A DNA stretch of 64,000 nucleotides, from the NCBI GenBank assembly GCA_020629615.1, contig JAHDCZ010000002.1, positions 1-64,000 on the forward strand, read 5' to 3'. The notes below the pieces were generated by a model that made no database searches, was not told the DNA's origin, and saw only the letters and a list, made by a program, of their open reading frames with translations. Origin of the DNA: Saprospiraceae bacterium (GTDB lineage: Bacteria > Bacteroidota > Bacteroidia > Chitinophagales > Saprospiraceae). Positions 1-64,000 of this stretch are shown here, piece after piece. Made by a program: the position numbers and the translations under genes. Within the stretch, counting starts at the first letter, position 1, and each line of letters begins with the position of its first letter.

Positions 1-872
1 GGCTGCTCTATACTCCATTAATGATTTTATCTTTTTTGGGCTTACCCCGAATGTTTACTCATTGGAAAGAAATGCGTTTGAGCATCATCTTATTTCTAGC
101 ATTAAATTTTTGGATTGTTTTAAGTTGGCCGATTTGGTGGTATGCTTCTAGTTTTGGAATGCGTGCCCTAATTCAGAGTTATGCGGTATTAATATTTCCA
201 GTTGCTTTTTTATTAGATTGGGCATTGAATCGGAAGATTTGGAAAATAGTTTTTCCAGTATTAATATGCCTTGGTGCTTTTCTCAACCAGTTTCAAGATT
301 GGCAGTACAGAAATAAGATTTTATTACAAGATGAAATGACCAAAACTTTTTATTGGAAGTCATTTATGAAAGCAGACTTAAATAAAGAGTTGAGAAAATT
401 TGTGGATATTGACGAGGACTATCCTTTCATTGATAAAGGCCAGCGGACCTCCATCGGAATTATCAATTATATGGATAGTATATCACTTGATACGAATACC
501 CCTTACATCGGAAAACTTGTTCGAAAAATGTACCCATATTCCGATCAGATTATCATTCAAGTCAATGAAGATAATCTAGCACAATTAAAGGGACAATGGC
601 TGGAAGCTAAAGCAAATGTTCAAGTGGTCGGTGATCAACAACATGCTCATCAAACGGCAAAATTTGTCTTAAGTACTTCAGGGCCAAATCGTGAAGCAAA
701 GTGGAACGGTGTTCGATTTCAGCGTTATACGGTGCAAAACCAATTAGAGGAAATCCGTTTCAACTATAAGATTCCCGAGGATCTTCAGATTGGTGATAAA
801 ATAGAATGTTTGATTTGGAATGCAGGTCCAGATCAGGTTTTTGTACAATCAATAGAAGTTTTGAGCTATTGA
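1..872 (+). CDS. C-terminal part of a polytopic membrane protein, possible GT-C type glycosyltransferase (5' truncated)
   Basis: The reading frame is open from the first bases of the window, so the true start lies upstream and only the C-terminal part is present. About 100 residues hold three or four hydrophobic segments, including a W-rich stretch (SWPIWWYASSFGMRALIQSY) of the kind seen at the end of Bacteroidota GT-C/PMT-like membrane proteins. A soluble tail of about 190 residues follows and probably faces the periplasm. The gene ends directly against the convergent TPR gene, with no intergenic bases. The glycosyltransferase suggestion rests on the hydrophobic pattern and general resemblance only; the missing N-terminal part would carry the catalytic acidic residues. 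Confidence 0.55.
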   Translation, partial: LLYTPLMILSFLGLPRMFTHWKEMRLSIILFLALNFWIVLSWPIWWYASSFGMRALIQSYAVLIFPVAFLLDWALNRKIWKIVFPVLICLGAFLNQFQDWQYRNKILLQDEMTKTFYWKSFMKADLNKELRKFVDIDEDYPFIDKGQRTSIGIINYMDSISLDTNTPYIGKLVRKMYPYSDQIIIQVNEDNLAQLKGQWLEAKANVQVVGDQQHAHQTAKFVLSTSGPNREAKWNGVRFQRYTVQNQLEEIRFNYKIPEDLQIGDKIECLIWNAGPDQVFVQSIEVLSY

Positions 873-1868
873 TTATTGCAAGCGCTCCAGCGCTTCCTGT
901 GCCTTTTGAAATCCTCTTTTTAGATTCAGTGATGAATTAAAATCGTTTTTTGCTTCTTCGACTTTTCCTAGACTCGCAGATGCTAGACCTCGATAATAAT
1001 AAGCGAGATGAGAATCTGGTGCGACACCGACCATGATATTAAACTCTTCAAACGCCCGGTCTACAGAATCCATTTCCATATAAAGTATTCCAGAATTCAA
1101 ATAAGCATCTTTATAGGATTTGTCGATCATTTTGATCTTGTTATATTCTGTAATAGCTTCAGTAAGTCGATCCTTATTCTGCAAATAAAATGCCTTAGAA
1201 TGCAAAGCCGCGATACTTTGAGGATCTACTGTTAAGGCATTGTCATAAAAAGAGATAGCACTTTCCGCATCGTTATTGGCATATAGATCACCGAGCAAAA
1301 TCCACGCATCAACCAACTCAGGATCAAGTTCGACCGCCGTTTGAAAACTGTTCACCGCACGAACAAAATCTTCTTCGTCTTTGAAATTGAGGCCAAGCAT
1401 TAAATAGGCTTCGGCATTTTCTCGATCCAGCTTTAAAATATTGTTGACTGTTTTTCTTGATTCATCATATTGCTTTAGAATATATTGAACTTCACAAAGT
1501 TTCAGTAGTGTCGGGATTCTCGATGGGTGCAATTTGGCCGCTCGTAGCATGGTGGCAAGTGCCTTTCTTGATTGGAAGTAATCCAAATATACATCTGCCA
1601 ATAAATGATGCGAAATTGCACTTATTGAATCAATCTTCATTGAGCTCGCTAGATCTTCAATCGCTCGATCGTAATTTTTTCGATCATAAAATAGCTTTGC
1701 TCTTTCGTAATACAATGAAGCATCTCCAGTGTTTTTGCTTATTGCTTTCGTCACCGCATCAATGTCAGTATCACCCGTGATATCATTACTTTGAATTGCC
1801 TGATGTGGATCTGTTTTGCAGGACAGCATTAACAAAAAAAGGAAGCAAACAATAATACGATTCAACAT
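873..1868 (-). CDS. TPR-repeat lipoprotein
   Basis: This is a secreted lipoprotein with a short hydrophobic signal ending in a lipobox (FLLMLSC, Cys17 from the chosen start), followed by about eight tetratricopeptide repeats covering most of its 331 residues. TPR units show the usual spacing, for example around AEAYLMLGLNFKDEEDFVRA and LVDAWILLGDLYANND. TPR lipoproteins act as scaffolds for protein complexes on the periplasmic side; the partner is not known here. An ATG lies six codons upstream at 1886, but a perfect -7 element (TAAATTTG, 1895-1888) sits one base before it, so I prefer the ATG at 1868, which also gives a cleaner signal peptide. It converges on the preceding gene. Confidence 0.8.
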   Translation of the reverse strand: MLNRIIVCFLFLLMLSCKTDPHQAIQSNDITGDTDIDAVTKAISKNTGDASLYYERAKLFYDRKNYDRAIEDLASSMKIDSISAISHHLLADVYLDYFQSRKALATMLRAAKLHPSRIPTLLKLCEVQYILKQYDESRKTVNNILKLDRENAEAYLMLGLNFKDEEDFVRAVNSFQTAVELDPELVDAWILLGDLYANNDAESAISFYDNALTVDPQSIAALHSKAFYLQNKDRLTEAITEYNKIKMIDKSYKDAYLNSGILYMEMDSVDRAFEEFNIMVGVAPDSHLAYYYRGLASASLGKVEEAKNDFNSSLNLKRGFQKAQEALERLQ

Positions 1869-1887
1869 AACATAGTGATTAGTCATG

Positions 1888-1895
1888 CAAATTTA
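1888..1895 (-). promoter_or_regulatory. Putative -7 promoter element of the TPR lipoprotein gene
   Basis: TAAATTTG on the minus strand matches the Bacteroidota -7 consensus TAnnTTTG. No TTG is seen 19-21 bases upstream, so the -33 box is missing or degenerate. Its position argues that translation starts at 1868 rather than 1886. Confidence 0.45.
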
Positions 1896-1976
1896 ACGCT
1901 TAAAAAGGATCACTTTCGTATTTTATCCTCGTTTATTCCTTAAATGTCTTTTTAATTAAAAATTATTAGTTTCTCT

Positions 1977-3944
1977 GTGTCCTCATTTTCTTCGAAGATT
2001 AGCTTAATTCTCTCTTTTTTGACTTTGTTAATTGGTCATCTTCATAGTCAGATCAGTCACGAATTACAAGGGAGAAATGTTTCGCATATTAATCTTGATG
2101 ATTTTGGACGCCCAATTGTGTTTTCTCAATTTCAAGTTTGTCAGACCAACAAGGGTAAATTTTTATGTGAAGAACCACGGATCCCAAGAGTTAACGCTTT
2201 TGAGGTATTAACAAGTGGTGATCTTTTAATCGCTTCGGATAAAGGGTTTTATAAGAAGGTTTTTCAGGATTTAATTCCCGTTCATCCCCCTAGAGAAGGC
2301 GGTTTTAAAAAAGTCTTCGATTTGAAAAGTCTTCGATCAAAAACATTCTTAGCGACAGACAATGGTGTTTGGGAATATGATAATATTCTGCAAAAAGTGA
2401 CGATCAAAAAACCATACAATGATATTGATAATCATCAGCTCGTTTTAATCCAAAACAAACTATTCACAGTCGTTTCAAATGCATTGATTAACGTTCAAGA
2501 TTCTTCGGAGATTTTAATCCTTCCGCAACGAATAAATGCTGTATTTGCAAGTGATGAATTGAGCTTAGTAGGAGTGGAAGAGAATGGACTGTTCATACAG
2601 ACCGAGGATGGATTTAAAAAATATTTCAATCCTACAATGGAAATAGGCAATTACATTAAAAATATAATAGGAGACATGTACAACGTCATTATTCATTCCG
2701 AAAAGGGAATGTTTAGATGGCATTTGGCTTCTAGTGAAATTACCAAAATAGATTTGCCAACGGACCTGTATCGTTTTCAGATCAACGATATTGAAATAGA
2801 TGAATGGGGATTTCTTCATGTGGCTACGGCCAATGGATTATATAGATTTAATGTAGATCCAACACTACAAGATGAAATGCCAAAAGCTCTTCAACAATCT
2901 TTTGTAATTTCTGATGCTAATGATCAGCCAGTCCAATTACAAAAACAAAAAGTTCATTTGACAGAAGCAATGAACATCTTAAAAATTGATCCCGCATTTT
3001 ATCATCCGAAGAATGATTTAAAACTACAATATAAATATGAAAATTCAGCTTGGAAAGATTCGGATTTTAATCAAACCATTGTTTTGGCCAATCTTGCTTC
3101 TGGAAAAAGTGAACTTAAGATACGTGCCTCGGCAGATGGGAAACATTATTGTAATCCCATTTCGATAAGTGTTGTAAAACCGGAAAAATCCTTTTGGCTT
3201 AACTTGCTTCCTTTTCTTGGGGTTGGCTTACTCATCCTTGGTGTTTGGTTTTATTCTTATCGAAGAATGGGACGAGCGAATAACGCTATTCTAGCCCAAA
3301 GAGATAAACTCAAACTTGAAAATGAAAAACTAAAATTGGAAAGAAAGACACTTCAGTTACAAATGAATCCCCATTTCTTGTTCAATGCCCTGAATTCAAT
3401 ACAGGGTTTAATTGCCTTAGGAGACAACAAGAATGCTCGAAAACAATTGGGTACCTTTTCGAAAATGATGCGTACAGTTTTAAATCAGAGTAGAACCGAA
3501 TGGATTACAATGGAAGACGAAATTAAATTTCTAAATCAATACCTGAGTCTTGAGCAGTTATGTCGCGATAATAAGTTTGATTTTGACATCGAATCCAATG
3601 TAGACGACGAGCTACTCATTCCTCCCATGATAATCCAGGCATTTGTAGAAAATGCGATCATTCATGGAGTAAGTCCTTTGAAAAATAAGGGAATGATTCA
3701 AGTTGTATTTACACACAAGGAAAATAAAGTAGAATGTATTGTGGATGACAATGGAGTAGGTAGACATTCGGCAGCAGCCAAAAAACAATCATCTCATCAA
3801 TCCGTTGCCCTTGAATTAATCAAGGAGCGATTACAAAGAGGGTTCAAGAATAAAAAAGAAAATTTTGTAGTTTTTGAAGACAAGTTGAATTCACAAAATG
3901 AGTCCTTAGGAACAAGAGTAACGATTCATTTACCTACTGCGTAA
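1977..3944 (+). CDS. Sensor histidine kinase, LytS/YehU (His_kinase PF06580) type with periplasmic propeller-like sensor
   Basis: This is a 655-residue membrane sensor kinase. An N-terminal signal sequence leads into about 370 periplasmic residues with short repeated strands resembling the two-component regulator propeller and Y_Y_Y domains. One transmembrane helix lies near residues 407-425 (LLPFLGVGLLILGVWFYSY), then a coiled coil rich in K/E/L, then the kinase core. The phospho-acceptor is His in QMNPHFLFNALNSIQ (about residue 466), and the ATP-binding N box is VENAIIHG (about 556). The start is GTG at 1977, because an in-frame stop lies at 1953-1955 and no ATG intervenes. It is followed after 75 bp by its likely partner response regulator. 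The stimulus is not evident. Confidence 0.85.
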   Translation: MSSFSSKISLILSFLTLLIGHLHSQISHELQGRNVSHINLDDFGRPIVFSQFQVCQTNKGKFLCEEPRIPRVNAFEVLTSGDLLIASDKGFYKKVFQDLIPVHPPREGGFKKVFDLKSLRSKTFLATDNGVWEYDNILQKVTIKKPYNDIDNHQLVLIQNKLFTVVSNALINVQDSSEILILPQRINAVFASDELSLVGVEENGLFIQTEDGFKKYFNPTMEIGNYIKNIIGDMYNVIIHSEKGMFRWHLASSEITKIDLPTDLYRFQINDIEIDEWGFLHVATANGLYRFNVDPTLQDEMPKALQQSFVISDANDQPVQLQKQKVHLTEAMNILKIDPAFYHPKNDLKLQYKYENSAWKDSDFNQTIVLANLASGKSELKIRASADGKHYCNPISISVVKPEKSFWLNLLPFLGVGLLILGVWFYSYRRMGRANNAILAQRDKLKLENEKLKLERKTLQLQMNPHFLFNALNSIQGLIALGDNKNARKQLGTFSKMMRTVLNQSRTEWITMEDEIKFLNQYLSLEQLCRDNKFDFDIESNVDDELLIPPMIIQAFVENAIIHGVSPLKNKGMIQVVFTHKENKVECIVDDNGVGRHSAAAKKQSSHQSVALELIKERLQRGFKNKKENFVVFEDKLNSQNESLGTRVTIHLPTA

Positions 3945-3946
3945 CA

Positions 3947-4005
3947 AAGAGATTTTATTCCGATCAAGACTTTCAGTATTTTCACAAATGAGAAGAGATT
4001 TTATT
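3947..4005 (+). repeat. Two direct copies of a 13-mer in the kinase-regulator spacer
   Basis: The 13-mer AAGAGATTTTATT occurs at 3947-3959 and again at 3993-4005, that is, 46 bp apart start to start within the 75-bp spacer between the histidine kinase and response regulator genes. A regulator-binding role is only a possibility; it does not match the LytTR site consensus I know. Confidence 0.4.
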
Positions 4006-4019
4006 AATAAGAAATATTT

Positions 4020-4760
4020 ATGCAAGCAGTAATCATTGACGACATGCCTTTGGCAAGAGCCAATCTAAGAGCCGACCTTGAGGACCATTGTCCCGAAATT
4101 GAAATCCTTGGAGAGGCAGAAGGAGTCGTTTCTGGAGCGAAGCTTCTAAAGCAAGTGAATCCCGAAATTATCTTTTTAGACATTGATATGAATGATGGTT
4201 CTGGATTTGATCTATTGGAAATGATTGATGCAGATCGATACAAAGTGATATTCACAACGGCTTCAGATCTACATGCCATTCGAGCGTTTCAATTTTCAGC
4301 GATTGATTATTTGATGAAGCCGATCGATGGTGATTTATTGGCCAAAGCAGTAAATAAAGTCAAAGGACAAGCTCCCACCGAAAGCAGCCAAATAAGTTTA
4401 CTGCGAAACAATATGAATGCAAGCAAAGCTCCTGAAAAAATTGCTTTACATACCAATGAAAAAATAGTTGTTCGTTCAGTCAATGAAATCATTCGATGTG
4501 AATCCATGGGAAATTACACGCAGTTTTTTTTTAGCGATGGTGATAAATTATTGGTCACAAAAACATTAAAAGAGTTTGACGCTTATCTAGAAGAGGCTAA
4601 TTTTTTTAGAGCGCACCAATCTCATTTGGTTAACATGGATCATATCAAAGCCTATATAAAAAATGAAGGTGGGTATTTGTTGATGGATGATGGTAGTCAC
4701 GTGTCGGTTTCAGTACGTAAAAAACCTGTTTTAGTTGAACTCTTAAATAAAGTGAAATAA
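4020..4760 (+). CDS. LytTR-family response regulator
   Basis: This 246-residue DNA-binding response regulator has an N-terminal receiver domain followed by a LytTR domain. In the receiver, the acidic pair is Asp7-Asp8 (IIDDMP), the phospho-acceptor is Asp54 (IIFLDIDM), and the conserved lysine is Lys100 (YLMKP). The LytTR domain spans about residues 140-240 and includes EIIRCESMGNYTQFFF and the typical RAHQSHLVN segment. Regulators of this class act with LytS-type kinases such as the one encoded just upstream, so the two form a probable two-component system. Nothing in the sequence shows what genes it controls. Confidence 0.9.
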   Translation: MQAVIIDDMPLARANLRADLEDHCPEIEILGEAEGVVSGAKLLKQVNPEIIFLDIDMNDGSGFDLLEMIDADRYKVIFTTASDLHAIRAFQFSAIDYLMKPIDGDLLAKAVNKVKGQAPTESSQISLLRNNMNASKAPEKIALHTNEKIVVRSVNEIIRCESMGNYTQFFFSDGDKLLVTKTLKEFDAYLEEANFFRAHQSHLVNMDHIKAYIKNEGGYLLMDDGSHVSVSVRKKPVLVELLNKVK

Positions 4761-4763
4761 ATA

Positions 4764-4785
4764 AGCCGATCCTCTCGGACCGGCT
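4764..4785. terminator. Stem-loop between convergent genes, probable bidirectional terminator
   Basis: Arms AGCCGATCC (4764-4772) and GGACCGGCT (4777-4785) pair over nine bases with one mismatch around a TCTC loop. It lies between the response regulator and the convergent SH3-domain gene. An A-rich run to its left would give a U-rich tail on the minus strand. Confidence 0.55.
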
Positions 4786-4806
4786 CGTACTAACCCAGAT
4801 CACTTT

Positions 4807-5532
4807 CTACAATTTGCATCCGCTTTCGGATGTGAGAATGCCGATTTTAATCTGTCCACTTTGCATTTTATCAATCCTGATTGGATTATTGAGTTTAACT
4901 TTTATTCGTTCTACTTCTCCCTTATCATCGGTGATAAATAAACTGTTATCATTAAATTTTTTGAGGTCTCTTTTATTGGGAATCATATTTTGTAGCAAAT
5001 GATAGGCATCCATGATTCGCGCATCAGATAGAATAAGTTCGACTTTATAGTAATCATCTGTACTAGTTTTAATGAGCTTGGAATTGTCTTCAAACTTGAT
5101 GGTTACTTTTTTGCGATCCTTTTTGTTGAGTGTGTCAGGTAATTCTGAACTTACAAATCTGTATTCGGCGTAAGCCTCTAAAGGATAAATAAAATCTAGT
5201 TCAAACTGATTGAGTTCAAATTCGTACTCTGGAATATCGAGATTGCTTAGAAAACCGTCAAAGACATATCCGGTGTCACCATCATGAGCGACGAGCACCC
5301 AAGTGCCTTTGACCCAGTCTACGGTCGATGCGTTTTCTTCGAGGCTTTCGAGTACGGTAACATTTTCTCCAAAAGGGATCACTTTGATGGCAGGTGAATT
5401 CATGCCCGCAAACATTCTGAGGGTGAGTCCTGATTTGGCGACCACTTTTTTACTCGGTGCTTCGATTGGATTGTTTGAATAAGCGCTTAAGCTAATGAGT
5501 GTGCTGAGAAGGATGATCATTACATTTTTCAT
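4807..5532 (-). CDS. Secreted protein with bacterial SH3 domain
   Basis: The 241-residue product starts with a cleavable signal peptide (MIILLSTLISLSAYSNN) and then carries an SH3b-like module at about residues 30-100: SGLTLRMFAGMNSPAIKVIP, then GTWVLVAHDGDTGYVFDGFL. That pattern, LxxR...G..V..G.W..V...G..GYV, is typical of bacterial SH3 domains, which often bind peptidoglycan or peptides. The C-terminal 130 residues, rich in charged strands, are not recognised. The gene converges on the response regulator gene and is divergent from the mannanase gene. A 6-bp perfect hairpin (CATCCG/CGGATG, 4817-4832) lies inside its last codons. Confidence 0.65.
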   Translation of the reverse strand: MKNVMIILLSTLISLSAYSNNPIEAPSKKVVAKSGLTLRMFAGMNSPAIKVIPFGENVTVLESLEENASTVDWVKGTWVLVAHDGDTGYVFDGFLSNLDIPEYEFELNQFELDFIYPLEAYAEYRFVSSELPDTLNKKDRKKVTIKFEDNSKLIKTSTDDYYKVELILSDARIMDAYHLLQNMIPNKRDLKKFNDNSLFITDDKGEVERIKVKLNNPIRIDKMQSGQIKIGILTSESGCKL

Positions 5533-5822
5533 GGTATTATATTTTATAGGTGAAGGAATGATTTGCTTACGAAATGATGCTAAGCAAGCAAAAGAAGTAA
5601 AGGGCGTAGTTGAAATATTTTGATGTTTTCATAATTCTTGTTTTTGAATGTTGATATAAAGATGCAGGACAAAAAGCCTTGATGAGATGGTAAAAGAGTA
5701 TTCGTCACGATCTTTTGAGTATTCGTAGATTAATTAAGAAAAGATCTTTATCCAGTAAGTCAAAATTTCTATTTTCTAATATGAGTTTTTGATCATATTT
5801 GTTTGAGATTTGTTATTCATTA
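5533..5822. other. 290-bp divergent intergenic region
   Basis: The region separates the divergent SH3-domain and GH5 genes and must hold promoters for both. The best plus-strand candidate is CATATTTG at 5794-5801, one base off the TAnnTTTG consensus and 22 bp before the GH5 start. No RNA gene, repeat or strong hairpin is visible. Confidence 0.3.
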
Positions 5823-7130
5823 ATGAGCAAAAAGAGTTTCGTGTTACGATTTTTAATTTCTTCGCTTTTAGTTATGGTTCTTATCATAGAAAGCTTTGCG
5901 CAAAAAGATTTTGTCACCGTCAATAAGGACCATTTTGAAATCAACAACAAGGACTATCGCTTTATCGGCATCAACTTCTGGTCTGCAATCCACTTGGCAG
6001 CTGGTTATGGCGGAGATAAAAAACGATTATTAGCAGAGTTGGATACGCTTGGCGCGAATGGGATCACTAATTTGAGATTGATGGTAGGGTCAGAAGGTCC
6101 CGATACCGAACCATGGAGGATGAAACCAGCATTACAGAATGAACCAAGAGAATACAATGAGGAATTGTTGAAAGCTATGGATTTTGTTCTCGTTGAAATG
6201 TCCAAACGAAAGATGAAGGCTGTTCTTTGTTTGGGTAATTCGTGGCAATGGTCGGGTGGTTTTGCTCAATACCATTCCTGGACGACAGATAAACCCATCC
6301 CATATCCTACTGATGAATCCAAGTACGATGACTTCATGAAGTTTACTTCTAAGTTTTACAAAAACGAAAAGGCCTTAAAACTCTATTACGATTTTGTACA
6401 TTTTATAGTGACTCGAAAAAATACAATTTCCAAGATTAAATATAAAAATGACCCAACAATAATGGCATGGCAATTGGCCAATGAACCTTATGCCATGAAA
6501 ACAAAGGATTATCTTAAATGGATTAAAAAGACATCTACACTCATAAAGTCTTTGGATCAAAACCATCTGGTTTGCTTGGGCAGTGAAGGCATGTCCAATT
6601 ATCCAGAGTACACGAAGAATGATGTTTTTCGCGATAATGCATTTGAAAATATTGATTATATCACCATCCATGCTTGGCCTCAAAATTGGAATTGGTATGA
6701 TCCGAGAGATACCGCCAGTTTTCAAAATGCAATCAATAAAACCAAAGATTATATTCATACTCATTTGGCTGCAGCCATTAAGCTGAATAAACCTATGGTG
6801 CTGGAAGAGTTTGGCTTGGCACGAGATTATGCTTCCTATTCAAAAACGAGTAGTACTTTTTTTCGCGATCAATATTTTACCGAAATTCTTGAGTTATTTG
6901 TTAGATATTGTAAACGTAAAGTTCCATTCTGTGGTATCAATTTTTGGGCATGGGGAGGACGAGGTAATCCAAGACAAGATGGTGCGTTCTGGAAATTGGA
7001 TGATGATTACTGCGGTGATCCACCTCATGAGCCACAAGGGTGGTACAGCATTTATACTTCTGATCGTAGCACTCTAAAAATTATTAGAGGGTTTGCGCAA
7101 CGTTTTGATGGGATAGACGGTCTTTACTAA
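5823..7130 (+). CDS. Glycoside hydrolase family 5, probable endo-beta-1,4-mannanase
   Basis: This 435-residue exported hydrolase probably cleaves beta-mannan. A signal peptide (LLVMVLIIESFAQ) precedes a single catalytic barrel. The acid/base is Glu221 in LANEPY and the nucleophile is Glu329 in MVLEEFGLARD; the aromatic HAWPQNWNWY segment and the opening FIGINFWSAIHLAAGYGG resemble the GH5 subfamily 7 mannanases. I chose ATG 5823 over an upstream TTG at 5799 because it begins a normal signal peptide. There is no T9SS tail, so the enzyme is probably periplasmic or exported another way. A T9SS-secreted protein gene follows after 21 bp and may be co-transcribed. The exact glycan is an inference. 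Confidence 0.85.
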   Translation: MSKKSFVLRFLISSLLVMVLIIESFAQKDFVTVNKDHFEINNKDYRFIGINFWSAIHLAAGYGGDKKRLLAELDTLGANGITNLRLMVGSEGPDTEPWRMKPALQNEPREYNEELLKAMDFVLVEMSKRKMKAVLCLGNSWQWSGGFAQYHSWTTDKPIPYPTDESKYDDFMKFTSKFYKNEKALKLYYDFVHFIVTRKNTISKIKYKNDPTIMAWQLANEPYAMKTKDYLKWIKKTSTLIKSLDQNHLVCLGSEGMSNYPEYTKNDVFRDNAFENIDYITIHAWPQNWNWYDPRDTASFQNAINKTKDYIHTHLAAAIKLNKPMVLEEFGLARDYASYSKTSSTFFRDQYFTEILELFVRYCKRKVPFCGINFWAWGGRGNPRQDGAFWKLDDDYCGDPPHEPQGWYSIYTSDRSTLKIIRGFAQRFDGIDGLY

Positions 7131-7151
7131 TAAAGGACTGCCACTTAAAAA

Positions 7152-8780
7152 TTGAAACGTTTGAAGCGATTATTTTTTTCTATAATATTTATTAGCTTAT
7201 TATCAACTCCAGATAAGGGTTATTCCCAATGTGGTTCGGATTGTGATACGTTTATCTCTACTTTTCCGACTACAGTTAACGGAATAACTATAGATTCTTC
7301 ATGGACGGGAAGTGTAACTTATTTTATAAACCCTTATGTCAATAGTTGTAATGCTTCCGTAGAATTGCCAGGGAATTCTATTTACCTTGGCAATGCGGGG
7401 CCATTCGAGTTTACTTTTTTATTTAGTGAACCAGTAAACGATATTGTTGTCCTAATAGCTGCTGTATCCGAAATATTTCAATTTAATACTGGAGAGGAGT
7501 TTAGCTTTTCAGTAGACGGCATGCCAGCAGAATTGTTTTTGGATTGTGGTTGTTTGATTATAACAAATTCATTAGTAACCTGTGATGATTGCGTCGACGA
7601 TGGCGGTCAGATCATTGTTTCTAGCCCCAATGATTTTACAAGCCTGACTATTTCAGGAGATGGTGGATCGGCAGGTTCATTGTTTGGATTATGTACTAGG
7701 TCTTTAGAGGAATATTGTGAGATTGAAGGGAATCTAGACAATATCTTATGCGATGATGAGGGCACGCCTCTAGATTCTTCAGATGATACCTTTACTTTTC
7801 AATTGGAATTGATCGGTGCAAACTCGGGTGCTTCGTGGATATCAAATGATGCAACGATATCGACAGGGAATTATAATACAATCTATACTTTTGGACCATA
7901 TTTGATTAGTGATGGAAATGTAGATATTGTTTTTACTGACATAGATGACCCTAACTGTGAATTTGTATTGATTGTAAATGCACCTGATGTTTGTAGTAAT
8001 GATTGTACATTAATGTTTAATCCAAATGTTGAAAATATTGATTGTTTTGGTGATTTTGGGAGTATAAGTTTAAACGTTTCTGGAGCAAATGGTGAAACAA
8101 ATTTTTCTTGGAATCCCAGTAATCTCGAAGGAGAGAATCCATCTAACCTTGCGTCAGGAATTTATGAGGTAACCGTCGAGGATGATTTAGGTTGCACGAT
8201 ATCAGGAATGTTTGAAGTACTTGAAAATGATGAAATTACCATCGAGTTATCAAGTGATATTTCTTCCATTACAGAAGGGGAATCTGTTAGCCTAATGGCA
8301 AATTCGAATGTGACTAATCCCAGTTTTACCGCTTGGAATGAAGGACAGAATGAACTATGTTCAAATTGTCTTGAATTTGAAGCAAACCCTTCAGTTTCTA
8401 CGGAATATACATTTACAGTCATTGATCAATTTGGCTGTATTATTTCGGAGACTATATTCATTGCAGTGGATCCACTCGAAGATTTAAATATTTACCTTCC
8501 TAACATTATTTCTCCCAACGGTGATGGAAAGAATGATGTTTTCTTTCCAATGACAGAAGCCGGAATTTCTAACACCATTTTAGAAATGAGTATTTTTGAT
8601 CGCTGGGGAAATCGCATATTTCAGAATGAAAACTTTTCCTTCAATGATATATCTCAAGGTTGGAATGGAAAATTCAAAAACAATAGTCTTGATCCTGGAG
8701 TCTATGTATTTTTAATTAAAGTTTTACGGCCTAATGAAACTATTCAGCTATTGACAGGAGACCTAACCCTACTCAAATAA
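7152..8780 (+). CDS. T9SS type B secreted protein with SprB-like repeat
   Basis: This 542-residue extracellular protein has a signal peptide ending near GYSQC and a Cys-rich N-terminal half. One SprB-like repeat is seen near residues 295-370 (IDCFGDFGSISLNVSGANGE ... LASGIYEVTVEDDLGC). The C-terminal 90 residues are a gliding-motility-type (CHU_C, T9SS type B) sorting domain: LPNIISPNGDGKNDVFFP, then IFDRWGNRIFQNENF, then GWNGKF and DPGVYVFLIKV. Type B cargo is attached to or released at the cell surface by T9SS. The start is TTG at 7152, just before the K/R-rich signal. It is probably co-transcribed with the mannanase. Ligand or substrate unknown. Confidence 0.85.
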   Translation: MKRLKRLFFSIIFISLLSTPDKGYSQCGSDCDTFISTFPTTVNGITIDSSWTGSVTYFINPYVNSCNASVELPGNSIYLGNAGPFEFTFLFSEPVNDIVVLIAAVSEIFQFNTGEEFSFSVDGMPAELFLDCGCLIITNSLVTCDDCVDDGGQIIVSSPNDFTSLTISGDGGSAGSLFGLCTRSLEEYCEIEGNLDNILCDDEGTPLDSSDDTFTFQLELIGANSGASWISNDATISTGNYNTIYTFGPYLISDGNVDIVFTDIDDPNCEFVLIVNAPDVCSNDCTLMFNPNVENIDCFGDFGSISLNVSGANGETNFSWNPSNLEGENPSNLASGIYEVTVEDDLGCTISGMFEVLENDEITIELSSDISSITEGESVSLMANSNVTNPSFTAWNEGQNELCSNCLEFEANPSVSTEYTFTVIDQFGCIISETIFIAVDPLEDLNIYLPNIISPNGDGKNDVFFPMTEAGISNTILEMSIFDRWGNRIFQNENFSFNDISQGWNGKFKNNSLDPGVYVFLIKVLRPNETIQLLTGDLTLLK

Positions 8781-8881
8781 CAATAGTGTCGAAGATTGGA
8801 ATGTTGGATTTGAAATATAGAATTAGATTTTTAATTGAAGTCTAATTTTTGTTCTATTTTGCGAGCCATTCAAAACGTACA

Positions 8882-11185
8882 ATGCAAGAAGTTTCATTTT
8901 CTTATCTCGATGAATTAAACGATGTTCAAAGACAGGCGGTCACATGTCTAGAAGGCCCAGTTATGGTTATTGCTGGACCCGGATCTGGAAAGACTAGAGT
9001 ATTAACTTATCGGATCGCTCACTTAATTAATTCTGGTGTAGCTCCGTGGAATATATTGACCTTGACTTTTACCAATAAGGCAGCTAAAGAAATGAAAAGC
9101 CGAATTGAAAAAGTAGTGGGTAGTAAGGCCAACAAAGTATGGGCTGGAACATTTCACTCGATTTTTGCAAGGATTTTACGGGTAGAAGCACATAGAATTG
9201 ATTATCCCAATGATTTTACGATCTATGATACTGATGATTCCAAAAGCGTAATCAAGGAGATCGTTAAAACGATGAGCTTAGATCCTAAAGTTTATAATCC
9301 TTCGGCGATTTTATCCAGAATTTCCTCTGCCAAAAGCAACCTCATTACTCCCAAAAACTACGTCAAGAATGAGGATTTAATGAACTACGATAAAATGAAT
9401 CGTCGTCCAATGACTCACTTGATTTATGATAAATACGTCGCTAAATGTATGAGGGCTGGAGCCATGGATTTTGATGATCTGTTGCTGCAAATGTTTCGTT
9501 TATTATATCAGAATCCTGATAATGTTAAACAAAAATACCAAGCTCAATTTCAATATTTGTTGGTGGATGAGTTTCAAGATACCAATTTTCTTCAGTACGA
9601 AATTTTAAAACAATTTGTAAGCTATGAAGGGAGCGACAATAACATTTGTATTGTCGGAGATGATGCACAAAGTATTTATTCATTTCGAGGTGCCACAATA
9701 GAAAATATTCTTCAGTTTGAAAATGATTTTTCAAATGTCAATACTTTCAAATTGGAGCAAAATTATCGATCAACTTCTTATATCGTTAATGCAGCGAACG
9801 AAGTGATAAATTATAACAAGAAACAAATTGATAAGAAGATTTGGACAGACAAACAAGAAGGGCAAAAGATTAAGATTATTAAAACTATGTCGGATAATGA
9901 AGAGGGTAGACGCGTTGCAGATACGATAATCGAACAAAAAAATCGTTTTAATCTTCGCAACCAAGATATAGCAATTCTTTATCGTACTAATGCTCAATCA
10001 CGAGTTTTTGAAGAGCATCTTCGTCGTTTTAATATTGCCTACAGAATTTACGGCGGCCTTTCTTTTTATCAACGTAAAGAAGTTAAAGATCTCTTGGCAT
10101 ATATTCGCCTTACGGCTAATCCAAAAGATGATGAGGCGTTCAAGAGAATTATCAATTATCCAAAACGTGGACTCGGAAATACTACCGTTTCAAAATTGAT
10201 ACAGATTGCTGAAGAGAATGAGATGAGCCTGATGGAAGTCGTTTTGCAAATCGAATTAAAAGCTCGACCCAAAAAGATCATTGGAGATTTTGTTGCAATG
10301 ATGAAATCATTTACCAACAAAGCGGCACAGACAAACGCTTATGATGTAGCCATCTATATAGCACAAAAAACAGGCATTACTGGATTGCTCAAATCAGATA
10401 CGAGCGCCGAAGGAATAGGACGATTGGAAAATGTAAACGCACTCTTAGATAGCATCAAAGAGTTTGTAGAGAATGACGAACTGGAAGACGATGAGGAAGT
10501 GATGGATAAAAGTTTGTCTCGTTTTTTACAAACGATTACCTTAATGACTGACCAAGATAAGGAAAGTGATAATACCGACGTTGTGACCTTAATGTCAACA
10601 CATGCCGCCAAAGGATTGGAGTTTAAATCAGTGTTTGTTGTCGGTTTGGAAGAAAATTTATTTCCTTCCTTCATGTCCTTGTCGAGCCCGCATCAAATTG
10701 AAGAAGAACGACGCTTGTTCTACGTCGCCTTAACAAGAGCAGAAATGTACTTGACTCTATCATACGCCAATAGCAGGTATCAATTTGGTCAGATGCGCTT
10801 TAATGATCCTAGTCGATTTTTGGAAGAAATATCGGAGGAAAATATTGATAATATTACGATACTTCGAAACAGCGGATCGGGAATGAGCTCCAAACCGAGT
10901 GGAGGAGGATTTGGTCAACCTAAGATTTTAGGAAATTTCAAACGGCTCGAACCCTCTAAAGTGAATCAAGCCCTGCAAATGGATCCCAAGGATTTCAAAC
11001 AAAGCCCGGCAGCGAGTATCAAAGAAGGGATGACTGTGATGCATCTAAAATTTGGCTTGGGTAAAGTCAAAAGCGTAGATGCACGACGAGTAGCGACCAT
11101 TCATTTTTCTGATATCAGAGATAATCCTGATAAAAGAATAATGCTTCAATATGCCAAATTGCAAATCATCGAAGAAGATGATTAA
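8882..11185 (+). CDS. UvrD/PcrA-family ATP-dependent DNA helicase
   Basis: This 767-residue superfamily 1 helicase probably unwinds DNA during nucleotide excision repair and replication restart. Motif I (Walker A) is IAGPGSGKTRVL, motif Ia is TLTFTNKAAKEM, motif II is LLVDEFQDTN, motif III is IVGDDAQSIYSFRGA, motif IV is LEQNYRS, motif V is STHAAKGLEF and motif VI is EEERRLFYVALTRA. The extreme C-terminus (LKFGLGKV ... IHFSD) resembles the PcrA tail that contacts RNA polymerase. The start is ATG 8882; an upstream TTG at 8849 is not needed. The stop overlaps the queG start by one base, so queG is probably translationally coupled. Confidence 0.92.
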   Translation: MQEVSFSYLDELNDVQRQAVTCLEGPVMVIAGPGSGKTRVLTYRIAHLINSGVAPWNILTLTFTNKAAKEMKSRIEKVVGSKANKVWAGTFHSIFARILRVEAHRIDYPNDFTIYDTDDSKSVIKEIVKTMSLDPKVYNPSAILSRISSAKSNLITPKNYVKNEDLMNYDKMNRRPMTHLIYDKYVAKCMRAGAMDFDDLLLQMFRLLYQNPDNVKQKYQAQFQYLLVDEFQDTNFLQYEILKQFVSYEGSDNNICIVGDDAQSIYSFRGATIENILQFENDFSNVNTFKLEQNYRSTSYIVNAANEVINYNKKQIDKKIWTDKQEGQKIKIIKTMSDNEEGRRVADTIIEQKNRFNLRNQDIAILYRTNAQSRVFEEHLRRFNIAYRIYGGLSFYQRKEVKDLLAYIRLTANPKDDEAFKRIINYPKRGLGNTTVSKLIQIAEENEMSLMEVVLQIELKARPKKIIGDFVAMMKSFTNKAAQTNAYDVAIYIAQKTGITGLLKSDTSAEGIGRLENVNALLDSIKEFVENDELEDDEEVMDKSLSRFLQTITLMTDQDKESDNTDVVTLMSTHAAKGLEFKSVFVVGLEENLFPSFMSLSSPHQIEEERRLFYVALTRAEMYLTLSYANSRYQFGQMRFNDPSRFLEEISEENIDNITILRNSGSGMSSKPSGGGFGQPKILGNFKRLEPSKVNQALQMDPKDFKQSPAASIKEGMTVMHLKFGLGKVKSVDARRVATIHFSDIRDNPDKRIMLQYAKLQIIEEDD

Positions 11186-12129
11186 TGAATGCGCTTGATT
11201 TGAAACGGTTTGTTCGTCAAGAAGCAAAAGTACTGGGTTTTGCTGATGTCGCTTTCGCGAAAGCGGAATTTATGAATGAAGAAGCTCAGCGATTAGAACA
11301 GTGGTTAAATCAAGGACATCAAGGACAAATGGCATATATGGAAAATCATTTCGACCTCCGAGTCGATCCCACCAAATTAGTACCCAATGCTAAAACAGTC
11401 ATTTCTTTTATCTATAACTATTATAATCCAGAGGGACAACAGGACCCGGACGCTCCTAAAATCGCAATGTATGCCTATGGGCGTGATTACCACAAAGTCG
11501 TGAAGAAAAAACTAAAACAACTGTTTCAAAAAATGACGGAGAAGATAGGTCAGATCGAAGGAAGATATTTTGTGGATTCAGCGCCTGTATTAGAACGAGA
11601 TTGGGCAAAGCGTTCAGGTCTAGGATGGATTGGTAAAAACACGTTGCTTCTAAATAAAAATAAAGGCTCCTTTTTCTTCTTAGCAGAAATGATCGTTGAT
11701 TTGGAGTTTGAATACGATGCACCAACCAGCGATCATTGTGGCACTTGCACTAAATGTATTGATGCTTGTCCTACAGATGCCATTGCTGAAAGTGGATATA
11801 TTCTAGATGCCCAAAAATGTATTTCTTATGCGACGATTGAACTGAAAGAAAAAATACCTTCAGCATTCGAAGGCAAAATGAAAAACTGGATGTTCGGATG
11901 TGATATTTGTCAAGAGGTTTGCCCTTGGAATCGTTTTTCGGAACCACATGATGAACCTGATTTTTTACCTAACAAGGATTTAATGGATATGTCTCGGGAA
12001 GAATGGTATGATTTAAATGAAGATGCCTTTGATCTTTTATTTCACGGAACACCTGTTAAACGTACAAAATTTGAAGGTTTGAAGAGAAATATTAGCTTTT
12101 TGAAGAAAACTTCAGATAAGGCAAGATAA
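11185..12129 (+). CDS. queG: Epoxyqueuosine reductase QueG
   Basis: QueG performs the last step of queuosine synthesis, reducing epoxyqueuosine in tRNA using cobalamin and two [4Fe-4S] clusters. The 314-residue product shows the expected cluster ligands, CGTCTKCIDACP and CDICQEVCPW, together with the family signature DSAPVLERDWAKRSGLGWIG, which holds the proposed catalytic aspartate. Length is normal for the shorter form that lacks C-terminal HEAT repeats. The start codon overlaps the helicase stop (TAATG). The coding sequence contains the full 16-bp palindrome CGCTTTCGCGAAAGCG at 11250-11265, read as V-A-F-A-K-A. Confidence 0.95.
   Translation: MNALDLKRFVRQEAKVLGFADVAFAKAEFMNEEAQRLEQWLNQGHQGQMAYMENHFDLRVDPTKLVPNAKTVISFIYNYYNPEGQQDPDAPKIAMYAYGRDYHKVVKKKLKQLFQKMTEKIGQIEGRYFVDSAPVLERDWAKRSGLGWIGKNTLLLNKNKGSFFFLAEMIVDLEFEYDAPTSDHCGTCTKCIDACPTDAIAESGYILDAQKCISYATIELKEKIPSAFEGKMKNWMFGCDICQEVCPWNRFSEPHDEPDFLPNKDLMDMSREEWYDLNEDAFDLLFHGTPVKRTKFEGLKRNISFLKKTSDKAR
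11250..11265. repeat. 16-bp perfect palindrome CGCTTTCGCGAAAGCG, copy 1 of an iterated element
   Basis: A perfect 16-bp palindrome inside queG. Its 12-base core CGCTTTCGCGAA recurs at four other places in the window (14922, 34471, 41768, 42803). Confidence 0.75.
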
Positions 12130-12147
12130 TTGTACTTATTTTTAGAT

Positions 12148-13437
12148 ATGAAGTTTCAATCTCGATACTTACTTGGGCTTATTCCTTTGATTATTCTAGG
12201 GGCGATATTCTATTATTTCTCGGATATCGTAAGCTATGTTATTGTCGGTTGGGTGCTTTCTATGGTCGGAGCTCCTGTCGTTAAATTTCTTCGAAGATTT
12301 ATGGGTAAGAATTTGGCAGCGGGTTTGACACTAGCTGGATTTCTTTTAATTTTAATGAGCTTGATTTGGGTATTTATCCCTCCATTAGTGCAGCAAGCAA
12401 GAAATTTATCGACCGTTGATTATAATGCAGTGATCAACAGTTTGGAAGAACCAATTGAAGATTGGGAAAACTGGCTCAAAGAAAATGGATTGATGGAATC
12501 CGAAGTGATTGATACGACAGTTCAAGAAATAGCTATTGAGACTCCAGAACCTAAAGATCAAGTAATTACTCAGATTGTTCCACTTGATTCACTATTAAAT
12601 TCTATGGGAGATACTTTGACACGAACCAATACGAATGTTGCATTGCTCATTAATATTGAGAGTAAGGATGATATTAAACCTGAAAAGGAAGAGGAGATTG
12701 TGTCGGACAGTTTCTTTGATAATGTGAGAAAAAATATTTATTCGTTTTTAAATCCTTCTTTGATCCCGAGAATTTTTGGATCCATTGTTGGCTTCTTTGG
12801 AAACTTCATTATTGGATTAATGTCCGTCATGTTTATTTCTTTTTTCTTCCTACGTGAGCAAGGATTATTCGCTAATATGATTTCGGCTTTAGTGCCGAAT
12901 GGATATGATCAACAAACAATTACTGCTCTTGATCAATCGAGTAAAATGTTGGTGCGTTACTTTATTGGAGTGTTGACTCAAATCACATTCATTACTATTA
13001 TTGTTTCAATTCCTTTGTCCTTTTTAGGAATTAAAAATGCCTTATTGATCGGATTTTTTGCTGGTTTGATGAATGTCATTCCATATATCGGTCCTTTGCT
13101 TGGAGCTTCTTTTGCTATCATTATTACGCTTTCGTCAAACTTGGAATTGTCTTTTTATTCCGAACTTTTGCCCTTGATGTCCAAGGTTTTAATCGTATTC
13201 ATGATTATGCAGATGGTAGATAATTTTTTATTGCAGCCTTTTATTTTTGGAAAGAGTGTCAAAGCACATCCATTGGAGATTTTTATCATTGTCTTGATGG
13301 GTGCAAAACTTGGTGGTATTCCAGGAATGGTCCTAGCTATACCGGCGTATACGGTTTTACGGGTTGTTGCTAAGGTCTTTTTGAGTGAGTTTAAGATTGT
13401 ACAGCGGATCACCCGAGGGATGGGGGAGATAGAGTAA
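12148..13437 (+). CDS. AI-2E family (PF01594) membrane permease
   Basis: The 429-residue product has the topology of the AI-2E/YdiK/PerM family: two N-terminal helices (LLGLIPLIILGAIFYYF and a second near residue 60), a large hydrophilic segment, then five or six C-terminal helices with the family-typical LIGFFAGLMNVIPYIGPLLG and the final GIPGMVLAIPAYTVLRV. The central acidic segment (about residues 110-195) is longer than in most relatives. Family members export small signals or ions (AI-2, Na+/H+), so the substrate cannot be named. ATG 12148 is preferred over TTG 12130. It follows queG by 18 bp and may share its transcript. Confidence 0.85.
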   Translation: MKFQSRYLLGLIPLIILGAIFYYFSDIVSYVIVGWVLSMVGAPVVKFLRRFMGKNLAAGLTLAGFLLILMSLIWVFIPPLVQQARNLSTVDYNAVINSLEEPIEDWENWLKENGLMESEVIDTTVQEIAIETPEPKDQVITQIVPLDSLLNSMGDTLTRTNTNVALLINIESKDDIKPEKEEEIVSDSFFDNVRKNIYSFLNPSLIPRIFGSIVGFFGNFIIGLMSVMFISFFFLREQGLFANMISALVPNGYDQQTITALDQSSKMLVRYFIGVLTQITFITIIVSIPLSFLGIKNALLIGFFAGLMNVIPYIGPLLGASFAIIITLSSNLELSFYSELLPLMSKVLIVFMIMQMVDNFLLQPFIFGKSVKAHPLEIFIIVLMGAKLGGIPGMVLAIPAYTVLRVVAKVFLSEFKIVQRITRGMGEIE

Positions 13438-13754
13438 TTAATAAAGCATATAATATTCGCAGGTAGGACCATGATTTTCAGGATTTTGCTTTTGTTTTTT
13501 CATCAAGGAAAAAATCAATGCCCGTCCACCAGGACAATACCCTTGTGAATAAATATTTCTTTTGTAATTGAAAAAACGCTAACCCTTCCGAAATGTATGC
13601 TTTCGGTTCACTCCTTAAATTGACGCTGTCCATTTTGCTCAGCAACAGTCGTTCTTATCATGAAAAAAATGAAGACCAGTCCGGTAGGACAATCTCATTG
13701 ATAAACATAAATACCATTAATTTAAACATTGGGCTATAGCCAAATACTCAAATC
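13438..13754. other. 317-bp intergenic region with a degenerate repeat pair and a 51-codon frame
   Basis: No established gene is present. Two segments, about 13500-13555 and 13658-13713, are imperfect direct copies of each other; both contain GGACAAT preceded by a GTCC-like block and an A-run. On the minus strand they read as related peptides (VLSWWTGIDFFLDEK and RLSYRTGLHFFHDKN). The second of these ends at a stop, and an ATG frame starts about 25 bases further on. This looks like a dispersed repeat or a decayed gene rather than a promoter region. Confidence 0.5.
13478..13633 (-). CDS. Possible 51-residue small protein or gene remnant
   Basis: An ATG frame of 51 residues begins MDSVNLRSEPKAYISEG and ends FFLDEKTKAKS. 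Its composition is protein-like, and its C-terminal part resembles the translation of the second, upstream repeat copy. A TAA lies eight codons upstream in frame. It has no recognisable domain, signal peptide or obvious promoter. It could be the readable part of a dispersed repeat rather than a real gene. Confidence 0.2.
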   Translation of the reverse strand: MDSVNLRSEPKAYISEGLAFFQLQKKYLFTRVLSWWTGIDFFLDEKTKAKS

Positions 13755-14462
13755 TTAATCTTGTTTTGCAAAAACCCTTTTTAATAGACTGCTAGAGCGT
13801 TGCCCAATATCACTACGGATACCTAGTTCTTTTTTCTCAACCAAACTAAATAATCCCACTAGCGCTTTGTCCGAAACATGACCACCCAAATCAGGGTTGA
13901 TCTTTTCAATAAATGGAATACTGTTGTACTTGTTAATCGCACTTGACCATAATTCTTGTGCTTTTACTTTTTGTAGAGAATTCACAATGACAGGTCGAAA
14001 TGCGCTATAAAGTGAATTGTAAGTATTATTATGAAGGTAGTTGGTAGCCGCATCTTTAGGACCCATCAAAATGTTCATCGCATCATTGAAGCTCATTTTT
14101 TTGATGGCATCAAAGAAGATAGGACCCGCTTTTTTTGCAGCATCTTCGGCGCCTTGATTAACTCGCTTGATTAACTCTTCTTCTAAGTTTGTAAAGCCCG
14201 GTATGAACTTTAATTTATCAATTACTTTACCTGCTTGTTCTGGTAAAAGTATTTTATAGGCTGATTTATAATATCCGTCTGGTTTGGAAAGGTAAGCAAC
14301 GCTGCTGTCTACGCCCACATTTAATGCTTCTTTGAGACCGTTTGAAATATCTGCATTACTGAGCATGCCACTATTATTTATGCTATCTACTGCTCGTTGA
14401 AAATCTGCAGGATCACAAGAAATCATAAAAAGAGGAATCAAGAATAAGAGTATTTTTTTCAT
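13755..14462 (-). CDS. DUF4197 domain lipoprotein
   Basis: This 235-residue lipoprotein has signal and lipobox LIPLFMISC (Cys16). The rest matches the DUF4197 family: a helical protein with the segments ISNGLKEALNVGVDSSVAYL, LKFIPGFTNLEEELIKRVNQ (basic residues within an amphipathic helix), AKKAGPIFFDAIKKMSFNDA and TNYLHNNTYNSLYSAFRPVI. No biochemical function is established for the family. It lies 88 bp downstream of folB on the same strand. A near-consensus -7 element, TACTTTTA, precedes it. Confidence 0.8.
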   Translation of the reverse strand: MKKILLFLIPLFMISCDPADFQRAVDSINNSGMLSNADISNGLKEALNVGVDSSVAYLSKPDGYYKSAYKILLPEQAGKVIDKLKFIPGFTNLEEELIKRVNQGAEDAAKKAGPIFFDAIKKMSFNDAMNILMGPKDAATNYLHNNTYNSLYSAFRPVIVNSLQKVKAQELWSSAINKYNSIPFIEKINPDLGGHVSDKALVGLFSLVEKKELGIRSDIGQRSSSLLKRVFAKQD

Positions 14463-14549
14463 TTGTGTTTATTTTATTCGCTTCTATAAAAGTAGAACGA
14501 CTATTTGTTAAAAATGAATCTTAGAACAAAGACTTTAAGAAGATTTTAA

Positions 14550-14900
14550 TTAAAAACTCATTTTTATTTGAGAACTATGAAGTTTTCCACCCAACTGAGG
14601 TTGAATTTTTTGAATGGTCACTTCACCTGATTCTAAGTTTGAAAATGAAGATTTAAATGATTCTATCATATGGAATACCACGGTTTCTAATAACTTCTGT
14701 GTATTGGCCATTTCTCTTGCGCAAATTTGGTACACATCTTCATAGTTTATGGTATCGCTAATGGTATCATCGGCTTCATCAAATGATTTTATATTCAAAT
14801 GAACATCAAGTAGGAAGGAGTTTCCCATTTTTCGTTCTTCTGGATAATAACCATGATAACTGTAAAATTCCATTCGGTTTAGGCTGATAGTCGTTTTCAT
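14550..14900 (-). CDS. folB: Dihydroneopterin aldolase
   Basis: FolB converts 7,8-dihydroneopterin to 6-hydroxymethyl-dihydropterin and glycolaldehyde in folate synthesis, as a cytoplasmic octamer. The 116-residue product shows the family opening ISLNRMEFYSYHGYYPEERK, the central SDTINYEDVYQICAREM with the substrate-binding Glu, LLETVVFHMIESF, and the lysine near the C-terminus. I chose ATG 14900 because it leaves the usual nine residues before MEF; an in-frame ATG six codons upstream (14918) is also possible. It is divergent from gcdH. A copy of the 12-mer palindromic element lies just upstream. Confidence 0.88.
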   Translation of the reverse strand: MKTTISLNRMEFYSYHGYYPEERKMGNSFLLDVHLNIKSFDEADDTISDTINYEDVYQICAREMANTQKLLETVVFHMIESFKSSFSNLESGEVTIQKIQPQLGGKLHSSQIKMSF

Positions 14901-14921
14901 AGATTCTACTAATTTCATTTA

Positions 14922-14933
14922 TTCGCGAAAGCG
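14922..14933. repeat. Palindromic 12-mer element, copy 2
   Basis: TTCGCGAAAGCG, the reverse complement of CGCTTTCGCGAA, sits between folB and gcdH, directly upstream of folB. Confidence 0.65.
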
Positions 14934-14999
14934 CTAAATTAAGGAATATATCACCTTCATAAAACCATGCTTTCTATCCAATTCTATAATGATAATCCT

Positions 15000-15007
15000 T
15001 ACTTTTG
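15000..15007 (+). promoter_or_regulatory. Putative -7 element of gcdH
   Basis: TACTTTTG matches TAnnTTTG and lies 33 bp before the gcdH ATG. There is no TTG at the proper -33 distance, so the promoter is only half supported. Confidence 0.45.
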
Positions 15008-15040
15008 TGCAAATATTAAAAAACCCAATTTTTAGATAGA

Positions 15041-16222
15041 ATGAGTCATACAGATAAATACGAACACCACGATTATTATGGAGTTGATGAACTGCTTTCA
15101 GATGATCACAAGTTGGCAAGAGATGCCGTGCGTGATTGGGTAAAAAAGGAAGTGTCTCCGATTATTGAAGAATATTCTGAAAAAGCAGAATGTCCAAAGC
15201 ATTTGTTTAAAGGACTGGCAGAAATTGGTGCCTTTGGACCGAGTTTGCCTGAGCAATATGGGGGTGGCGGAATGGATGAGATCGCGTATGGCGTGATTAT
15301 GCAAGAATTGGAAAGAGGAGATTCTGGATTGCGCTCGATGGCATCCGTTCAAGGTTCGCTGGTCATGTATCCTATATATAGATATGCATCCGAAGAGCAA
15401 AAAATGAAATACTTACCCAAATTGGGTTCTGGTGAATACATCGGTTGTTTTGGATTAACAGAGCCTGATCATGGATCAAATCCGGCGGGGATGATCACAA
15501 ACATCAAAGATGACGGTGATGCCTATATTCTAAATGGAGCAAAGATGTGGATTACTAATTCTCCGTTGGCAGATATAGCTGTCGTTTGGGCTAAAGATGA
15601 AGAAGGAGTTGTGCGTGGTATGGTTGTTGAAAGTAGCTGGGAAGGTTTTAGTGCACCAGAAATTCACGGGAAGTGGTCGTTAAGAGCATCAATTACGGGT
15701 GAGTTGGTGTTTGACAATGTAAGAGTTCCTAAAGAAAATGTTTTCCCTGATATTCGAGGATTAAAAGGACCATTGAGTTGTTTGTCAAAAGCGAGATATG
15801 GTATTGCATGGGGAGCGATAGGTGCGGCATTGGATTGTTATGATTCAGCCCTAAGATATTCGAAAGAAAGGGTCCAGTTTGGACGTCCGATTGGTGGCTT
15901 CCAGTTGACACAAAAGAAATTGGCAGAAATGATTACCGAAATAACCAAAGCTCAATTATTAGCTTGGAGATTAGGGTCATTGGCAAACAAGGGGGAAGCA
16001 ACTCCAGCGCAGATTTCTATGGCCAAAAGAAATAATGTACATATGGCATTGGAAATTGCAAGAGAAGCACGTCAAATTCATGGTGGGATGGGCATCACAA
16101 ATGAATACCCAATTATGCGTCATATGATGAATCTTGAAACGGTCTTGACCTACGAAGGAACTCACGATATCCACCTACTGATCACAGGAATGGATGTGAC
16201 AGGGATCAATGCTTTTTCTTAG
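15041..16222 (+). CDS. gcdH: Glutaryl-CoA dehydrogenase-like acyl-CoA dehydrogenase
   Basis: This is a FAD flavoenzyme of the acyl-CoA dehydrogenase family, closest in my judgement to glutaryl-CoA dehydrogenase, which oxidises and decarboxylates glutaryl-CoA to crotonyl-CoA in lysine and tryptophan breakdown. The 393 residues carry ACAD signature 1 (CFGLTEPDHGSNPAGM), the substrate loop GAKMWITNSPLADIAVVWAK, signature 2 (QIHGGMGITNEYPIMRHMMN) and the catalytic base Glu372 in TYEGTHDIH. EPDHGSNP and the RYGIAWGAIGAA segment are typical of the glutaryl-CoA group. It stands alone, without an ETF or decarboxylase neighbour, so substrate assignment is based on sequence features only. Confidence 0.88.
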   Translation: MSHTDKYEHHDYYGVDELLSDDHKLARDAVRDWVKKEVSPIIEEYSEKAECPKHLFKGLAEIGAFGPSLPEQYGGGGMDEIAYGVIMQELERGDSGLRSMASVQGSLVMYPIYRYASEEQKMKYLPKLGSGEYIGCFGLTEPDHGSNPAGMITNIKDDGDAYILNGAKMWITNSPLADIAVVWAKDEEGVVRGMVVESSWEGFSAPEIHGKWSLRASITGELVFDNVRVPKENVFPDIRGLKGPLSCLSKARYGIAWGAIGAALDCYDSALRYSKERVQFGRPIGGFQLTQKKLAEMITEITKAQLLAWRLGSLANKGEATPAQISMAKRNNVHMALEIAREARQIHGGMGITNEYPIMRHMMNLETVLTYEGTHDIHLLITGMDVTGINAFS

Positions 16223-16354
16223 ACTTTGTCATTTGTGGTTTGTCGAAAGAAAAGAATTGTCGATCGAAACTTATTTGTTAATGATTTGATAAAGGCAATA
16301 TTTAAACAACTTTTCGTTATAAAGTAGTGTATATACTATGTTAACATTGACAAC

Positions 16355-17563
16355 ATGAGGATCTTTACGTATTTATTTATTTTCTTTTTTGGGGCGCTTA
16401 GCGCGAATGTAAAAGCGCAAGATACAATACGGATTGATAATCCCTCTTTTGAGGATGTTCCTCGATTAGGAAGTCTAGATGGTTTTAGAAGGACGACATT
16501 GCCTATACCGTGGTATGACTGTGGAGTTTTTAATTTTCCAGATCAAACCCCTCCAGACATCCATCCTAATAATTATTTTAAAGTCAACAAAGAACCAAGT
16601 GAAGGAAGGACTTACCTTGGGATGGTCGCAAGAGATGATGATACGCAAGAATCCATTTCGCAGCGATTGCAAGGAGTGTTGGAGGCAGGAAAGTGTTATC
16701 GATTTAGTGTAGATTTATGTCGATCAGAAAATTATGTTAGCCCTAATCCAGATCCAGAAGATAGATTGGATGACAAGAAATTTAAATTTTACACCAAACC
16801 AATTGTTCTTAGAATTTATGGTGGATCGGGTATTTGTTATCCAGCCATCAGCTTGGCAGAATCAGAAGAGGTTAAGAATACAGAGTGGAAGCGATACGAA
16901 TTTGAGTTTACGCCCCAACAGAATGTACGGTACATCACCTTTGAAGCTTTTTATAAGACTCCAACCCTCATGGCGTATAACGGTAATTTGTTGGTTGATA
17001 ATATGTCGGATATTATTCAGATTCCATGCCCAGGAGAAGAATCATTGGCGTTAGTTGATGTTCCCGAACCGGAGAAAAACTTACCAGCTCATAAGAGAAA
17101 AAAGAAAAAACCCAAAAAGGAAGAAGTAGTTGAAAATTCGACGAAAGTCGAAAAAGCAGAAAAGCCTAAGAAGAAAATCTTGGCAGAATTGGATCGCAAA
17201 AATTTAAAAAAGGGTCAAACTATCCGAATTGATAAGCTATATTTTAAAGCAGATTCGACTAATGTCGAGCCAGAATCCTATGAAGTACTAGAAGAAATAT
17301 ACAATTTCTTAAAAGCTAATGAGGACATTGTTATTGAGGTAGGTGGACATACTAATGGTCGGCCAAAACACGATTATTGTGATCGAATATCTGGAGAACG
17401 CGCTAAAAATGTCGCCAAGTACCTAATCCGTAAAGGAATACCTTCTTCGCGATTGCAATACAAAGGATATGGAAAGAGAAACCCTATTGCGACCAATAAA
17501 ACTATCGCCGGACGAAAGAAAAACCAGCGGGTAGAGATCAAAATTATCAGTCTAGATTCCTAG
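16355..17563 (+). CDS. OmpA-family outer membrane protein with N-terminal carbohydrate-binding-like domain
   Basis: The 402-residue product has a signal peptide ending SANVKAQ and a jelly-roll-like N-terminal domain (about residues 25-215) that starts IRIDNPSFEDVPR, the pattern of bacterial carbohydrate-binding modules. A very Lys-rich linker (about 245-280; HKRKKKKPKKEE) follows, then a C-terminal OmpA domain. In the latter, VIEVGGHTNGRP, SGERAKNVAKYLIRKGI, RLQYKGYGKRNPIATN and KKNQRVEIKI match the peptidoglycan-binding core. The protein probably tethers the outer envelope to peptidoglycan. A transmembrane barrel is absent. uvrC follows after 25 bp. Confidence 0.85.
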   Translation: MRIFTYLFIFFFGALSANVKAQDTIRIDNPSFEDVPRLGSLDGFRRTTLPIPWYDCGVFNFPDQTPPDIHPNNYFKVNKEPSEGRTYLGMVARDDDTQESISQRLQGVLEAGKCYRFSVDLCRSENYVSPNPDPEDRLDDKKFKFYTKPIVLRIYGGSGICYPAISLAESEEVKNTEWKRYEFEFTPQQNVRYITFEAFYKTPTLMAYNGNLLVDNMSDIIQIPCPGEESLALVDVPEPEKNLPAHKRKKKKPKKEEVVENSTKVEKAEKPKKKILAELDRKNLKKGQTIRIDKLYFKADSTNVEPESYEVLEEIYNFLKANEDIVIEVGGHTNGRPKHDYCDRISGERAKNVAKYLIRKGIPSSRLQYKGYGKRNPIATNKTIAGRKKNQRVEIKIISLDS

Positions 17564-17588
17564 AAACTTTGTTACCTTCAAGTCATCA

Positions 17589-19406
17589 ATGACTACTGAA
17601 GATTATAAAGAAATATCGAAAAGTATACCCAAAGAACCAGGTGTCTATCGTTACATCGACGCCAATGATGTCATCATATATGTAGGCAAAGCCAAGAGTC
17701 TACGCAACCGTATCGCCTCCTATTTTGGGTCTCAAAAAAATATGATTCGCAAAACGCGAGTCATGGTAAAGATGGCCAAGCGGATCGAATATACCGTCGT
17801 CGAAACAGAACAAGATGCTTTGTTACTTGAATGTACCTTGATTAAAAAATTTCAACCTCGTTACAATGTAATGTTGAAAGATGGTAAAACCTATTCTTAT
17901 ATCTGCATTAAAAAAGAACGATTTCCTAGAGTGTTTTTTACGCGTCGGGTGTACAAGGATGGATCCACATATTTTGGTCCTTATACCTCGAAATATCGCT
18001 CTCGTATCATTCTTGATTTGATCAAAAACATCTTTACATTACGAACCTGCAATTTTAATCTTTCAGAGCAGAATATTAAGAAGGGCAAATTTAAATTGTG
18101 CCTAGAGTACCATATTAAAAATTGTAAAGGCCCTTGCACGGGATTGGAGTCCCAAGCAGATTATGATGCTAAAATCGAACAAATACGAAATATCCTAAAA
18201 GGTAATTTCAAACAAGTAAAGCAATTTATCCATGATGAAATGCTCCGAAGTGCCAGTAAAATGCAGTTCGAAGAAGCACAACAGTTTAAAGAAAAACTGG
18301 TTGTATTTGAAGATTATCAATCCAAGAGCACCGTCTTTTTAAATAGTCAAAATGACTTAGACATTTTCTTTTTTCAAGATGAAGAAAAAGGGGCCTTTGT
18401 TAATTACTTAAAAGTAGTTAATGGAGCATTAATGAATACCGATACGATCGAACTAAAGAAAAACCTCAACGAGGATCCCAAAGAGCTATTGGTTTTTGGA
18501 ATTCAAATGCTAAGAGAAAAATTTAATTCTATTGCACCTGAGATTATCGTTCCTTTTGAAATTCAATACATAGATACTGATGTAAATATTACGATACCTC
18601 AGATTGGGGACAAGAAAAAGTTGCTTGATTTGGCCGAAAAAAATATGCGTTATTTTTTATTGCAAAAAAGAAAGCAAGATGTAACTAAAGCCAACAAACA
18701 AACTTCTGTAGAGCGTATTTTAAGAACGCTACAAGAAGATTTTCAAATGGAAAAAATGCCATTGCATATCGAATGTTTTGATAATTCGAATATTCAAGGT
18801 ACCAATCCTACGGCCAGTTGTGTAGTGTTCAAAAATGCCAAACCATCTAAAAAGGATTATCGACATTTTAAAATTAAAACGGTGGAAGGTCCAGATGATT
18901 TTGCTTCCATGGAGGAGGTCGTGTATAGACGATATAAAAGATTACTGGATGAAGATCAGAACTTACCTCAGCTAATTGTCATCGATGGAGGGAAAGGACA
19001 GTTGAGCTCTGCGGTTAAAAGTCTAAACAAATTGGGTATTCTAGATCAAGTTGTTGTTGTCGGAATTGCCAAGAAATTGGAAGAGATATTTTTCCCAGGA
19101 GATTCGGTTCCACTTTATATCAATAAGAAATCAGAGTCCTTGAAGTTGATCCAACAGGCAAGAAATGAGGCCCATCGTTTTGCACTCCAATTGCATAGAA
19201 ATTTGCGATCTAAAAATGCCTTAGGTACCCGCTTGACAGAGATTGACGGAATAGGAGAGAAGACTGCTGAAAAATTATTGACACATTTTAAATCAGTAGC
19301 TGGAGTGAAAAGAGCTGATCAAGAAAGTATTGAGTCCGTAGTTGGTAAATCGGTGGCTTCGAAATTGCAAAGGTATTTTAATCCTATAGACCCTGATCAG
19401 CATTAG
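17589..19406 (+). CDS. uvrC: Excinuclease ABC subunit C
   Basis: UvrC makes the dual incisions around lesions in nucleotide excision repair after loading by UvrA/UvrB. Domains in order: GIY-YIG nuclease at about residues 15-95 (GVYRYIDANDVIIYVGKAKS), a UVR motif near 200-235 (MQFEEAQQFKEKL), the RNase H-like endonuclease domain near 375-530 (IECFDNSNIQG with the first Asp, and PQLIVIDGGKGQLSSA), and a C-terminal helix-hairpin-helix pair (TEIDGIGEKTAEKLLTHF). The length of 605 is typical. Its 3' end overlaps the convergent thioredoxin-like gene by 23 bp. Confidence 0.96.
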   Translation: MTTEDYKEISKSIPKEPGVYRYIDANDVIIYVGKAKSLRNRIASYFGSQKNMIRKTRVMVKMAKRIEYTVVETEQDALLLECTLIKKFQPRYNVMLKDGKTYSYICIKKERFPRVFFTRRVYKDGSTYFGPYTSKYRSRIILDLIKNIFTLRTCNFNLSEQNIKKGKFKLCLEYHIKNCKGPCTGLESQADYDAKIEQIRNILKGNFKQVKQFIHDEMLRSASKMQFEEAQQFKEKLVVFEDYQSKSTVFLNSQNDLDIFFFQDEEKGAFVNYLKVVNGALMNTDTIELKKNLNEDPKELLVFGIQMLREKFNSIAPEIIVPFEIQYIDTDVNITIPQIGDKKKLLDLAEKNMRYFLLQKRKQDVTKANKQTSVERILRTLQEDFQMEKMPLHIECFDNSNIQGTNPTASCVVFKNAKPSKKDYRHFKIKTVEGPDDFASMEEVVYRRYKRLLDEDQNLPQLIVIDGGKGQLSSAVKSLNKLGILDQVVVVGIAKKLEEIFFPGDSVPLYINKKSESLKLIQQARNEAHRFALQLHRNLRSKNALGTRLTEIDGIGEKTAEKLLTHFKSVAGVKRADQESIESVVGKSVASKLQRYFNPIDPDQH

Positions 19407-19863
19407 TCAAAGCTTGATTGGCAAGTTCTATGAGTTCAGTATGATAAGCGACACCCATTTTCTCCAGTATAACTTTTCCTTTGCTATCTAAAAAGAGTAA
19501 AGTTGGATAAGCTTGAATATTATAGATGATTTGAATATCTGGACCTTCATTTTTCTCCGCATCAATTTTGTAATTTACAAAGTGCTCGTTCATGAAGTCG
19601 GCAGTTTCTTGATGGGTAAAAACATCTTCATCCATCAATTTGCAAGGCAGGCACCAATCCGTATAGACATCTACAAAAACCAATTTGTTCTGAGCAGCAG
19701 CCTTATCTAGTACTTTAGATAGAAGATCATCTTTTTCAAACTTAAACTTGAAGGCATTATTTTGATCAGAAAGTCGATTTTTAGTACCACCACAGCTGAC
19801 CAAAATTAATATTCCAAGAAGAAAGAAGTATTTTTTCACAAGAAGCAATTTATACATTAACAA
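19384..19863 (-). CDS. Thioredoxin-like lipoprotein
   Basis: A 159-residue envelope lipoprotein with lipobox LILVSC (Cys24) followed by a thioredoxin fold. The active site is WCLPC (Cys71 and Cys74) in VFVDVYTDWCLPCKLMDEDV; the cis-proline is in NIQAYPTLLFLD. This is the thioredoxin_7/DUF255-like type, expected to reduce or shuffle disulfides in the periplasm. It follows the glycosyltransferase gene by 16 bp and could be the last gene of the cysQ operon. It overlaps uvrC tail to tail by 23 bp. Confidence 0.82.
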   Translation of the reverse strand: MLMYKLLLVKKYFFLLGILILVSCGGTKNRLSDQNNAFKFKFEKDDLLSKVLDKAAAQNKLVFVDVYTDWCLPCKLMDEDVFTHQETADFMNEHFVNYKIDAEKNEGPDIQIIYNIQAYPTLLFLDSKGKVILEKMGVAYHTELIELANQALTNADQGL

Positions 19864-19879
19864 ATATAATAATATATTA

Positions 19880-20971
19880 TTACTTTTCTTTCAATAATTT
19901 ATGATAGGTGTCGGCGGTTTTGTTCGCCATTTCATTTTTGCTCAAACTTTTGACAAATTCTTTGGCGTTAGAAACAATGGTGTCTTTCATCATACTATCT
20001 TGAAGTAATCTTAAGATATGATTGGCCAATTGGCGTGCGTCATGAGTTTCGGAAAGTAAACCAGTTTTTTCATGTTTGACAATTTCTGGAATTCCGCCAG
20101 CATTGGTAGAAACAACAGGAACACCAGATTGAAATGCATCTAATAAACTTGAACCCAATCCTTCCGTTTTACTTGTAAATAGAAATAAGTCCAATTCGTT
20201 TATATAGAGTTTTGCATTTGGTATAAATCCAGCCTCTATAATATGATCCTGAAGATTTTTTTCGGAAATGTACTTTCTTATCGCTTCCAAATCTCCTCCA
20301 TCTTCTCCAATCATGATAAATTTAATATCCAATAATGCTTCTTTTAGCACGATGGCAGCAGTATCTACAAAGGTGAAATAGTCTTTGTGATCTGCTATCG
20401 CTGCAACATTTCCTACTAGTAAAGTGTTTTTGGATATATTAAATTTCTTACGGAGAAAATCACTGTTGGTAGGATTGAATAATTCGATACCATCATGAAT
20501 CGTGATCAATTTAGATTTGTCTCTAATGCGATTTGAAACAATGTTTTTTACATAATCGGAGACACAAATAATCTTCTTAATATCCTTAAAATTATACTTT
20601 CTAGTAGAACTATAACTTATCGGAAAGTCAACTCTTCGACTTAATACAAGTGGAACTTTGTTACCGAAAATCGAACTGGCCAACCAGGCGTAATTATGAG
20701 AGTGAGAATCATGGATATGGACAAGATCGATTTTTAAGTCTGATACTGTTCTTTTTAGTTGTCTTGAGGTAGGGAAACTGACGGAGCTTCCTCTGCGATA
20801 TGTTCTATGGTTTATATTTTCTTTTTCGCACCATTTGGATAGAGGACTTTCAATTGGACAGAAAACAAAATTTTCTAAGCCCATACTATTCAGTTCGGTC
20901 ACCAAATAGGCAATTTGTTGTTCGCCACCCCGCCACGAGCTAGCAGAACTGAGATGTAAGACCTTGATCAT
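19880..20971 (-). CDS. Glycosyltransferase family 4
   Basis: A 363-residue GT-B fold enzyme that probably adds a sugar during lipopolysaccharide or other surface glycan synthesis on the cytoplasmic side. The N-terminal domain begins MIKVLHLSSASSWRGGEQQI, with the G-G loop that binds the acceptor side; the C-terminal GT4 donor-binding motif is FLFTSKTEGLGSSLLDAF, followed by SGVPVVSTNAGGIPEIV. The E-x7-E pattern here is EGLGSSLLD, so the second acidic residue is Asp. It lies 6 bp downstream of the GT2 gene in the cysQ operon. Specificity cannot be inferred. Confidence 0.85.
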   Translation of the reverse strand: MIKVLHLSSASSWRGGEQQIAYLVTELNSMGLENFVFCPIESPLSKWCEKENINHRTYRRGSSVSFPTSRQLKRTVSDLKIDLVHIHDSHSHNYAWLASSIFGNKVPLVLSRRVDFPISYSSTRKYNFKDIKKIICVSDYVKNIVSNRIRDKSKLITIHDGIELFNPTNSDFLRKKFNISKNTLLVGNVAAIADHKDYFTFVDTAAIVLKEALLDIKFIMIGEDGGDLEAIRKYISEKNLQDHIIEAGFIPNAKLYINELDLFLFTSKTEGLGSSLLDAFQSGVPVVSTNAGGIPEIVKHEKTGLLSETHDARQLANHILRLLQDSMMKDTIVSNAKEFVKSLSKNEMANKTADTYHKLLKEK

Positions 20972-20977
20972 TCCCTT

Positions 20978-21724
20978 TTATCGCTGTTTTCTTAATTTCT
21001 TGTACTTAAGATACGAAGCATAAGCGGAATTTTTAGCGATTTTATAGCCTGCTTTTCCATCTAAAAATCCTAGACGCAAAAAATAATCGCGAATAAACTT
21101 GAAAAGTCCAGCAAAGTAAGGGCGTATGGGACTTGCTGAGATATTTTTTGTATGTAATTCTTTGGCGGCAATGTTGGTAAAATATTCTATTTGTTTGAGA
21201 TGTTCGTCTTCAGTTCTGAAGGAATAATGCAGAATATCTCCAGATAACCATTTTGTAACCGCTTTTTCGTGCATAACAACGTAGTCATGTGGATTTTCTC
21301 CATTCCATTTCCCCTTTTTTTTGTTCCATAATCTTATTTTTTTGTCTGGATACCATCCCCCATGTTTTATCCAAACCCCACAATAATTGTTTAAGCGATT
21401 AAAGTTATACGCATCGCTTTCAAGTGTTTTGGCAGCATGTGAAATCGATTTACGGAGCTCATTACTTAATCGTTCGTCCGCATCCAAGGATAGGACAAAA
21501 TTAAAATTGGTTTTTTCTAGGGCCCAGTTTTTTTGTTCAATATGGCCCACAAATTTATTTTGATAAACTGTTGCACCAAGAGATCGAGCGATTTGAACCG
21601 TATTATCAGTAGAAAAAGAATCGACAACAATTATTTCATCAACAACAGGAGCTAAAGATTCGATGCATTCAGTGATATTGTGCGATTCATTGAATGTAAT
21701 AATGACCCCACTGATTCCTTTCAC
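20978..21724 (-). CDS. Glycosyltransferase family 2, LPS-core WaaE/KdtX-like
   Basis: A 248-residue GT-A glycosyltransferase. It opens with ISGVIITFNESHNITECIES, then VDEIIVVDSFSTDNTVQIAR (the nucleotide-binding aspartate) and the metal-binding triad LSLDADERLS. The later segment, CGVWIKHGGWYPDKKIRLWN, is characteristic of the WaaE/KdtX group that decorates lipopolysaccharide core. It sits between cysQ (3 bp upstream) and a GT4 gene (6 bp downstream). Together these suggest a role in LPS or capsule assembly. The donor sugar is not predictable. Confidence 0.85.
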   Translation of the reverse strand: MKGISGVIITFNESHNITECIESLAPVVDEIIVVDSFSTDNTVQIARSLGATVYQNKFVGHIEQKNWALEKTNFNFVLSLDADERLSNELRKSISHAAKTLESDAYNFNRLNNYCGVWIKHGGWYPDKKIRLWNKKKGKWNGENPHDYVVMHEKAVTKWLSGDILHYSFRTEDEHLKQIEYFTNIAAKELHTKNISASPIRPYFAGLFKFIRDYFLRLGFLDGKAGYKIAKNSAYASYLKYKKLRKQR

Positions 21725-21727
21725 GAC

Positions 21728-22519
21728 TTATGATTGCAGGTTTCCATAAGCGACAAAATGCGAATTTACCAGTGACTTTTTATTATATTTCAAGGGCATG
21801 TTATCCTCAACACTTAAAACATGACCTCCTGCTTCTTCAAGGATTATTTGAGCAGCACCGGTATCCCATTCCATGGTTGGAGCAAGTCTAGGATAAATAT
21901 GAGCATCACCACGAGCCATGATTAAAAATTTTAGAGAACTTCCTTTTGCTACCTTTTCTGGTCTTCCGTACGCGGCGATAAATGCAGCAGTTCTCTCGTT
22001 CAAATGAGAACGAGAACAAACAATTTTTAAGCCTTCATCTGTCTTTTTAAACTTGCTGGCTGACAAAGAGCTTATTTTGTTTTCTTTTTTTAGGAATGCT
22101 CCTCCATCTTTAATTCCCCAATACATTTCATCTAAGACAGGAGCATAAACAACGCCTAAGATTGGTTTTCCATTCTGTATTAGGGCTATATTGACCGTAA
22201 ATTCATCATTTCTTTTTATAAATTCTTTTGTTCCATCTAATGGATCTACGAGCCAGTAAGCCTCATAATCTTTTCGTGTTTCGTAAGCTACTTCTTTATT
22301 TTCTTCAGAAATAATAGGAAATTGGATATCTAAAGATTCCAATCCTTTAACTATAATTTCATTTGCTTTTTGATCGGCAATAGTGAGTGGAGAATCATCA
22401 TCTTTTGACTGAATTTCAAAATTCGGTGAATTATAAACTTCTAATATTACTTTTCCAGCCTGAAAGGCAATTTCTCGTAAGTGCAATGAAAGTCCTTCAA
22501 TTACTTCTTTTTCTATCAT
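21728..22519 (-). CDS. cysQ: 3'(2'),5'-bisphosphate nucleotidase CysQ
   Basis: CysQ is a Mg-dependent, Li-sensitive phosphatase that hydrolyses PAP/PAPS by-products of sulfate activation. The 263-residue product shows the inositol-monophosphatase-fold signatures: the metal ligands in PIISEENKEV, the motif WLVDPLDGTKEFIKRNDEFT, and the C-terminal EWDTGAAQIILEEAGGHV. It is the first gene of a tight operon with two glycosyltransferases and a thioredoxin-like lipoprotein; in some bacteria cysQ accompanies LPS or sulfated-glycan genes, which fits, but the link is inference. A -7 element lies 66 bp upstream. Confidence 0.92.
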   Translation of the reverse strand: MIEKEVIEGLSLHLREIAFQAGKVILEVYNSPNFEIQSKDDDSPLTIADQKANEIIVKGLESLDIQFPIISEENKEVAYETRKDYEAYWLVDPLDGTKEFIKRNDEFTVNIALIQNGKPILGVVYAPVLDEMYWGIKDGGAFLKKENKISSLSASKFKKTDEGLKIVCSRSHLNERTAAFIAAYGRPEKVAKGSSLKFLIMARGDAHIYPRLAPTMEWDTGAAQIILEEAGGHVLSVEDNMPLKYNKKSLVNSHFVAYGNLQS

Positions 22520-22585
22520 ACTACGGGGATTATTACGAAAATAATAGATCTATTAACATATGTTCACAAGCGCAATATACGTTTC

Positions 22586-22593
22586 CAAATTTA
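22586..22593 (-). promoter_or_regulatory. Putative -7 element of the cysQ operon
   Basis: TAAATTTG on the minus strand, a perfect TAnnTTTG match, 66 bp before the cysQ start. There is no TTG at 19-21 bp upstream. Confidence 0.4.
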
Positions 22594-22647
22594 AGATCAG
22601 GTCAAAAATGTATTAGTTTATCTTTTGAAAAGAAAAGAGAAAAACTT

Positions 22648-22679
22648 TTGGCAACTACGTTTCGAATTGATTATATTTG
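22648..22679 (+). promoter_or_regulatory. Consensus Bacteroidota promoter with no ORF downstream
   Basis: TTG at 22648-22650, then 21 bp, then TATATTTG at 22672-22679. This is a complete match to TTG-N19-21-TAnnTTTG on the plus strand. The next plus-strand gene is about 700 bp away beyond a strong terminator, so the promoter probably serves the short RNA described in the next entry. Confidence 0.6.
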
Positions 22680-22684
22680 AAACA

Positions 22685-22750
22685 TCAGTCATAGGGTGTC
22701 TGTAATTTCGTTGCCTTGTCGAATCGTCATTTCGACAAGGTATTTTTTTT
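22685..22750 (+). ncRNA. Candidate small RNA of about 65 nt with intrinsic terminator
   Basis: From the predicted start, some five or six bases after the -7 box, about 29 bases of unpaired sequence lead to a perfect 10-bp stem. The arms are CCTTGTCGAA (22714-22723) and TTCGACAAGG (22731-22740), with a 7-base loop, followed by TA and eight T. No ATG-initiated frame fits inside. The 3' half is antisense to the last codons and stop of the minus-strand lipoprotein gene (ends 22727). The start point is predicted, not observed. An alternative is that the hairpin only protects the lipoprotein mRNA 3' end, but it has no T-run in that direction. Confidence 0.5.
22714..22750 (+). terminator. Strong intrinsic terminator (plus strand)
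   Basis: Perfect 10-bp G/C-containing stem with a 7-base loop and an 8-T tail, reading on the plus strand, where no protein gene lies upstream. Confidence 0.75.
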
Positions 22751-23350
22751 GCTTAAAACGGCGGTCTGCAATCTCACCGTTTGAAATCCTTTTACCTCAG
22801 GTATCTCCTCACCATTATAGATCGTATCATGGGTAGTTCTGATCGGATTAAATTTACTAGAAATAATGTCAAAGTGCATTTGATCTCCTTCTTTGTACAT
22901 CATAGACGTAATGTGTGTACCCTTAACTTCAAATTGACTAAAGAGATGTCCATTGATATAATAATGATCTAGCAGGATGGTATTCTTCTCATCGACAATA
23001 TAGTGCCCTTTTTCATCAGGTACTTCTTTAAGATAGTATTGCCGTCTTCCTGCAATGGTATCTTCGCCGTATATGATCGCCCATAAATAAGTGCCGAGAG
23101 TGTCTGTTTTTTGATGATCAAGCGCGATAGGTAGTTTTTGAGTTATACCATTCACATCGTGAATTTCAACTTCACCCTCCCAGTATCCCAGCCAATCATT
23201 TGGAAATACCACTGAGCTTTCTTTGGATTCCATTTTGTCGATTAGAATACGCTCCTTTTTTGGGATATCCTTTCGGCTACAGCCAAATAATAAAAGAGTA
23301 AACCAAAGAAAATAAAGACAACTGTCGCTTATAGATTTGTGGAATATCAT
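22727..23350 (-). CDS. Uncharacterised lipoprotein
   Basis: I do not recognise this product as a named family. From the ATG at 23350 it has 207 residues, a hydrophobic signal and lipobox TLLLFGC (Cys24), then a single compact domain rich in strands and aromatic residues (DWLGYWEGEVEIHDVNG, YYLKEVPDEKGHYIVDEKNT, HFDIISSKFNPIRTTHDT). The GYWEGE opening suggests a lipocalin-like or small barrel fold. Upstream in-frame ATGs at 23359 and 23362 are possible starts. The gene is divergent from the M1 metallopeptidase, whose promoter overlaps its 5' end. Its stop codon lies in the terminator hairpin of the candidate small RNA. Confidence 0.6.
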   Translation of the reverse strand: MIFHKSISDSCLYFLWFTLLLFGCSRKDIPKKERILIDKMESKESSVVFPNDWLGYWEGEVEIHDVNGITQKLPIALDHQKTDTLGTYLWAIIYGEDTIAGRRQYYLKEVPDEKGHYIVDEKNTILLDHYYINGHLFSQFEVKGTHITSMMYKEGDQMHFDIISSKFNPIRTTHDTIYNGEEIPEVKGFQTVRLQTAVLSKKNTLSK

Positions 23351-23367
23351 ACTTATCATCATTTTTG
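23337..23367 (+). promoter_or_regulatory. Promoter of the M1 metallopeptidase gene
   Basis: TTG (23337-23339), 20 bp, then CATTTTTG (23360-23367), one base from the TAnnTTTG consensus. The gene's ATG comes only 5 bp after this box, predicting a very short or absent leader. Confidence 0.5.
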
Positions 23368-23372
23368 TAAAT

Positions 23373-26345
23373 ATGAGAAAAATTGGATACATCTTTTCGA
23401 CCCTTGTGATTTCATTTTTTTTAAATAAAGGGGTCTGCGCTCAGCAAAACTATTTCCAACAAGGAGTACAATATGATATCAATGCGAGTATCGATTCCAG
23501 CTTGAGAATCCTTTCAGGGGAAGAATTGATACTATATCAAAACAATAGTGATGTGGCGCTTGAGGAAATATATATCCACCTTTGGACCAATGCTTTTTCA
23601 TCTAATAAGACTCCCTTTGCAGAGAATATGTTGAAGTTGGGTAATACATCATTCTATTTTGCCGATGAAGAAGAGCGAGGAGGATATCAAGAAGTTTCTT
23701 TTCGGATAGGCGGCTCGGAGGCCGAATGGGAATATTTAGAAAATCAAATCGACATTGCTAAAATATACTTATCTAAGCCTCTTCAGCCCGGATCTGAAAT
23801 TGAAATAGAGGTAAGCTTTAAGGCTAAAATTCCGAAGTTGTTTTCTAGAACGGGCTTTGATGAAGGAGATTTGCACATGACATATTGGTATCCCAAAGTG
23901 GCGGTCTATGATCAAAAGGGCTGGCACCCAATTTCTTATTATGCTCAGGGCGAATTTTATAGTGACTTTGCAAACTATAAAGTGGAGTTGAACATGCCAT
24001 CTAGTTTGACAGCGTTTGCCACAGGGAAAACAGTTTTAAGTTCGACAAATACATCGGACATGATTCGTTATAAATTTGAAGCAAACAATGTTGTTGATTT
24101 CGCTTGGTTTGCATTTCCAAAGCGACGAGTACAACAAAAAAGTTTGGCCATTAACAATCGCTCGATTATGCTTAGTGTTGTCAGACCAAAAGTAGAAGAT
24201 GAGTTATGGGATAGAGCCATGGATTATTTAATGGAGTCTGTGCAATATTATAGTGACTGGGTAGGAGAGTATCCATATGATCAATTGACCTTAATACAGG
24301 ATAAAAATCACTCAGGGATGGAGTATCCTCAGATTATAACCGCCTCTCATAAGGGGACTGCGCATAGCTTGGATTATATTATTAATCATGAAGTCGGTCA
24401 TCAGTGGTTTTTTGGTGTTCTTGGTTTTAATGAACGCGAACATGCTTGGATGGATGAAGGATTGACCACCTATGGTGAGCATCGATATACAAGAAATAAA
24501 TATGGTGTGGACGCATACACTAAAATGGTTCCTTCTTTCATGCGTGGTTCTGTGCCTGTATTACAAGCGGGGGTGGAAGGCCAAATCAAAAGACGATTTG
24601 ATCAGCCCATTTCGACGAAAGTCGAGGAAACATCAGTCTTAAATTATCTATTAAACAACTACGAGCGATCAGCCATCGCTTTTCGATATTTAGAATCGTA
24701 CTTGACTACCCAAGTATTTGATAATGCTTTGCGCTCCTTTTATGAATCATGGAAATTTAAACATCCGTATCCAGAGGATATGCAGTCCAGTTTTGAAACA
24801 TCAACGGGAAAAAATCTAGATTGGTTTTTTAAAGGCATCATCACAAGCAAAGAGGCTTATGACTACGAGTTACTTTCTGCTAAAAAAGTAGGATCAAACT
24901 ATGTGATTAAGATCAAGAATAATTCGGATATCAACGCTCCGTTAGAAATTAATGGTTTGACTGATGATGAAATCGTTTATTCTAAATGGATCGAAGGAGG
25001 TCAAGAAATGGAAGTTAAAATACCGGATGAAGGATTTGGCAAAATAGTCATTGATGCTCGTCGAATTTCTCCAGACGCTTTTAGAAAAAATAATTATACT
25101 AAGACCAAGGGATTATTCAAAAGAGTATCAAGATTTAGAATTAATCCGATTGCAAAATTAAACGAGGATGATCGTACCAATATCATCACCAATTTATACG
25201 GTGGTTTTAATACTAGTGATGGTCCATATGTCGGGTTTTCGATGTTCAATTCTTTTTGGCCTCAAAAAGATTTTAAGCGTGTGTTTGCTTTGGGTTATGC
25301 CTTTGGGTCAAAAGAGATTGTCGGGATGGGAAAAGTGAGTTATGATCAGCATTTAAAATCAAATCGATTAAAGAAGATAGAATATAAGATTGGAGTAAGA
25401 TCGTTTCATTTTGAAAACAATACTTTTTTAGATTATCGAAGAAGATACTTCAAAGTGGATCCATCCATTGCATTTCATTTTAGATCAAAAGCTACCAGTA
25501 AAACTTATAGTAAAATCATTGCAAGATCAATCCAGCTATGGAATCAAGAAGCTAGTTTTGATACGTCCGGTTTTACTGGATTGGATTATCGATATAGCAG
25601 AATAAATGAATTGAAATTTGAACATTTTAATCTCTCAACTTTAAATCCTTACACATTTAAAATTTGTCTCGAACATCAGTCCTACAAATTTGAAATATTG
25701 GATGTAACTGAAAATAGAAATTATATCAAGCTATGGGCAGAGTATGATGCGCAATTTAAGGTGAGAAAAAATTATGAAATGGGAGTCCGCTTTTTTGCTG
25801 GAGGATTTTTATTGAACTCTGAGCGGAAATCAGGTCAATACAATAATGGTTTTACAAGAGGTTCCTTTGCCTTAGCCCACGAAGGATATGATGATTACAA
25901 ATATGATGGTCACTTTGTCAACAGAAACAATCAAAATGTGAATAGCTTATACAATCAAGTTAGTTTGACAGATGGTGGCTTTAAAACCGCACTTGGAAGC
26001 CAACACAATAGATTGGATCACTCCAACGATTTGATGTTTGCTGTAAATTTAACTAGTGATTTTCCCGTGCCACTTCCAAAGGTTTTGCCGCTCAAATTAT
26101 TTGCTGATTTTGGGTACTTTACCAATGTTGCTCTTGGATCAGACGAATTAGAAGGAAATTTTCTTTATAGTGCAGGACCATATCTAGATTTTGAAATAAT
26201 ACAAATCTATTTACCGATTTTAAATTCGGAAAGCATCAATAATGTATTAGGAAATAATGAACAAACGCTTTGGAGTAAGATAAGTTTTCGCATGGATTTA
26301 CATAAGAATGATCCCTGGCAAATTATTGATGATTATAATTATTAG
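23373..26345 (+). CDS. M1-family (gluzincin) metallopeptidase with long C-terminal, possibly barrel-like region
   Basis: The 990-residue product has a signal peptide (LVISFFLNKGVCAQ) and the M1 aminopeptidase-like fold: an N-terminal beta domain and a zinc-binding HEVGHQWFF with the third ligand Glu 19 residues on (MDEGLTTYGEHRYT). The GxMEN exopeptidase loop is replaced by HSGMEYPQ, so classical aminopeptidase action is less certain. The last 400 residues have alternating hydrophobic strands ending in KISFRMDLHKND and look like an outer-membrane beta-barrel or its remnant. Start chosen at 23373; ATG 23337 would remove the promoter spacing. Function: surface or periplasmic peptidase, substrate unknown. 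Confidence 0.82.
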   Translation: MRKIGYIFSTLVISFFLNKGVCAQQNYFQQGVQYDINASIDSSLRILSGEELILYQNNSDVALEEIYIHLWTNAFSSNKTPFAENMLKLGNTSFYFADEEERGGYQEVSFRIGGSEAEWEYLENQIDIAKIYLSKPLQPGSEIEIEVSFKAKIPKLFSRTGFDEGDLHMTYWYPKVAVYDQKGWHPISYYAQGEFYSDFANYKVELNMPSSLTAFATGKTVLSSTNTSDMIRYKFEANNVVDFAWFAFPKRRVQQKSLAINNRSIMLSVVRPKVEDELWDRAMDYLMESVQYYSDWVGEYPYDQLTLIQDKNHSGMEYPQIITASHKGTAHSLDYIINHEVGHQWFFGVLGFNEREHAWMDEGLTTYGEHRYTRNKYGVDAYTKMVPSFMRGSVPVLQAGVEGQIKRRFDQPISTKVEETSVLNYLLNNYERSAIAFRYLESYLTTQVFDNALRSFYESWKFKHPYPEDMQSSFETSTGKNLDWFFKGIITSKEAYDYELLSAKKVGSNYVIKIKNNSDINAPLEINGLTDDEIVYSKWIEGGQEMEVKIPDEGFGKIVIDARRISPDAFRKNNYTKTKGLFKRVSRFRINPIAKLNEDDRTNIITNLYGGFNTSDGPYVGFSMFNSFWPQKDFKRVFALGYAFGSKEIVGMGKVSYDQHLKSNRLKKIEYKIGVRSFHFENNTFLDYRRRYFKVDPSIAFHFRSKATSKTYSKIIARSIQLWNQEASFDTSGFTGLDYRYSRINELKFEHFNLSTLNPYTFKICLEHQSYKFEILDVTENRNYIKLWAEYDAQFKVRKNYEMGVRFFAGGFLLNSERKSGQYNNGFTRGSFALAHEGYDDYKYDGHFVNRNNQNVNSLYNQVSLTDGGFKTALGSQHNRLDHSNDLMFAVNLTSDFPVPLPKVLPLKLFADFGYFTNVALGSDELEGNFLYSAGPYLDFEIIQIYLPILNSESINNVLGNNEQTLWSKISFRMDLHKNDPWQIIDDYNY

Positions 26346-26397
26346 GTATGGATTTCTTCGAGGCAATTATTAGATGATGCAATGGTTATTTATTTTA

Positions 26398-27045
26398 TCA
26401 AGGCGCCAAGCGATTCACAATCCATAATCCATTTTCATTTTTAGCATATCGGAAGCGATCATGCAATCGATTAGGACGACCTTGCCAAAATTCAATAGCA
26501 CGAGGAATTACACAATAACCACCCCAATAATCTGGTACGGGAATCGAGCTTTCATCTTGATAAAAATCTGCCGCCTTTTGTCTTCGTTCTTCTAAGATTT
26601 CATGATGCTCAATGTGCTGACTTTGTGGACTTGCAATCGCTGAAATTCTACTTCCTATTGGACGGCTGTCAAAATATTTTTGAGAAGCCTCTTTACTGAT
26701 TTTTTCGGCACGCCCTTCGATTCGAACTTGTCGTTCATTTTCTTTCCAAAGAAAAACTAGTGCAACATTCGGGTTGTGTGATAGTTCGTAACCCTTACGA
26801 CTTTCGTAATTGGTATAAAAGTAAAATCCTTTTTCATCAATACCTTTTAAAAGAACAATTCTGGCAGAAGGAATTCCTTCGGTAGTTGCAGTAGCCAAAG
26901 TCATCGCATTGGGTTCATCAATATTTGACTCGATCGCCAAATCCATCCATGATTTAAACAAATCAAGAGGATCGTCTGGAAGATCCGATTTCTTTAAATC
27001 AAACCTTTTATAGTTATTACGTAGATCTTCAAGTTTCTTGTTCAT
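26398..27045 (-). CDS. pdxH: Pyridoxamine 5'-phosphate oxidase
   Basis: PdxH oxidises pyridoxine or pyridoxamine 5'-phosphate to pyridoxal 5'-phosphate with FMN. From ATG 27045 the protein has 215 residues, the family length. Seen motifs: PNAMTLATATTEGIPSARIV, KGIDEKGFYFYTNYESRKGY (FMN phosphate), RQVRIEGRAEKIS, SRPIGSRISAIASPQS, and the C-terminal PEROXIDASE-like substrate loop IEFWQGRPNRLHDRF. An extended frame exists upstream but runs into the RND gene. It begins 2 bp after the RND permease stop, so it is the last gene of the efflux operon; this neighbour is unusual for pdxH. Confidence 0.93.
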   Translation of the reverse strand: MNKKLEDLRNNYKRFDLKKSDLPDDPLDLFKSWMDLAIESNIDEPNAMTLATATTEGIPSARIVLLKGIDEKGFYFYTNYESRKGYELSHNPNVALVFLWKENERQVRIEGRAEKISKEASQKYFDSRPIGSRISAIASPQSQHIEHHEILEERRQKAADFYQDESSIPVPDYWGGYCVIPRAIEFWQGRPNRLHDRFRYAKNENGLWIVNRLAP

Positions 27046-27047
27046 AC

Positions 27048-30000
27048 TTAAGCTCTTTTCAATAATCGAGATAGTTTCGTTTTTGTACGATAGGCGATCC
27101 AATACATTACTGGTACAACCACTAAGGTAAGGAATGTGGCAAAGCTCAAACCATAGATAATAGTCCAAGCCATTGGTCCCCACATTGCCGTATTATCTCC
27201 ACCTGAAAAGTATTGAGGATCTAAATCGGAAATTAAGGTAAAGAAATTGAAATTGATACCTAATGCCAGAGGGATTAATCCAAGGATCGTTGTAATCGCT
27301 GTTAATAGTACCGGACGTAATCTTGTTGAGCCACCAATAATAATCGATTCTCTGATGTCTTCAATTCCTAAAGCGTCCATTGATTCTCCGCCGATTTTTT
27401 CTCGCTTTCGCTTAATGAGTAAGTTGATATAATCTATCAAAACGATGGCATTATTGACCACTACTCCTGCTAAAGAGATAATACCTACCCCAGAGAATAT
27501 TACAGAAATTGTCATCCCTGTGATCGAGTATCCCAAAAATACACCTATGGTACTAAAGACGATAGAGAGTAAAATAATGAAAGGAGAAATAAGCGAATTA
27601 AATTGTGCCACAATCAATATGAAGATCATAAACATTGCTAAGATAAATGCACTACTTAAGAAGGCCATGTCTTCTGCCTGCTGTTGTTGTTCCCCAGTAA
27701 ATCGATATTCATAATCTTCTGGAAAATTAAAATCTTTAATTTCATCTTTCATTTGCGCAACAATCTCATTGGCATTATAACCATCCAATACATTGGATGA
27801 AAGACTGATTAATCGATTGACCTTGTTTCTACGAATCGCATTATAGGTAGTAGTATATTCAAAGTCCGCGACCGCAGAGATTGGAACTTGTACGATGCGA
27901 CCATTCGCAGGATTACGGAATGTGATTTTTTGATTCATCAATCCAGTTATCTCGTTTCTATAATTATCATCAAGCCGCAGGATGATTGGATGTTCGTCTT
28001 CTCCATCTTTTAATTTTGAAATTTCCTTTCCAAATATCGATGTTCTTAAAGCACTTGCTATTGCATAGGTGGAGAGTTCGTATCTTCTGGCTGCCTCTCT
28101 GTTGATGTTGATCATCATTTCTGGTTTGTTCAACTCAACATCCGAATTCAATTCTTCGATTCCAGGAATATTTTTGGCTTCAAAAAATTGTTTTACTCTT
28201 TCGGAGACTACTATAAGAGTATCGATATCATCTCCAATAATTTCCAAGTTGATGGGTTTTCCAGCTGGTGGTCCATTGGCATTTTGATCAACAATAACTT
28301 GAACGCCAGCAAAATCTTTTACCTCTGCACGTATGTCATTCAGAATAGTTTTTGTAGAGATGCCTCCACGGTCTTGAGACTTGACAAAGGTAATTGTAAT
28401 ACGAGCTTTGTTTGGTGTTACTCCAGGTTCGGGTGGAGTATTTGGATCTCCAGTATTTTCTCCTATTTGTGTCAAAACTGCCTCAACAATTTGCATCCGA
28501 TCCTGGATAACAGCATTGACTTTTTCTTCAACTTGCTTGACAATATTATTTGTTTTTTCAATATCTGATCCGTTTGGAAGATCGACAAACACATTGATAT
28601 ACATCGGATCGGGACTTGGAAAAAACTCTACTTTAGGTGATCGCCATCTCAAGAGTCCCATGGTTAAGAACAATAAGATGAAAGTACTTGCAAAGATGAT
28701 GTATGGTTTCTTTCCATTAAGTACAAATCGAATAAACTTATCATAGGCTCTTTCCAAAATAGGTAATACTCTATTTTGAAAAAAGAAGGCTCCTGGTCTT
28801 AAAATGAAAAAATTAATCAAAGAGATCAATAAAGCAAAACCCATTAAATTCCTCATCCATTCTATTCCTATGAAATGAGCGAACAATGCGATGATAAACA
28901 TCACTAGGGCACCAATCAAAACATTTCTTCTTTTCGAATTATGAGCTTGTTTACTTTCTTCCTTTTCATCCACTTTCATAAATCGAGAGGTAAAAACTGG
29001 GGTAATCACAAGGGCAACAAAAAGAGAAGAAGACAAAACGATGATCAAGGTGATCGGCATATATTTCATAAATTCACCCATCATCCCAGGCCAAAATGCG
29101 AGTGGAATAAATGCAGCCAGAGTGGTCATCGTCGAAACGATGATCGGTACCGCAACTTCACCTGTTCCGTATTTTGCTGCATCAACACCACTGTATCCAT
29201 TCTGCATATATCGATAAATGTTTTCGACAACCACAATGGCATTATCCACCAGAAGCCCCAAGGCAAGAATAAGTGAGAAGAGAACTACAATATTCATCGT
29301 GGTACCACTGACAAAAAGGAACATGATCCCTGTCAACATAGAAAGAGGAATCGCTAGTCCAACAAATGAGGCGTTTCTTAATCCTAAGAAGAACAGCAAT
29401 ACCAGAATCACAAGAATAACTCCCGAAATGATACTGTTTTCTAAATTGGTGACATCATTACGTGTTTGGATCGATTGGTCGTTAAACAAACTAACCTTCA
29501 AGTCAGAAGGCAAAGTTTTTACCGCATCGTCAATGGTTACTTTTAGGGCATCAGAAGCTCCCAATAAATTTTGTCCCGTTCGCTTAACCACTTCCAATGA
29601 GATAACAGGAAAGCCGTCGGATCGAGCATAAGTGGTTCTGTCTTTAAACGAATATTCTACAGTAGCAATATCACGCAGATAAATAGGACGTTGATTTTCA
29701 CTTTTGATGATCGTATTTTCAATTTCCTTGGCAGTCACAAATTGTCCTACCACTCTAACGGCTCTTCTAAAACCATCTTTGATTATTTCACCACTTGACA
29801 TCGTCAAGTTTTCCGAAGCAATCGCATTTTCAATATCCTGAAACGATACTTGAATCGACTGCATTTTTGCTAGGTCAACATCAATTTTTACCTCTCTCTC
29901 TCGAGCTCCTTTCATATCGACACGAGCGATTTCTTTGATGCTTTCAATCCTGTCTTGCAAATACTCAGCATGCTTTCTTAAGTCATCGGCCGAATAGTTT

Positions 30001-30467
30001 CCCGAAACATTGACTGTTACAATCGGAATTTCTGCAAAGTTTAATTCCTCCACTATCGGATCCGTATCAAGATCTGTGGGCAGTTCTGTTTTGGCAATAT
30101 CGACAGCATCTTTTACTTTACGTAAAACCTCACTTATCGGAATTCCAGAATCAAATTCTGTAATTAATATTGAGAAATCTTGAATCGAGGTGGAGGTCAA
30201 TTTTTTAAGACCTGAAGTTGATTTCAATTCTTTTTCTAAAGGAAGTGAAATCAGATTTTCAATTTCTTCTGCGGAGTTACCAAAGTATGGAGTACTAATC
30301 GTTATCGTTGGCATTGAAGCATTGGGATATTGCTCTTTTGGCATGTCTCGATAGGATTGAATACCAAAAAGTAATATCATTAAAGCAACCAAAAAGATAC
30401 TGGTAGCATTATCTACAGCTAAGGAACTAATCTTAAATTCCTTCAGTTTTTCTTTAATCTTTTCCAT
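27048..30467 (-). CDS. RND efflux permease (AcrB/SwrC-like)
   Basis: This inner-membrane proton-driven transporter is 1139 residues long and has the RND duplicated topology: twelve helices with two large periplasmic loops. The fourth helix reads ALGLLVDNAIVVVENI, so the second of the two AcrB aspartates is Asn. The tenth reads GVVVNNAIVLIDYINLL, so the AcrB lysine is also Asn, a pattern typical of the SwrC/HAE-like branch. The loop has SATAITTI-type ends (RPVLLTAITTILGLIPLALG). It works with the adaptor and TolC genes upstream in the same operon. Substrates cannot be deduced, and an alternative is heavy-metal or lipid export. Confidence 0.92.
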   Translation of the reverse strand: MEKIKEKLKEFKISSLAVDNATSIFLVALMILLFGIQSYRDMPKEQYPNASMPTITISTPYFGNSAEEIENLISLPLEKELKSTSGLKKLTSTSIQDFSILITEFDSGIPISEVLRKVKDAVDIAKTELPTDLDTDPIVEELNFAEIPIVTVNVSGNYSADDLRKHAEYLQDRIESIKEIARVDMKGAREREVKIDVDLAKMQSIQVSFQDIENAIASENLTMSSGEIIKDGFRRAVRVVGQFVTAKEIENTIIKSENQRPIYLRDIATVEYSFKDRTTYARSDGFPVISLEVVKRTGQNLLGASDALKVTIDDAVKTLPSDLKVSLFNDQSIQTRNDVTNLENSIISGVILVILVLLFFLGLRNASFVGLAIPLSMLTGIMFLFVSGTTMNIVVLFSLILALGLLVDNAIVVVENIYRYMQNGYSGVDAAKYGTGEVAVPIIVSTMTTLAAFIPLAFWPGMMGEFMKYMPITLIIVLSSSLFVALVITPVFTSRFMKVDEKEESKQAHNSKRRNVLIGALVMFIIALFAHFIGIEWMRNLMGFALLISLINFFILRPGAFFFQNRVLPILERAYDKFIRFVLNGKKPYIIFASTFILLFLTMGLLRWRSPKVEFFPSPDPMYINVFVDLPNGSDIEKTNNIVKQVEEKVNAVIQDRMQIVEAVLTQIGENTGDPNTPPEPGVTPNKARITITFVKSQDRGGISTKTILNDIRAEVKDFAGVQVIVDQNANGPPAGKPINLEIIGDDIDTLIVVSERVKQFFEAKNIPGIEELNSDVELNKPEMMININREAARRYELSTYAIASALRTSIFGKEISKLKDGEDEHPIILRLDDNYRNEITGLMNQKITFRNPANGRIVQVPISAVADFEYTTTYNAIRRNKVNRLISLSSNVLDGYNANEIVAQMKDEIKDFNFPEDYEYRFTGEQQQQAEDMAFLSSAFILAMFMIFILIVAQFNSLISPFIILLSIVFSTIGVFLGYSITGMTISVIFSGVGIISLAGVVVNNAIVLIDYINLLIKRKREKIGGESMDALGIEDIRESIIIGGSTRLRPVLLTAITTILGLIPLALGINFNFFTLISDLDPQYFSGGDNTAMWGPMAWTIIYGLSFATFLTLVVVPVMYWIAYRTKTKLSRLLKRA

Positions 30468-30476
30468 GAGTAGTGC

Positions 30477-31619
30477 TTAAAGTACTTGTAAATATTCTCC
30501 ATCAGTTATGCTACGAGCACCTTCCAGAATGATTAAATCATCAGGATTTAGTCCTTTGGTAACGATCACATTTCCATTGTAGCTTTCAGAAATTTCAACA
30601 ACTTTTTTTCGTGCGACGAGTTCGCCATTTTCCTTCGATGCAATAAACATATATTGATCACCACTTACTTCTTCTTGAAGTAAACTGATGGGTACAACAA
30701 TTGCCTCTTTTTGACTGAAGTCATTAAAACTGACATCAGCCAATAGATTAGGTTTTAAGACGCCGTCTGGATTCGGGGTATCTATTTCGATTTTAAAAGT
30801 TCTATTTGTCGGATCAATACTTCGACCAATCAATGTGATTTTTTGTTCTATTTCTTTGTTTATGGCTGGAAAGAAAATTTTGACTTTATCACCTCTTTTC
30901 ACCTGTCCTAAGTATTTTTCAGTGACATCAGCAACTACCTTTAATTTTCTAGCATTTAAGATTTGAGCCAAGGGCATCCCTGGTGAAGTCATCTCTCCTT
31001 GCTTCACAAATTCTCGATCAATGACTCCTGAAATAGGAGCATAGACATTTCGTTTACTCAATTGGAGTTTTAAGGACTCAATCGTTTTTTCTAATCTTTC
31101 CTTATTGTTTTTTGCTTCAAGAAACTGAATTTCAGAACCAATATTTTGATCCCACAATCTCTTCTGTCTTTCATAGACCGTATTTGCGAGACTTTGGGAA
31201 ACTTCCAATTCTTGAATTTGTTTTTCTATCGCTTCAAGGTCCAAGGTCGCGATCAATTGTCCTTTTCTGACGGACTGACCTTCCTTTGCGTTGATCATCA
31301 AAATTCTTCCGCCTGTCTCACTGCTTATATTAACATAGTCGCTTGATTGAACACTTGCTTGAACATCAACGTATCGTTTAAATTCTTGTAAGCGAATGGT
31401 GTCTAGAGAAATTGGTTTTCTTTTCTTTTCTTTGACTGGACTCAGCGCTGCAATCTGTGCTTCTAAAGAATCGATCTCTGTTTTGAGCTTTTTAAGTTCA
31501 GCGTTTTTGGCAATTAGAAGTTCTTTTTTTCCGTCTAAATCATTAGGGTTTTCATTTTTTGGCTCGCAGGCCAATGTGAAAAAGGTTAAGCTTAGAAAGA
31601 TGAAAATTAATTTATTCAT
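30477..31619 (-). CDS. RND periplasmic adaptor (membrane fusion) lipoprotein
   Basis: The 380-residue adaptor bridges the RND permease and TolC. It has a lipobox (LTFFTLAC, Cys18), a coiled-coil hairpin (residues about 25-60 and 130-190), a lipoyl half-motif GGRILMINAKEGQSVRKGQL and partner SGVIDREFVKQGEMTSPGMP, then beta-barrel and membrane-proximal domains. It lies 9 bp upstream of the permease gene and 21 bp downstream of the TolC gene, giving a complete tripartite pump. Confidence 0.9.
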   Translation of the reverse strand: MNKLIFIFLSLTFFTLACEPKNENPNDLDGKKELLIAKNAELKKLKTEIDSLEAQIAALSPVKEKKRKPISLDTIRLQEFKRYVDVQASVQSSDYVNISSETGGRILMINAKEGQSVRKGQLIATLDLEAIEKQIQELEVSQSLANTVYERQKRLWDQNIGSEIQFLEAKNNKERLEKTIESLKLQLSKRNVYAPISGVIDREFVKQGEMTSPGMPLAQILNARKLKVVADVTEKYLGQVKRGDKVKIFFPAINKEIEQKITLIGRSIDPTNRTFKIEIDTPNPDGVLKPNLLADVSFNDFSQKEAIVVPISLLQEEVSGDQYMFIASKENGELVARKKVVEISESYNGNVIVTKGLNPDDLIILEGARSITDGEYLQVL

Positions 31620-31640
31620 GATGATTTCTTTTGGTCGATT

Positions 31641-33017
31641 TTATATTTTTCCTAGAGCGATATCCAGATCCATTCTAGCATTTACTAATTCATATAAAGC
31701 GTTGGTGTATGAGGCTTGCGCCGAATATAAAGAGGCTTCTGCTTGAGTAAGCTCAATACTCGAACCCACACCTTCTCTAAATTTAATGACGGTTTTATCA
31801 TAAATTTTTTGATTTAGGTCCAAATTCCTTTTTCGTTGACTTAAGGTGTTTTTGGCATTTTCCATCTTAAGTTGAGCATTCATTACTTGGAGCTGGACAG
31901 CAGTTTCAAAATCTTGTTTTTGAATTTCAGTTTGTTCAATATCTAATTTGATTTGTTCAAGTTGCCCTTTTTTTTGACGTCCGTCAAAAATCGGAATATT
32001 GAGGGCTATACCGGCAGCAGACGAAGGGAGCCAACCAGTTTCATTATTATCAAAAAGATTGTTTCGTTGTAGGTTTGCTTGGTAATTAATAAAGGCTCTT
32101 GCACTTGGGAGATATCCTGCTTTTATTCTTTTGTAGTTCAAATGATTTAATTCTTGTCCAAGCAAGATGCTCGAATATTCCGGACGCTGATTGTAATCAA
32201 TTTCAAGATTATCCGTTGTTTTTTCCAAAGAAAGTAAATCCACCATTTGCTCTAGATCATCGGTTAAATAAATCTCTTCATTCAAAGGGTAACTCATCTG
32301 AAACTTTAAAACATTGTATCCAATTTCAACGATTTTCTCGAGATTTTCTTTTTCTATTGTGACATTGTCTAGGGAAAGTCGGATGCGATCAACATCCAGG
32401 GATTCTGAAAAACCACTTTCGTATATAGCAGTGATTTCTTTCAGCGATTGTTCCAATGTTTTTAGATTGTTATCCAACACTTCGAGGTTTTTTTCCCCGA
32501 TTAAAACTGCGGTATAGGCTTTTGTAATATCAGATTTTATTTGATACGCTGTAGTACTTTGTTGTTTGCCAACAAGATCTTTATAGAGCTTTGCAGCTTT
32601 TAAACCATAGATGTAAGAGCCATCAAATATTAACGAACTTAATTCGATTTGACCTGATAGGTTGTTTCTTTGGAATAACGAAAATTCAAAAGTTTGTGGA
32701 TCACCAAGCTCTCTCACAGGAATCACACCCTCTTGGAAAAGCACGCCATACACAGAAGGTGAAATAAAATCTTCGACTGGTTGAGCCGGCGTTGCAAAGT
32801 AATATTGGTAATTAACACTTGCGTTGATCTTAGGAAGCCCTATGGATTTGAATTCGGTAAGTTCCCATTGAGACTTTCTTTCTTCTATCTCATCTAGTTT
32901 TAATCTGTTGTGATTTTCTAGGCCGTAGTTGATAGCTTCTTCCAAACTTATTGGCGTCTGAGCGTTGATCAAGTTTAGCCAGAATGTAAAACAAATGAGT
33001 CCTGCTATGATTTTCAT
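31641..33017 (-). CDS. TolC-family outer membrane efflux protein
   Basis: This 458-residue protein forms the outer-membrane channel of the tripartite pump. It has a signal peptide (LICFTFWLNLINAQ), the first OEP repeat at about residues 20-220 (ISLEEAINYGLENHNRLKLD) and the second at about 260-450 (YDKTVIKFREGVGSSIELTQAEASLYSA). Long coiled-coil helices and a TolC-typical internal duplication are visible. It follows the TetR gene by 4 bp. Confidence 0.9.
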   Translation of the reverse strand: MKIIAGLICFTFWLNLINAQTPISLEEAINYGLENHNRLKLDEIEERKSQWELTEFKSIGLPKINASVNYQYYFATPAQPVEDFISPSVYGVLFQEGVIPVRELGDPQTFEFSLFQRNNLSGQIELSSLIFDGSYIYGLKAAKLYKDLVGKQQSTTAYQIKSDITKAYTAVLIGEKNLEVLDNNLKTLEQSLKEITAIYESGFSESLDVDRIRLSLDNVTIEKENLEKIVEIGYNVLKFQMSYPLNEEIYLTDDLEQMVDLLSLEKTTDNLEIDYNQRPEYSSILLGQELNHLNYKRIKAGYLPSARAFINYQANLQRNNLFDNNETGWLPSSAAGIALNIPIFDGRQKKGQLEQIKLDIEQTEIQKQDFETAVQLQVMNAQLKMENAKNTLSQRKRNLDLNQKIYDKTVIKFREGVGSSIELTQAEASLYSAQASYTNALYELVNARMDLDIALGKI

Positions 33018-33021
33018 GGAA

Positions 33022-33624
33022 TTAGTTTAATTGTACTTTTTTAATATATTTTCTTCCCTTATCAGATACGATGCCGTACATATGATAAATAATTAATTCT
33101 TCATAGAGCTTAAATCGCTTGTATGCTTTTGAAGAAAAAATTTTTTCATCGACAACTGCCATGGATTTTGAAACATATAATTTGGCTACAATTTCTTCAT
33201 CAATCGCTTCTCTATAATATCCTTCACTTTTTCCATTTTTCAAGTTATTAGAGATCACTGATTCGATGTAGGCCATGTGTTTTTGCTCTACGATTTTCCA
33301 ACTTGCGGAATAATATTTTTTTAGATCATAAAGGATGGTCGGTGACATGTTTCTTAAAAATTCCAAGACATATTTTGCAATACCGATCATTTCGTCTATC
33401 GCGTTTTTAGAATTTTCAGAGATTAAGTTCAAATCATCAATCTCTTTTTGAATGTGAAAATGAATGACCTCATTCACCAATTCCCTTTTGTTTTTAAAAT
33501 GGACATAAATAGTCTTTTTAGAAATACCCAATCCACGACAGATATCATCGATGCTTACACTTCGGATTCCGAGCTTCATAAATAGCTCCATACTGTGGAT
33601 GATGATCTTATTTTTGGTATCCAT
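33022..33624 (-). CDS. TetR-family transcriptional regulator of the RND operon
   Basis: The 200-residue repressor-type protein has an N-terminal helix-turn-helix (IRSVSIDDICRGLGISKKTI followed by YVHFKNKRELVNEVIHFH) and a variable ligand-binding C-terminal domain. I use the ATG at 33624, since the frame upstream (to 33702) includes the operator region. It is the first gene of tetR-tolC-MFP-RND-pdxH, all with gaps of at most 21 bp. The common behaviour of such regulators is to repress their own operon until an exported compound binds; here that is inference, supported by the palindrome upstream. Confidence 0.88.
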   Translation of the reverse strand: MDTKNKIIIHSMELFMKLGIRSVSIDDICRGLGISKKTIYVHFKNKRELVNEVIHFHIQKEIDDLNLISENSKNAIDEMIGIAKYVLEFLRNMSPTILYDLKKYYSASWKIVEQKHMAYIESVISNNLKNGKSEGYYREAIDEEIVAKLYVSKSMAVVDEKIFSSKAYKRFKLYEELIIYHMYGIVSDKGRKYIKKVQLN

Positions 33625-33657
33625 GCTGTAAAGATATGTTATATGAGTATAGGAAAC

Positions 33658-33682
33658 TATGGAAATGCTTAAAGTTTCCATA
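33658..33682. promoter_or_regulatory. Candidate TetR operator: inverted repeat upstream of the efflux operon
   Basis: Perfect 8-bp arms TATGGAAA (33658-33665) and TTTCCATA (33675-33682) flank a 9-bp spacer. A further inverted pair (GGAAACT/AGTTTCC) overlaps it. It lies 34-58 bp upstream of the tetR start, next to a near-consensus -7 box (TATCTTTA, minus strand 33636-33629), where a repressor would block transcription. Confidence 0.5.
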
Positions 33683-33872
33683 TTATTCTTTAAACTGTAC
33701 AAAAAGATCGATGAATTGTTCTCACAGCCGATGAATTGTACCCAGAATTTGTTTTCATTTGGTAGAATCTAGTGATTTAGGAAGTTTTGTTGTTGAAGGA
33801 TTAGTGCGTTTGTCCATTCAATTATCCGTAATATTGTTTTATGTTTTCAAGCTGATAACACCGTTGATCACA

Positions 33873-34961
33873 ATGAAGAAAATTTTGGGTTTAATGTCGG
33901 GGAGTTCCTTGGATGGTTTAGATTTGGCCGTGTGTCAATTTTCGCCGAAAGGCAAATCCTATACCTATAAACTGTTGTTTACAAAAACGGTTCAATATAA
34001 TGAGCAACTAAAAGGCGTATTAAAAGTTGATGATCAATTATCTGCTCGTGATTTGAAATTATTGGATTACAGTCTAGCCAATGTATGGTCCGAAATTATG
34101 CTCAGTCTAGATGGTTTTGACATCGATGAGATTGACCTGATCGCATCTCATGGTCATACTTTGTTGCACGAACCACATAACGGTATTACAATTCAAATAG
34201 GTAATGGAGGTGTGATTTCTGCCCTGACAAAAAAACCAGTGGTTAGCGATTTTCGAATTCAAGATGTTGCACTTGGAGGACAAGGAACGCCACTCGTTCC
34301 GATCGCCGAGCAATTACTTTTTGCTGGTTATGATGCTTATCTGAATTTAGGCGGAATAGCGAATATTAGCTTTGTATTTCCGCAAATGAAGGCATTCGAC
34401 GTAAGTCCCTGCAATCAAATGCTTAATCATTTGGCAAAATTAAAAGGGATGGATTTTGATCGTGACGGTGCGCTTTCGCGAATGGGAAAACTCAATCGAG
34501 GACTTTATGAACATCTAATGGCACTTGAATATTTTAATTTGGAAGGTTCAAAGTCTTTGGATAATCAGTGGATTCAAACTGAAGTGATTCCGAAGCTTAT
34601 GCTTGGTTCCAGTACGATTGAAGATCGTCTTTTTACGGTTTCTAAAGTCATTGTTGATCAAATCAAGAAAGCCATTCAAAGTCAAAACCTACACACTTCT
34701 TACCGTGTTTTTGTTACTGGTGGCGGAGCACATAATATGTTTTTTATTGAGTTGCTTGAAAAATCATTAAAAGAGATATCAGTCACCTTAGTATTGCCTC
34801 CAAAGGAAATCATTGATTTTAAAGAATCAATCTTAATGGCATTTTTGGGCTATTTGAGGATTAATGGTAAAGTAAATACCTTGTCCTCCGTTACGGGAGC
34901 TCATTGTAATACGATGGGTGGTGCGATTTATGATGTACACGCAAATCTAGAATATGACTAA
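33873..34961 (+). CDS. anmK: Anhydro-N-acetylmuramic acid kinase
   Basis: AnmK phosphorylates and cleaves 1,6-anhydro-MurNAc during peptidoglycan recycling in the cytoplasm. The 362-residue product begins MKKILGLMSGSSLDGLDLAV (canonical MSGTSxDG), and has IDLIASHGHTLLHEP, SDFRIQDVALGGQGTPLVPI, YLNLGGIANISFV and VFVTGGGAHN. An extended in-frame region from 33759 lacks family similarity, so ATG 33873 is used. Its end overlaps the next gene by 8 bp. A copy of the 12-mer palindromic element lies inside at 34471. Confidence 0.93.
   Translation: MKKILGLMSGSSLDGLDLAVCQFSPKGKSYTYKLLFTKTVQYNEQLKGVLKVDDQLSARDLKLLDYSLANVWSEIMLSLDGFDIDEIDLIASHGHTLLHEPHNGITIQIGNGGVISALTKKPVVSDFRIQDVALGGQGTPLVPIAEQLLFAGYDAYLNLGGIANISFVFPQMKAFDVSPCNQMLNHLAKLKGMDFDRDGALSRMGKLNRGLYEHLMALEYFNLEGSKSLDNQWIQTEVIPKLMLGSSTIEDRLFTVSKVIVDQIKKAIQSQNLHTSYRVFVTGGGAHNMFFIELLEKSLKEISVTLVLPPKEIIDFKESILMAFLGYLRINGKVNTLSSVTGAHCNTMGGAIYDVHANLEYD
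34471..34482. repeat. Palindromic 12-mer element, copy 3
   Basis: CGCTTTCGCGAA inside anmK, read as part of G-A-L-S-R-M, a different frame from the queG copy. Confidence 0.65.
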
Positions 34962-35979
34962 GGACGTAAAGATTTTTATCACAGGGGCAACCGGTCTGTT
35001 GGGTTCAGAAATTGTTCTTCATTTGTTTAAAGAGGGCTATAAAAATATTTTTGCGAGTCGGCGCTCGAATAGTAGAGTAGATTTGTTGTCAAAGCATAAA
35101 GATCAAATCAAATGGAAAGAAGGTGAAATCAATGATGTATCTTTTCTCGAGGACGCTTTGGAAGATATGGATGTGGTTATTCATGCGGCGGCAGTTGTTT
35201 CTCTTCATCCCAAGATGAAAGAATTGATGACCAAGGTTAATGTCGAAGGAACTGCAAATATTGTTAATCTATGTCTTCATCATAAAGTAAATAGATTAAT
35301 CTTTGTGAGTTCGATTGCATCCTTAGGAAGAGATAAGCCTGGTATTGCTATTACCGAAAAAACACCTTGGCAGCGAAGTAAATACAATTCACATTATGCT
35401 ATCACAAAGTACTTATCTGAACTAGAAGTATGGCGTGGACAAGCGGAAGGATTGAGTACTGCGATTGTTAACCCAGCTCTTGTTTTGGGCGCAGGGATTT
35501 GGGCCAATAGTTCTTTGGCTATGTTTGAAACCTTACATAAAGGAGTGTCTTTTTATCCAAGTGGAAGCAATGGAGTCGTAGACTCGCGAGATGTCGCCTC
35601 ATTCGTTGTGCAACTCATGGCCTCTACTATAGAAAATGAACGGTTTATTTTATGTTCCGACAATGTCAAACTAAAAAAACTAGTACAGGATGTAGCGAAA
35701 GGGATTAATGCAAAGGTTCCTCATAGAGAACTAAAAGGTATTCTGAAGTTTCTTTCATGGCGAGTTGAATACATTCGGTCAATGTTTAGCAAAAGACTTC
35801 CTTTGATTACCAAAGAAACAGTGGTCAATACTTCGCAAGATTGGACCTATGACAGTAGTAAGTCTAAATCTGTACTGGATTTTAAATATCGTAATTATGA
35901 TGCCACAATTCAAGACTGTTGCCAAGCCTTTTTAAGATCTGTTAAAGAAGGGAAAGATTATGGATCTTTTGAAGATTAA
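34954..35979 (+). CDS. NAD-dependent epimerase/dehydratase-type extended SDR
   Basis: A 341-residue Rossmann-fold enzyme of the extended short-chain dehydrogenase group. The nucleotide-binding motif is FITGATGLLGSEIV, followed by DVVIHAAAVVSLHP, FVSSIASLG and the catalytic Tyr-Lys pair in SHYAITKYLSELEV; NPALVLG follows. This pattern resembles dihydroflavonol-4-reductase-like and 3-beta-hydroxysteroid-like SDRs. Its start overlaps the anmK stop by 8 bp, so the two are translationally coupled; a recycling role is not established. Confidence 0.82.
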   Translation: MTKDVKIFITGATGLLGSEIVLHLFKEGYKNIFASRRSNSRVDLLSKHKDQIKWKEGEINDVSFLEDALEDMDVVIHAAAVVSLHPKMKELMTKVNVEGTANIVNLCLHHKVNRLIFVSSIASLGRDKPGIAITEKTPWQRSKYNSHYAITKYLSELEVWRGQAEGLSTAIVNPALVLGAGIWANSSLAMFETLHKGVSFYPSGSNGVVDSRDVASFVVQLMASTIENERFILCSDNVKLKKLVQDVAKGINAKVPHRELKGILKFLSWRVEYIRSMFSKRLPLITKETVVNTSQDWTYDSSKSKSVLDFKYRNYDATIQDCCQAFLRSVKEGKDYGSFED

Positions 35980-36169
35980 GCATTAGTCTCACATTTTCAA
36001 ACGACTATACATTATAAAATATTAAACTGCAATAATTACATTATACAGAATTTAATATTTAATAATTGCTCATTTTGAGAATAAAATATAAATGTATATC
36101 TTAATTGAAAGGAGACTATTTTGTTTGTCTTCAGCTATTCCATTTATTATTAATTCTGAAACCGTCATT

Positions 36170-38290
36170 ATGAGCGTCGAAACTAAAAACCTAAGAAACA
36201 TTGTCTTATTAGGACACTCGGGTAGTGGTAAAACCACTTTTGCAGAAACCATGTTGTTTGAATCAAAAGCCCTTAATAGGAGAGGAACAGTCGAATCCAA
36301 ATCTACTGTATCGGATTATACAAATATCGAGCAAGATAAACAGACCTCTTTGTTTACCTCCTTAATGCATGTAAGGTGGAAGAATTCTAAAATTAATATT
36401 ATAGACACTCCTGGTTCAGATGATTTTGTGGGAGAGGTAATATCATCTTTGAAAGTTGCGGATACCGCTTTGGTGATTTTAAATGCTGCCAACGGGGTTG
36501 AAGTGGGTACAGAATTACTTTGGGAATATGTACAGAGTTTTAATACGCCAGCCATCTTTGTTGCCAATCAGATAGATCATGATAAATCAGATTATGATGC
36601 AACTTTGGAGCAAGCTAAAGAGCGATTTGGAAATAAAGTTTTGCCATTTCAATTTCCATTGAATCAGGGGGCTGGATTTACAACCATAGTAGATGCCCTA
36701 AGGATGGTGATGTATGTTTTTCCAGAAGATGGAGGGAAGCCAGAAAAACAAGCCATTCCAGAATCAGCAATTGGTCGAGCTCAAGAAATGCACAATGCTT
36801 TAGTTGAGGCTGCCGCCGAAAATGATGAAGCTTTGATGGAAAAGTTTTTTGAAGAAGGAACCTTAAACGAAGAGGAGCTGGCATCAGGTCTTACCATTGC
36901 GTTGGCTAATCAATTAATATACCCTGTATTTTGTGCTTCAGCGACACAAAACAAAGGCAGTGGACGAATCATGGGTTTCATTAATGACATTGCTCCTAGC
37001 CCGGCTGATCGACCAGAAGCTGCTCTGGAAGATGGCGGTACTATCGCTTGTGATAAAAATGGCCCGACAACCGTTTTTATTTATAAAACATTATCCGAAC
37101 CACAAGTTGGTCAAGTCTCTTATTTTAAAGTTTATTCGGGGATCCTTTCAGCGGGTGATGAATTAGTGTGCAATCGTAATACGGAAAGAATTGCTCAGAT
37201 TTACGAGTCGAATGGAAAAATTCGGACGCAAGTCAATAGTTTGGTTGCTGGAGATATTGGCGCTACGGTAAAATTAAAACATACACATTCAAACGAAACT
37301 TTAACTGCCAAGGGAGTCGAACATAAAATTGAAAAGATTAAATTTCCTGAACCTAGAATTCGTACAGCGGTTGTACCTCCCTCAAAGGCGGATATGGAAA
37401 AATTGATGAAAGCCTTACATCAAATCGAAGCAGAAGATCCTACTTTGATCGTCGAACAATCAATACCACTTAAACAAACGATTTTACACGGACAAGGACA
37501 ATTGCATTTGGATTTGGTAAAGTATCGAATTGAAAAGGTCAACAATATCAAGATGGAATATGAACGTCCTCGTATTCCGTACAGAGAAACCATCACGCGT
37601 ATGGCAAATGATTCTTATCGACACAAAAAGCAATCGGGAGGTTCAGGACAATTTGCGGAGGTTCATATGCGTATTGAACCCTATGTAGAAAATATGCCTG
37701 CTCCAGCTGGTTTGACAGTCCGAAATACAGAAATTATTGATTTAGAATGGGGAGGGAAATTGGCTTTTTATTGGTGTATTGTTGGTGGGTCCATTGATTC
37801 CAAATATGCCAACGCAATTAAAAAAGGCATTATGCAAAAGATGGCGGAAGGACCATTGACTGGTTCGTATTGCCAAGACATAAGAGTGAGTATTTATGAT
37901 GGGAAGATGCACGCGGTGGATTCGAATGATATGGCTTTTATGATCGCCGCCTCACAAGTATTCAAATCAGCTTTTGAAAAAGCAGGTGCACAGATATTAG
38001 AACCCATATATGATGTGGATATCCTTTGTTCTGATCAAGTGATGGGTGATGTCATGGGTGATCTTCAAGGAAGACGCGCTATGATTCAAGGTATGGACGC
38101 CGAAGGGCATTACCAAAAAATATCTGCCAAAGTGCCACTGGCCGAAATGTATAAATATTCTTCAACACTTCGTTCTATAACACAAGGCAAGGCAAAATTT
38201 ACAAGAAAGTTATCTGAATTTATTCCCGTAACTCACGATATACAAAAAGCTTTAATTAGGGATTATAATTCCCAACTTCAAGAAGCATAA
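36170..38290 (+). CDS. Elongation factor G-like GTPase (FusA2-type paralogue)
   Basis: This 706-residue protein has the EF-G five-domain layout. G1 is LLGHSGSGKTTFAE. The G3 motif reads DTPGSDDFVGEV, so the His of canonical DTPGHVDF, which activates the catalytic water, is Ser. G4 reads VANQIDHDKSDY in place of NKxD. These changes match the EF-G-like (FusA2) group rather than the housekeeping EF-G. The C-terminal domains keep the IV/V features (SGGSGQFAEVHMRIEPY and EPIYDVDILCSDQVMGDVMG). It probably binds the ribosome but with altered GTPase activity. ATG 36170 fits the family start. A strong terminator follows. Confidence 0.88.
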   Translation: MSVETKNLRNIVLLGHSGSGKTTFAETMLFESKALNRRGTVESKSTVSDYTNIEQDKQTSLFTSLMHVRWKNSKINIIDTPGSDDFVGEVISSLKVADTALVILNAANGVEVGTELLWEYVQSFNTPAIFVANQIDHDKSDYDATLEQAKERFGNKVLPFQFPLNQGAGFTTIVDALRMVMYVFPEDGGKPEKQAIPESAIGRAQEMHNALVEAAAENDEALMEKFFEEGTLNEEELASGLTIALANQLIYPVFCASATQNKGSGRIMGFINDIAPSPADRPEAALEDGGTIACDKNGPTTVFIYKTLSEPQVGQVSYFKVYSGILSAGDELVCNRNTERIAQIYESNGKIRTQVNSLVAGDIGATVKLKHTHSNETLTAKGVEHKIEKIKFPEPRIRTAVVPPSKADMEKLMKALHQIEAEDPTLIVEQSIPLKQTILHGQGQLHLDLVKYRIEKVNNIKMEYERPRIPYRETITRMANDSYRHKKQSGGSGQFAEVHMRIEPYVENMPAPAGLTVRNTEIIDLEWGGKLAFYWCIVGGSIDSKYANAIKKGIMQKMAEGPLTGSYCQDIRVSIYDGKMHAVDSNDMAFMIAASQVFKSAFEKAGAQILEPIYDVDILCSDQVMGDVMGDLQGRRAMIQGMDAEGHYQKISAKVPLAEMYKYSSTLRSITQGKAKFTRKLSEFIPVTHDIQKALIRDYNSQLQEA

Positions 38291-38303
38291 GCATGAAAGA
38301 ATG

Positions 38304-38346
38304 AAAATGGTTTGTGTCAGGAGTATGTGATGCAAACCATTTTTTA
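38304..38346 (+). terminator. Intrinsic terminator after the EF-G-like gene
   Basis: Perfect 11-bp stem, AAAATGGTTTG (38304-38314) and CAAACCATTTT (38333-38343), with an 18-base loop and a T-rich 3' side. Confidence 0.65.
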
Positions 38347-38392
38347 TTGATTGCCATAATGGAAGTGTATTTTAGCGTTCAAGTTTATAATT

Positions 38393-39496
38393 ATGAAAAT
38401 TGGATTTGACGCTAAACGACTTTTTAATAATTTCACAGGTCTGGGAAATTATAGTCGAACGCTTGTCAAAAATTTTCAATCTCGATATCCCGAACATGAG
38501 ATTCATTTATTTTCACCAACAACGAATCGAAATAAGGAGACGGAATATTTCTTCGACGGAAGTCGCTTTGCAATTCATACTTGTAATCATTCATTTAAAA
38601 ACTATTGGCGACAATATCAAGTTACCAAATTAGTCCAACAATTAAGACTGGATGTGTATCATGGATTAAGTCATGAGTTGCCACTTGGTATTCAAAAACT
38701 GTCATGTAAAACTTTTTTAAGTTTTCACGATTTGATTTATGAATATTATCCTAAGCAGTTTCCAATATTGGATAGATTTTTCTATCGAATGAAATATAAG
38801 TCCAGCGCAGTTCGTGCAGGCCATATTTTAGCAATTTCTGAAAGCACTAAGAGGGATCTTCAAAAGTTATATGATATTCCTCAAGATAGAATTTCAGTCT
38901 TGTATCAATCATGTCAAGATATTTTTTTTGAAGATCGAGTTATGTCAAATCCCTTGCAAATTGACCGATACTTTTTATATGTGGGCTCAATTATCGAGCG
39001 CAAAGGCTTGTTGCAAATTGTGGAGGCGCAGGCTTTAATATCAAAAGAAGATAGGATCCCGATAGTCATCATCGGTAAAGGAAAGGCCTATGAAGAAATT
39101 GTAAGAAGTAGAATTGTCGAATTGAATTTAAACGATGATTTTATATTTATGGATTATGTTTCGAATCATGAATTGCCTTCTTACTATCGTTTTGCTAAAG
39201 CGCTCATTTATCCATCTGTCTATGAAGGGTTTGGAATTCCAGTCATTGAATCTCTTTTATCACAAACTCCTGTGATTACATCCAAAATTTCTTCCCTACC
39301 TGAGGCGGCTGGTCCTGGTGCATTATTTATCGATCCAAGAAAGACTGAAGAAATTGCTGATGCCATGATCAAAATAGTCCAAGAGGAAGATTTTGCTCAA
39401 AGACTTGCCAAACAGGGAAGGGATTATGCACAATCAAAATTTAACGCAGATACACTCAGTGAAGAATTACTCAAACACTATCAGCGCATATCATAA
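38393..39496 (+). CDS. Glycosyltransferase family 4, mannosyltransferase-like
   Basis: A 367-residue GT-B enzyme. The N-terminal part has MKIGFDAKRLFNNFTGLGNY, with the G-x-G loop; the C-terminal donor-binding segment reads ALIYPSVYEGFGIPVIESLL, the E-x7-E motif of GT4, followed by TPVITSKISSLPEAAG. This combination resembles WbaZ-like mannosyltransferases. It is a single gene between the EF-G-like gene and the giant repeat protein, so a role in glycan decoration of surface proteins is possible but unproven. Confidence 0.85.
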   Translation: MKIGFDAKRLFNNFTGLGNYSRTLVKNFQSRYPEHEIHLFSPTTNRNKETEYFFDGSRFAIHTCNHSFKNYWRQYQVTKLVQQLRLDVYHGLSHELPLGIQKLSCKTFLSFHDLIYEYYPKQFPILDRFFYRMKYKSSAVRAGHILAISESTKRDLQKLYDIPQDRISVLYQSCQDIFFEDRVMSNPLQIDRYFLYVGSIIERKGLLQIVEAQALISKEDRIPIVIIGKGKAYEEIVRSRIVELNLNDDFIFMDYVSNHELPSYYRFAKALIYPSVYEGFGIPVIESLLSQTPVITSKISSLPEAAGPGALFIDPRKTEEIADAMIKIVQEEDFAQRLAKQGRDYAQSKFNADTLSEELLKHYQRIS

Positions 39497-39611
39497 TTTC
39501 TATCTCTAGTCATACCAATTTCTACTATCGTGAGAGTTTTCTGAGGTCAGTGTATTCAAGGAAAATTTAATTTCATATATAAATAATCATCATATTATAA
39601 AAATAATTATT

Positions 39612-39619
39612 TATATTTG
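39612..39619 (+). promoter_or_regulatory. Putative -7 element of the giant repeat protein gene
   Basis: TATATTTG, a perfect TAnnTTTG match, 70 bp before the ATG. No TTG at the expected -33 position. Confidence 0.45.
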
Positions 39620-39635
39620 ACTTTAATTTAGTGAG

Positions 39636-39658
39636 TAATGCTTTAAATAAAAGCATTA
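39636..39658 (+). promoter_or_regulatory. 5'-UTR stem-loop upstream of the giant repeat protein
   Basis: Perfect 9-bp stem TAATGCTTT (39636-39644) / AAAGCATTA (39650-39658) with loop AAATA, between the predicted promoter and the start codon. There is no T-run after it, so it is not a terminator; mRNA stabilisation or translational control is possible. Confidence 0.45.
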
Positions 39659-39689
39659 TGCGTTAATTAATAACCTTACTTACACGACT

Positions 39690-42600
39690 ATGAGCTACAA
39701 TTTAAGGAACTACAAGGTTCTAGGGGTATCCCTATGCCTCCTTTTGAATCTGGCTTTTTGTAACCAAGCGTTAAACGCTCAGGTACAGGCCTGCCCAATC
39801 TTAGTACCTATCGAAACGACTGTACAGTCTTCGATAAGGTATTTTAATCAATTAAGTCAAAACATTTCTACAGATGAAAAAGCATGGATAAATCTTTCTG
39901 CTGCGGAGCGACAAGATGATATTTATGCTTCTGTGGAGTTATGGCCTGGAGAAAAATCTTCAGAGATCAGATTCGAACAATTTGGTTTTAATTTTCCGAT
40001 TGGTACTGCGATTGAAGGGATTGAAATTAGATTAAAAGGACATACCGATGGTCTAGAAGTGACATCAGATGTCCTTCTCCAATTACTAGATCAAGGCAAT
40101 CCTCAGGGTATGAACTTGGCCAATGGCGCCACCTATGGTACAGAATGGGCAATCGGCTCTGAGGGAGATGATGGTTCGTGGAGCTATGGAGCACCTTGGT
40201 ATCAATGGGGTGATAATTGGACAATGAATCAAATCATGGATTCCCAGTTTGGATTTCGTTTACAAGTTGAAAATACATCGGATAACGTTCAGACTGTGCG
40301 TCTGGATGAGGTTCAATTGATCGTACACTATATGCCACTTTTTTCTCTTTGTGATCATGATTGTGTCCAATTTTATGTAGACGATGCTATTGGAGCGGAT
40401 TATTATGATTGGATCATGCCGGAGGGATTTGATATTATAACTGGTCAACCGAATGAAGATATTATTAGCATTGGTGTAACCACCGCTGAACCTGGAATTC
40501 ATACCATTTGTGTACAAACAGTATCGGCAGCAGGTACATCAGCTAGTTGTTGTAGAGATTTTCTATATGATGATTGTCGACCATCTTCTGTTGGAGATTA
40601 TGTATGGTTTGATGAAAATGGTAATGGTATACAAGATGTCAATGAAGGCGGTATTGACAATGCTCTTGTACAATTGTATGATTACTATGATAATCTGGTA
40701 GCCGAAGTAAATACAGATCAAAACGGCTATTATTTATTTTCAGAAATTCAAAAAGGAGAATATTACATCAAGGTTAATTTGCCAGGATCGGATTTTATCA
40801 ATACAGAATCTAATATTGGTAATGATGATTTAGATAGCGATATCACTGGAGCTAATGGTCTAAATACTTCTGATACTTTCATTTTAAATCCAGGAGAGGA
40901 ATTAACGAATTTGGATTTTGGATTTACCAAATACAATTCAATCGCTGGTGTCACCTGGGACGACCTAAACTTAGATGGAATTCGTCAGGGTGATGAGCCC
41001 GTTTTGAGTTTGGTAAAAGTATTGTTGTTTAATGAAAGCGGAAACCAACTTGGAGAAATAGAAACTGGACTCGATGGGTCTTATAAATTTGATAATCTTT
41101 ATCCGGGAACATATCAAGTAAATATTAGTCCTTTTAAAGCTTTTGTTTTAACACAGCAAAATATTGGCTCGGAAACGACAGATAGTGACTTCAATATCAA
41201 CGGAGATTCAGAGTTGATTACTTTATCGGGAGGACTTGATTATGTAAATCTTGATGCCGGGTTTAACGAATTAGGAAGTATTGGAGATTTTGTATGGAGA
41301 GATAAAAACGGTAATGGAATTCAAGAAATAGAGGATGTTGGTCTTTCTTCAATTATATTAAATCTTTATGATGCCAATGGATTGTTGGCTTCAACAACGA
41401 CTGGAACAGATGGATCTTACAAGTTTGAAGGATTAAAAACTGGTCTGTATCAAATTCAGATTGAGGAATTACCAATAAACTATATTCCTACATTATCTAA
41501 TATCGGAGATGACAGCTTAGATAGCGATTTAGATTCTTCTGTCGGAATGTCGACTGGTATGATCAGCCTGCTTCCAGGTGAAAATAAAACAGATACGGAT
41601 TTAGGCCTTACGGAATATGGAGGTATTATTGGGCAAGTATGGAATGATCATAATTATGATGGGATACAGGGTTTTTCAGAAATACTTCTTGAAAACATTG
41701 CGGTAGATTTATATGATTTGCAAGATAATCTAATCGCATCAACAACGACTGGTGTTCAAGGTAATTACGCTTTCGCGAAGGTGTTTCCAGGTGACTATAT
41801 TGTTAAATTTAATACACCAATAGGTTATCAAATTACTTTACAAAACGTGGGTAGTGATTTAACGGATAGTGATATTGATCAATTTGGTCAAACGGGAGTA
41901 ATTAATATTATGGCTGCCCAAATGGTAAATAATATCAATGCGGGTTATATTCAATTGGGTTCAATTGGAGATTATGTTTGGTTTGATCATAACGGAAACG
42001 GGATTCAAGACGTGGGAGATAATGGTTTAGAAGGCTTAGAAGTAAATCTTATCGAGCTGAATGGGACAGTGGCCCAAACGGTTTATACAAACGCTCAAGG
42101 TGGGTATTTGTTTGAAAATGTTGTTTCCGGAATTTACTCTATCCGTTTATCCAACTTGCTCAATGGGTATATTATTACTATGCCTAACATTGGCTCGGAT
42201 GAACTTGATAGTGATTTGGATGATTCCAATGGACCATTTACAACGGCAGTTTTTGAATTGACTCCTGGAGAAGAGCTCAGAAATATTGACATGGGATTCA
42301 CTCAATTAGGATCTATTAGTGGATTGGCATGGGGAGATAAAAATGTTGACGGAAAGCGTGATCCATCAGATATAGCAATGCCTGGATTTACTGTCAGTTT
42401 GTTGAATGAAGTAGGAGAAGTGGTGGATAGTCAAACAACAGATCAAAATGGGGAATATCAATTTGAAAATGTTTTCCCAGGAAATTATTCTGTACAATTT
42501 CCGTTGGTGATCGGATTTGGTATCACGCTGCAAGATGCAGATCTAGATTTTCTTGATAGTGATATCAATTCATTCGGCTTGACCGAAATAATAAATTTAA

Positions 42601-45600
42601 ATGCCGGTGATAATATAATGAATCTAGATGGTGGATATATTGGTATGGGTAGTATTGGAGATCAAGTATTTTATGATACTAATGGAAATGGAATTCAAGA
42701 TTCTTTTGATCCCGATAATTTTAGTACCATCATGGACATTCACTTGTTTTTTAGTGATGGTACCTTATGTCAAACAGTGAGTAATGATGCCACAGGTCAT
42801 TACGCTTTCGCGAATGTTTTTCCTGGTATGTACTATCTAAGAATAGACATCACAGGTGGGTTTACTCCAACCAAAAGTAATATTGGTGGCGATAATTTAG
42901 ACAGTGATTTGGACGAATCCAATGGTCAATGGACGACAAGTACATTTAGTTTGGCAGCTGGACAAGTTGAATCCTCGATAGATATTGGTTTAACTAAAAA
43001 AGGACTTATTAAAGGAACATCATTTGTGGATATCAATGCCGACGGTATCAAACAAAATTCAGATCCGTTGATGGAAGATGTGAAAGTGACCTTGTTGGAT
43101 GAAGACAATAATGAATTAGAAGTCGATTTTCTAGAAGACGGATGTTATACCTTTGGACCATTATTTCCTGGAAATTACCAGATGCTTTTTGAACCATTGG
43201 ACAACTCTTTCATGCCTACTCTACAGGATATAGGAATAGAATTTAATGACAGCGATATTGATGAAAATGGTTTGACTGATTTGTTTTTCTTAGGACCTAA
43301 TGAAGTCATGAGTTTTTATGATGCAGGATTTTATCAGTATGGTTCAATTTCTGGAAGAATATGGGATGATATTAATGAAAACGGAATTGAAGATATTGCG
43401 GAAGAGGGATATCCAAATATTGTTGTTCATTTGGTGAATACTGACGGACAAATTGTTCAGACGACGGATTCAGATGAGAATGGAGAATATTCATTCGAAA
43501 ATGTGACTCCTGGTACTTATACTGTTCGATTAGAATTAGATGATTATATCGCTATATCAAATCCTAACGTGGGCCCCGATGATACGGTAGATTCTGATTT
43601 CATTTCACTAACGGATAATGTCGCAAGATCTGAAGAACTTACTGTTCAATCTGGAACCCTCTATGCAGATTTTGATGGGGGCATTTATTTAGATGACCAG
43701 GGTTCAATTTGTGGGTTGATTTGGGAAGATGTAAATTATGATGGTCTACGTCAAGACACAGAACCTTTAATTACATCAGCCTTTGTATCTGTTCGTTTAT
43801 TTACAGAGGATGATATTGAAGTGGCGATTCAAACAACAAACACAGGATCCTATTTGTTTGAAGATCTTTCACCCGGTAATTATTATGTAAGTTTTCAATC
43901 GGAAACTATGATGGATTTCACTATTCCTAATGCAGGAGATGAAGACATTGATTCCGATGTTGATGAATTAAATGGCATTGGAACGACCGATATTTTGAAA
44001 CTAGATCCTAAAGAAAAAATCGATCATGTGGATGCAGGGTTTTATCGGTATGGTTCAATTTCTGGTAGGATATGGGATGATATAAATGAAAACGGAATTG
44101 AAGATATTGCAGAAGATGGTTATCCAAATATTGTTGTTCATTTGGTGAATACTGACGGACAAATTGTTCAGACGACGGATTCAGATGAAAATGGAAATTA
44201 TATATTTGAAAATATTACTCCAGATAGCTATACGATCCAATTAGAATTAGATGATTATATCGCTATTTCAAATGCCAATCAAGGTCTCGATGAAACTGTA
44301 GATTCTGACTTTATTTCATTAGCAAATAACATTGCAATTTCTAATGAAATATCAATAGAATCGGGAAGTCAAATTACAGATGTAGATGGGGGCATTTATT
44401 TAGATAACCAAGGTTCTATTTGTGGTGTGATATGGGAAGATTTAAATTACGATGGTCTTCGTCAAGACACAGAACCCTTAATAACATCACAGTTTGTTTC
44501 TGTTCGCCTTTTTACAGAGGATGATGTTCAAGTAGCTATTCAAACAACGAATACCGGATCCTATGTATTTGAAGATCTTCCTCCAGGTAATTATTATGTA
44601 AGATTTCTTTCGGAGATGATGATGAGTTTTACAATTCCAAACGCTGGGGATGATACGATTGATTCTGATATTGATCAATTAAATGGTTTGGGTACTACAG
44701 ATATTTTAAAATTAGATCCGAAAGAAAAAATCGATCACGTAGATGGAGGGTTCTTTTCATTTGGATCCATTTCCGGTGCAGTTTGGTTTGATGAAAATTG
44801 TAATGGCGAACAAGATTTTACTGAGCTTTTAGTAGAAGGTGTAGAAGTTGTTCTATTGAATGGTCAGAATCAAATCGTTCAGTCGACCTTCACAAATAAT
44901 GAAGGTAAATATGCTTTTGTATCCTTGGTTCCGGATTTCTATACCATCAATTTTATTTCTCCGGATGGACAATCTTTTACTCAAGAATTTGCAACCAATG
45001 ATACAGAGAGAGATTCTGATGTCGTTGGAATTGTAGATAATGTTGGATCTACAAACATTTTAGAATTACAATCTGGTACTAGCTTTAGTTTTATTAATGC
45101 GGGATTGAAAAATATTACCAAAATTTCTGGTTTGTATTGGAATGATGTCAATTGTAATGGTGTCAATGACAATGAGGGTGGCGTCTTTAATGTTGAAGTT
45201 AGTCTCTATAGTTCGGATAATTCTTTAATCGAATCTGTGTTCACTAATAACTTTGGATTTTATGAATTTGAGAATTTCCCATTAGGAAATTATTATGTTG
45301 AATTCGCTAAGCCAAGTGATTTTGAATTTACTATTTCTGGGGCAGGTGGTGATCCAAGTCTGGATTCGGACGTGATAAATGAAACTGAAGACAGCGGTAC
45401 GACCGCAATAGTTGAAATCAGCATTGGAAATGAGCAAGTCGAATTAGATGCGGGGATAAAAGCAGTTCCAGACGATATTATCATTTCTGGTTTAGTCTGG
45501 ATGGATCAAAATTGTAATGGAATTAGAGATGGTAATGAATCTGTTCTCTCGAACACGACGGTAACATTATTGAACGATTTAGGTGAAGAAGTTTTGACAA

Positions 45601-48600
45601 CACAAACTGGAGATTTTGGTGAATACCTCTTTGAAGGAATGGATCCAGGGATGTATCAGGTAGCATTTGAACTTCATGTTACGATGATTTTTACAGATTA
45701 TTTTATCGGTACAGACCAATCAATCAACTCCGATGTTGAAAATGGGGAAATGGGGACTACTCCTTTTTATTCTTTGGATGCAGGAGATAGTCTAGAAAAT
45801 ATCGATGCTGGATTAAAGAATGTCGTGAATAATATATTGCAAGGAATGGTATGGCTCGATGAAAATTGTAATGGATTGATGGATCCAGATGAGCCTGGTA
45901 TTCAGGGAGTAGGTGTAAATGTTTATGACCTAGATGGCAATACCGTATCGTCCGCAATTACGGCATTATCTGGACAGTACTTCATGATCGGTTTATTTGA
46001 CGGGGACTATATATACGAATTTGTTCCTCCTAGCGGCTATAATTTTACTGAATCTAATATTGGGACTAATGATGAAATAGATTCGGATGTTGTAAACATA
46101 TTAAACGGAATTGGGACAACAGAAAATGTTTCTATTGGTGTAAATCAGAACATTAACGACGTGGATGCAGGACTTAAAGCTAAAGATCCTATAGAAGTAA
46201 GTGGCTTAGTTTTTATAGATGAAAATTGTGATGGACAATTTAATAATAATGAATTGCCAGTCGAAGGGATAAATGTAGTGTTGGTCGATATGAATGAAAT
46301 GCCTCAAGCACAAACAACAACGGATTCATCGGGGTTTTACAAATTTACCGATTTGTCAGAGGGGTCTTACATGGTAATGTTTGAGTTAATCGACGGATTT
46401 AAATTTACAATCGCTAATATAGGTGATGATAATAACGATTCTGATGTTACCACCATGACTGCATTGGGAGGAAGGACAGACGAGATTGTTTTAACGGAAG
46501 AACAACAATTGAATACTGTTTTTGCCGGAATCAAGTTGTTGGATGAAATTACAATTTCTGGAAGTGTTTGGAATGATCTTAATTGTAATGGACTAAATGA
46601 TATTGATGAACCAACCATGATGAACATTGATGTTAATCTATTGGATGACATGGGGGGCATCATTAATACAGATCAAACGGATGATCAAGGCAATTATAGT
46701 TTTAATGGCATGCTTCCCGGAGATTACCAAGTGCAGTTTGTACTTAGTGATGGTTATGAGTTTACTTTGGCACAACAAGGAACAAATAATTCAATTGATT
46801 CTGATGTGATCAATATTAATGGGACAGAAGGGACTACAGATATTTTCTCGCTTGTAGAAGAAGATCAGTTGATAAATATTGATGCGGGTTTTAAAGCCGT
46901 CACCTTTATTAATATAAATGGAACTGTTTGGGAAGATATCAACGGAAACGGATTGAGAAATATGGACGAGATGGGAGAGCCCGGAATTACGGTAGAGCTC
47001 TATGATGTGAATAATGTTCTTCAGGATTCTGATATTACAGATAATATGGGGAATTATAGTTTTTCAGATTTTCCTCAAGGGACCTATTATGTGGTGGTCG
47101 TATTACCTACCGGATCTGAGATGACTTTAGCAAATCAAGGGACTAATGATTTAATTGATTCCGATATCACCAGTGCCGTAGTAACTAATTCTTCCGAATT
47201 GATCAATAGTTCGATACAACAATTAGATGCGGGCTTCTTTTATTTAGGTTCAATTGGGGACTTTGTGTGGTCAGATAATAATGGAAACGGGATACAAGAT
47301 GATGGAGAAGAAGGAATTAACGCCTTGACTGTTAGATTGTTTGATATTAATGGAAATGTGGTTGGTACTAAATTTACGGGAGGTGTTTTTTCTCCTGATG
47401 GAGAATATCTATTCACGGACTTAGCTCCGGGATTCTATTATGTAAGTCATATTCCAACAGGCGGTATGTTGTTTGCACCTCCAAATGTTGGTACAGATGA
47501 TACAATTGACTCTGATATTAATTCTGCCAATGGATTTGGTACTTCGCATACGATTACGCTTCTATCAGGAATGGATGATAGATCTGTTGATATCGGCCTT
47601 ATTCAAGAGCCTGGCTCTGTGGGAGATCGTGTATGGTTAGATGTTAACGCGGATGGAATTCAGGATCCGGATGAAATAGGAATCAATGACGTTCTTGTTA
47701 CTCTTAAATCTGAATCGGGCAATTTTGTAGCCTCTACCGTAACAGATTTTAATTCTGATGGAGAAATGGGGTATTATAGCTTTGAAAATATTCAACCTGG
47801 ATCATATTATATTGTGTTTACAGTTCCAGTAGGATACTTAATTTCACCAGTCGATCAGGGTGGAAATGATACTCAAGATTCTGACTTAACCAGCGGTATG
47901 GAATTTGGATCAACCAATATTTTTAATTTAAGTGCAGGCGAAAATGATGAAGATGTCGATGCTGGATTTTTTATTCCTGCGGGATTGGGAGATTTTGTTT
48001 GGAATGATTTAAATCAAGATGGCATACAAGATGCTGATGAACCAGGTGTTCCAAATGTAGTAGTCAACTTACATGCGTTTAACGGAGCTTTCATCATGTC
48101 AACTGAAACGGATGCCAATGGAGAATATAGTTTTCCATTTCTAGCTCAGGGAATTTATTTTATTTCTGTTGTTCCACCGGCGGGCATGCAATTTTCTCCT
48201 GGTGATCAAGGAGGAGATGATACCAAAGATTCTGATGTCGACCCTACAGGTACCTCTGGAACTGTAGTACTAGCACATGCCGTTGTTTTTAATGATCTTG
48301 ATGTTGGACTCGTTCCATCAAATACGATGCTTGGCTTGAGAGTATGGTATGATGAAGATGGTGACGGAAAAAGAGATGCCGATGAATTAGGAATGGAAGG
48401 GGTGGATGTTCAATTAATGAATTCTTCAGGTACAATGGTTTATGAGACTACTACTAATATCGCAGGGAAATATATTTTTGATAATATTCCTAGTGGTACT
48501 TATTATGTGCATGTTGAAAAACCTGATGGTTATGAATTTACTGAGATTAATCAAGGAGGAAATGATGATTTTGATAGTGATTTTGACATGTCAGGAAATT

Positions 48601-49241
48601 CGGTATCCTTAATAATTAATCCAGGTACCCAAATCATGAATATAGATGCTGGTCTAGTAGATGAAGAAAATATCATTCCGAATGATTGGGAAGACTTATT
48701 GTTATCATTTAACGCTAAAAAGATTCCATCGATTCATAGATTGGATTGGGATTTGAATGAGGATTATGAAATTACTTCTCTACAAATTCAGCGAAAGCTG
48801 AATAGTAATGATTTTGAAACATTATCCATTATAGATGAACCTATGTTTTATCAGGGTGAATTTGATGATCTCGATATTTCGACAGAAGGAGAATATACTT
48901 ATCGGTTACAAATCGTAACGGTCAACAAATCTGTCCTATATAGTCAGGAAAAAATGTTGGCAGTACATACAGATATTGAAAAGAGTCAGCTCAGTATGTA
49001 TCCAGTTCCGGCCATCAATACTGCAACATTAGAATTGAAGCTGGTAGAACCAAGCACTGTTTCTTGGATTGTATATAATGCATCAGGAAAAGTAGTTCTT
49101 CAGAAGAAACTATTCAATCGACAAAATACAGGTGTACATTATTATCCTATAGATGTCAAGCATTTGACTCCAGGAAATTACTATGTAAAAGTCCAGTTAG
49201 AAAGAGAAAGTTTGTTTTATAATATTTCGATTAATAAGTAG
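39690..49241 (+). CDS. Giant T9SS-secreted SdrD_B-repeat surface protein
   Basis: The 3183-residue product has a signal peptide ending LNAQ, then a 180-residue N-terminal beta domain and a Cys-containing PKD-like domain (to about residue 298). Twenty-three SdrD_B/Cna_B-like repeats of about 115-120 residues follow, from about 299 to 2990. Each opens with a calcium-loop-like motif such as VWFDENGNGIQD and later has GxYxFxxxxPGxYxV and a D-S-D segment. Repeats 13-18 have NCNG or NCDG in the loop. The C-terminus (LSMYPVPAINTATLELKL ... LTPGNYYVKVQL) is a T9SS type A sorting domain. It is probably a calcium-stabilised cell-surface adhesin or stalk; adhesion itself is inference. Repeats 9-10 and 11-12 are a recent duplication. 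Confidence 0.93.
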   Translation: MSYNLRNYKVLGVSLCLLLNLAFCNQALNAQVQACPILVPIETTVQSSIRYFNQLSQNISTDEKAWINLSAAERQDDIYASVELWPGEKSSEIRFEQFGFNFPIGTAIEGIEIRLKGHTDGLEVTSDVLLQLLDQGNPQGMNLANGATYGTEWAIGSEGDDGSWSYGAPWYQWGDNWTMNQIMDSQFGFRLQVENTSDNVQTVRLDEVQLIVHYMPLFSLCDHDCVQFYVDDAIGADYYDWIMPEGFDIITGQPNEDIISIGVTTAEPGIHTICVQTVSAAGTSASCCRDFLYDDCRPSSVGDYVWFDENGNGIQDVNEGGIDNALVQLYDYYDNLVAEVNTDQNGYYLFSEIQKGEYYIKVNLPGSDFINTESNIGNDDLDSDITGANGLNTSDTFILNPGEELTNLDFGFTKYNSIAGVTWDDLNLDGIRQGDEPVLSLVKVLLFNESGNQLGEIETGLDGSYKFDNLYPGTYQVNISPFKAFVLTQQNIGSETTDSDFNINGDSELITLSGGLDYVNLDAGFNELGSIGDFVWRDKNGNGIQEIEDVGLSSIILNLYDANGLLASTTTGTDGSYKFEGLKTGLYQIQIEELPINYIPTLSNIGDDSLDSDLDSSVGMSTGMISLLPGENKTDTDLGLTEYGGIIGQVWNDHNYDGIQGFSEILLENIAVDLYDLQDNLIASTTTGVQGNYAFAKVFPGDYIVKFNTPIGYQITLQNVGSDLTDSDIDQFGQTGVINIMAAQMVNNINAGYIQLGSIGDYVWFDHNGNGIQDVGDNGLEGLEVNLIELNGTVAQTVYTNAQGGYLFENVVSGIYSIRLSNLLNGYIITMPNIGSDELDSDLDDSNGPFTTAVFELTPGEELRNIDMGFTQLGSISGLAWGDKNVDGKRDPSDIAMPGFTVSLLNEVGEVVDSQTTDQNGEYQFENVFPGNYSVQFPLVIGFGITLQDADLDFLDSDINSFGLTEIINLNAGDNIMNLDGGYIGMGSIGDQVFYDTNGNGIQDSFDPDNFSTIMDIHLFFSDGTLCQTVSNDATGHYAFANVFPGMYYLRIDITGGFTPTKSNIGGDNLDSDLDESNGQWTTSTFSLAAGQVESSIDIGLTKKGLIKGTSFVDINADGIKQNSDPLMEDVKVTLLDEDNNELEVDFLEDGCYTFGPLFPGNYQMLFEPLDNSFMPTLQDIGIEFNDSDIDENGLTDLFFLGPNEVMSFYDAGFYQYGSISGRIWDDINENGIEDIAEEGYPNIVVHLVNTDGQIVQTTDSDENGEYSFENVTPGTYTVRLELDDYIAISNPNVGPDDTVDSDFISLTDNVARSEELTVQSGTLYADFDGGIYLDDQGSICGLIWEDVNYDGLRQDTEPLITSAFVSVRLFTEDDIEVAIQTTNTGSYLFEDLSPGNYYVSFQSETMMDFTIPNAGDEDIDSDVDELNGIGTTDILKLDPKEKIDHVDAGFYRYGSISGRIWDDINENGIEDIAEDGYPNIVVHLVNTDGQIVQTTDSDENGNYIFENITPDSYTIQLELDDYIAISNANQGLDETVDSDFISLANNIAISNEISIESGSQITDVDGGIYLDNQGSICGVIWEDLNYDGLRQDTEPLITSQFVSVRLFTEDDVQVAIQTTNTGSYVFEDLPPGNYYVRFLSEMMMSFTIPNAGDDTIDSDIDQLNGLGTTDILKLDPKEKIDHVDGGFFSFGSISGAVWFDENCNGEQDFTELLVEGVEVVLLNGQNQIVQSTFTNNEGKYAFVSLVPDFYTINFISPDGQSFTQEFATNDTERDSDVVGIVDNVGSTNILELQSGTSFSFINAGLKNITKISGLYWNDVNCNGVNDNEGGVFNVEVSLYSSDNSLIESVFTNNFGFYEFENFPLGNYYVEFAKPSDFEFTISGAGGDPSLDSDVINETEDSGTTAIVEISIGNEQVELDAGIKAVPDDIIISGLVWMDQNCNGIRDGNESVLSNTTVTLLNDLGEEVLTTQTGDFGEYLFEGMDPGMYQVAFELHVTMIFTDYFIGTDQSINSDVENGEMGTTPFYSLDAGDSLENIDAGLKNVVNNILQGMVWLDENCNGLMDPDEPGIQGVGVNVYDLDGNTVSSAITALSGQYFMIGLFDGDYIYEFVPPSGYNFTESNIGTNDEIDSDVVNILNGIGTTENVSIGVNQNINDVDAGLKAKDPIEVSGLVFIDENCDGQFNNNELPVEGINVVLVDMNEMPQAQTTTDSSGFYKFTDLSEGSYMVMFELIDGFKFTIANIGDDNNDSDVTTMTALGGRTDEIVLTEEQQLNTVFAGIKLLDEITISGSVWNDLNCNGLNDIDEPTMMNIDVNLLDDMGGIINTDQTDDQGNYSFNGMLPGDYQVQFVLSDGYEFTLAQQGTNNSIDSDVININGTEGTTDIFSLVEEDQLINIDAGFKAVTFININGTVWEDINGNGLRNMDEMGEPGITVELYDVNNVLQDSDITDNMGNYSFSDFPQGTYYVVVVLPTGSEMTLANQGTNDLIDSDITSAVVTNSSELINSSIQQLDAGFFYLGSIGDFVWSDNNGNGIQDDGEEGINALTVRLFDINGNVVGTKFTGGVFSPDGEYLFTDLAPGFYYVSHIPTGGMLFAPPNVGTDDTIDSDINSANGFGTSHTITLLSGMDDRSVDIGLIQEPGSVGDRVWLDVNADGIQDPDEIGINDVLVTLKSESGNFVASTVTDFNSDGEMGYYSFENIQPGSYYIVFTVPVGYLISPVDQGGNDTQDSDLTSGMEFGSTNIFNLSAGENDEDVDAGFFIPAGLGDFVWNDLNQDGIQDADEPGVPNVVVNLHAFNGAFIMSTETDANGEYSFPFLAQGIYFISVVPPAGMQFSPGDQGGDDTKDSDVDPTGTSGTVVLAHAVVFNDLDVGLVPSNTMLGLRVWYDEDGDGKRDADELGMEGVDVQLMNSSGTMVYETTTNIAGKYIFDNIPSGTYYVHVEKPDGYEFTEINQGGNDDFDSDFDMSGNSVSLIINPGTQIMNIDAGLVDEENIIPNDWEDLLLSFNAKKIPSIHRLDWDLNEDYEITSLQIQRKLNSNDFETLSIIDEPMFYQGEFDDLDISTEGEYTYRLQIVTVNKSVLYSQEKMLAVHTDIEKSQLSMYPVPAINTATLELKLVEPSTVSWIVYNASGKVVLQKKLFNRQNTGVHYYPIDVKHLTPGNYYVKVQLERESLFYNISINK
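41768..41779. repeat. Palindromic 12-mer element, copy 4
   Basis: CGCTTTCGCGAA in the fourth repeat of the giant protein gene, read Y-A-F-A-K where most sister repeats have Y-x-F-E-N or similar. Confidence 0.65.
42803..42814. repeat. Palindromic 12-mer element, copy 5
   Basis: CGCTTTCGCGAA in the seventh repeat of the giant protein gene, at the equivalent place as copy 4 and read Y-A-F-A-N. Confidence 0.65.
43341..44762 (+). repeat. 711-bp tandem duplication inside the giant gene
   Basis: Copies 43341-44051 and 44052-44762 each encode two SdrD_B repeats (237 codons) and keep frame exactly. A 68-base run is identical (43410-43477 and 44121-44188), while the second half of each first repeat has diverged. 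This marks a recent expansion compared with the other repeats. Confidence 0.85.
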
Positions 49242-49248
49242 GGTTTTA

Positions 49249-49280
49249 AAGCCGGGTTGTTGTAGCAACTCGGCTTTTTT
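49249..49280 (+). terminator. Intrinsic terminator of the giant repeat protein gene
   Basis: Eleven-base-pair stem AAGCCGGGTTG (49249-49259) / CAACTCGGCTT (49266-49276) with one G-U pair and a 6-base loop, continuing into a run of six T. Confidence 0.85.
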
Positions 49281-49352
49281 AATAAACCAAAAATATTATA
49301 ACACCTTAAAGTGAATCAAAACTGATTAAAGAAAAATTGCTTGTAAACAAGA

Positions 49353-49769
49353 TTACTTACAATGCACATCAAAAGCCTGAATAAGATTATCAGCAATCAT
49401 TTGGGCAGATCTACCCTCAATGTGATGTCTTTCTAGCATATGAACTAGGTTTCCATCTTTAAAAAGCGCAATACTCGGTGACGACGGCGGATAAGGTAGC
49501 ATCAATGAACGAGCTCTATCCGTTGCTTCAAAATCAACCCCTGCAAATACCGTTGCCAATTTATCGGGTTTATTCTCATTTTGAACAGCCATTTTAGCAC
49601 CTGGACGTGCATTAGCGGCAGCACAACCGCAAACGGAATTTACAACTACGAGAACCGTTCCTTCTGTATTTTTAATCACTTCATCTACTTCATTGGCGGA
49701 TTTTAGGCCTTCAAAGCCAAAATCTGTTAAATCTTTTGCCATCGGTAGTGTCAATTCTGCTGGATACAT
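49353..49769 (-). CDS. BrxA/BrxB-family bacilliredoxin
   Basis: A 138-residue thioredoxin-fold protein of the YphP/YqiW (DUF1094) family, with the CGC active site in VVVNSVCGCAAANARPG and the segment FAGVDFEATDRARSLM. It also has YPPSSPSIALFKDGNLVHML. In Firmicutes these proteins remove bacillithiol from protein cysteines, and bacillithiol is also made by many Bacteroidota, so the cell probably uses bacillithiol; that link is knowledge plus inference, since no bsh genes are in the window. It stands alone on the minus strand between the giant gene and the cytochrome cluster. A perfect -7 box lies 25 bp upstream. Confidence 0.92.
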   Translation of the reverse strand: MYPAELTLPMAKDLTDFGFEGLKSANEVDEVIKNTEGTVLVVVNSVCGCAAANARPGAKMAVQNENKPDKLATVFAGVDFEATDRARSLMLPYPPSSPSIALFKDGNLVHMLERHHIEGRSAQMIADNLIQAFDVHCK

Positions 49770-49793
49770 AAATTCTATTTTTTATTTAGAAAT

Positions 49794-49801
49794 CAAAATT
49801 A
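49794..49801 (-). promoter_or_regulatory. Putative -7 element of the bacilliredoxin gene
   Basis: TAATTTTG on the minus strand, a perfect TAnnTTTG match. No clear -33 TTG is present. Confidence 0.4.
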
Positions 49802-49936
49802 GTCCTAAAAAGTTTAATAAAACATCCATTCTTATAAAAAAACATATTTTCAAATCAGTGTAGGCAAGAATTACAGCGCTAATTAAGATGAGATATGCCA
49901 ACAAATTTGCATTTTTGTAATATAAATATTCTTAAT

Positions 49937-50296
49937 ATGTTAAAGTACTTAATTGGCAGTCTTGTATTGCTTCTAATACTCGTCAGCTCATGTGAGCGTG
50001 ATCAAGTACAAGAAAATCTTGAAGATTGTCCAGAAGTGGTCACTTACCAGGACGATGTGAAATTAATCTTGAACACTTATTGTTCCTATCCCGGTTGTCA
50101 TAATGGAGGGATTGCGTCAGATTTTAGTGGTTATAATGAAATGCAACCTTATCTAACAGATGAATTTTTTGTAGAAAGAGTAATCAATATTCAAGACATG
50201 CCGCCTACTTATGCAGAAGAAGGATTTCAAACTTTAAGTCCTGAAGATATTGTCACTCTTAGTTGCTGGGTTCAAGGAGGATACCTAGAAGATTGA
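49937..50296 (+). CDS. Small heme-binding lipoprotein (CX4CH cytochrome-like)
   Basis: A 119-residue lipoprotein: signal and lipobox LLLILVSSC (Cys19), then a helical domain with CSYPGCHNGG. The cysteines are four residues apart (CX4CH) instead of the usual CX2CH, a variant seen in Bacteroidota and planctomycete cytochrome-like proteins. DMPPTYAEEG supplies a possible distal Met ligand, and SPEDIVTLSCWVQGGYLED is the family ending. ATG 49937 is preferred over 49895 because it begins the signal peptide; CATTTTTG (49910-49917) precedes it. It is the first gene of a four-gene operon and probably carries an electron at the outer membrane. Confidence 0.75.
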   Translation: MLKYLIGSLVLLLILVSSCERDQVQENLEDCPEVVTYQDDVKLILNTYCSYPGCHNGGIASDFSGYNEMQPYLTDEFFVERVINIQDMPPTYAEEGFQTLSPEDIVTLSCWVQGGYLED

Positions 50297-50327
50297 TAGA
50301 TTTTAACAATGATTAAAAAACAAAACA

Positions 50328-51206
50328 ATGACTATAGATCTGAATAGAATTATTCTTTTTCTGATTATTTCTTTTGGTGTGCTATCGAATATTAATGCAC
50401 AAGAAAAGATTCACCTTACGTTTAAAGATACGAGAGTGATCAATACACATTCCACCGAAATGCTCAAAGGAGGACAGATGGATGTGCGGATTGGTCATCG
50501 CTTTGGAGATTTAGCAGGAGAGCGAGGTGGGTGGCAGAGCTTTTATGGCTTGGAAAATGCTTCTGATATTTTAACAGGATTAGAATTCGGCTTGACCGAT
50601 AATTTCATGGTGGGCTTGAGTCGAACCAAAGGTGCTGGTCCTCTAAAACAAAATATTCATGCTTTAGGTAAAATTAGATTAATCTCTCAAGAAATCAATG
50701 GGAGCCAACCTTTTTCTTTGGCCCTTTTGGGAATGGGATCTTATTCAACCATGCCTAAAGGAAACACGAAAGGAACCCTAAACTTTTTTGAAAAGCGAGC
50801 TCATAGGGCGTCTTATCACTTAGCGGCTATTTTGGCAAGGAAATTTTCACCATATTTTTCGGCTCAAGTTAATGCCGCATGGACCTATAGAAATTTAGTT
50901 TTCTCTGGTGATAAAAACGATTTGGTGAGTATGGGCTTGGCTGCCAAATTTCAAGTGACAAAATCAATCGGACTCATTTTTGACGGTACTTATGTTTTCT
51001 CGGAACTAAGAACGGCTGAAAATGATTATTATCCTATGGTAGGCTTTGGTTTTGAATGGGATACCGGCGGAGGTCATGTATTTCAATTTAATCTGACAAA
51101 CTCAACTGGAATCGTTGAAACAGATTATATCCCCAATACAACTTCTAATTGGGCAGATGGAGAATTTAGAATAGGATTTACGATTTCTAGAAGATTTAAA
51201 ATATAG
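50328..51206 (+). CDS. DUF5777-family outer membrane beta-barrel protein
   Basis: A 292-residue exported protein with a signal peptide ending NINAQ. It reads FKDTRVINTHSTEMLKGGQM, then RIGHRFGDLAGERGGW, ILTGLEFGLTDNFMVGLSR, and ends with FTISRRFKI, a barrel C-terminus with a hydrophobic final residue. The amphipathic strands match the DUF5777 family of Bacteroidota outer-membrane barrels. It sits between a heme lipoprotein gene (31 bp upstream) and a diheme cytochrome gene (15 bp downstream). A porin that lets electron-transfer partners meet across the outer membrane is a plausible role; there is no direct evidence. Confidence 0.75.
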   Translation: MTIDLNRIILFLIISFGVLSNINAQEKIHLTFKDTRVINTHSTEMLKGGQMDVRIGHRFGDLAGERGGWQSFYGLENASDILTGLEFGLTDNFMVGLSRTKGAGPLKQNIHALGKIRLISQEINGSQPFSLALLGMGSYSTMPKGNTKGTLNFFEKRAHRASYHLAAILARKFSPYFSAQVNAAWTYRNLVFSGDKNDLVSMGLAAKFQVTKSIGLIFDGTYVFSELRTAENDYYPMVGFGFEWDTGGGHVFQFNLTNSTGIVETDYIPNTTSNWADGEFRIGFTISRRFKI

Positions 51207-51221
51207 TGAAGAGTATCAAAT

Positions 51222-52241
51222 ATGAAATTAATAAGTAGTCTTGTTACGCTAGGTTTTATTTTTTTCGTCTTCGTAAGTACGACGAATAAACCTACTTCTT
51301 TTGATGGTAATGATAAAGTGGCTGATGTCCTAAATAAACTTGGAGAATCGGATCCATCAAAATTTCCTAATTTCAAAATCGAAGGCGTTTCTGCTGAAGC
51401 AGGAAGAATGTTAGTCGAAGAAGGGTTTGCAGAAAAACCAAATGGTGGAACAACAGGTAAGCAAAGTAAACACTTTGTCTGTACCTCCTGCCATAATGTT
51501 GTCAAAGAGGATGTTGATCTTGCAAATACTGATCCTCAGGAAAGACTAAGGTATTCCGAAGAGACAGGCATTCCTTTTTTACAAGGAACAACTTTGTATG
51601 GTGCAGTGAACAGAGAAACATATTACAACGGTGATTATGAGAAAAAATATGGAGACTTGGTTGTTCCCGCTAGAAATGATGTGAGAGAAGCGATTAAGTT
51701 GTGTGCAGTAGAATGTGCACAAGGTAGAGAATTAAAAGATTGGGAACTAGAATCTGTGCTAGCCTACATGTGGACCATTGACCTTAAAATGGAAGATTTA
51801 TTATTCAATGGGGAAGAAACAGAAGAGTTACAAAGAATTTTAAATGGCGACGGTGAAAAAAGGAATGGTGTAGAATTAATCAAATCTAAATATGCTAAAG
51901 GTGCCGATGCTCATTTTGTTTATCCTCCTGAAAATAGAAAGGAAGGCTATGCCTTCGAAGGAAACCCAGAGAATGGAAAGTTAATCTATGATAATAGTTG
52001 TTTGCATTGCCATGAAAGACAACGGTATTCATACTTTGATTTGGACAATACAAAATTGACCTTTAAGTACCTAAAGAAGAAACTCCAGGGTTATGCTCCT
52101 CACTCTATCTATCAAGTGATTCGATGGGGTGTTCCTTCAAAATCTGGCAAGAGAGCCTACATGCCACAATACACGCAAGAAAAAATGAGTGATCAAATGG
52201 TCGAAGATCTCCGAGCCTATATTGAAAAGAGGGCTGAGTAG
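51222..52241 (+). CDS. Diheme c-type cytochrome
   Basis: A 339-residue exported protein with a hydrophobic N-terminal segment and two c-type heme sites: FVCTSCHNV (residue about 90) and NSCLHCHERQ (about 260). The C-terminal domain ends with the typical Met region RAYMPQYTQEKMSDQMVEDLRAYI. The long region between includes ARNDVREAIKLCAVECAQGRE with two further cysteines but no histidine. It is expected to shuttle electrons in the periplasm. It lies 15 bp after the DUF5777 gene and 12 bp before the DUF2064 gene. Confidence 0.85.
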   Translation: MKLISSLVTLGFIFFVFVSTTNKPTSFDGNDKVADVLNKLGESDPSKFPNFKIEGVSAEAGRMLVEEGFAEKPNGGTTGKQSKHFVCTSCHNVVKEDVDLANTDPQERLRYSEETGIPFLQGTTLYGAVNRETYYNGDYEKKYGDLVVPARNDVREAIKLCAVECAQGRELKDWELESVLAYMWTIDLKMEDLLFNGEETEELQRILNGDGEKRNGVELIKSKYAKGADAHFVYPPENRKEGYAFEGNPENGKLIYDNSCLHCHERQRYSYFDLDNTKLTFKYLKKKLQGYAPHSIYQVIRWGVPSKSGKRAYMPQYTQEKMSDQMVEDLRAYIEKRAE

Positions 52242-52253
52242 AATCCAACTACC

Positions 52254-52841
52254 ATGAATGATGCACTAATTATTCTATTTAAAAATCCTTTGTTAGGAAA
52301 GGTAAAAACTCGTATTGCCAAGGATTTGGGCGATGAAAAAGCGCTTGAGGTTTATCAAAAACTTATAGATCATACCCAAAGGGTTACCATTGATTTACCT
52401 GTTGCAAAATACCTATTTTATGGATTTTTTATTGACGATCAAGATGACTGGGATAGCCAACACTATCACAAAAAACTCCAAGTTCAAGGTGGTTTAGGAG
52501 AACGAATGTCAAGAGCTTTTCAAGAAATTTTGAAGAAGCATGATCGAGCAATTATTATTGGTAGTGACTGTATCGAATTAAGTACTTTGGTATTATTAAA
52601 TGCCTTCGAAGAATTAAAAGAAAATGATTTCGTTATAGGCCCTACCCATGATGGAGGCTATTATCTGCTCGGGATGAATGCGTTTTATCCCGATATCTTT
52701 CAAGATATGGTGTGGAGTACCGACCAAGTATATCGTCAAACCATAAATAAGATAAATAAAACCCATCGTACTTATAGTAGTTTACCGAAACTATATGATG
52801 TCGATTACGTCGATGATTGTAAACGATTTAATCTTCTTTGA
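52254..52841 (+). CDS. DUF2064 (TIGR04282-type) glycosyltransferase-like protein
   Basis: A 195-residue GT-A-like protein with KNPLLGKVKTRIAKDLGDEK near the start (nucleotide-binding loop), the diagnostic IIIGSDCIELSTLVLLNAFE (Asp as metal ligand) and FVIGPTHDGGYYLLGMN. The family has been tied to arsenosugar biosynthesis in some cyanobacteria and other bacteria, but most members have no proven activity. As the last gene of the cytochrome operon (12 bp after it) its relation to electron transfer is not obvious. Confidence 0.85.
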   Translation: MNDALIILFKNPLLGKVKTRIAKDLGDEKALEVYQKLIDHTQRVTIDLPVAKYLFYGFFIDDQDDWDSQHYHKKLQVQGGLGERMSRAFQEILKKHDRAIIIGSDCIELSTLVLLNAFEELKENDFVIGPTHDGGYYLLGMNAFYPDIFQDMVWSTDQVYRQTINKINKTHRTYSSLPKLYDVDYVDDCKRFNLL

Positions 52842-52850
52842 AGTTATTGC

Positions 52851-54215
52851 TTATTGATCGTCCTCTTCTTCTTTTTTTACTCTGATTTCCGAACCATCTT
52901 TCAAGGTTTTAGAAATCGCAGAATAGGGTCCTGATACAATCACTTGATCATTTTCTAATCCTTCCTTTATTTCGATGTAATCATCATCTTGAATGCCAGT
53001 TTTTACAATCACCATTTTAACAGTATCTGCCTGTTGGACAAATACAATTTCATTGAACTCGTTTTCTTCAGAAGGACGTTTGTTTTTATCGTCTTTTTCA
53101 ACTTCACGAGCAGTCACCGCTTGAATAGGTACAGTAAGCACTTCATCAGATTTTTCAGTTTCAATATCAACAGTGGCAGACATGCCTGGGCGAAAAGGGT
53201 ATCGATTTCCAGATTGTACCAAACTTTGATAAGATTCTGGATTTAATCGGATCTTAACCATAAAATTTGTGACTTGATCTGTATTGAGTGACACACCCGA
53301 ACTGGATACATTGGAAGCTGAATTGGCAATTTGAGTAACAACACCTTCGAATTTTCTGTCCAAGTAAGCATCGACTTCTACGGTTGCTTTATCATTTAAT
53401 GATACTCGCAAAATATCATTTTCACTTACATCAACTTGTACTTCCATTGAGTTTAAATTGGCGATTCTCATCATTTCAGTTCCTGTCATTTGTATTGTCC
53501 CAACGACTCTTTCTCCTTGTTCTACTGAAAGACTTGATACAATTCCACTAGCTGGAGCTTTAATGGTGGTTCTATTCAAACGAGTACGTAATTCTTTTAA
53601 ATTTGCTTCAGCGCTTTTAACCGAAAATCCTGATCCTTTGGCAGATTCTCTTGCAGACTCTAAGCTTGCTTCGGATGCTCTTAAATTTGCTTCTAATGCA
53701 CTCAGATTAGATTGTGATTGCTCAAAATCGGATTGAGAGATCACACCATCATTAAGTAGTTGCTCATTTCTTGCATGAATACTCTTGGCATTTTCAAGTT
53801 GAGCAACTATTTGTTCTTTCGAGGCAATGGCGCTACCAATTTGTGAGTTGGTCATTGCTTGTTGTGCCTTGCTATTATTCAAGCTAGCTATTCCTTGTTC
53901 GACAGATGAAATATACGATTCCGGATCTATTTTGGCTAATACCTGTCCAGCGACCACACTATCACCTTCTTCTACAAACAGTTCTACGATTTCTCCTGAA
54001 ACATCCGAACTTATTTTAATTTCTGTTTCTGGGAATATTCTACCACTTGCAGATACTGTTTCTAGAATGGTTCTTTTGGTCACATTTTCTGTTGTAATCT
54101 CAACACCCTTTGGTTTGTTTTTTGATTTCATATAAGCCAATGCGATCAGAATAACTACTAAGGCGAGTAAACCAATCATTAACCATTTTCTGCTTTTCTT
54201 TTTTTTCTTTGTCAT
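52851..54215 (-). CDS. HlyD/MacA-type periplasmic adaptor
   Basis: This 454-residue inner-membrane-anchored adaptor starts with a Lys-rich tail and one transmembrane helix (LMIGLLALVVILIALAYM). A biotinyl-lipoyl half-motif follows (SGEIVELFVEEGDSVVAGQV), then a long coiled coil (about residues 100-200) and the second half-motif (TIKAPASGIVSSLSVEQGER). The C-terminus is acidic (KKEEEDDQ). It follows a TolC gene by 20 bp, but no ABC or RND permease lies beside it. MacA-like adaptors usually pair with MacB, which must be elsewhere. Confidence 0.85.
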   Translation of the reverse strand: MTKKKKKSRKWLMIGLLALVVILIALAYMKSKNKPKGVEITTENVTKRTILETVSASGRIFPETEIKISSDVSGEIVELFVEEGDSVVAGQVLAKIDPESYISSVEQGIASLNNSKAQQAMTNSQIGSAIASKEQIVAQLENAKSIHARNEQLLNDGVISQSDFEQSQSNLSALEANLRASEASLESARESAKGSGFSVKSAEANLKELRTRLNRTTIKAPASGIVSSLSVEQGERVVGTIQMTGTEMMRIANLNSMEVQVDVSENDILRVSLNDKATVEVDAYLDRKFEGVVTQIANSASNVSSSGVSLNTDQVTNFMVKIRLNPESYQSLVQSGNRYPFRPGMSATVDIETEKSDEVLTVPIQAVTAREVEKDDKNKRPSEENEFNEIVFVQQADTVKMVIVKTGIQDDDYIEIKEGLENDQVIVSGPYSAISKTLKDGSEIRVKKEEEDDQ

Positions 54216-54235
54216 GAAAGGACGATTTCGTTTTG

Positions 54236-55660
54236 TTAATTTAAACCAAGGGGATTTCCAAGATAGAAATCTATGACCTTACTTTTGAATAAATAATCAT
54301 ATCTCGAGATCAACAGATTGATTTCTGCATTATCTAGTTGGTTCTTAGCATTGATGAAGTCAAAGGTGTTGATAGCACCAAGATTAAATCGTTTTTGAGC
54401 ATTGGCATAGGCCGCACGTTGAGCGTCTACACTTTTCTGCGAAGCTTCCATTTGTTTTTTTGCAGCCTTCACATTGGCAATGGATTGCATCACATTGGTT
54501 TTTAAATTGTCACGCATTTGAGCTCCATTGAGGTTTGTGTTGACCGCATTTAATTTGGCTCTCTGGACGCCCATTTTGGCATTGTAATTATTATAAATCG
54601 GGATACTTAATTGAAATCCAAAACCATAGGATAGATTTTCATCAAGTTGATTACCATATGGGTTTTGAGATGTAAGAAAAGTCGGTTGATCTGTTCCGAT
54701 TTGAGTTTCTGTACCATTGATATAGACGGTTTGGTTAATTCTTTCAAACTCAACTCCATCAATGCGTAATCCTTTATTTGAGTAATTTGTACCTAGGCTT
54801 GCGCCGAATCCTAGAGTAGGGTAATGAGCAGTTTTTGCGATATCCACACCAATGGCTGCACTCTCATCTTTGTATTCCTGTCCTTGAATATTGGATTGTG
54901 TTTTTAAAGCACTATTATAGACTTGATCAAAAGTGATTTGGTCGGGATCCATCACAACTTCAATTCCTGAGTTAGGTACAATTACTTCAATATCCTTTTC
55001 GACGTCAAGTCGCAATAATTGTTTCAAGTTTAATATAGCGATATCATAGGTGTTTTCATTTTGTACAATATTTTGCATTTGAAGAGCAATCTGTGCTTCA
55101 AGATCCAATCGTTCGTTTTGAGGTCTTGATCCTGCCTTGATTAATTTGTCCAGTTGTGCAATTTGTTCTTCTACCAGTAACAATTGATTCTTAGAAATCT
55201 TTAAATTTTCTTGAGCAAAAAGCACATTCAAGTATGTATTGGCAACGGTTAATGAGATATCTTTTGTGCTCTGATCGGCATCTAATTCGGCTGCAGCCAA
55301 ATTTAGTTTACTCTGTTTAATTGATTTGTTAATCCTTCCTCCGTTGTAGATGGTCACACCTGAACTAAGATTTATGTTGTTGGCAAAAAAGGTTTCCGTA
55401 TTGAAAGTGTTACTGGTCGGATCAACGGTACGACCAAAATTCCAATTAGCACCAGAGGAGGCATTTAAAGTTGGGAAACGGCTATGTTTAGCTAATGTTA
55501 GATCGATCTTAGAAAAGTCTACGTTCAATTTGGCTTGTTGAACATTGATATTGTTTTCAACAGCATGATCGATGCACTTTTTCAAATCCCAAACTTCTTG
55601 TCCAGCAATAGGCAATGCAAATAGTAATATTGAAATACACACCAAAACGAGATGTCGCAT
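54236..55660 (-). CDS. TolC-family outer membrane protein (second copy)
   Basis: A 474-residue TolC homologue with a signal peptide (ISILLFALPIAGQ) and an OEP repeat beginning VWDLKKCIDHAVENNINVQQ. The second repeat ends RFNLGAINTFDFINAKNQLD. Long helical coiled coils are present. It lies upstream of the adaptor, forming the outer-membrane and adaptor parts of an export machine that lacks its energising subunit in this window. It is not closely related to the TolC copy at 31.6-33.0 kb. Confidence 0.9.
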   Translation of the reverse strand: MRHLVLVCISILLFALPIAGQEVWDLKKCIDHAVENNINVQQAKLNVDFSKIDLTLAKHSRFPTLNASSGANWNFGRTVDPTSNTFNTETFFANNINLSSGVTIYNGGRINKSIKQSKLNLAAAELDADQSTKDISLTVANTYLNVLFAQENLKISKNQLLLVEEQIAQLDKLIKAGSRPQNERLDLEAQIALQMQNIVQNENTYDIAILNLKQLLRLDVEKDIEVIVPNSGIEVVMDPDQITFDQVYNSALKTQSNIQGQEYKDESAAIGVDIAKTAHYPTLGFGASLGTNYSNKGLRIDGVEFERINQTVYINGTETQIGTDQPTFLTSQNPYGNQLDENLSYGFGFQLSIPIYNNYNAKMGVQRAKLNAVNTNLNGAQMRDNLKTNVMQSIANVKAAKKQMEASQKSVDAQRAAYANAQKRFNLGAINTFDFINAKNQLDNAEINLLISRYDYLFKSKVIDFYLGNPLGLN

Positions 55661-55887
55661 ACGATTCTTATTTTATTATACAATGATATCTATAATTATT
55701 AGCTTTCTTTATAATAATATATAAAGGGTGCCTTTATTTGGATCAATAAAGATACTTAATGGACTACGGGAATAAAAAGTATTGCTCTTCTTTAAGTTAT
55801 ACTCAGTGAAAGGGGGTTGAGTTTTTTAGGGGTTTAAGATAATGGTATCAATTGTCACTAGAAGTGCGAAGTGCGATGATCTGATAA

Positions 55888-57186
55888 CTATCTTATATTA
55901 GAATTAATGGTTGTTATACCAATCAATTGATCGTATTCTCCCGCAAAATTTCGATAATAGACGAGGATGGTATATTCATTTTCAGTCTCAAACCAATCTC
56001 CTTCGAAAACACTAAGGTCTAATTTGTTATCTTTTAAGACGCCAAACATATAATCATAACGCCCTTGCTTAAAACGTGCTTCACCAACATATATTCGTCG
56101 TCGTTCGTCATATTCTAAGCGATACTCCGGTTTTGCCGACCAATCAGAAAATTGACCAACCAAATATACCTCGTCTAAGAGAGGTCCTGATTCCAAAGTA
56201 AAAATGACATTTGCGTAATCCGAACTGAGATTGGATTGAAAATAATCCTCTAAGGGTCGATCGGGATTTGGACGTTGACTATCTCTATCATAAATAAAAA
56301 ACCGACCATTGGCATCTGGTTCAAAACGATAATTGTTATTCCTTCTTGGTTGCGCCAATTCGAGCAAAACATCAGCACCAGAATTTGACAAGTCAATGGA
56401 ATGTATATGTTCTGTTCTTGTATTTAATGTTCGAATATCAAAATTTCGAAATTCCTTTGAAGCAGGAAAACTCAATTGATCAACGTAGTTAAATTGAAGA
56501 ATATCTTGATTGGTAAATTTGGGTCTGATATCGGTCATGGCATTGTCCCATCGACCATTCTGTAAAATGGTCACATTGATTTCATTCAGCGGGTCAACAA
56601 TTTTATAATTTTCATAATTGATCGTAAAATCAACTTCCTGGTGCGTTTTAATTTTGGATACATTCTGGGGATTGATAATCCTAGCGGCAATACTTACATT
56701 ATTATCGACAACTATGAATCTTCGAGCAATCACTGGTTCTATACCATCGTCAAACTCTTCGTAAATCACTAAGAGATAATTGCCCGATTTTGTCCATTGC
56801 ACATCTTGATTTGGAATGGATAATCGATAATTTGTGTAATTACTATAAGTTCTAGTCGAAAAATCAAAATTTCTTAGTTCTTCGCCATTAAAACCATTGA
56901 GGTACTCTATTTCATCTAATTCCGACACCCTCCAATCCTTAGTACAGTGATAAATATAATAGACATACGATTTTTCTTCAGGATCAATGTCATCAAAGCT
57001 TAGATGGAGTTGCGTACGACTACCGAGATCGAGGATCGGCGCTCCAAATACAGTCCCAGCTTTTTTGAATTGTACACTTTTGATAAATGGTACATAAACA
57101 TTATCGTAGACGACAGTACCTTGATTGGTTTGAGCAATAATTGAACCGCCCAAAAAAAACAAAAGAAAATGTATCAAGTATTTCAT
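55888..57186 (-). CDS. T9SS plug protein (DUF5103)
   Basis: A 432-residue exported protein (signal FLLFFLGGSIIAQ) of the DUF5103 family, shown in Flavobacterium johnsoniae to plug the SprA translocon of the type IX secretion system. Family-typical segments are SFDDIDPEEKSYVYYIYHCT, SELDEIEYLNGFNGEE, NYRLSIPNQDVQWTKSGNYL and NNYRFEPDANGRFFIYDRDS. ATG 57186 begins the signal; an upstream ATG at 57228 adds residues without similarity. Two T9SS cargo genes occur in this window, so the gene is expected to act with the T9SS. It is downstream of the aag gene, separated by 120 bp. Confidence 0.88.
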   Translation of the reverse strand: MKYLIHFLLFFLGGSIIAQTNQGTVVYDNVYVPFIKSVQFKKAGTVFGAPILDLGSRTQLHLSFDDIDPEEKSYVYYIYHCTKDWRVSELDEIEYLNGFNGEELRNFDFSTRTYSNYTNYRLSIPNQDVQWTKSGNYLLVIYEEFDDGIEPVIARRFIVVDNNVSIAARIINPQNVSKIKTHQEVDFTINYENYKIVDPLNEINVTILQNGRWDNAMTDIRPKFTNQDILQFNYVDQLSFPASKEFRNFDIRTLNTRTEHIHSIDLSNSGADVLLELAQPRRNNNYRFEPDANGRFFIYDRDSQRPNPDRPLEDYFQSNLSSDYANVIFTLESGPLLDEVYLVGQFSDWSAKPEYRLEYDERRRIYVGEARFKQGRYDYMFGVLKDNKLDLSVFEGDWFETENEYTILVYYRNFAGEYDQLIGITTINSNIR

Positions 57187-57306
57187 ACGCTCAACAATAT
57201 CAACATGATTTTCTATAAATAATTTCACTTTGAGCTTGTTTTTACTGATTATACACTACAACCATTTCAGCGAATGATTTATTATTTAAATATTCGCAAT
57301 TGTTGT

Positions 57307-57939
57307 TTATACTTTCTCAGGGTAGAAAACCACATCGGGCTTGCTAGTAAATTTGTTTCCTTTGATTCTAAACCTCCAAGGCCAATTAGAACACTCTTCA
57401 GCAGTAGACATTCCTACTCTAGGACCGGCGATGATTTGATTGGACTTCAAATTTGACACACTTTCTTCTATCCATACGGGGCTTTTGGGATCACAAAGAT
57501 CGATGGCATTCAAGGATTTATTTATCCCCATCGCGACCGTAAATTTTCCTGGACCATTTACGAGGCGAGGGTGTAATTTTGACATATTTCTTCTTTGCAG
57601 CATGATGTCAGTACCCTCAATTGGCTGAATAGCACGAATCAAAATAGCGTGGGCCTTTCCTTCAGGAGCAGTGACAATATTGAACAAATGATGAATTCCA
57701 TAACAGATGTAAACGTAAACCGTTCCTGGTTTTGCAAACATCGTTTCGGTGCGGGGAGTTCGTTTGTTTTGATACGCATGACAGGCCTTATCATCTGGGG
57801 CCCGGTAAGCTTCGGTTTCCACAATAATTCCGGAGCAACGATGATTTCCGATGTTCGATACCAAGTGTTTTCCTAGTAGTTTTTGGCTTACGCCTAATAC
57901 ATCTTCTGTATTAAAAAAAGATCTTGATAAACGATTCAT
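57307..57939 (-). CDS. DNA-3-methyladenine glycosylase (AAG/MPG type)
   Basis: A 210-residue base-excision glycosylase that removes alkylated purines. Seen are SQKLLGKHLVSNIGNHRCSG, the IVETEAYRAPDDKACHAYQN segment with the catalytic Glu, YVYICYGIHHLFNIV and LVNGPGKFTVAMGIN, all typical of the human AAG/B. subtilis YxlJ-like fold. Its ATG overlaps the guaB stop by one base (TAATG), so the two are translationally coupled. Confidence 0.93.
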   Translation of the reverse strand: MNRLSRSFFNTEDVLGVSQKLLGKHLVSNIGNHRCSGIIVETEAYRAPDDKACHAYQNKRTPRTETMFAKPGTVYVYICYGIHHLFNIVTAPEGKAHAILIRAIQPIEGTDIMLQRRNMSKLHPRLVNGPGKFTVAMGINKSLNAIDLCDPKSPVWIEESVSNLKSNQIIAGPRVGMSTAEECSNWPWRFRIKGNKFTSKPDVVFYPEKV

Positions 57940-59423
57940 TAACTTCTTCTAGAGTAATTCGGTGCTTCTTTCGTGATCATGATATTATGAGGATGACTTT
58001 CCGTTACTCCTGCATTGGAAATTCGAACCATTTCCGCATGACAAAGTTCAGGAATGGTTCGAGCACCACAATAGCCCATTCCTGCTCGCAAACCTCCGAT
58101 ATACTGCACCATGACCTCTGAAAGTGTTCCTTTAAATGGTACTCTTCCTTCAATACCTTCTGGGACTAATTTTTTGATATCATCTTCAGTATCTTGGAAG
58201 TATCGATCCTTGGAACCGATTTCCATGGCTCCCAATGAACCCATACCTCGATATATTTTGAATTTTCTTCCTTGAAAAATCACAGTCTCTCCAGGTGATT
58301 CTTCGGTACCTGCAAATAAAGATCCGCCCATGATCGTACTTGCGCCCGCCACCAATGCTTTTGCAATATCTCCAGTGTATCGAATACCTCCATCTCCAAT
58401 GATCGGTATTCCTGATCCATGAATGGCTTGGGCTGCATTTTTTATTGCAGACAATTGAGGAACACCCACACCAGCAACTATCCGGGTGGTACAAATACTT
58501 CCTGGTCCCACCCCGACTTTGACCCCATCTACACCTGCATCTACCAATGCTTTTGCACCAGCTCCAGTGGCCACATTACCACCTATCACTTCTAATTCTG
58601 GATAGTTTCTCTTCACTAATTTTACAGCATCTAATACTCCTTTGGAATGTCCATGAGCAGTATCCAAACAAATAACATCAACTGCGACCTTAACGAGTGC
58701 TTCTACTCGTTCCATCATATCATGAGTCACTCCAACTGCAGCACCCACCATAAGTCGACCGTGGATGTCTTTGGACGAATTTGGGTAGTTTTCAAGCTTC
58801 AAAATATCTTTGTAAGTGATTAGACCTACCAGCATATTGTTTTTGTCCACTACAGGTAACTTTTCAATTTTATGCTTTTGAAGAATTGCCCTTCCCTCAT
58901 CAAGGGTCGTTCCCATAGGGGCAGTGATTAAATTGGTTTTGGTCATGATCTCTTTGATGGGACGTTGGCCGTCTGTTTCAAATCTTAAATCACGATTGGT
59001 TAAAATTCCTTCCAATTTTCCATCAGAATGAACAATTGGAATCCCTCCAATTTTATGTTGTTTCATCAACATGAGGGCATCAGCCACTATACCACTAGAG
59101 TGCAATGTCACAGGATCTTGAATCATTCCGCTTTCTGATCTTTTGACTTTTCTCACTTGAGCAGCTTGGGCTTCGATACTCATATTCTTATGAATTATAC
59201 CAATTCCACCTTCACGAGCAATAGCGATCGCTAGTTTAGATTCAGTAACCGTGTCCATAGCTGCGGAGACAATAGGTACATTAATACGCAAATTACGCGT
59301 CAATTGAGTACTGATGTCTACTTCACGTGGGAGTACTTCTGAGTAAGAGGGAACTAAAAGAACGTCATCGAATGTGAACGCCTCGTTGATCAGAAATTGA
59401 TTTTTTGAGATGCTTTTTTCCAT
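57939..59423 (-). CDS. guaB: Inosine-5'-monophosphate dehydrogenase
   Basis: GuaB oxidises IMP to XMP, the committed step of GMP synthesis. The 494-residue product has the flavin-like barrel and inserted CBS domain pair ([20 protein letters not shown] and [20 protein letters not shown]). The catalytic Cys is in [18 protein letters not shown], and the phosphate motif is [10 protein letters not shown]. The C-terminal flap includes [20 protein letters not shown] 59423 fits the family; upstream residues of the open frame are not conserved. It has a consensus promoter directly before the ATG. aag follows. Confidence 0.97.
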
Positions 59424-59426
59424 ATG

Positions 59427-59456
59427 CAAAGATAAAGCAAGAAATTCGAGTTTCAA
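59427..59456 (-). promoter_or_regulatory. Consensus promoter of guaB
   Basis: Minus strand: TTG (59456-59454), 19 bp, TATCTTTG (59434-59427), an exact fit to the Bacteroidota consensus. Only three bases separate the -7 box from the ATG, implying a leaderless or nearly leaderless mRNA. Confidence 0.65.
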
Positions 59457-59516
59457 TGTTCTTAATCTATTTCTTTTTACGATCTTTCATTTTTTCGATT
59501 TCAATAGGATAGAATC

Positions 59517-59960
59517 ATGTTAAGTATACATTCCGATGCTTATTTTATGAAACAAGCTTTTAAGGAAGCAGAGAAAGCTCGTGATCGTGGAGAGGTACCA
59601 GTAGGTGCTGTGGTGGTGTGCAAAAAACAAATTATAGCTAGAGCGCATAATCAAACAGAATTGTTAAGTGATGTGACGGCTCATGCCGAAATGTTAGCGC
59701 TTACTGCAGCAAGTAATTTTTTGGGAAGCAAGTATTTAGCTTCCTGTGAATTGTATGTCACTATGGAGCCCTGTATTATGTGTGCTGGAGCACTGAAATG
59801 GTCCCAAATTGGACGAGTAGTATATGGAACTAGTGATGATAAAGGAGGATTTATGAGGTACGGCAAAGAGCTACTCCATAACAAAACAAAGGTAGAATAC
59901 GGCGTGTTACATGAAGAATGCTCTGAAATAGTGAAGGCTTTTTTTAGAGAAAAGCGATGA
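59517..59960 (+). CDS. tadA: tRNA-specific adenosine deaminase
   Basis: TadA deaminates A34 to inosine in tRNA-Arg(ACG). The 147-residue enzyme has the zinc site: His-Ala-Glu in TAHAEMLAL and the second half MEPCIMCAGALKWSQI. The N-terminal segment ARDRGEVPVGAVVVCKK is family-typical. It is divergent from guaB and runs convergently toward a barrel gene 7 bp away. Confidence 0.95.
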   Translation: MLSIHSDAYFMKQAFKEAEKARDRGEVPVGAVVVCKKQIIARAHNQTELLSDVTAHAEMLALTAASNFLGSKYLASCELYVTMEPCIMCAGALKWSQIGRVVYGTSDDKGGFMRYGKELLHNKTKVEYGVLHEECSEIVKAFFREKR

Positions 59961-59967
59961 GCTTCCA

Positions 59968-61065
59968 TCACCTGCTAAAACTATATGTCACCACTATCCG
60001 GACTCTTGAGGACATATTTAAGCCTGCATTCCATTCGTTTACAACTCCTTGTTCATCAAAATCGAAGTTTACAAATAGACTAGGCGTTGTTTCAAAGCCT
60101 AACCTAAATTTCTCACCATTGTTCTTGTAATAAACTCCAATGACATAGCCTATAGATGGCCTTAGATTGATGTTGAAATCCTCAGAATTAGAAGAGTATG
60201 AAATATTGAATCCAGGTTCCAATCCATGGATAAAATCAATATGATCACTCAATGATTTGCGATTTTCCAAACCTGCATTGAAAACTAAATTCCAGCCCAA
60301 ATCGAATTTTCGTGTTCGTCGAATATTAAAATTACTCAACCCTAAGGTGTATCGTACATATTGCTTTTCGGATCTTTGAGTTTTGACAACCGCATTAAAG
60401 GAGTTTAAAGAGTACAAACTGATTCCTACTTCTGTAAGTTTATGAGTGCTGCTCTCAGCATCCGAGTTACTGATTTTTTTTGAAGAAGAATTACCATAAA
60501 ATTGATACCCAAAACTGAGTTGAAAATTGCTGTTGAAAGGAGTAATATCATTATCCACCAAGGATTGATTTTTTGATTCGTCAAAAATGGAAGATATGCC
60601 ATGATTATAACTCGCTCGAATCTTGACCTTTTTAATGTTGTACTCAAAACCCATGATTAAACCAAAATCTAATAAGTTATGCGCTATTTCATCCTCTTCT
60701 CTAAAAAGGAAACCCATATTGCCTCCAATAAAATATCCAAATGAACGGTGAGGAAGAAAACTAATGGTAGGAATAATATCGATGTATTCGTAAGTTTCCT
60801 TTCTTACTTCTCTATTGTTTGGGGCACGATCAACAAATCCTTTTTGAGAGAATAGGAATCCAGCATTGAAATTAAAACTCTTACTCAAGGGCATTTCAAA
60901 TGAATATCCTGCAAAATAATTGTAATCATAATTGTAATTATGCTGGACCGTATTGCGCCAGGACACATTACTTTTGTTGAAACCAGTTTGTACGAAATGT
61001 GATTGGCCGGTAATCGAATTGAGATATCCGATAAAGAACAAAGAGAAAACAAAGTATTTTATCAT
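59968..61065 (-). CDS. Uncharacterised outer-membrane beta-barrel protein
   Basis: This 365-residue product has a signal peptide (FFIGYLNSITGQ) and alternating strands throughout (FFAGYSFEMPLSKSFNFNAG, LIMGFEYNIKKVKIRASYN, LQLSFGYQFYGNSSSKK) ending VRIVVTYSFSR, which fits a transmembrane beta-barrel of the porin-like/PorT-like kind. No named family can be assigned. It is convergent with tadA, 7 bp apart, and divergent from the following plus-strand gene. Confidence 0.65.
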   Translation of the reverse strand: MIKYFVFSLFFIGYLNSITGQSHFVQTGFNKSNVSWRNTVQHNYNYDYNYFAGYSFEMPLSKSFNFNAGFLFSQKGFVDRAPNNREVRKETYEYIDIIPTISFLPHRSFGYFIGGNMGFLFREEDEIAHNLLDFGLIMGFEYNIKKVKIRASYNHGISSIFDESKNQSLVDNDITPFNSNFQLSFGYQFYGNSSSKKISNSDAESSTHKLTEVGISLYSLNSFNAVVKTQRSEKQYVRYTLGLSNFNIRRTRKFDLGWNLVFNAGLENRKSLSDHIDFIHGLEPGFNISYSSNSEDFNINLRPSIGYVIGVYYKNNGEKFRLGFETTPSLFVNFDFDEQGVVNEWNAGLNMSSRVRIVVTYSFSR

Positions 61066-61280
61066 TAGTGGCTTCCTTTAAGATAGATTAGAAAGATACT
61101 TATTTTTGGTATTAAAATGTCATAAAGATAACTACTCGAAAGAATCAAATTTCGATTTTGGATTCCTTAGATTTCTAAAGAAATTATTAAACCATTCATT
61201 TCAACGTTAAAATTTCTTAACAAATACGATTCTTTTTAAACTTGCGCTTATCTTTTCAGTCAATGGATAAAATTTAAACT

Positions 61281-61820
61281 ATGAAGAATTTCCAAAATTA
61301 TTTGCTCGGTTTTTTATTGATCACTCTAATGGCCAGTTGTGGTCAACAATTAACCCCCTTTTCGCAAAGAATGGTCGAAGAATACAACTGGACTAACACG
61401 GACTTAGAAAAGGTCCAGTTCTATTTGTCGGACGAAATAGTATTAAGACGAAATATCGGAACGGAAGATTCTAGAATTCGTGATGGAAAGATTAAAGTCG
61501 TCGATGGAAGAAAAGTGGAAGAAATTCGATTTGAAAAGGGAACGCCAGGAGTCATGATATTTACTCCCAAGAACAATTTGTACGCGATTAGTTTTGATTC
61601 ATCTGACGAAAAGTACTTAATGTTTGGTCCTAGCAAAAAGCAACGAGGAAAATATGTCCTAAAGGCTAAAGATTGGTCTAAGAATTTCGGCAAAGTTACT
61701 TACAACGGAAAAACATATACAACCTCCGCATCTTCAGCATATGCTTCGTTATTGGTAGACATTAAAAAAGCAAAGAAAGTGAGTTATAAATCCCAAACTG
61801 CCAAAGGAAGAAAACTCTAA
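61281..61820 (+). CDS. Uncharacterised lipoprotein
   Basis: I do not recognise a named family. The 179-residue protein has a lipobox (LLITLMASC, Cys20) and a basic, strand-rich domain (KVQFYLSDEIVLRRNIGTED, VEEIRFEKGTPGVMIFTPKN, YVLKAKDWSKNFGKVTYNGK). The C-terminus is Lys-rich (KKAKKVSYKSQTAKGRKL). A TATTTTTG -7-like box lies 173 bp upstream, at 61101-61108, giving a long possible leader. Its stop overlaps the convergent pcm gene by 4 bp. Confidence 0.6.
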   Translation: MKNFQNYLLGFLLITLMASCGQQLTPFSQRMVEEYNWTNTDLEKVQFYLSDEIVLRRNIGTEDSRIRDGKIKVVDGRKVEEIRFEKGTPGVMIFTPKNNLYAISFDSSDEKYLMFGPSKKQRGKYVLKAKDWSKNFGKVTYNGKTYTTSASSAYASLLVDIKKAKKVSYKSQTAKGRKL

Positions 61821-62473
61821 ATTTTGTTATTCGTTCCTTGTAGAAAAGGAACAAACTTAAATGCTCCAAATGTTTCTCGGGTAAATTGATCTTCAGATAT
61901 CCTTTTGATTCGGAGCATTTTTTTATTATCCTCGGTAGAACCTACCGGAATAACCAAAAGCCCTCCAATCCTCAACTGATTCATCAAAGTCTTGGGAAGC
62001 TCAGTTGCGCCGGCTGTTACAATTATTTTATCGAATGGAGCAAATCGTGGAGCACCTTTATAACCATCCCCAAAAAGTGTTCGAATATTGCCGTATCCAA
62101 TTTTACGTAGAAGGGTATAGGTCTTTTGAAATAAGCCCTCTTGACGCTCGATACTATATACTTTGGCGCCCAAGTAACTTAAAACACATGCTTGGTAACC
62201 AGAACCAGTGCCAATCTCTAATATTTTATCTCCTTTATGAATTCTCAAGAGCTCGGTTTGCCGAGCCACCGTATACGGGTGAGAAATGGTCTGATTATTA
62301 TCGATAGGGAAAGCAACGTCTTGGTATGCCCATTCTTCAAAGGCTTTATCTAAGAAAAAATGACGCGGAATATTCATGATTGCAGTAAGTACCTTTTGAT
62401 CCTTAATACCCTTGGTTTGCAATGTTTTTACTAAATTTTGCCTAAGTCCCTTATGTCTGTAATTATCTTCCAC
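61817..62473 (-). CDS. pcm: Protein-L-isoaspartate O-methyltransferase
   Basis: Pcm methylates L-isoaspartyl residues in damaged proteins using SAM. The 218-residue product shows the SAM motif ILEIGTGSGYQACVLS, the preceding ISHPYTVARQTELL, and DKIIVTAGATELPKTLMNQL. I use GTG 62473, giving MEDNYRHKGLRQNLV, because a perfect -7 box (TATATTTG) overlaps the TTG at 62491 that would otherwise start the frame. It overlaps the convergent lipoprotein gene by 4 bp. Confidence 0.9.
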   Translation of the reverse strand: MEDNYRHKGLRQNLVKTLQTKGIKDQKVLTAIMNIPRHFFLDKAFEEWAYQDVAFPIDNNQTISHPYTVARQTELLRIHKGDKILEIGTGSGYQACVLSYLGAKVYSIERQEGLFQKTYTLLRKIGYGNIRTLFGDGYKGAPRFAPFDKIIVTAGATELPKTLMNQLRIGGLLVIPVGSTEDNKKMLRIKRISEDQFTRETFGAFKFVPFLQGTNNKI

Positions 62474-62488
62474 GCCTTGATGTTTCAA

Positions 62489-62496
62489 CAAATATA
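62489..62496 (-). promoter_or_regulatory. Putative -7 element of pcm
   Basis: TATATTTG on the minus strand, 16 bp upstream of the chosen GTG start. It decides against the TTG codons at 62491 and 62488, which it overlaps or abuts. No -33 TTG. Confidence 0.45.
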
Positions 62497-62544
62497 TTAA
62501 TTATTTTTATAATATATATTATGTTGATAGTAAGGAGTAGGCTT

Positions 62545-62997
62545 TTATTCTCTCAACATCGCAATATGTGGGATGCCATCTTCGAGATAAGAAGATCCTT
62601 GACGTCTAAAACCCAGTTGGTGGTAGAACATTTCTAGGTGTTCTTGTGCGGATATTTTGATCTTATCTTGATTAAATAGAATCTTGCATTGTTCTATGGA
62701 AAAATTCATGAGCTCATATCCGATGCCTTGACCTCTTATTTTAGATGAGGTAATCACACGACCGATACTACAATATTCGTCGTAAGACAAACCTTTATCT
62801 AGTAATCTTGTATAAGCACAAAGTTCATTTTGATCATCATACCCAAGCACATGCAATGATTGCTTGTCTAAACCATCCGTGTCCAAATAGGGACAGTTTT
62901 GCTCTACAATGAAAACCTCTTGTCTTAAGCTTAGCAATGAATATAACTCATCAAGAGACAATTCATCAAATTGCTTAACGGTATACTTAAGTTTCAA
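62545..62997 (-). CDS. GNAT acetyltransferase, ElaA-like
   Basis: A 150-residue GNAT-fold acyltransferase. LSLRQEVFIVEQNCPYLDTD and GLDKQSLHVLGYDDQNE are diagnostic of the ElaA group, and VITSSKIRGQGIGYELMNFS is the acetyl-CoA-binding motif A (R-G-Q-G-I-G). The C-terminal FYHQLGFRRQGSSYLEDGIP matches as well. Substrates of the family are unknown. It lies 42 bp downstream of the endonuclease-like gene on the same strand. Confidence 0.9.
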   Translation of the reverse strand: MKLKYTVKQFDELSLDELYSLLSLRQEVFIVEQNCPYLDTDGLDKQSLHVLGYDDQNELCAYTRLLDKGLSYDEYCSIGRVITSSKIRGQGIGYELMNFSIEQCKILFNQDKIKISAQEHLEMFYHQLGFRRQGSSYLEDGIPHIAMLRE

Positions 62998-63039
62998 ATG
63001 TGAAGATTGTTTTATGAAAGATAATTTTCTTTGAATTCA

Positions 63040-64000
63040 CTAGTTTTCGAGGTAACCCAGAGCCGCTTTAACACCTTCGTACTGACTGGCAGTTTTAAGC
63101 TGAAAAGTTCCAAGAATTCCAAAATGATTGGAGTTATCATTATTGATTTCATTGAATTGCGTACATTCTAATTGATCTGAATAAAAAATATGATCATGCG
63201 GAATTCGGAAACCTAAAGGAGTAAAATCTCTTCTACTGTTTTCTAGTTTAGCATTTTTTCTAAAATCTCTAATTTCATTTTGCCAATACACCATATTGAA
63301 ATCACCCAAGGAGATGACTGGATTTTTTGAAGACATAATTTTGTCAGAAATCAAATCCAAATGTCCTTTGTTTCCAGTATTAGACGATTTTCCTAGTTTC
63401 GGAACAATGTAAGACGAGAGTATATTCAAGTTTTGGTCTCCCATTGATACCGTGGTCATAAGGTTTGGAATATTGTTATAATTAAATGTATCGCTTCGGG
63501 TAAACGGAATTTTGGATATTAAACACATTCCGTAAGGATCAATTCTTACCAAAATATTCTGATAAGGGTATTTTTCTTTTAATCGTGTTTGAATGAAATT
63601 TCCCCACTCCGGTGTGACTTCTTGAATCGACAATACATCTGGATCCATCTCATTGATGAAATCTTGCAATTCATCAAACCCTTCTTCAATATTCGCAGTA
63701 TTTAAGTGAGCAATAGAAACTTTGGGTTCCATATTCAAGTCAGGAAGATGCAAATGTTCATTGGACGCATTCTTAAGAAAAATACAAATAGAAGCACAGC
63801 AGGCAAAACTCACAAACATGGGTCTTGGCAGATCGAGACTTAAGAATAATAGGCCTAGACCTAAAAGTCCAACCATGACATGAACCGTATATTCGGTCCC
63901 TTGCTGAACAATTTCCCAATCTGGAGATATGATGGTAATTAGGGTGACAGCAATAAGCAGACCACTGATTGCTGTTTGTAAACTAGTAGATTTTAATAGT
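63040..64000 (-). CDS. Membrane-anchored endonuclease/exonuclease/phosphatase-family protein (N-terminus beyond the window)
   Basis: The frame stays open to the window edge, so the true start lies beyond 64000; the visible part is 319 residues. Two or three transmembrane segments come first (LQTAISGLLIAVTLITIIS and MVGLLGLGLLFLSL), followed by the EEP catalytic domain. The latter has IAHLNTANIEEGFD (N), VLSIQEVTPEW (metal-binding Glu), NPVISLGDFNMVYW (Asp-Asn pair) and HDHIFYSD with NSNHFGILGTF (catalytic His). This layout matches membrane-tethered EEP proteins of Bacteroidota, of unknown substrate. Confidence 0.82.
   Translation of the reverse strand, partial: LLKSTSLQTAISGLLIAVTLITIISPDWEIVQQGTEYTVHVMVGLLGLGLLFLSLDLPRPMFVSFACCASICIFLKNASNEHLHLPDLNMEPKVSIAHLNTANIEEGFDELQDFINEMDPDVLSIQEVTPEWGNFIQTRLKEKYPYQNILVRIDPYGMCLISKIPFTRSDTFNYNNIPNLMTTVSMGDQNLNILSSYIVPKLGKSSNTGNKGHLDLISDKIMSSKNPVISLGDFNMVYWQNEIRDFRKNAKLENSRRDFTPLGFRIPHDHIFYSDQLECTQFNEINNDNSNHFGILGTFQLKTASQYEGVKAALGYLEN

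Follow-up and report, generated by a model that had tools for sequence, protein, structure and literature searches.

GibS (BTnc035) of Bacteroides thetaiotaomicron is a small RNA whose conserved single-stranded 5' seed pairs at start-codon regions (PMC7366714). The candidate RNA described here shares several features with it: both are encoded between genes in Bacteroidota, both have a promoter to themselves (a predicted one here), the 5' part of both is highly conserved, and both end in an intrinsic terminator (PMC7366714). On the other hand, GibS is a Bacteroides RNA of ~145 nt that has two hairpins in its middle part and targets that have been verified, whereas the Saprospiraceae RNA is a predicted transcript of ~65 nt, and neither Rfam nor a phylum-wide model gives a match that links the two. 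Rfp18 of Flavobacterium psychrophilum is comparable in the sense that it is conserved within one Bacteroidota lineage and has been proposed to pair with mRNA (PMC9723704); however, its pairing region is the third stem-loop, it has been linked to protease expression, and the two RNAs, compared here by description, differ in architecture and host lineage.

The locus lies in a 64,000-nt stretch of Saprospiraceae DNA (the whole of which is referred to as the window). Its parts, and what each assignment is based on, are the following:

22647-22650, plus strand: -33-type promoter element TTTG (sequence; position relative to the -7 box)
22672-22679, plus strand: -7 box TATATTTG, a perfect match to the Bacteroidota sigma-A consensus TAnnTTTG (sequence; spacing in homologues)
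22684-22749, plus strand: predicted small RNA of ~65 nt (start from the -7 box, end from the T-run; covariance-model match at 22684-22748)
22686-22702, plus strand: weak 5' hairpin, CAG/CTG, that encloses the core (covariation)
22688-22700, plus strand: near-invariant 13-nt core GTCATAGGGTGTC, a putative seed (the same in almost every one of 41 distinct homologues)
22712-22742, plus strand: terminator hairpin of 12 pairs (one of them G-U) with a 7-nt loop (terminator scan, fold, covariation)
22743-22750, plus strand: T-run (T8) of the intrinsic terminator (sequence)
22727-23392, minus strand: convergent lipoprotein-like gene with no Pfam match, its last codons in the hairpin

This arrangement very probably represents a new, previously uncatalogued RNA family, albeit one of a known kind. 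The initial annotation could not assign it to a known family by eye, and Rfam 15 agrees: neither the window nor any of 15 homologous loci gives a match at the gathering score, and permissive settings return chance-level matches only (best E 0.62). The 64 kb window contains no tRNA or tmRNA. The core sequence is absent from the main texts of the open-licence papers searched, and a literature search for Saprospiraceae together with small RNA brought up no paper on the topic.

Conservation of the segment extends well beyond the genus. Besides a second genome from its own genus (91% identity), a DNA search of 40 relatives located it in two further genera. Of 248 family genomes searched with a covariance model built on four sequences, 40 contain a match at E<1e-3; they are distributed over 20 of the 112 genera searched (the genus count is a lower bound, as diverged copies may be missed, and E-values of such short-calibrated models are rough). 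With a second model, built on 38 sequences, the search took in 348 genomes at order level and 345 at phylum level, and strong matches are found only inside Saprospiraceae; the covariance search in other Bacteroidota that had been suggested at the outset thus yields strong matches across Saprospiraceae genera and none beyond. Weak matches outside the family were treated as chance terminators, the core being mostly missing from them. Finally, a pattern scan that took one genome from each of 84,980 species produced 40 hits, every one of them titled Saprospiraceae or Saprospirales, the named records among them being metagenome-assembled genomes throughout. By these comparisons the RNA appears to be common to dozens of Saprospiraceae species and is apparently confined to that family.

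Strong matches are single-copy, and a 121-bp query around the candidate has one match in its own genome. A Bacteroidota REP-like repeat had been considered (the hairpin contains GTCATTTCGA) and was ruled out, the element being present once in the window; a phage-borne element was likewise rejected, viral contigs having given no hit for the RNA. Two further loci hold possible diverged copies in which an altered core is followed by a terminator hairpin: L045 at 1501-1558 (G131; core ATCATAGGTTGTC) and L193 near 1518 (G009; core TCATAGTGTGT).

Exceptions to the core sequence among the homologues include GTCATAGGGTATC (L034) and ATCATAGGGTGTC (L036 and L037). A further homologue, at L038 1523-1589 (G056), has its core altered to GTCTAGGGCGGTC with the remainder kept; if a pairing partner exists, that partner may have changed in step. 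The homologues come in two forms, distinguished by what follows the core. In the short form (25 distinct sequences including the window) this is CTGTAA or similar, and the promoter is directly upstream. In the long form (16 distinct sequences) it is CCATAG; in most long forms the best -7-like box is located ~56-67 nt before the core and an extra CTATGG...GTTC...GAAC segment is present, which suggests a transcript of ~120 nt. The CTATGG of the long form is predicted to be able to pair either with CCATAG or with the CATAGG of the core. Folding of the long-form 5' hairpin is on average slightly better than that of shuffles (mean z -0.9).

The 5' hairpin of the window has 3 pairs only, and that of homologues has up to 6. 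For the short form, the stem has a covariation score of 0.184 (0.123 when shuffled, at most 0.050 when slid), with 80.6% of cells paired and three pairs changed on both sides. The comparison of sequences thus appears to support this stem, but more weakly than the terminator stem. In the predicted fold the near-invariant core is largely within a weak loop, and is predicted to be accessible in the manner of a seed.

On the plus strand, TTG at 22648-22650 is followed, after 21 nt, by the -7 box. The distance between box and core is fixed in short-form homologues (mean score 5.2 out of 6, where 1000 shuffled sets reach 3.96 at most). The TTG-N21-box promoter sequence proposed in the initial annotation is present and its box spacing is kept. 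In Flavobacterium the TAnnTTTG box occupies positions -12 to -5 (PMC9723704); placing the -7 box accordingly puts the start at ~22684. Together with the T-run this gives the ~65-nt transcript that had been predicted from the start. We infer from these sequence signals that the candidate RNA is transcribed and where it begins and ends. The predicted transcript folds with z = -5.0, it contains no ATG, and its loop lengths differ by 1-2 nt among homologues.

The terminator stem is paired in 100% of the sequences counted and 4 of its 9 pairs are changed on both sides; its covariation is well above shuffled and slid controls, though the alignment had been fitted to the structure, a bias towards this result, and included three reverse-strand partial rows. 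The annotated hairpin and its eight T residues are there as described, except that 12 pairs are counted in place of 10. The central proposal, a small RNA gene with a promoter and a terminator of its own, is strongly supported by conservation across genera, by covariation of the terminator stem and by the conserved -7 box: the predicted promoter has TATATTTG at conserved spacing, and the intrinsic terminator combines the 12-pair hairpin, T8 and a covarying stem. Sequence comparison establishes the gene, its parts and its conservation, and we regard the site as almost certainly a real RNA gene.

How unusual the arrangement is within the window depends on the stringency of the scan. A generic sigma-70 and terminator scan of the 64 kb found 47 promoters against 38 expected and 6 terminators against 5.8 expected, and in it the candidate site is not outstanding. 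The stricter scan found three strong terminators against 0.05 expected (20 simulated windows), and the pair of a TAnnTTTG box with a strong terminator occurs once in the window, at the candidate site only, against 0 in 20 simulated windows. The other two strong intrinsic terminators of the window (there are no more) are at 38307-38345 and 49251-49280, both on the plus strand. The former is ~20 nt behind an elongation-factor-G-like ORF that ends at 38290. The latter is behind a giant repeat ORF ending at 49241 (39690-49241, plus strand; 3183 aa), which has many repeats of the type GxVWxDxNxNGxxDxxExG and, judged by eye, resembles an SdrD-B-like secreted repeat protein that has a sorting-type domain at its C terminus.

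The near-chance counts of the generic scan are what one would expect of a promoter-like and a terminator-like sequence that stand together by accident and have no function. A chance arrangement is excluded, however, because the RNA is conserved in other genera, and it is also contradicted by the covariation, by the conserved promoter spacing and by the restriction to one family; this reading is barely conceivable. A cis-regulatory leader (a riboswitch or attenuator acting on the gene that follows) would account for a structured segment that runs straight into an intrinsic terminator, and at some loci an M1 peptidase gene does start in the same orientation, ~100-150 nt further downstream. But in the window and in many homologues the next gene is convergent, which leaves no gene to control, and elsewhere the identity of the downstream gene varies or there is none on the RNA strand. 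The label of riboswitch is unwarranted because its defining feature, a same-strand downstream gene, was looked for and is not there consistently; we consider a leader very improbable. Upstream of the RNA are a gene of the inositol-monophosphatase family and a family-2 glycosyltransferase gene (both by Pfam), separated in some genomes by a gene that we take, from its sequence, to be galE. Downstream come the convergent lipoprotein-like gene and then the M1 peptidase gene, and these two are kept side by side in many Saprospiraceae loci.

The convergent gene raises the question of a cis-antisense RNA that would control it by pairing with its 3' end, one of the two modes of action that the initial annotation had put forward. 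The overlap is real in the window, where the complementary stretch, 22727-22750, covers the final codons and the stop codon of the lipoprotein gene, and at about 7 of ~20 homologous loci with a recognised lipoprotein gene the stop codon is comparably placed, inside the hairpin or beyond. At the remaining lipoprotein-bearing loci, on the contrary, the gene ends further off or reaches the T-run only, and several loci keep the RNA and lack the gene altogether. Moreover, the strongest constraint is on the 5' core, which in the window is outside the overlap. Being inconsistent across loci, the overlap is probably a by-product of tight packing. An antisense function, very improbable in our estimate, does not follow from it, and to speak of an antisense RNA for this gene is unwarranted because a kept overlap, the defining feature, was sought across the loci and is missing from most of them. 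The lipoprotein gene is a neighbour and is not thought to be part of the proposed system. Another possibility is that the RNA works as a decoy, scaffold or 6S-like modulator by binding a protein or a stable RNA, with the core as the recognition site. That the core is near-invariant over 20 genera and yet no long complementary mRNA site is conserved speaks for such a partner; against this, the mRNA search was limited to exact 10- and 11-nt complements, and imperfect or shorter seeds are possible. We hold this reading as a tentative second choice.

The reading that fits best is that of a trans-acting base-pairing RNA, for which we would put the probability at roughly 0.55; it is suggested by the architecture and by analogy with GibS, and action in trans is favoured because no constant gene is found downstream on the RNA strand. 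In the proposed sequence of events, a housekeeping-type (TAnnTTTG) promoter would start the ~65-nt transcript at ~22684 and the intrinsic terminator would end it at ~22749. The weak 5' hairpin would present the near-invariant 5'-UCAUAGGGUGU-3', with a short linker and the terminator hairpin following. The core, presumably a pairing seed, would then base-pair in trans with one or more mRNAs and, like GibS in Bacteroides, might change how well they are translated or how stable they are.

The target searches covered exact 10-nt and 11-nt complements of the core, and base-pairing small RNAs often use seeds of 6-10 nt. Across 25 carrier genomes there are 48 occurrences of ACACCCTATGA, the exact 11-nt complement, roughly half of them being the RNA gene itself, compared with ~42 of its reversed control, and the sites inspected are mostly inside coding regions. 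Exact core complements of either length are not enriched relative to the reversed control, and neither length revealed a sense-strand site at a start codon that orthologues share. With the 10-nt complement, one orthologue pair has a common site, on the antisense strand; a start-codon match to the exact core complement is found in a single genome (G173, L126). The mRNA of the M1 peptidase was tried as a target and rejected: its duplex with the RNA is good in the window (z about -3), and the mean z is about 0 over 25 loci, the window being counted twice.

The two forms of the RNA allow a more elaborate, and rather unlikely, proposal: that the core of a Saprospiraceae-wide RNA recognises a conserved protein or stable RNA, and that the long form (~120 nt, in one lineage) can hide or expose it. 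If that were true, the RNA would be a global riboregulator peculiar to this lineage and would carry its own switch, made of two exclusive pairings, of CTATGG with CATAGG or with CCATAG.

Reading raw sequence for a promoter together with a terminator can, as this locus illustrates, reveal a conserved RNA family that is missing from Rfam. Saprospiraceae are common in aquatic environments and in wastewater sludge, and the core is a motif that could be sought in existing metatranscriptomes. A single-copy RNA whose 13-nt core extends across 20 genera would offer an entry point into post-transcriptional control in the Saprospiraceae.
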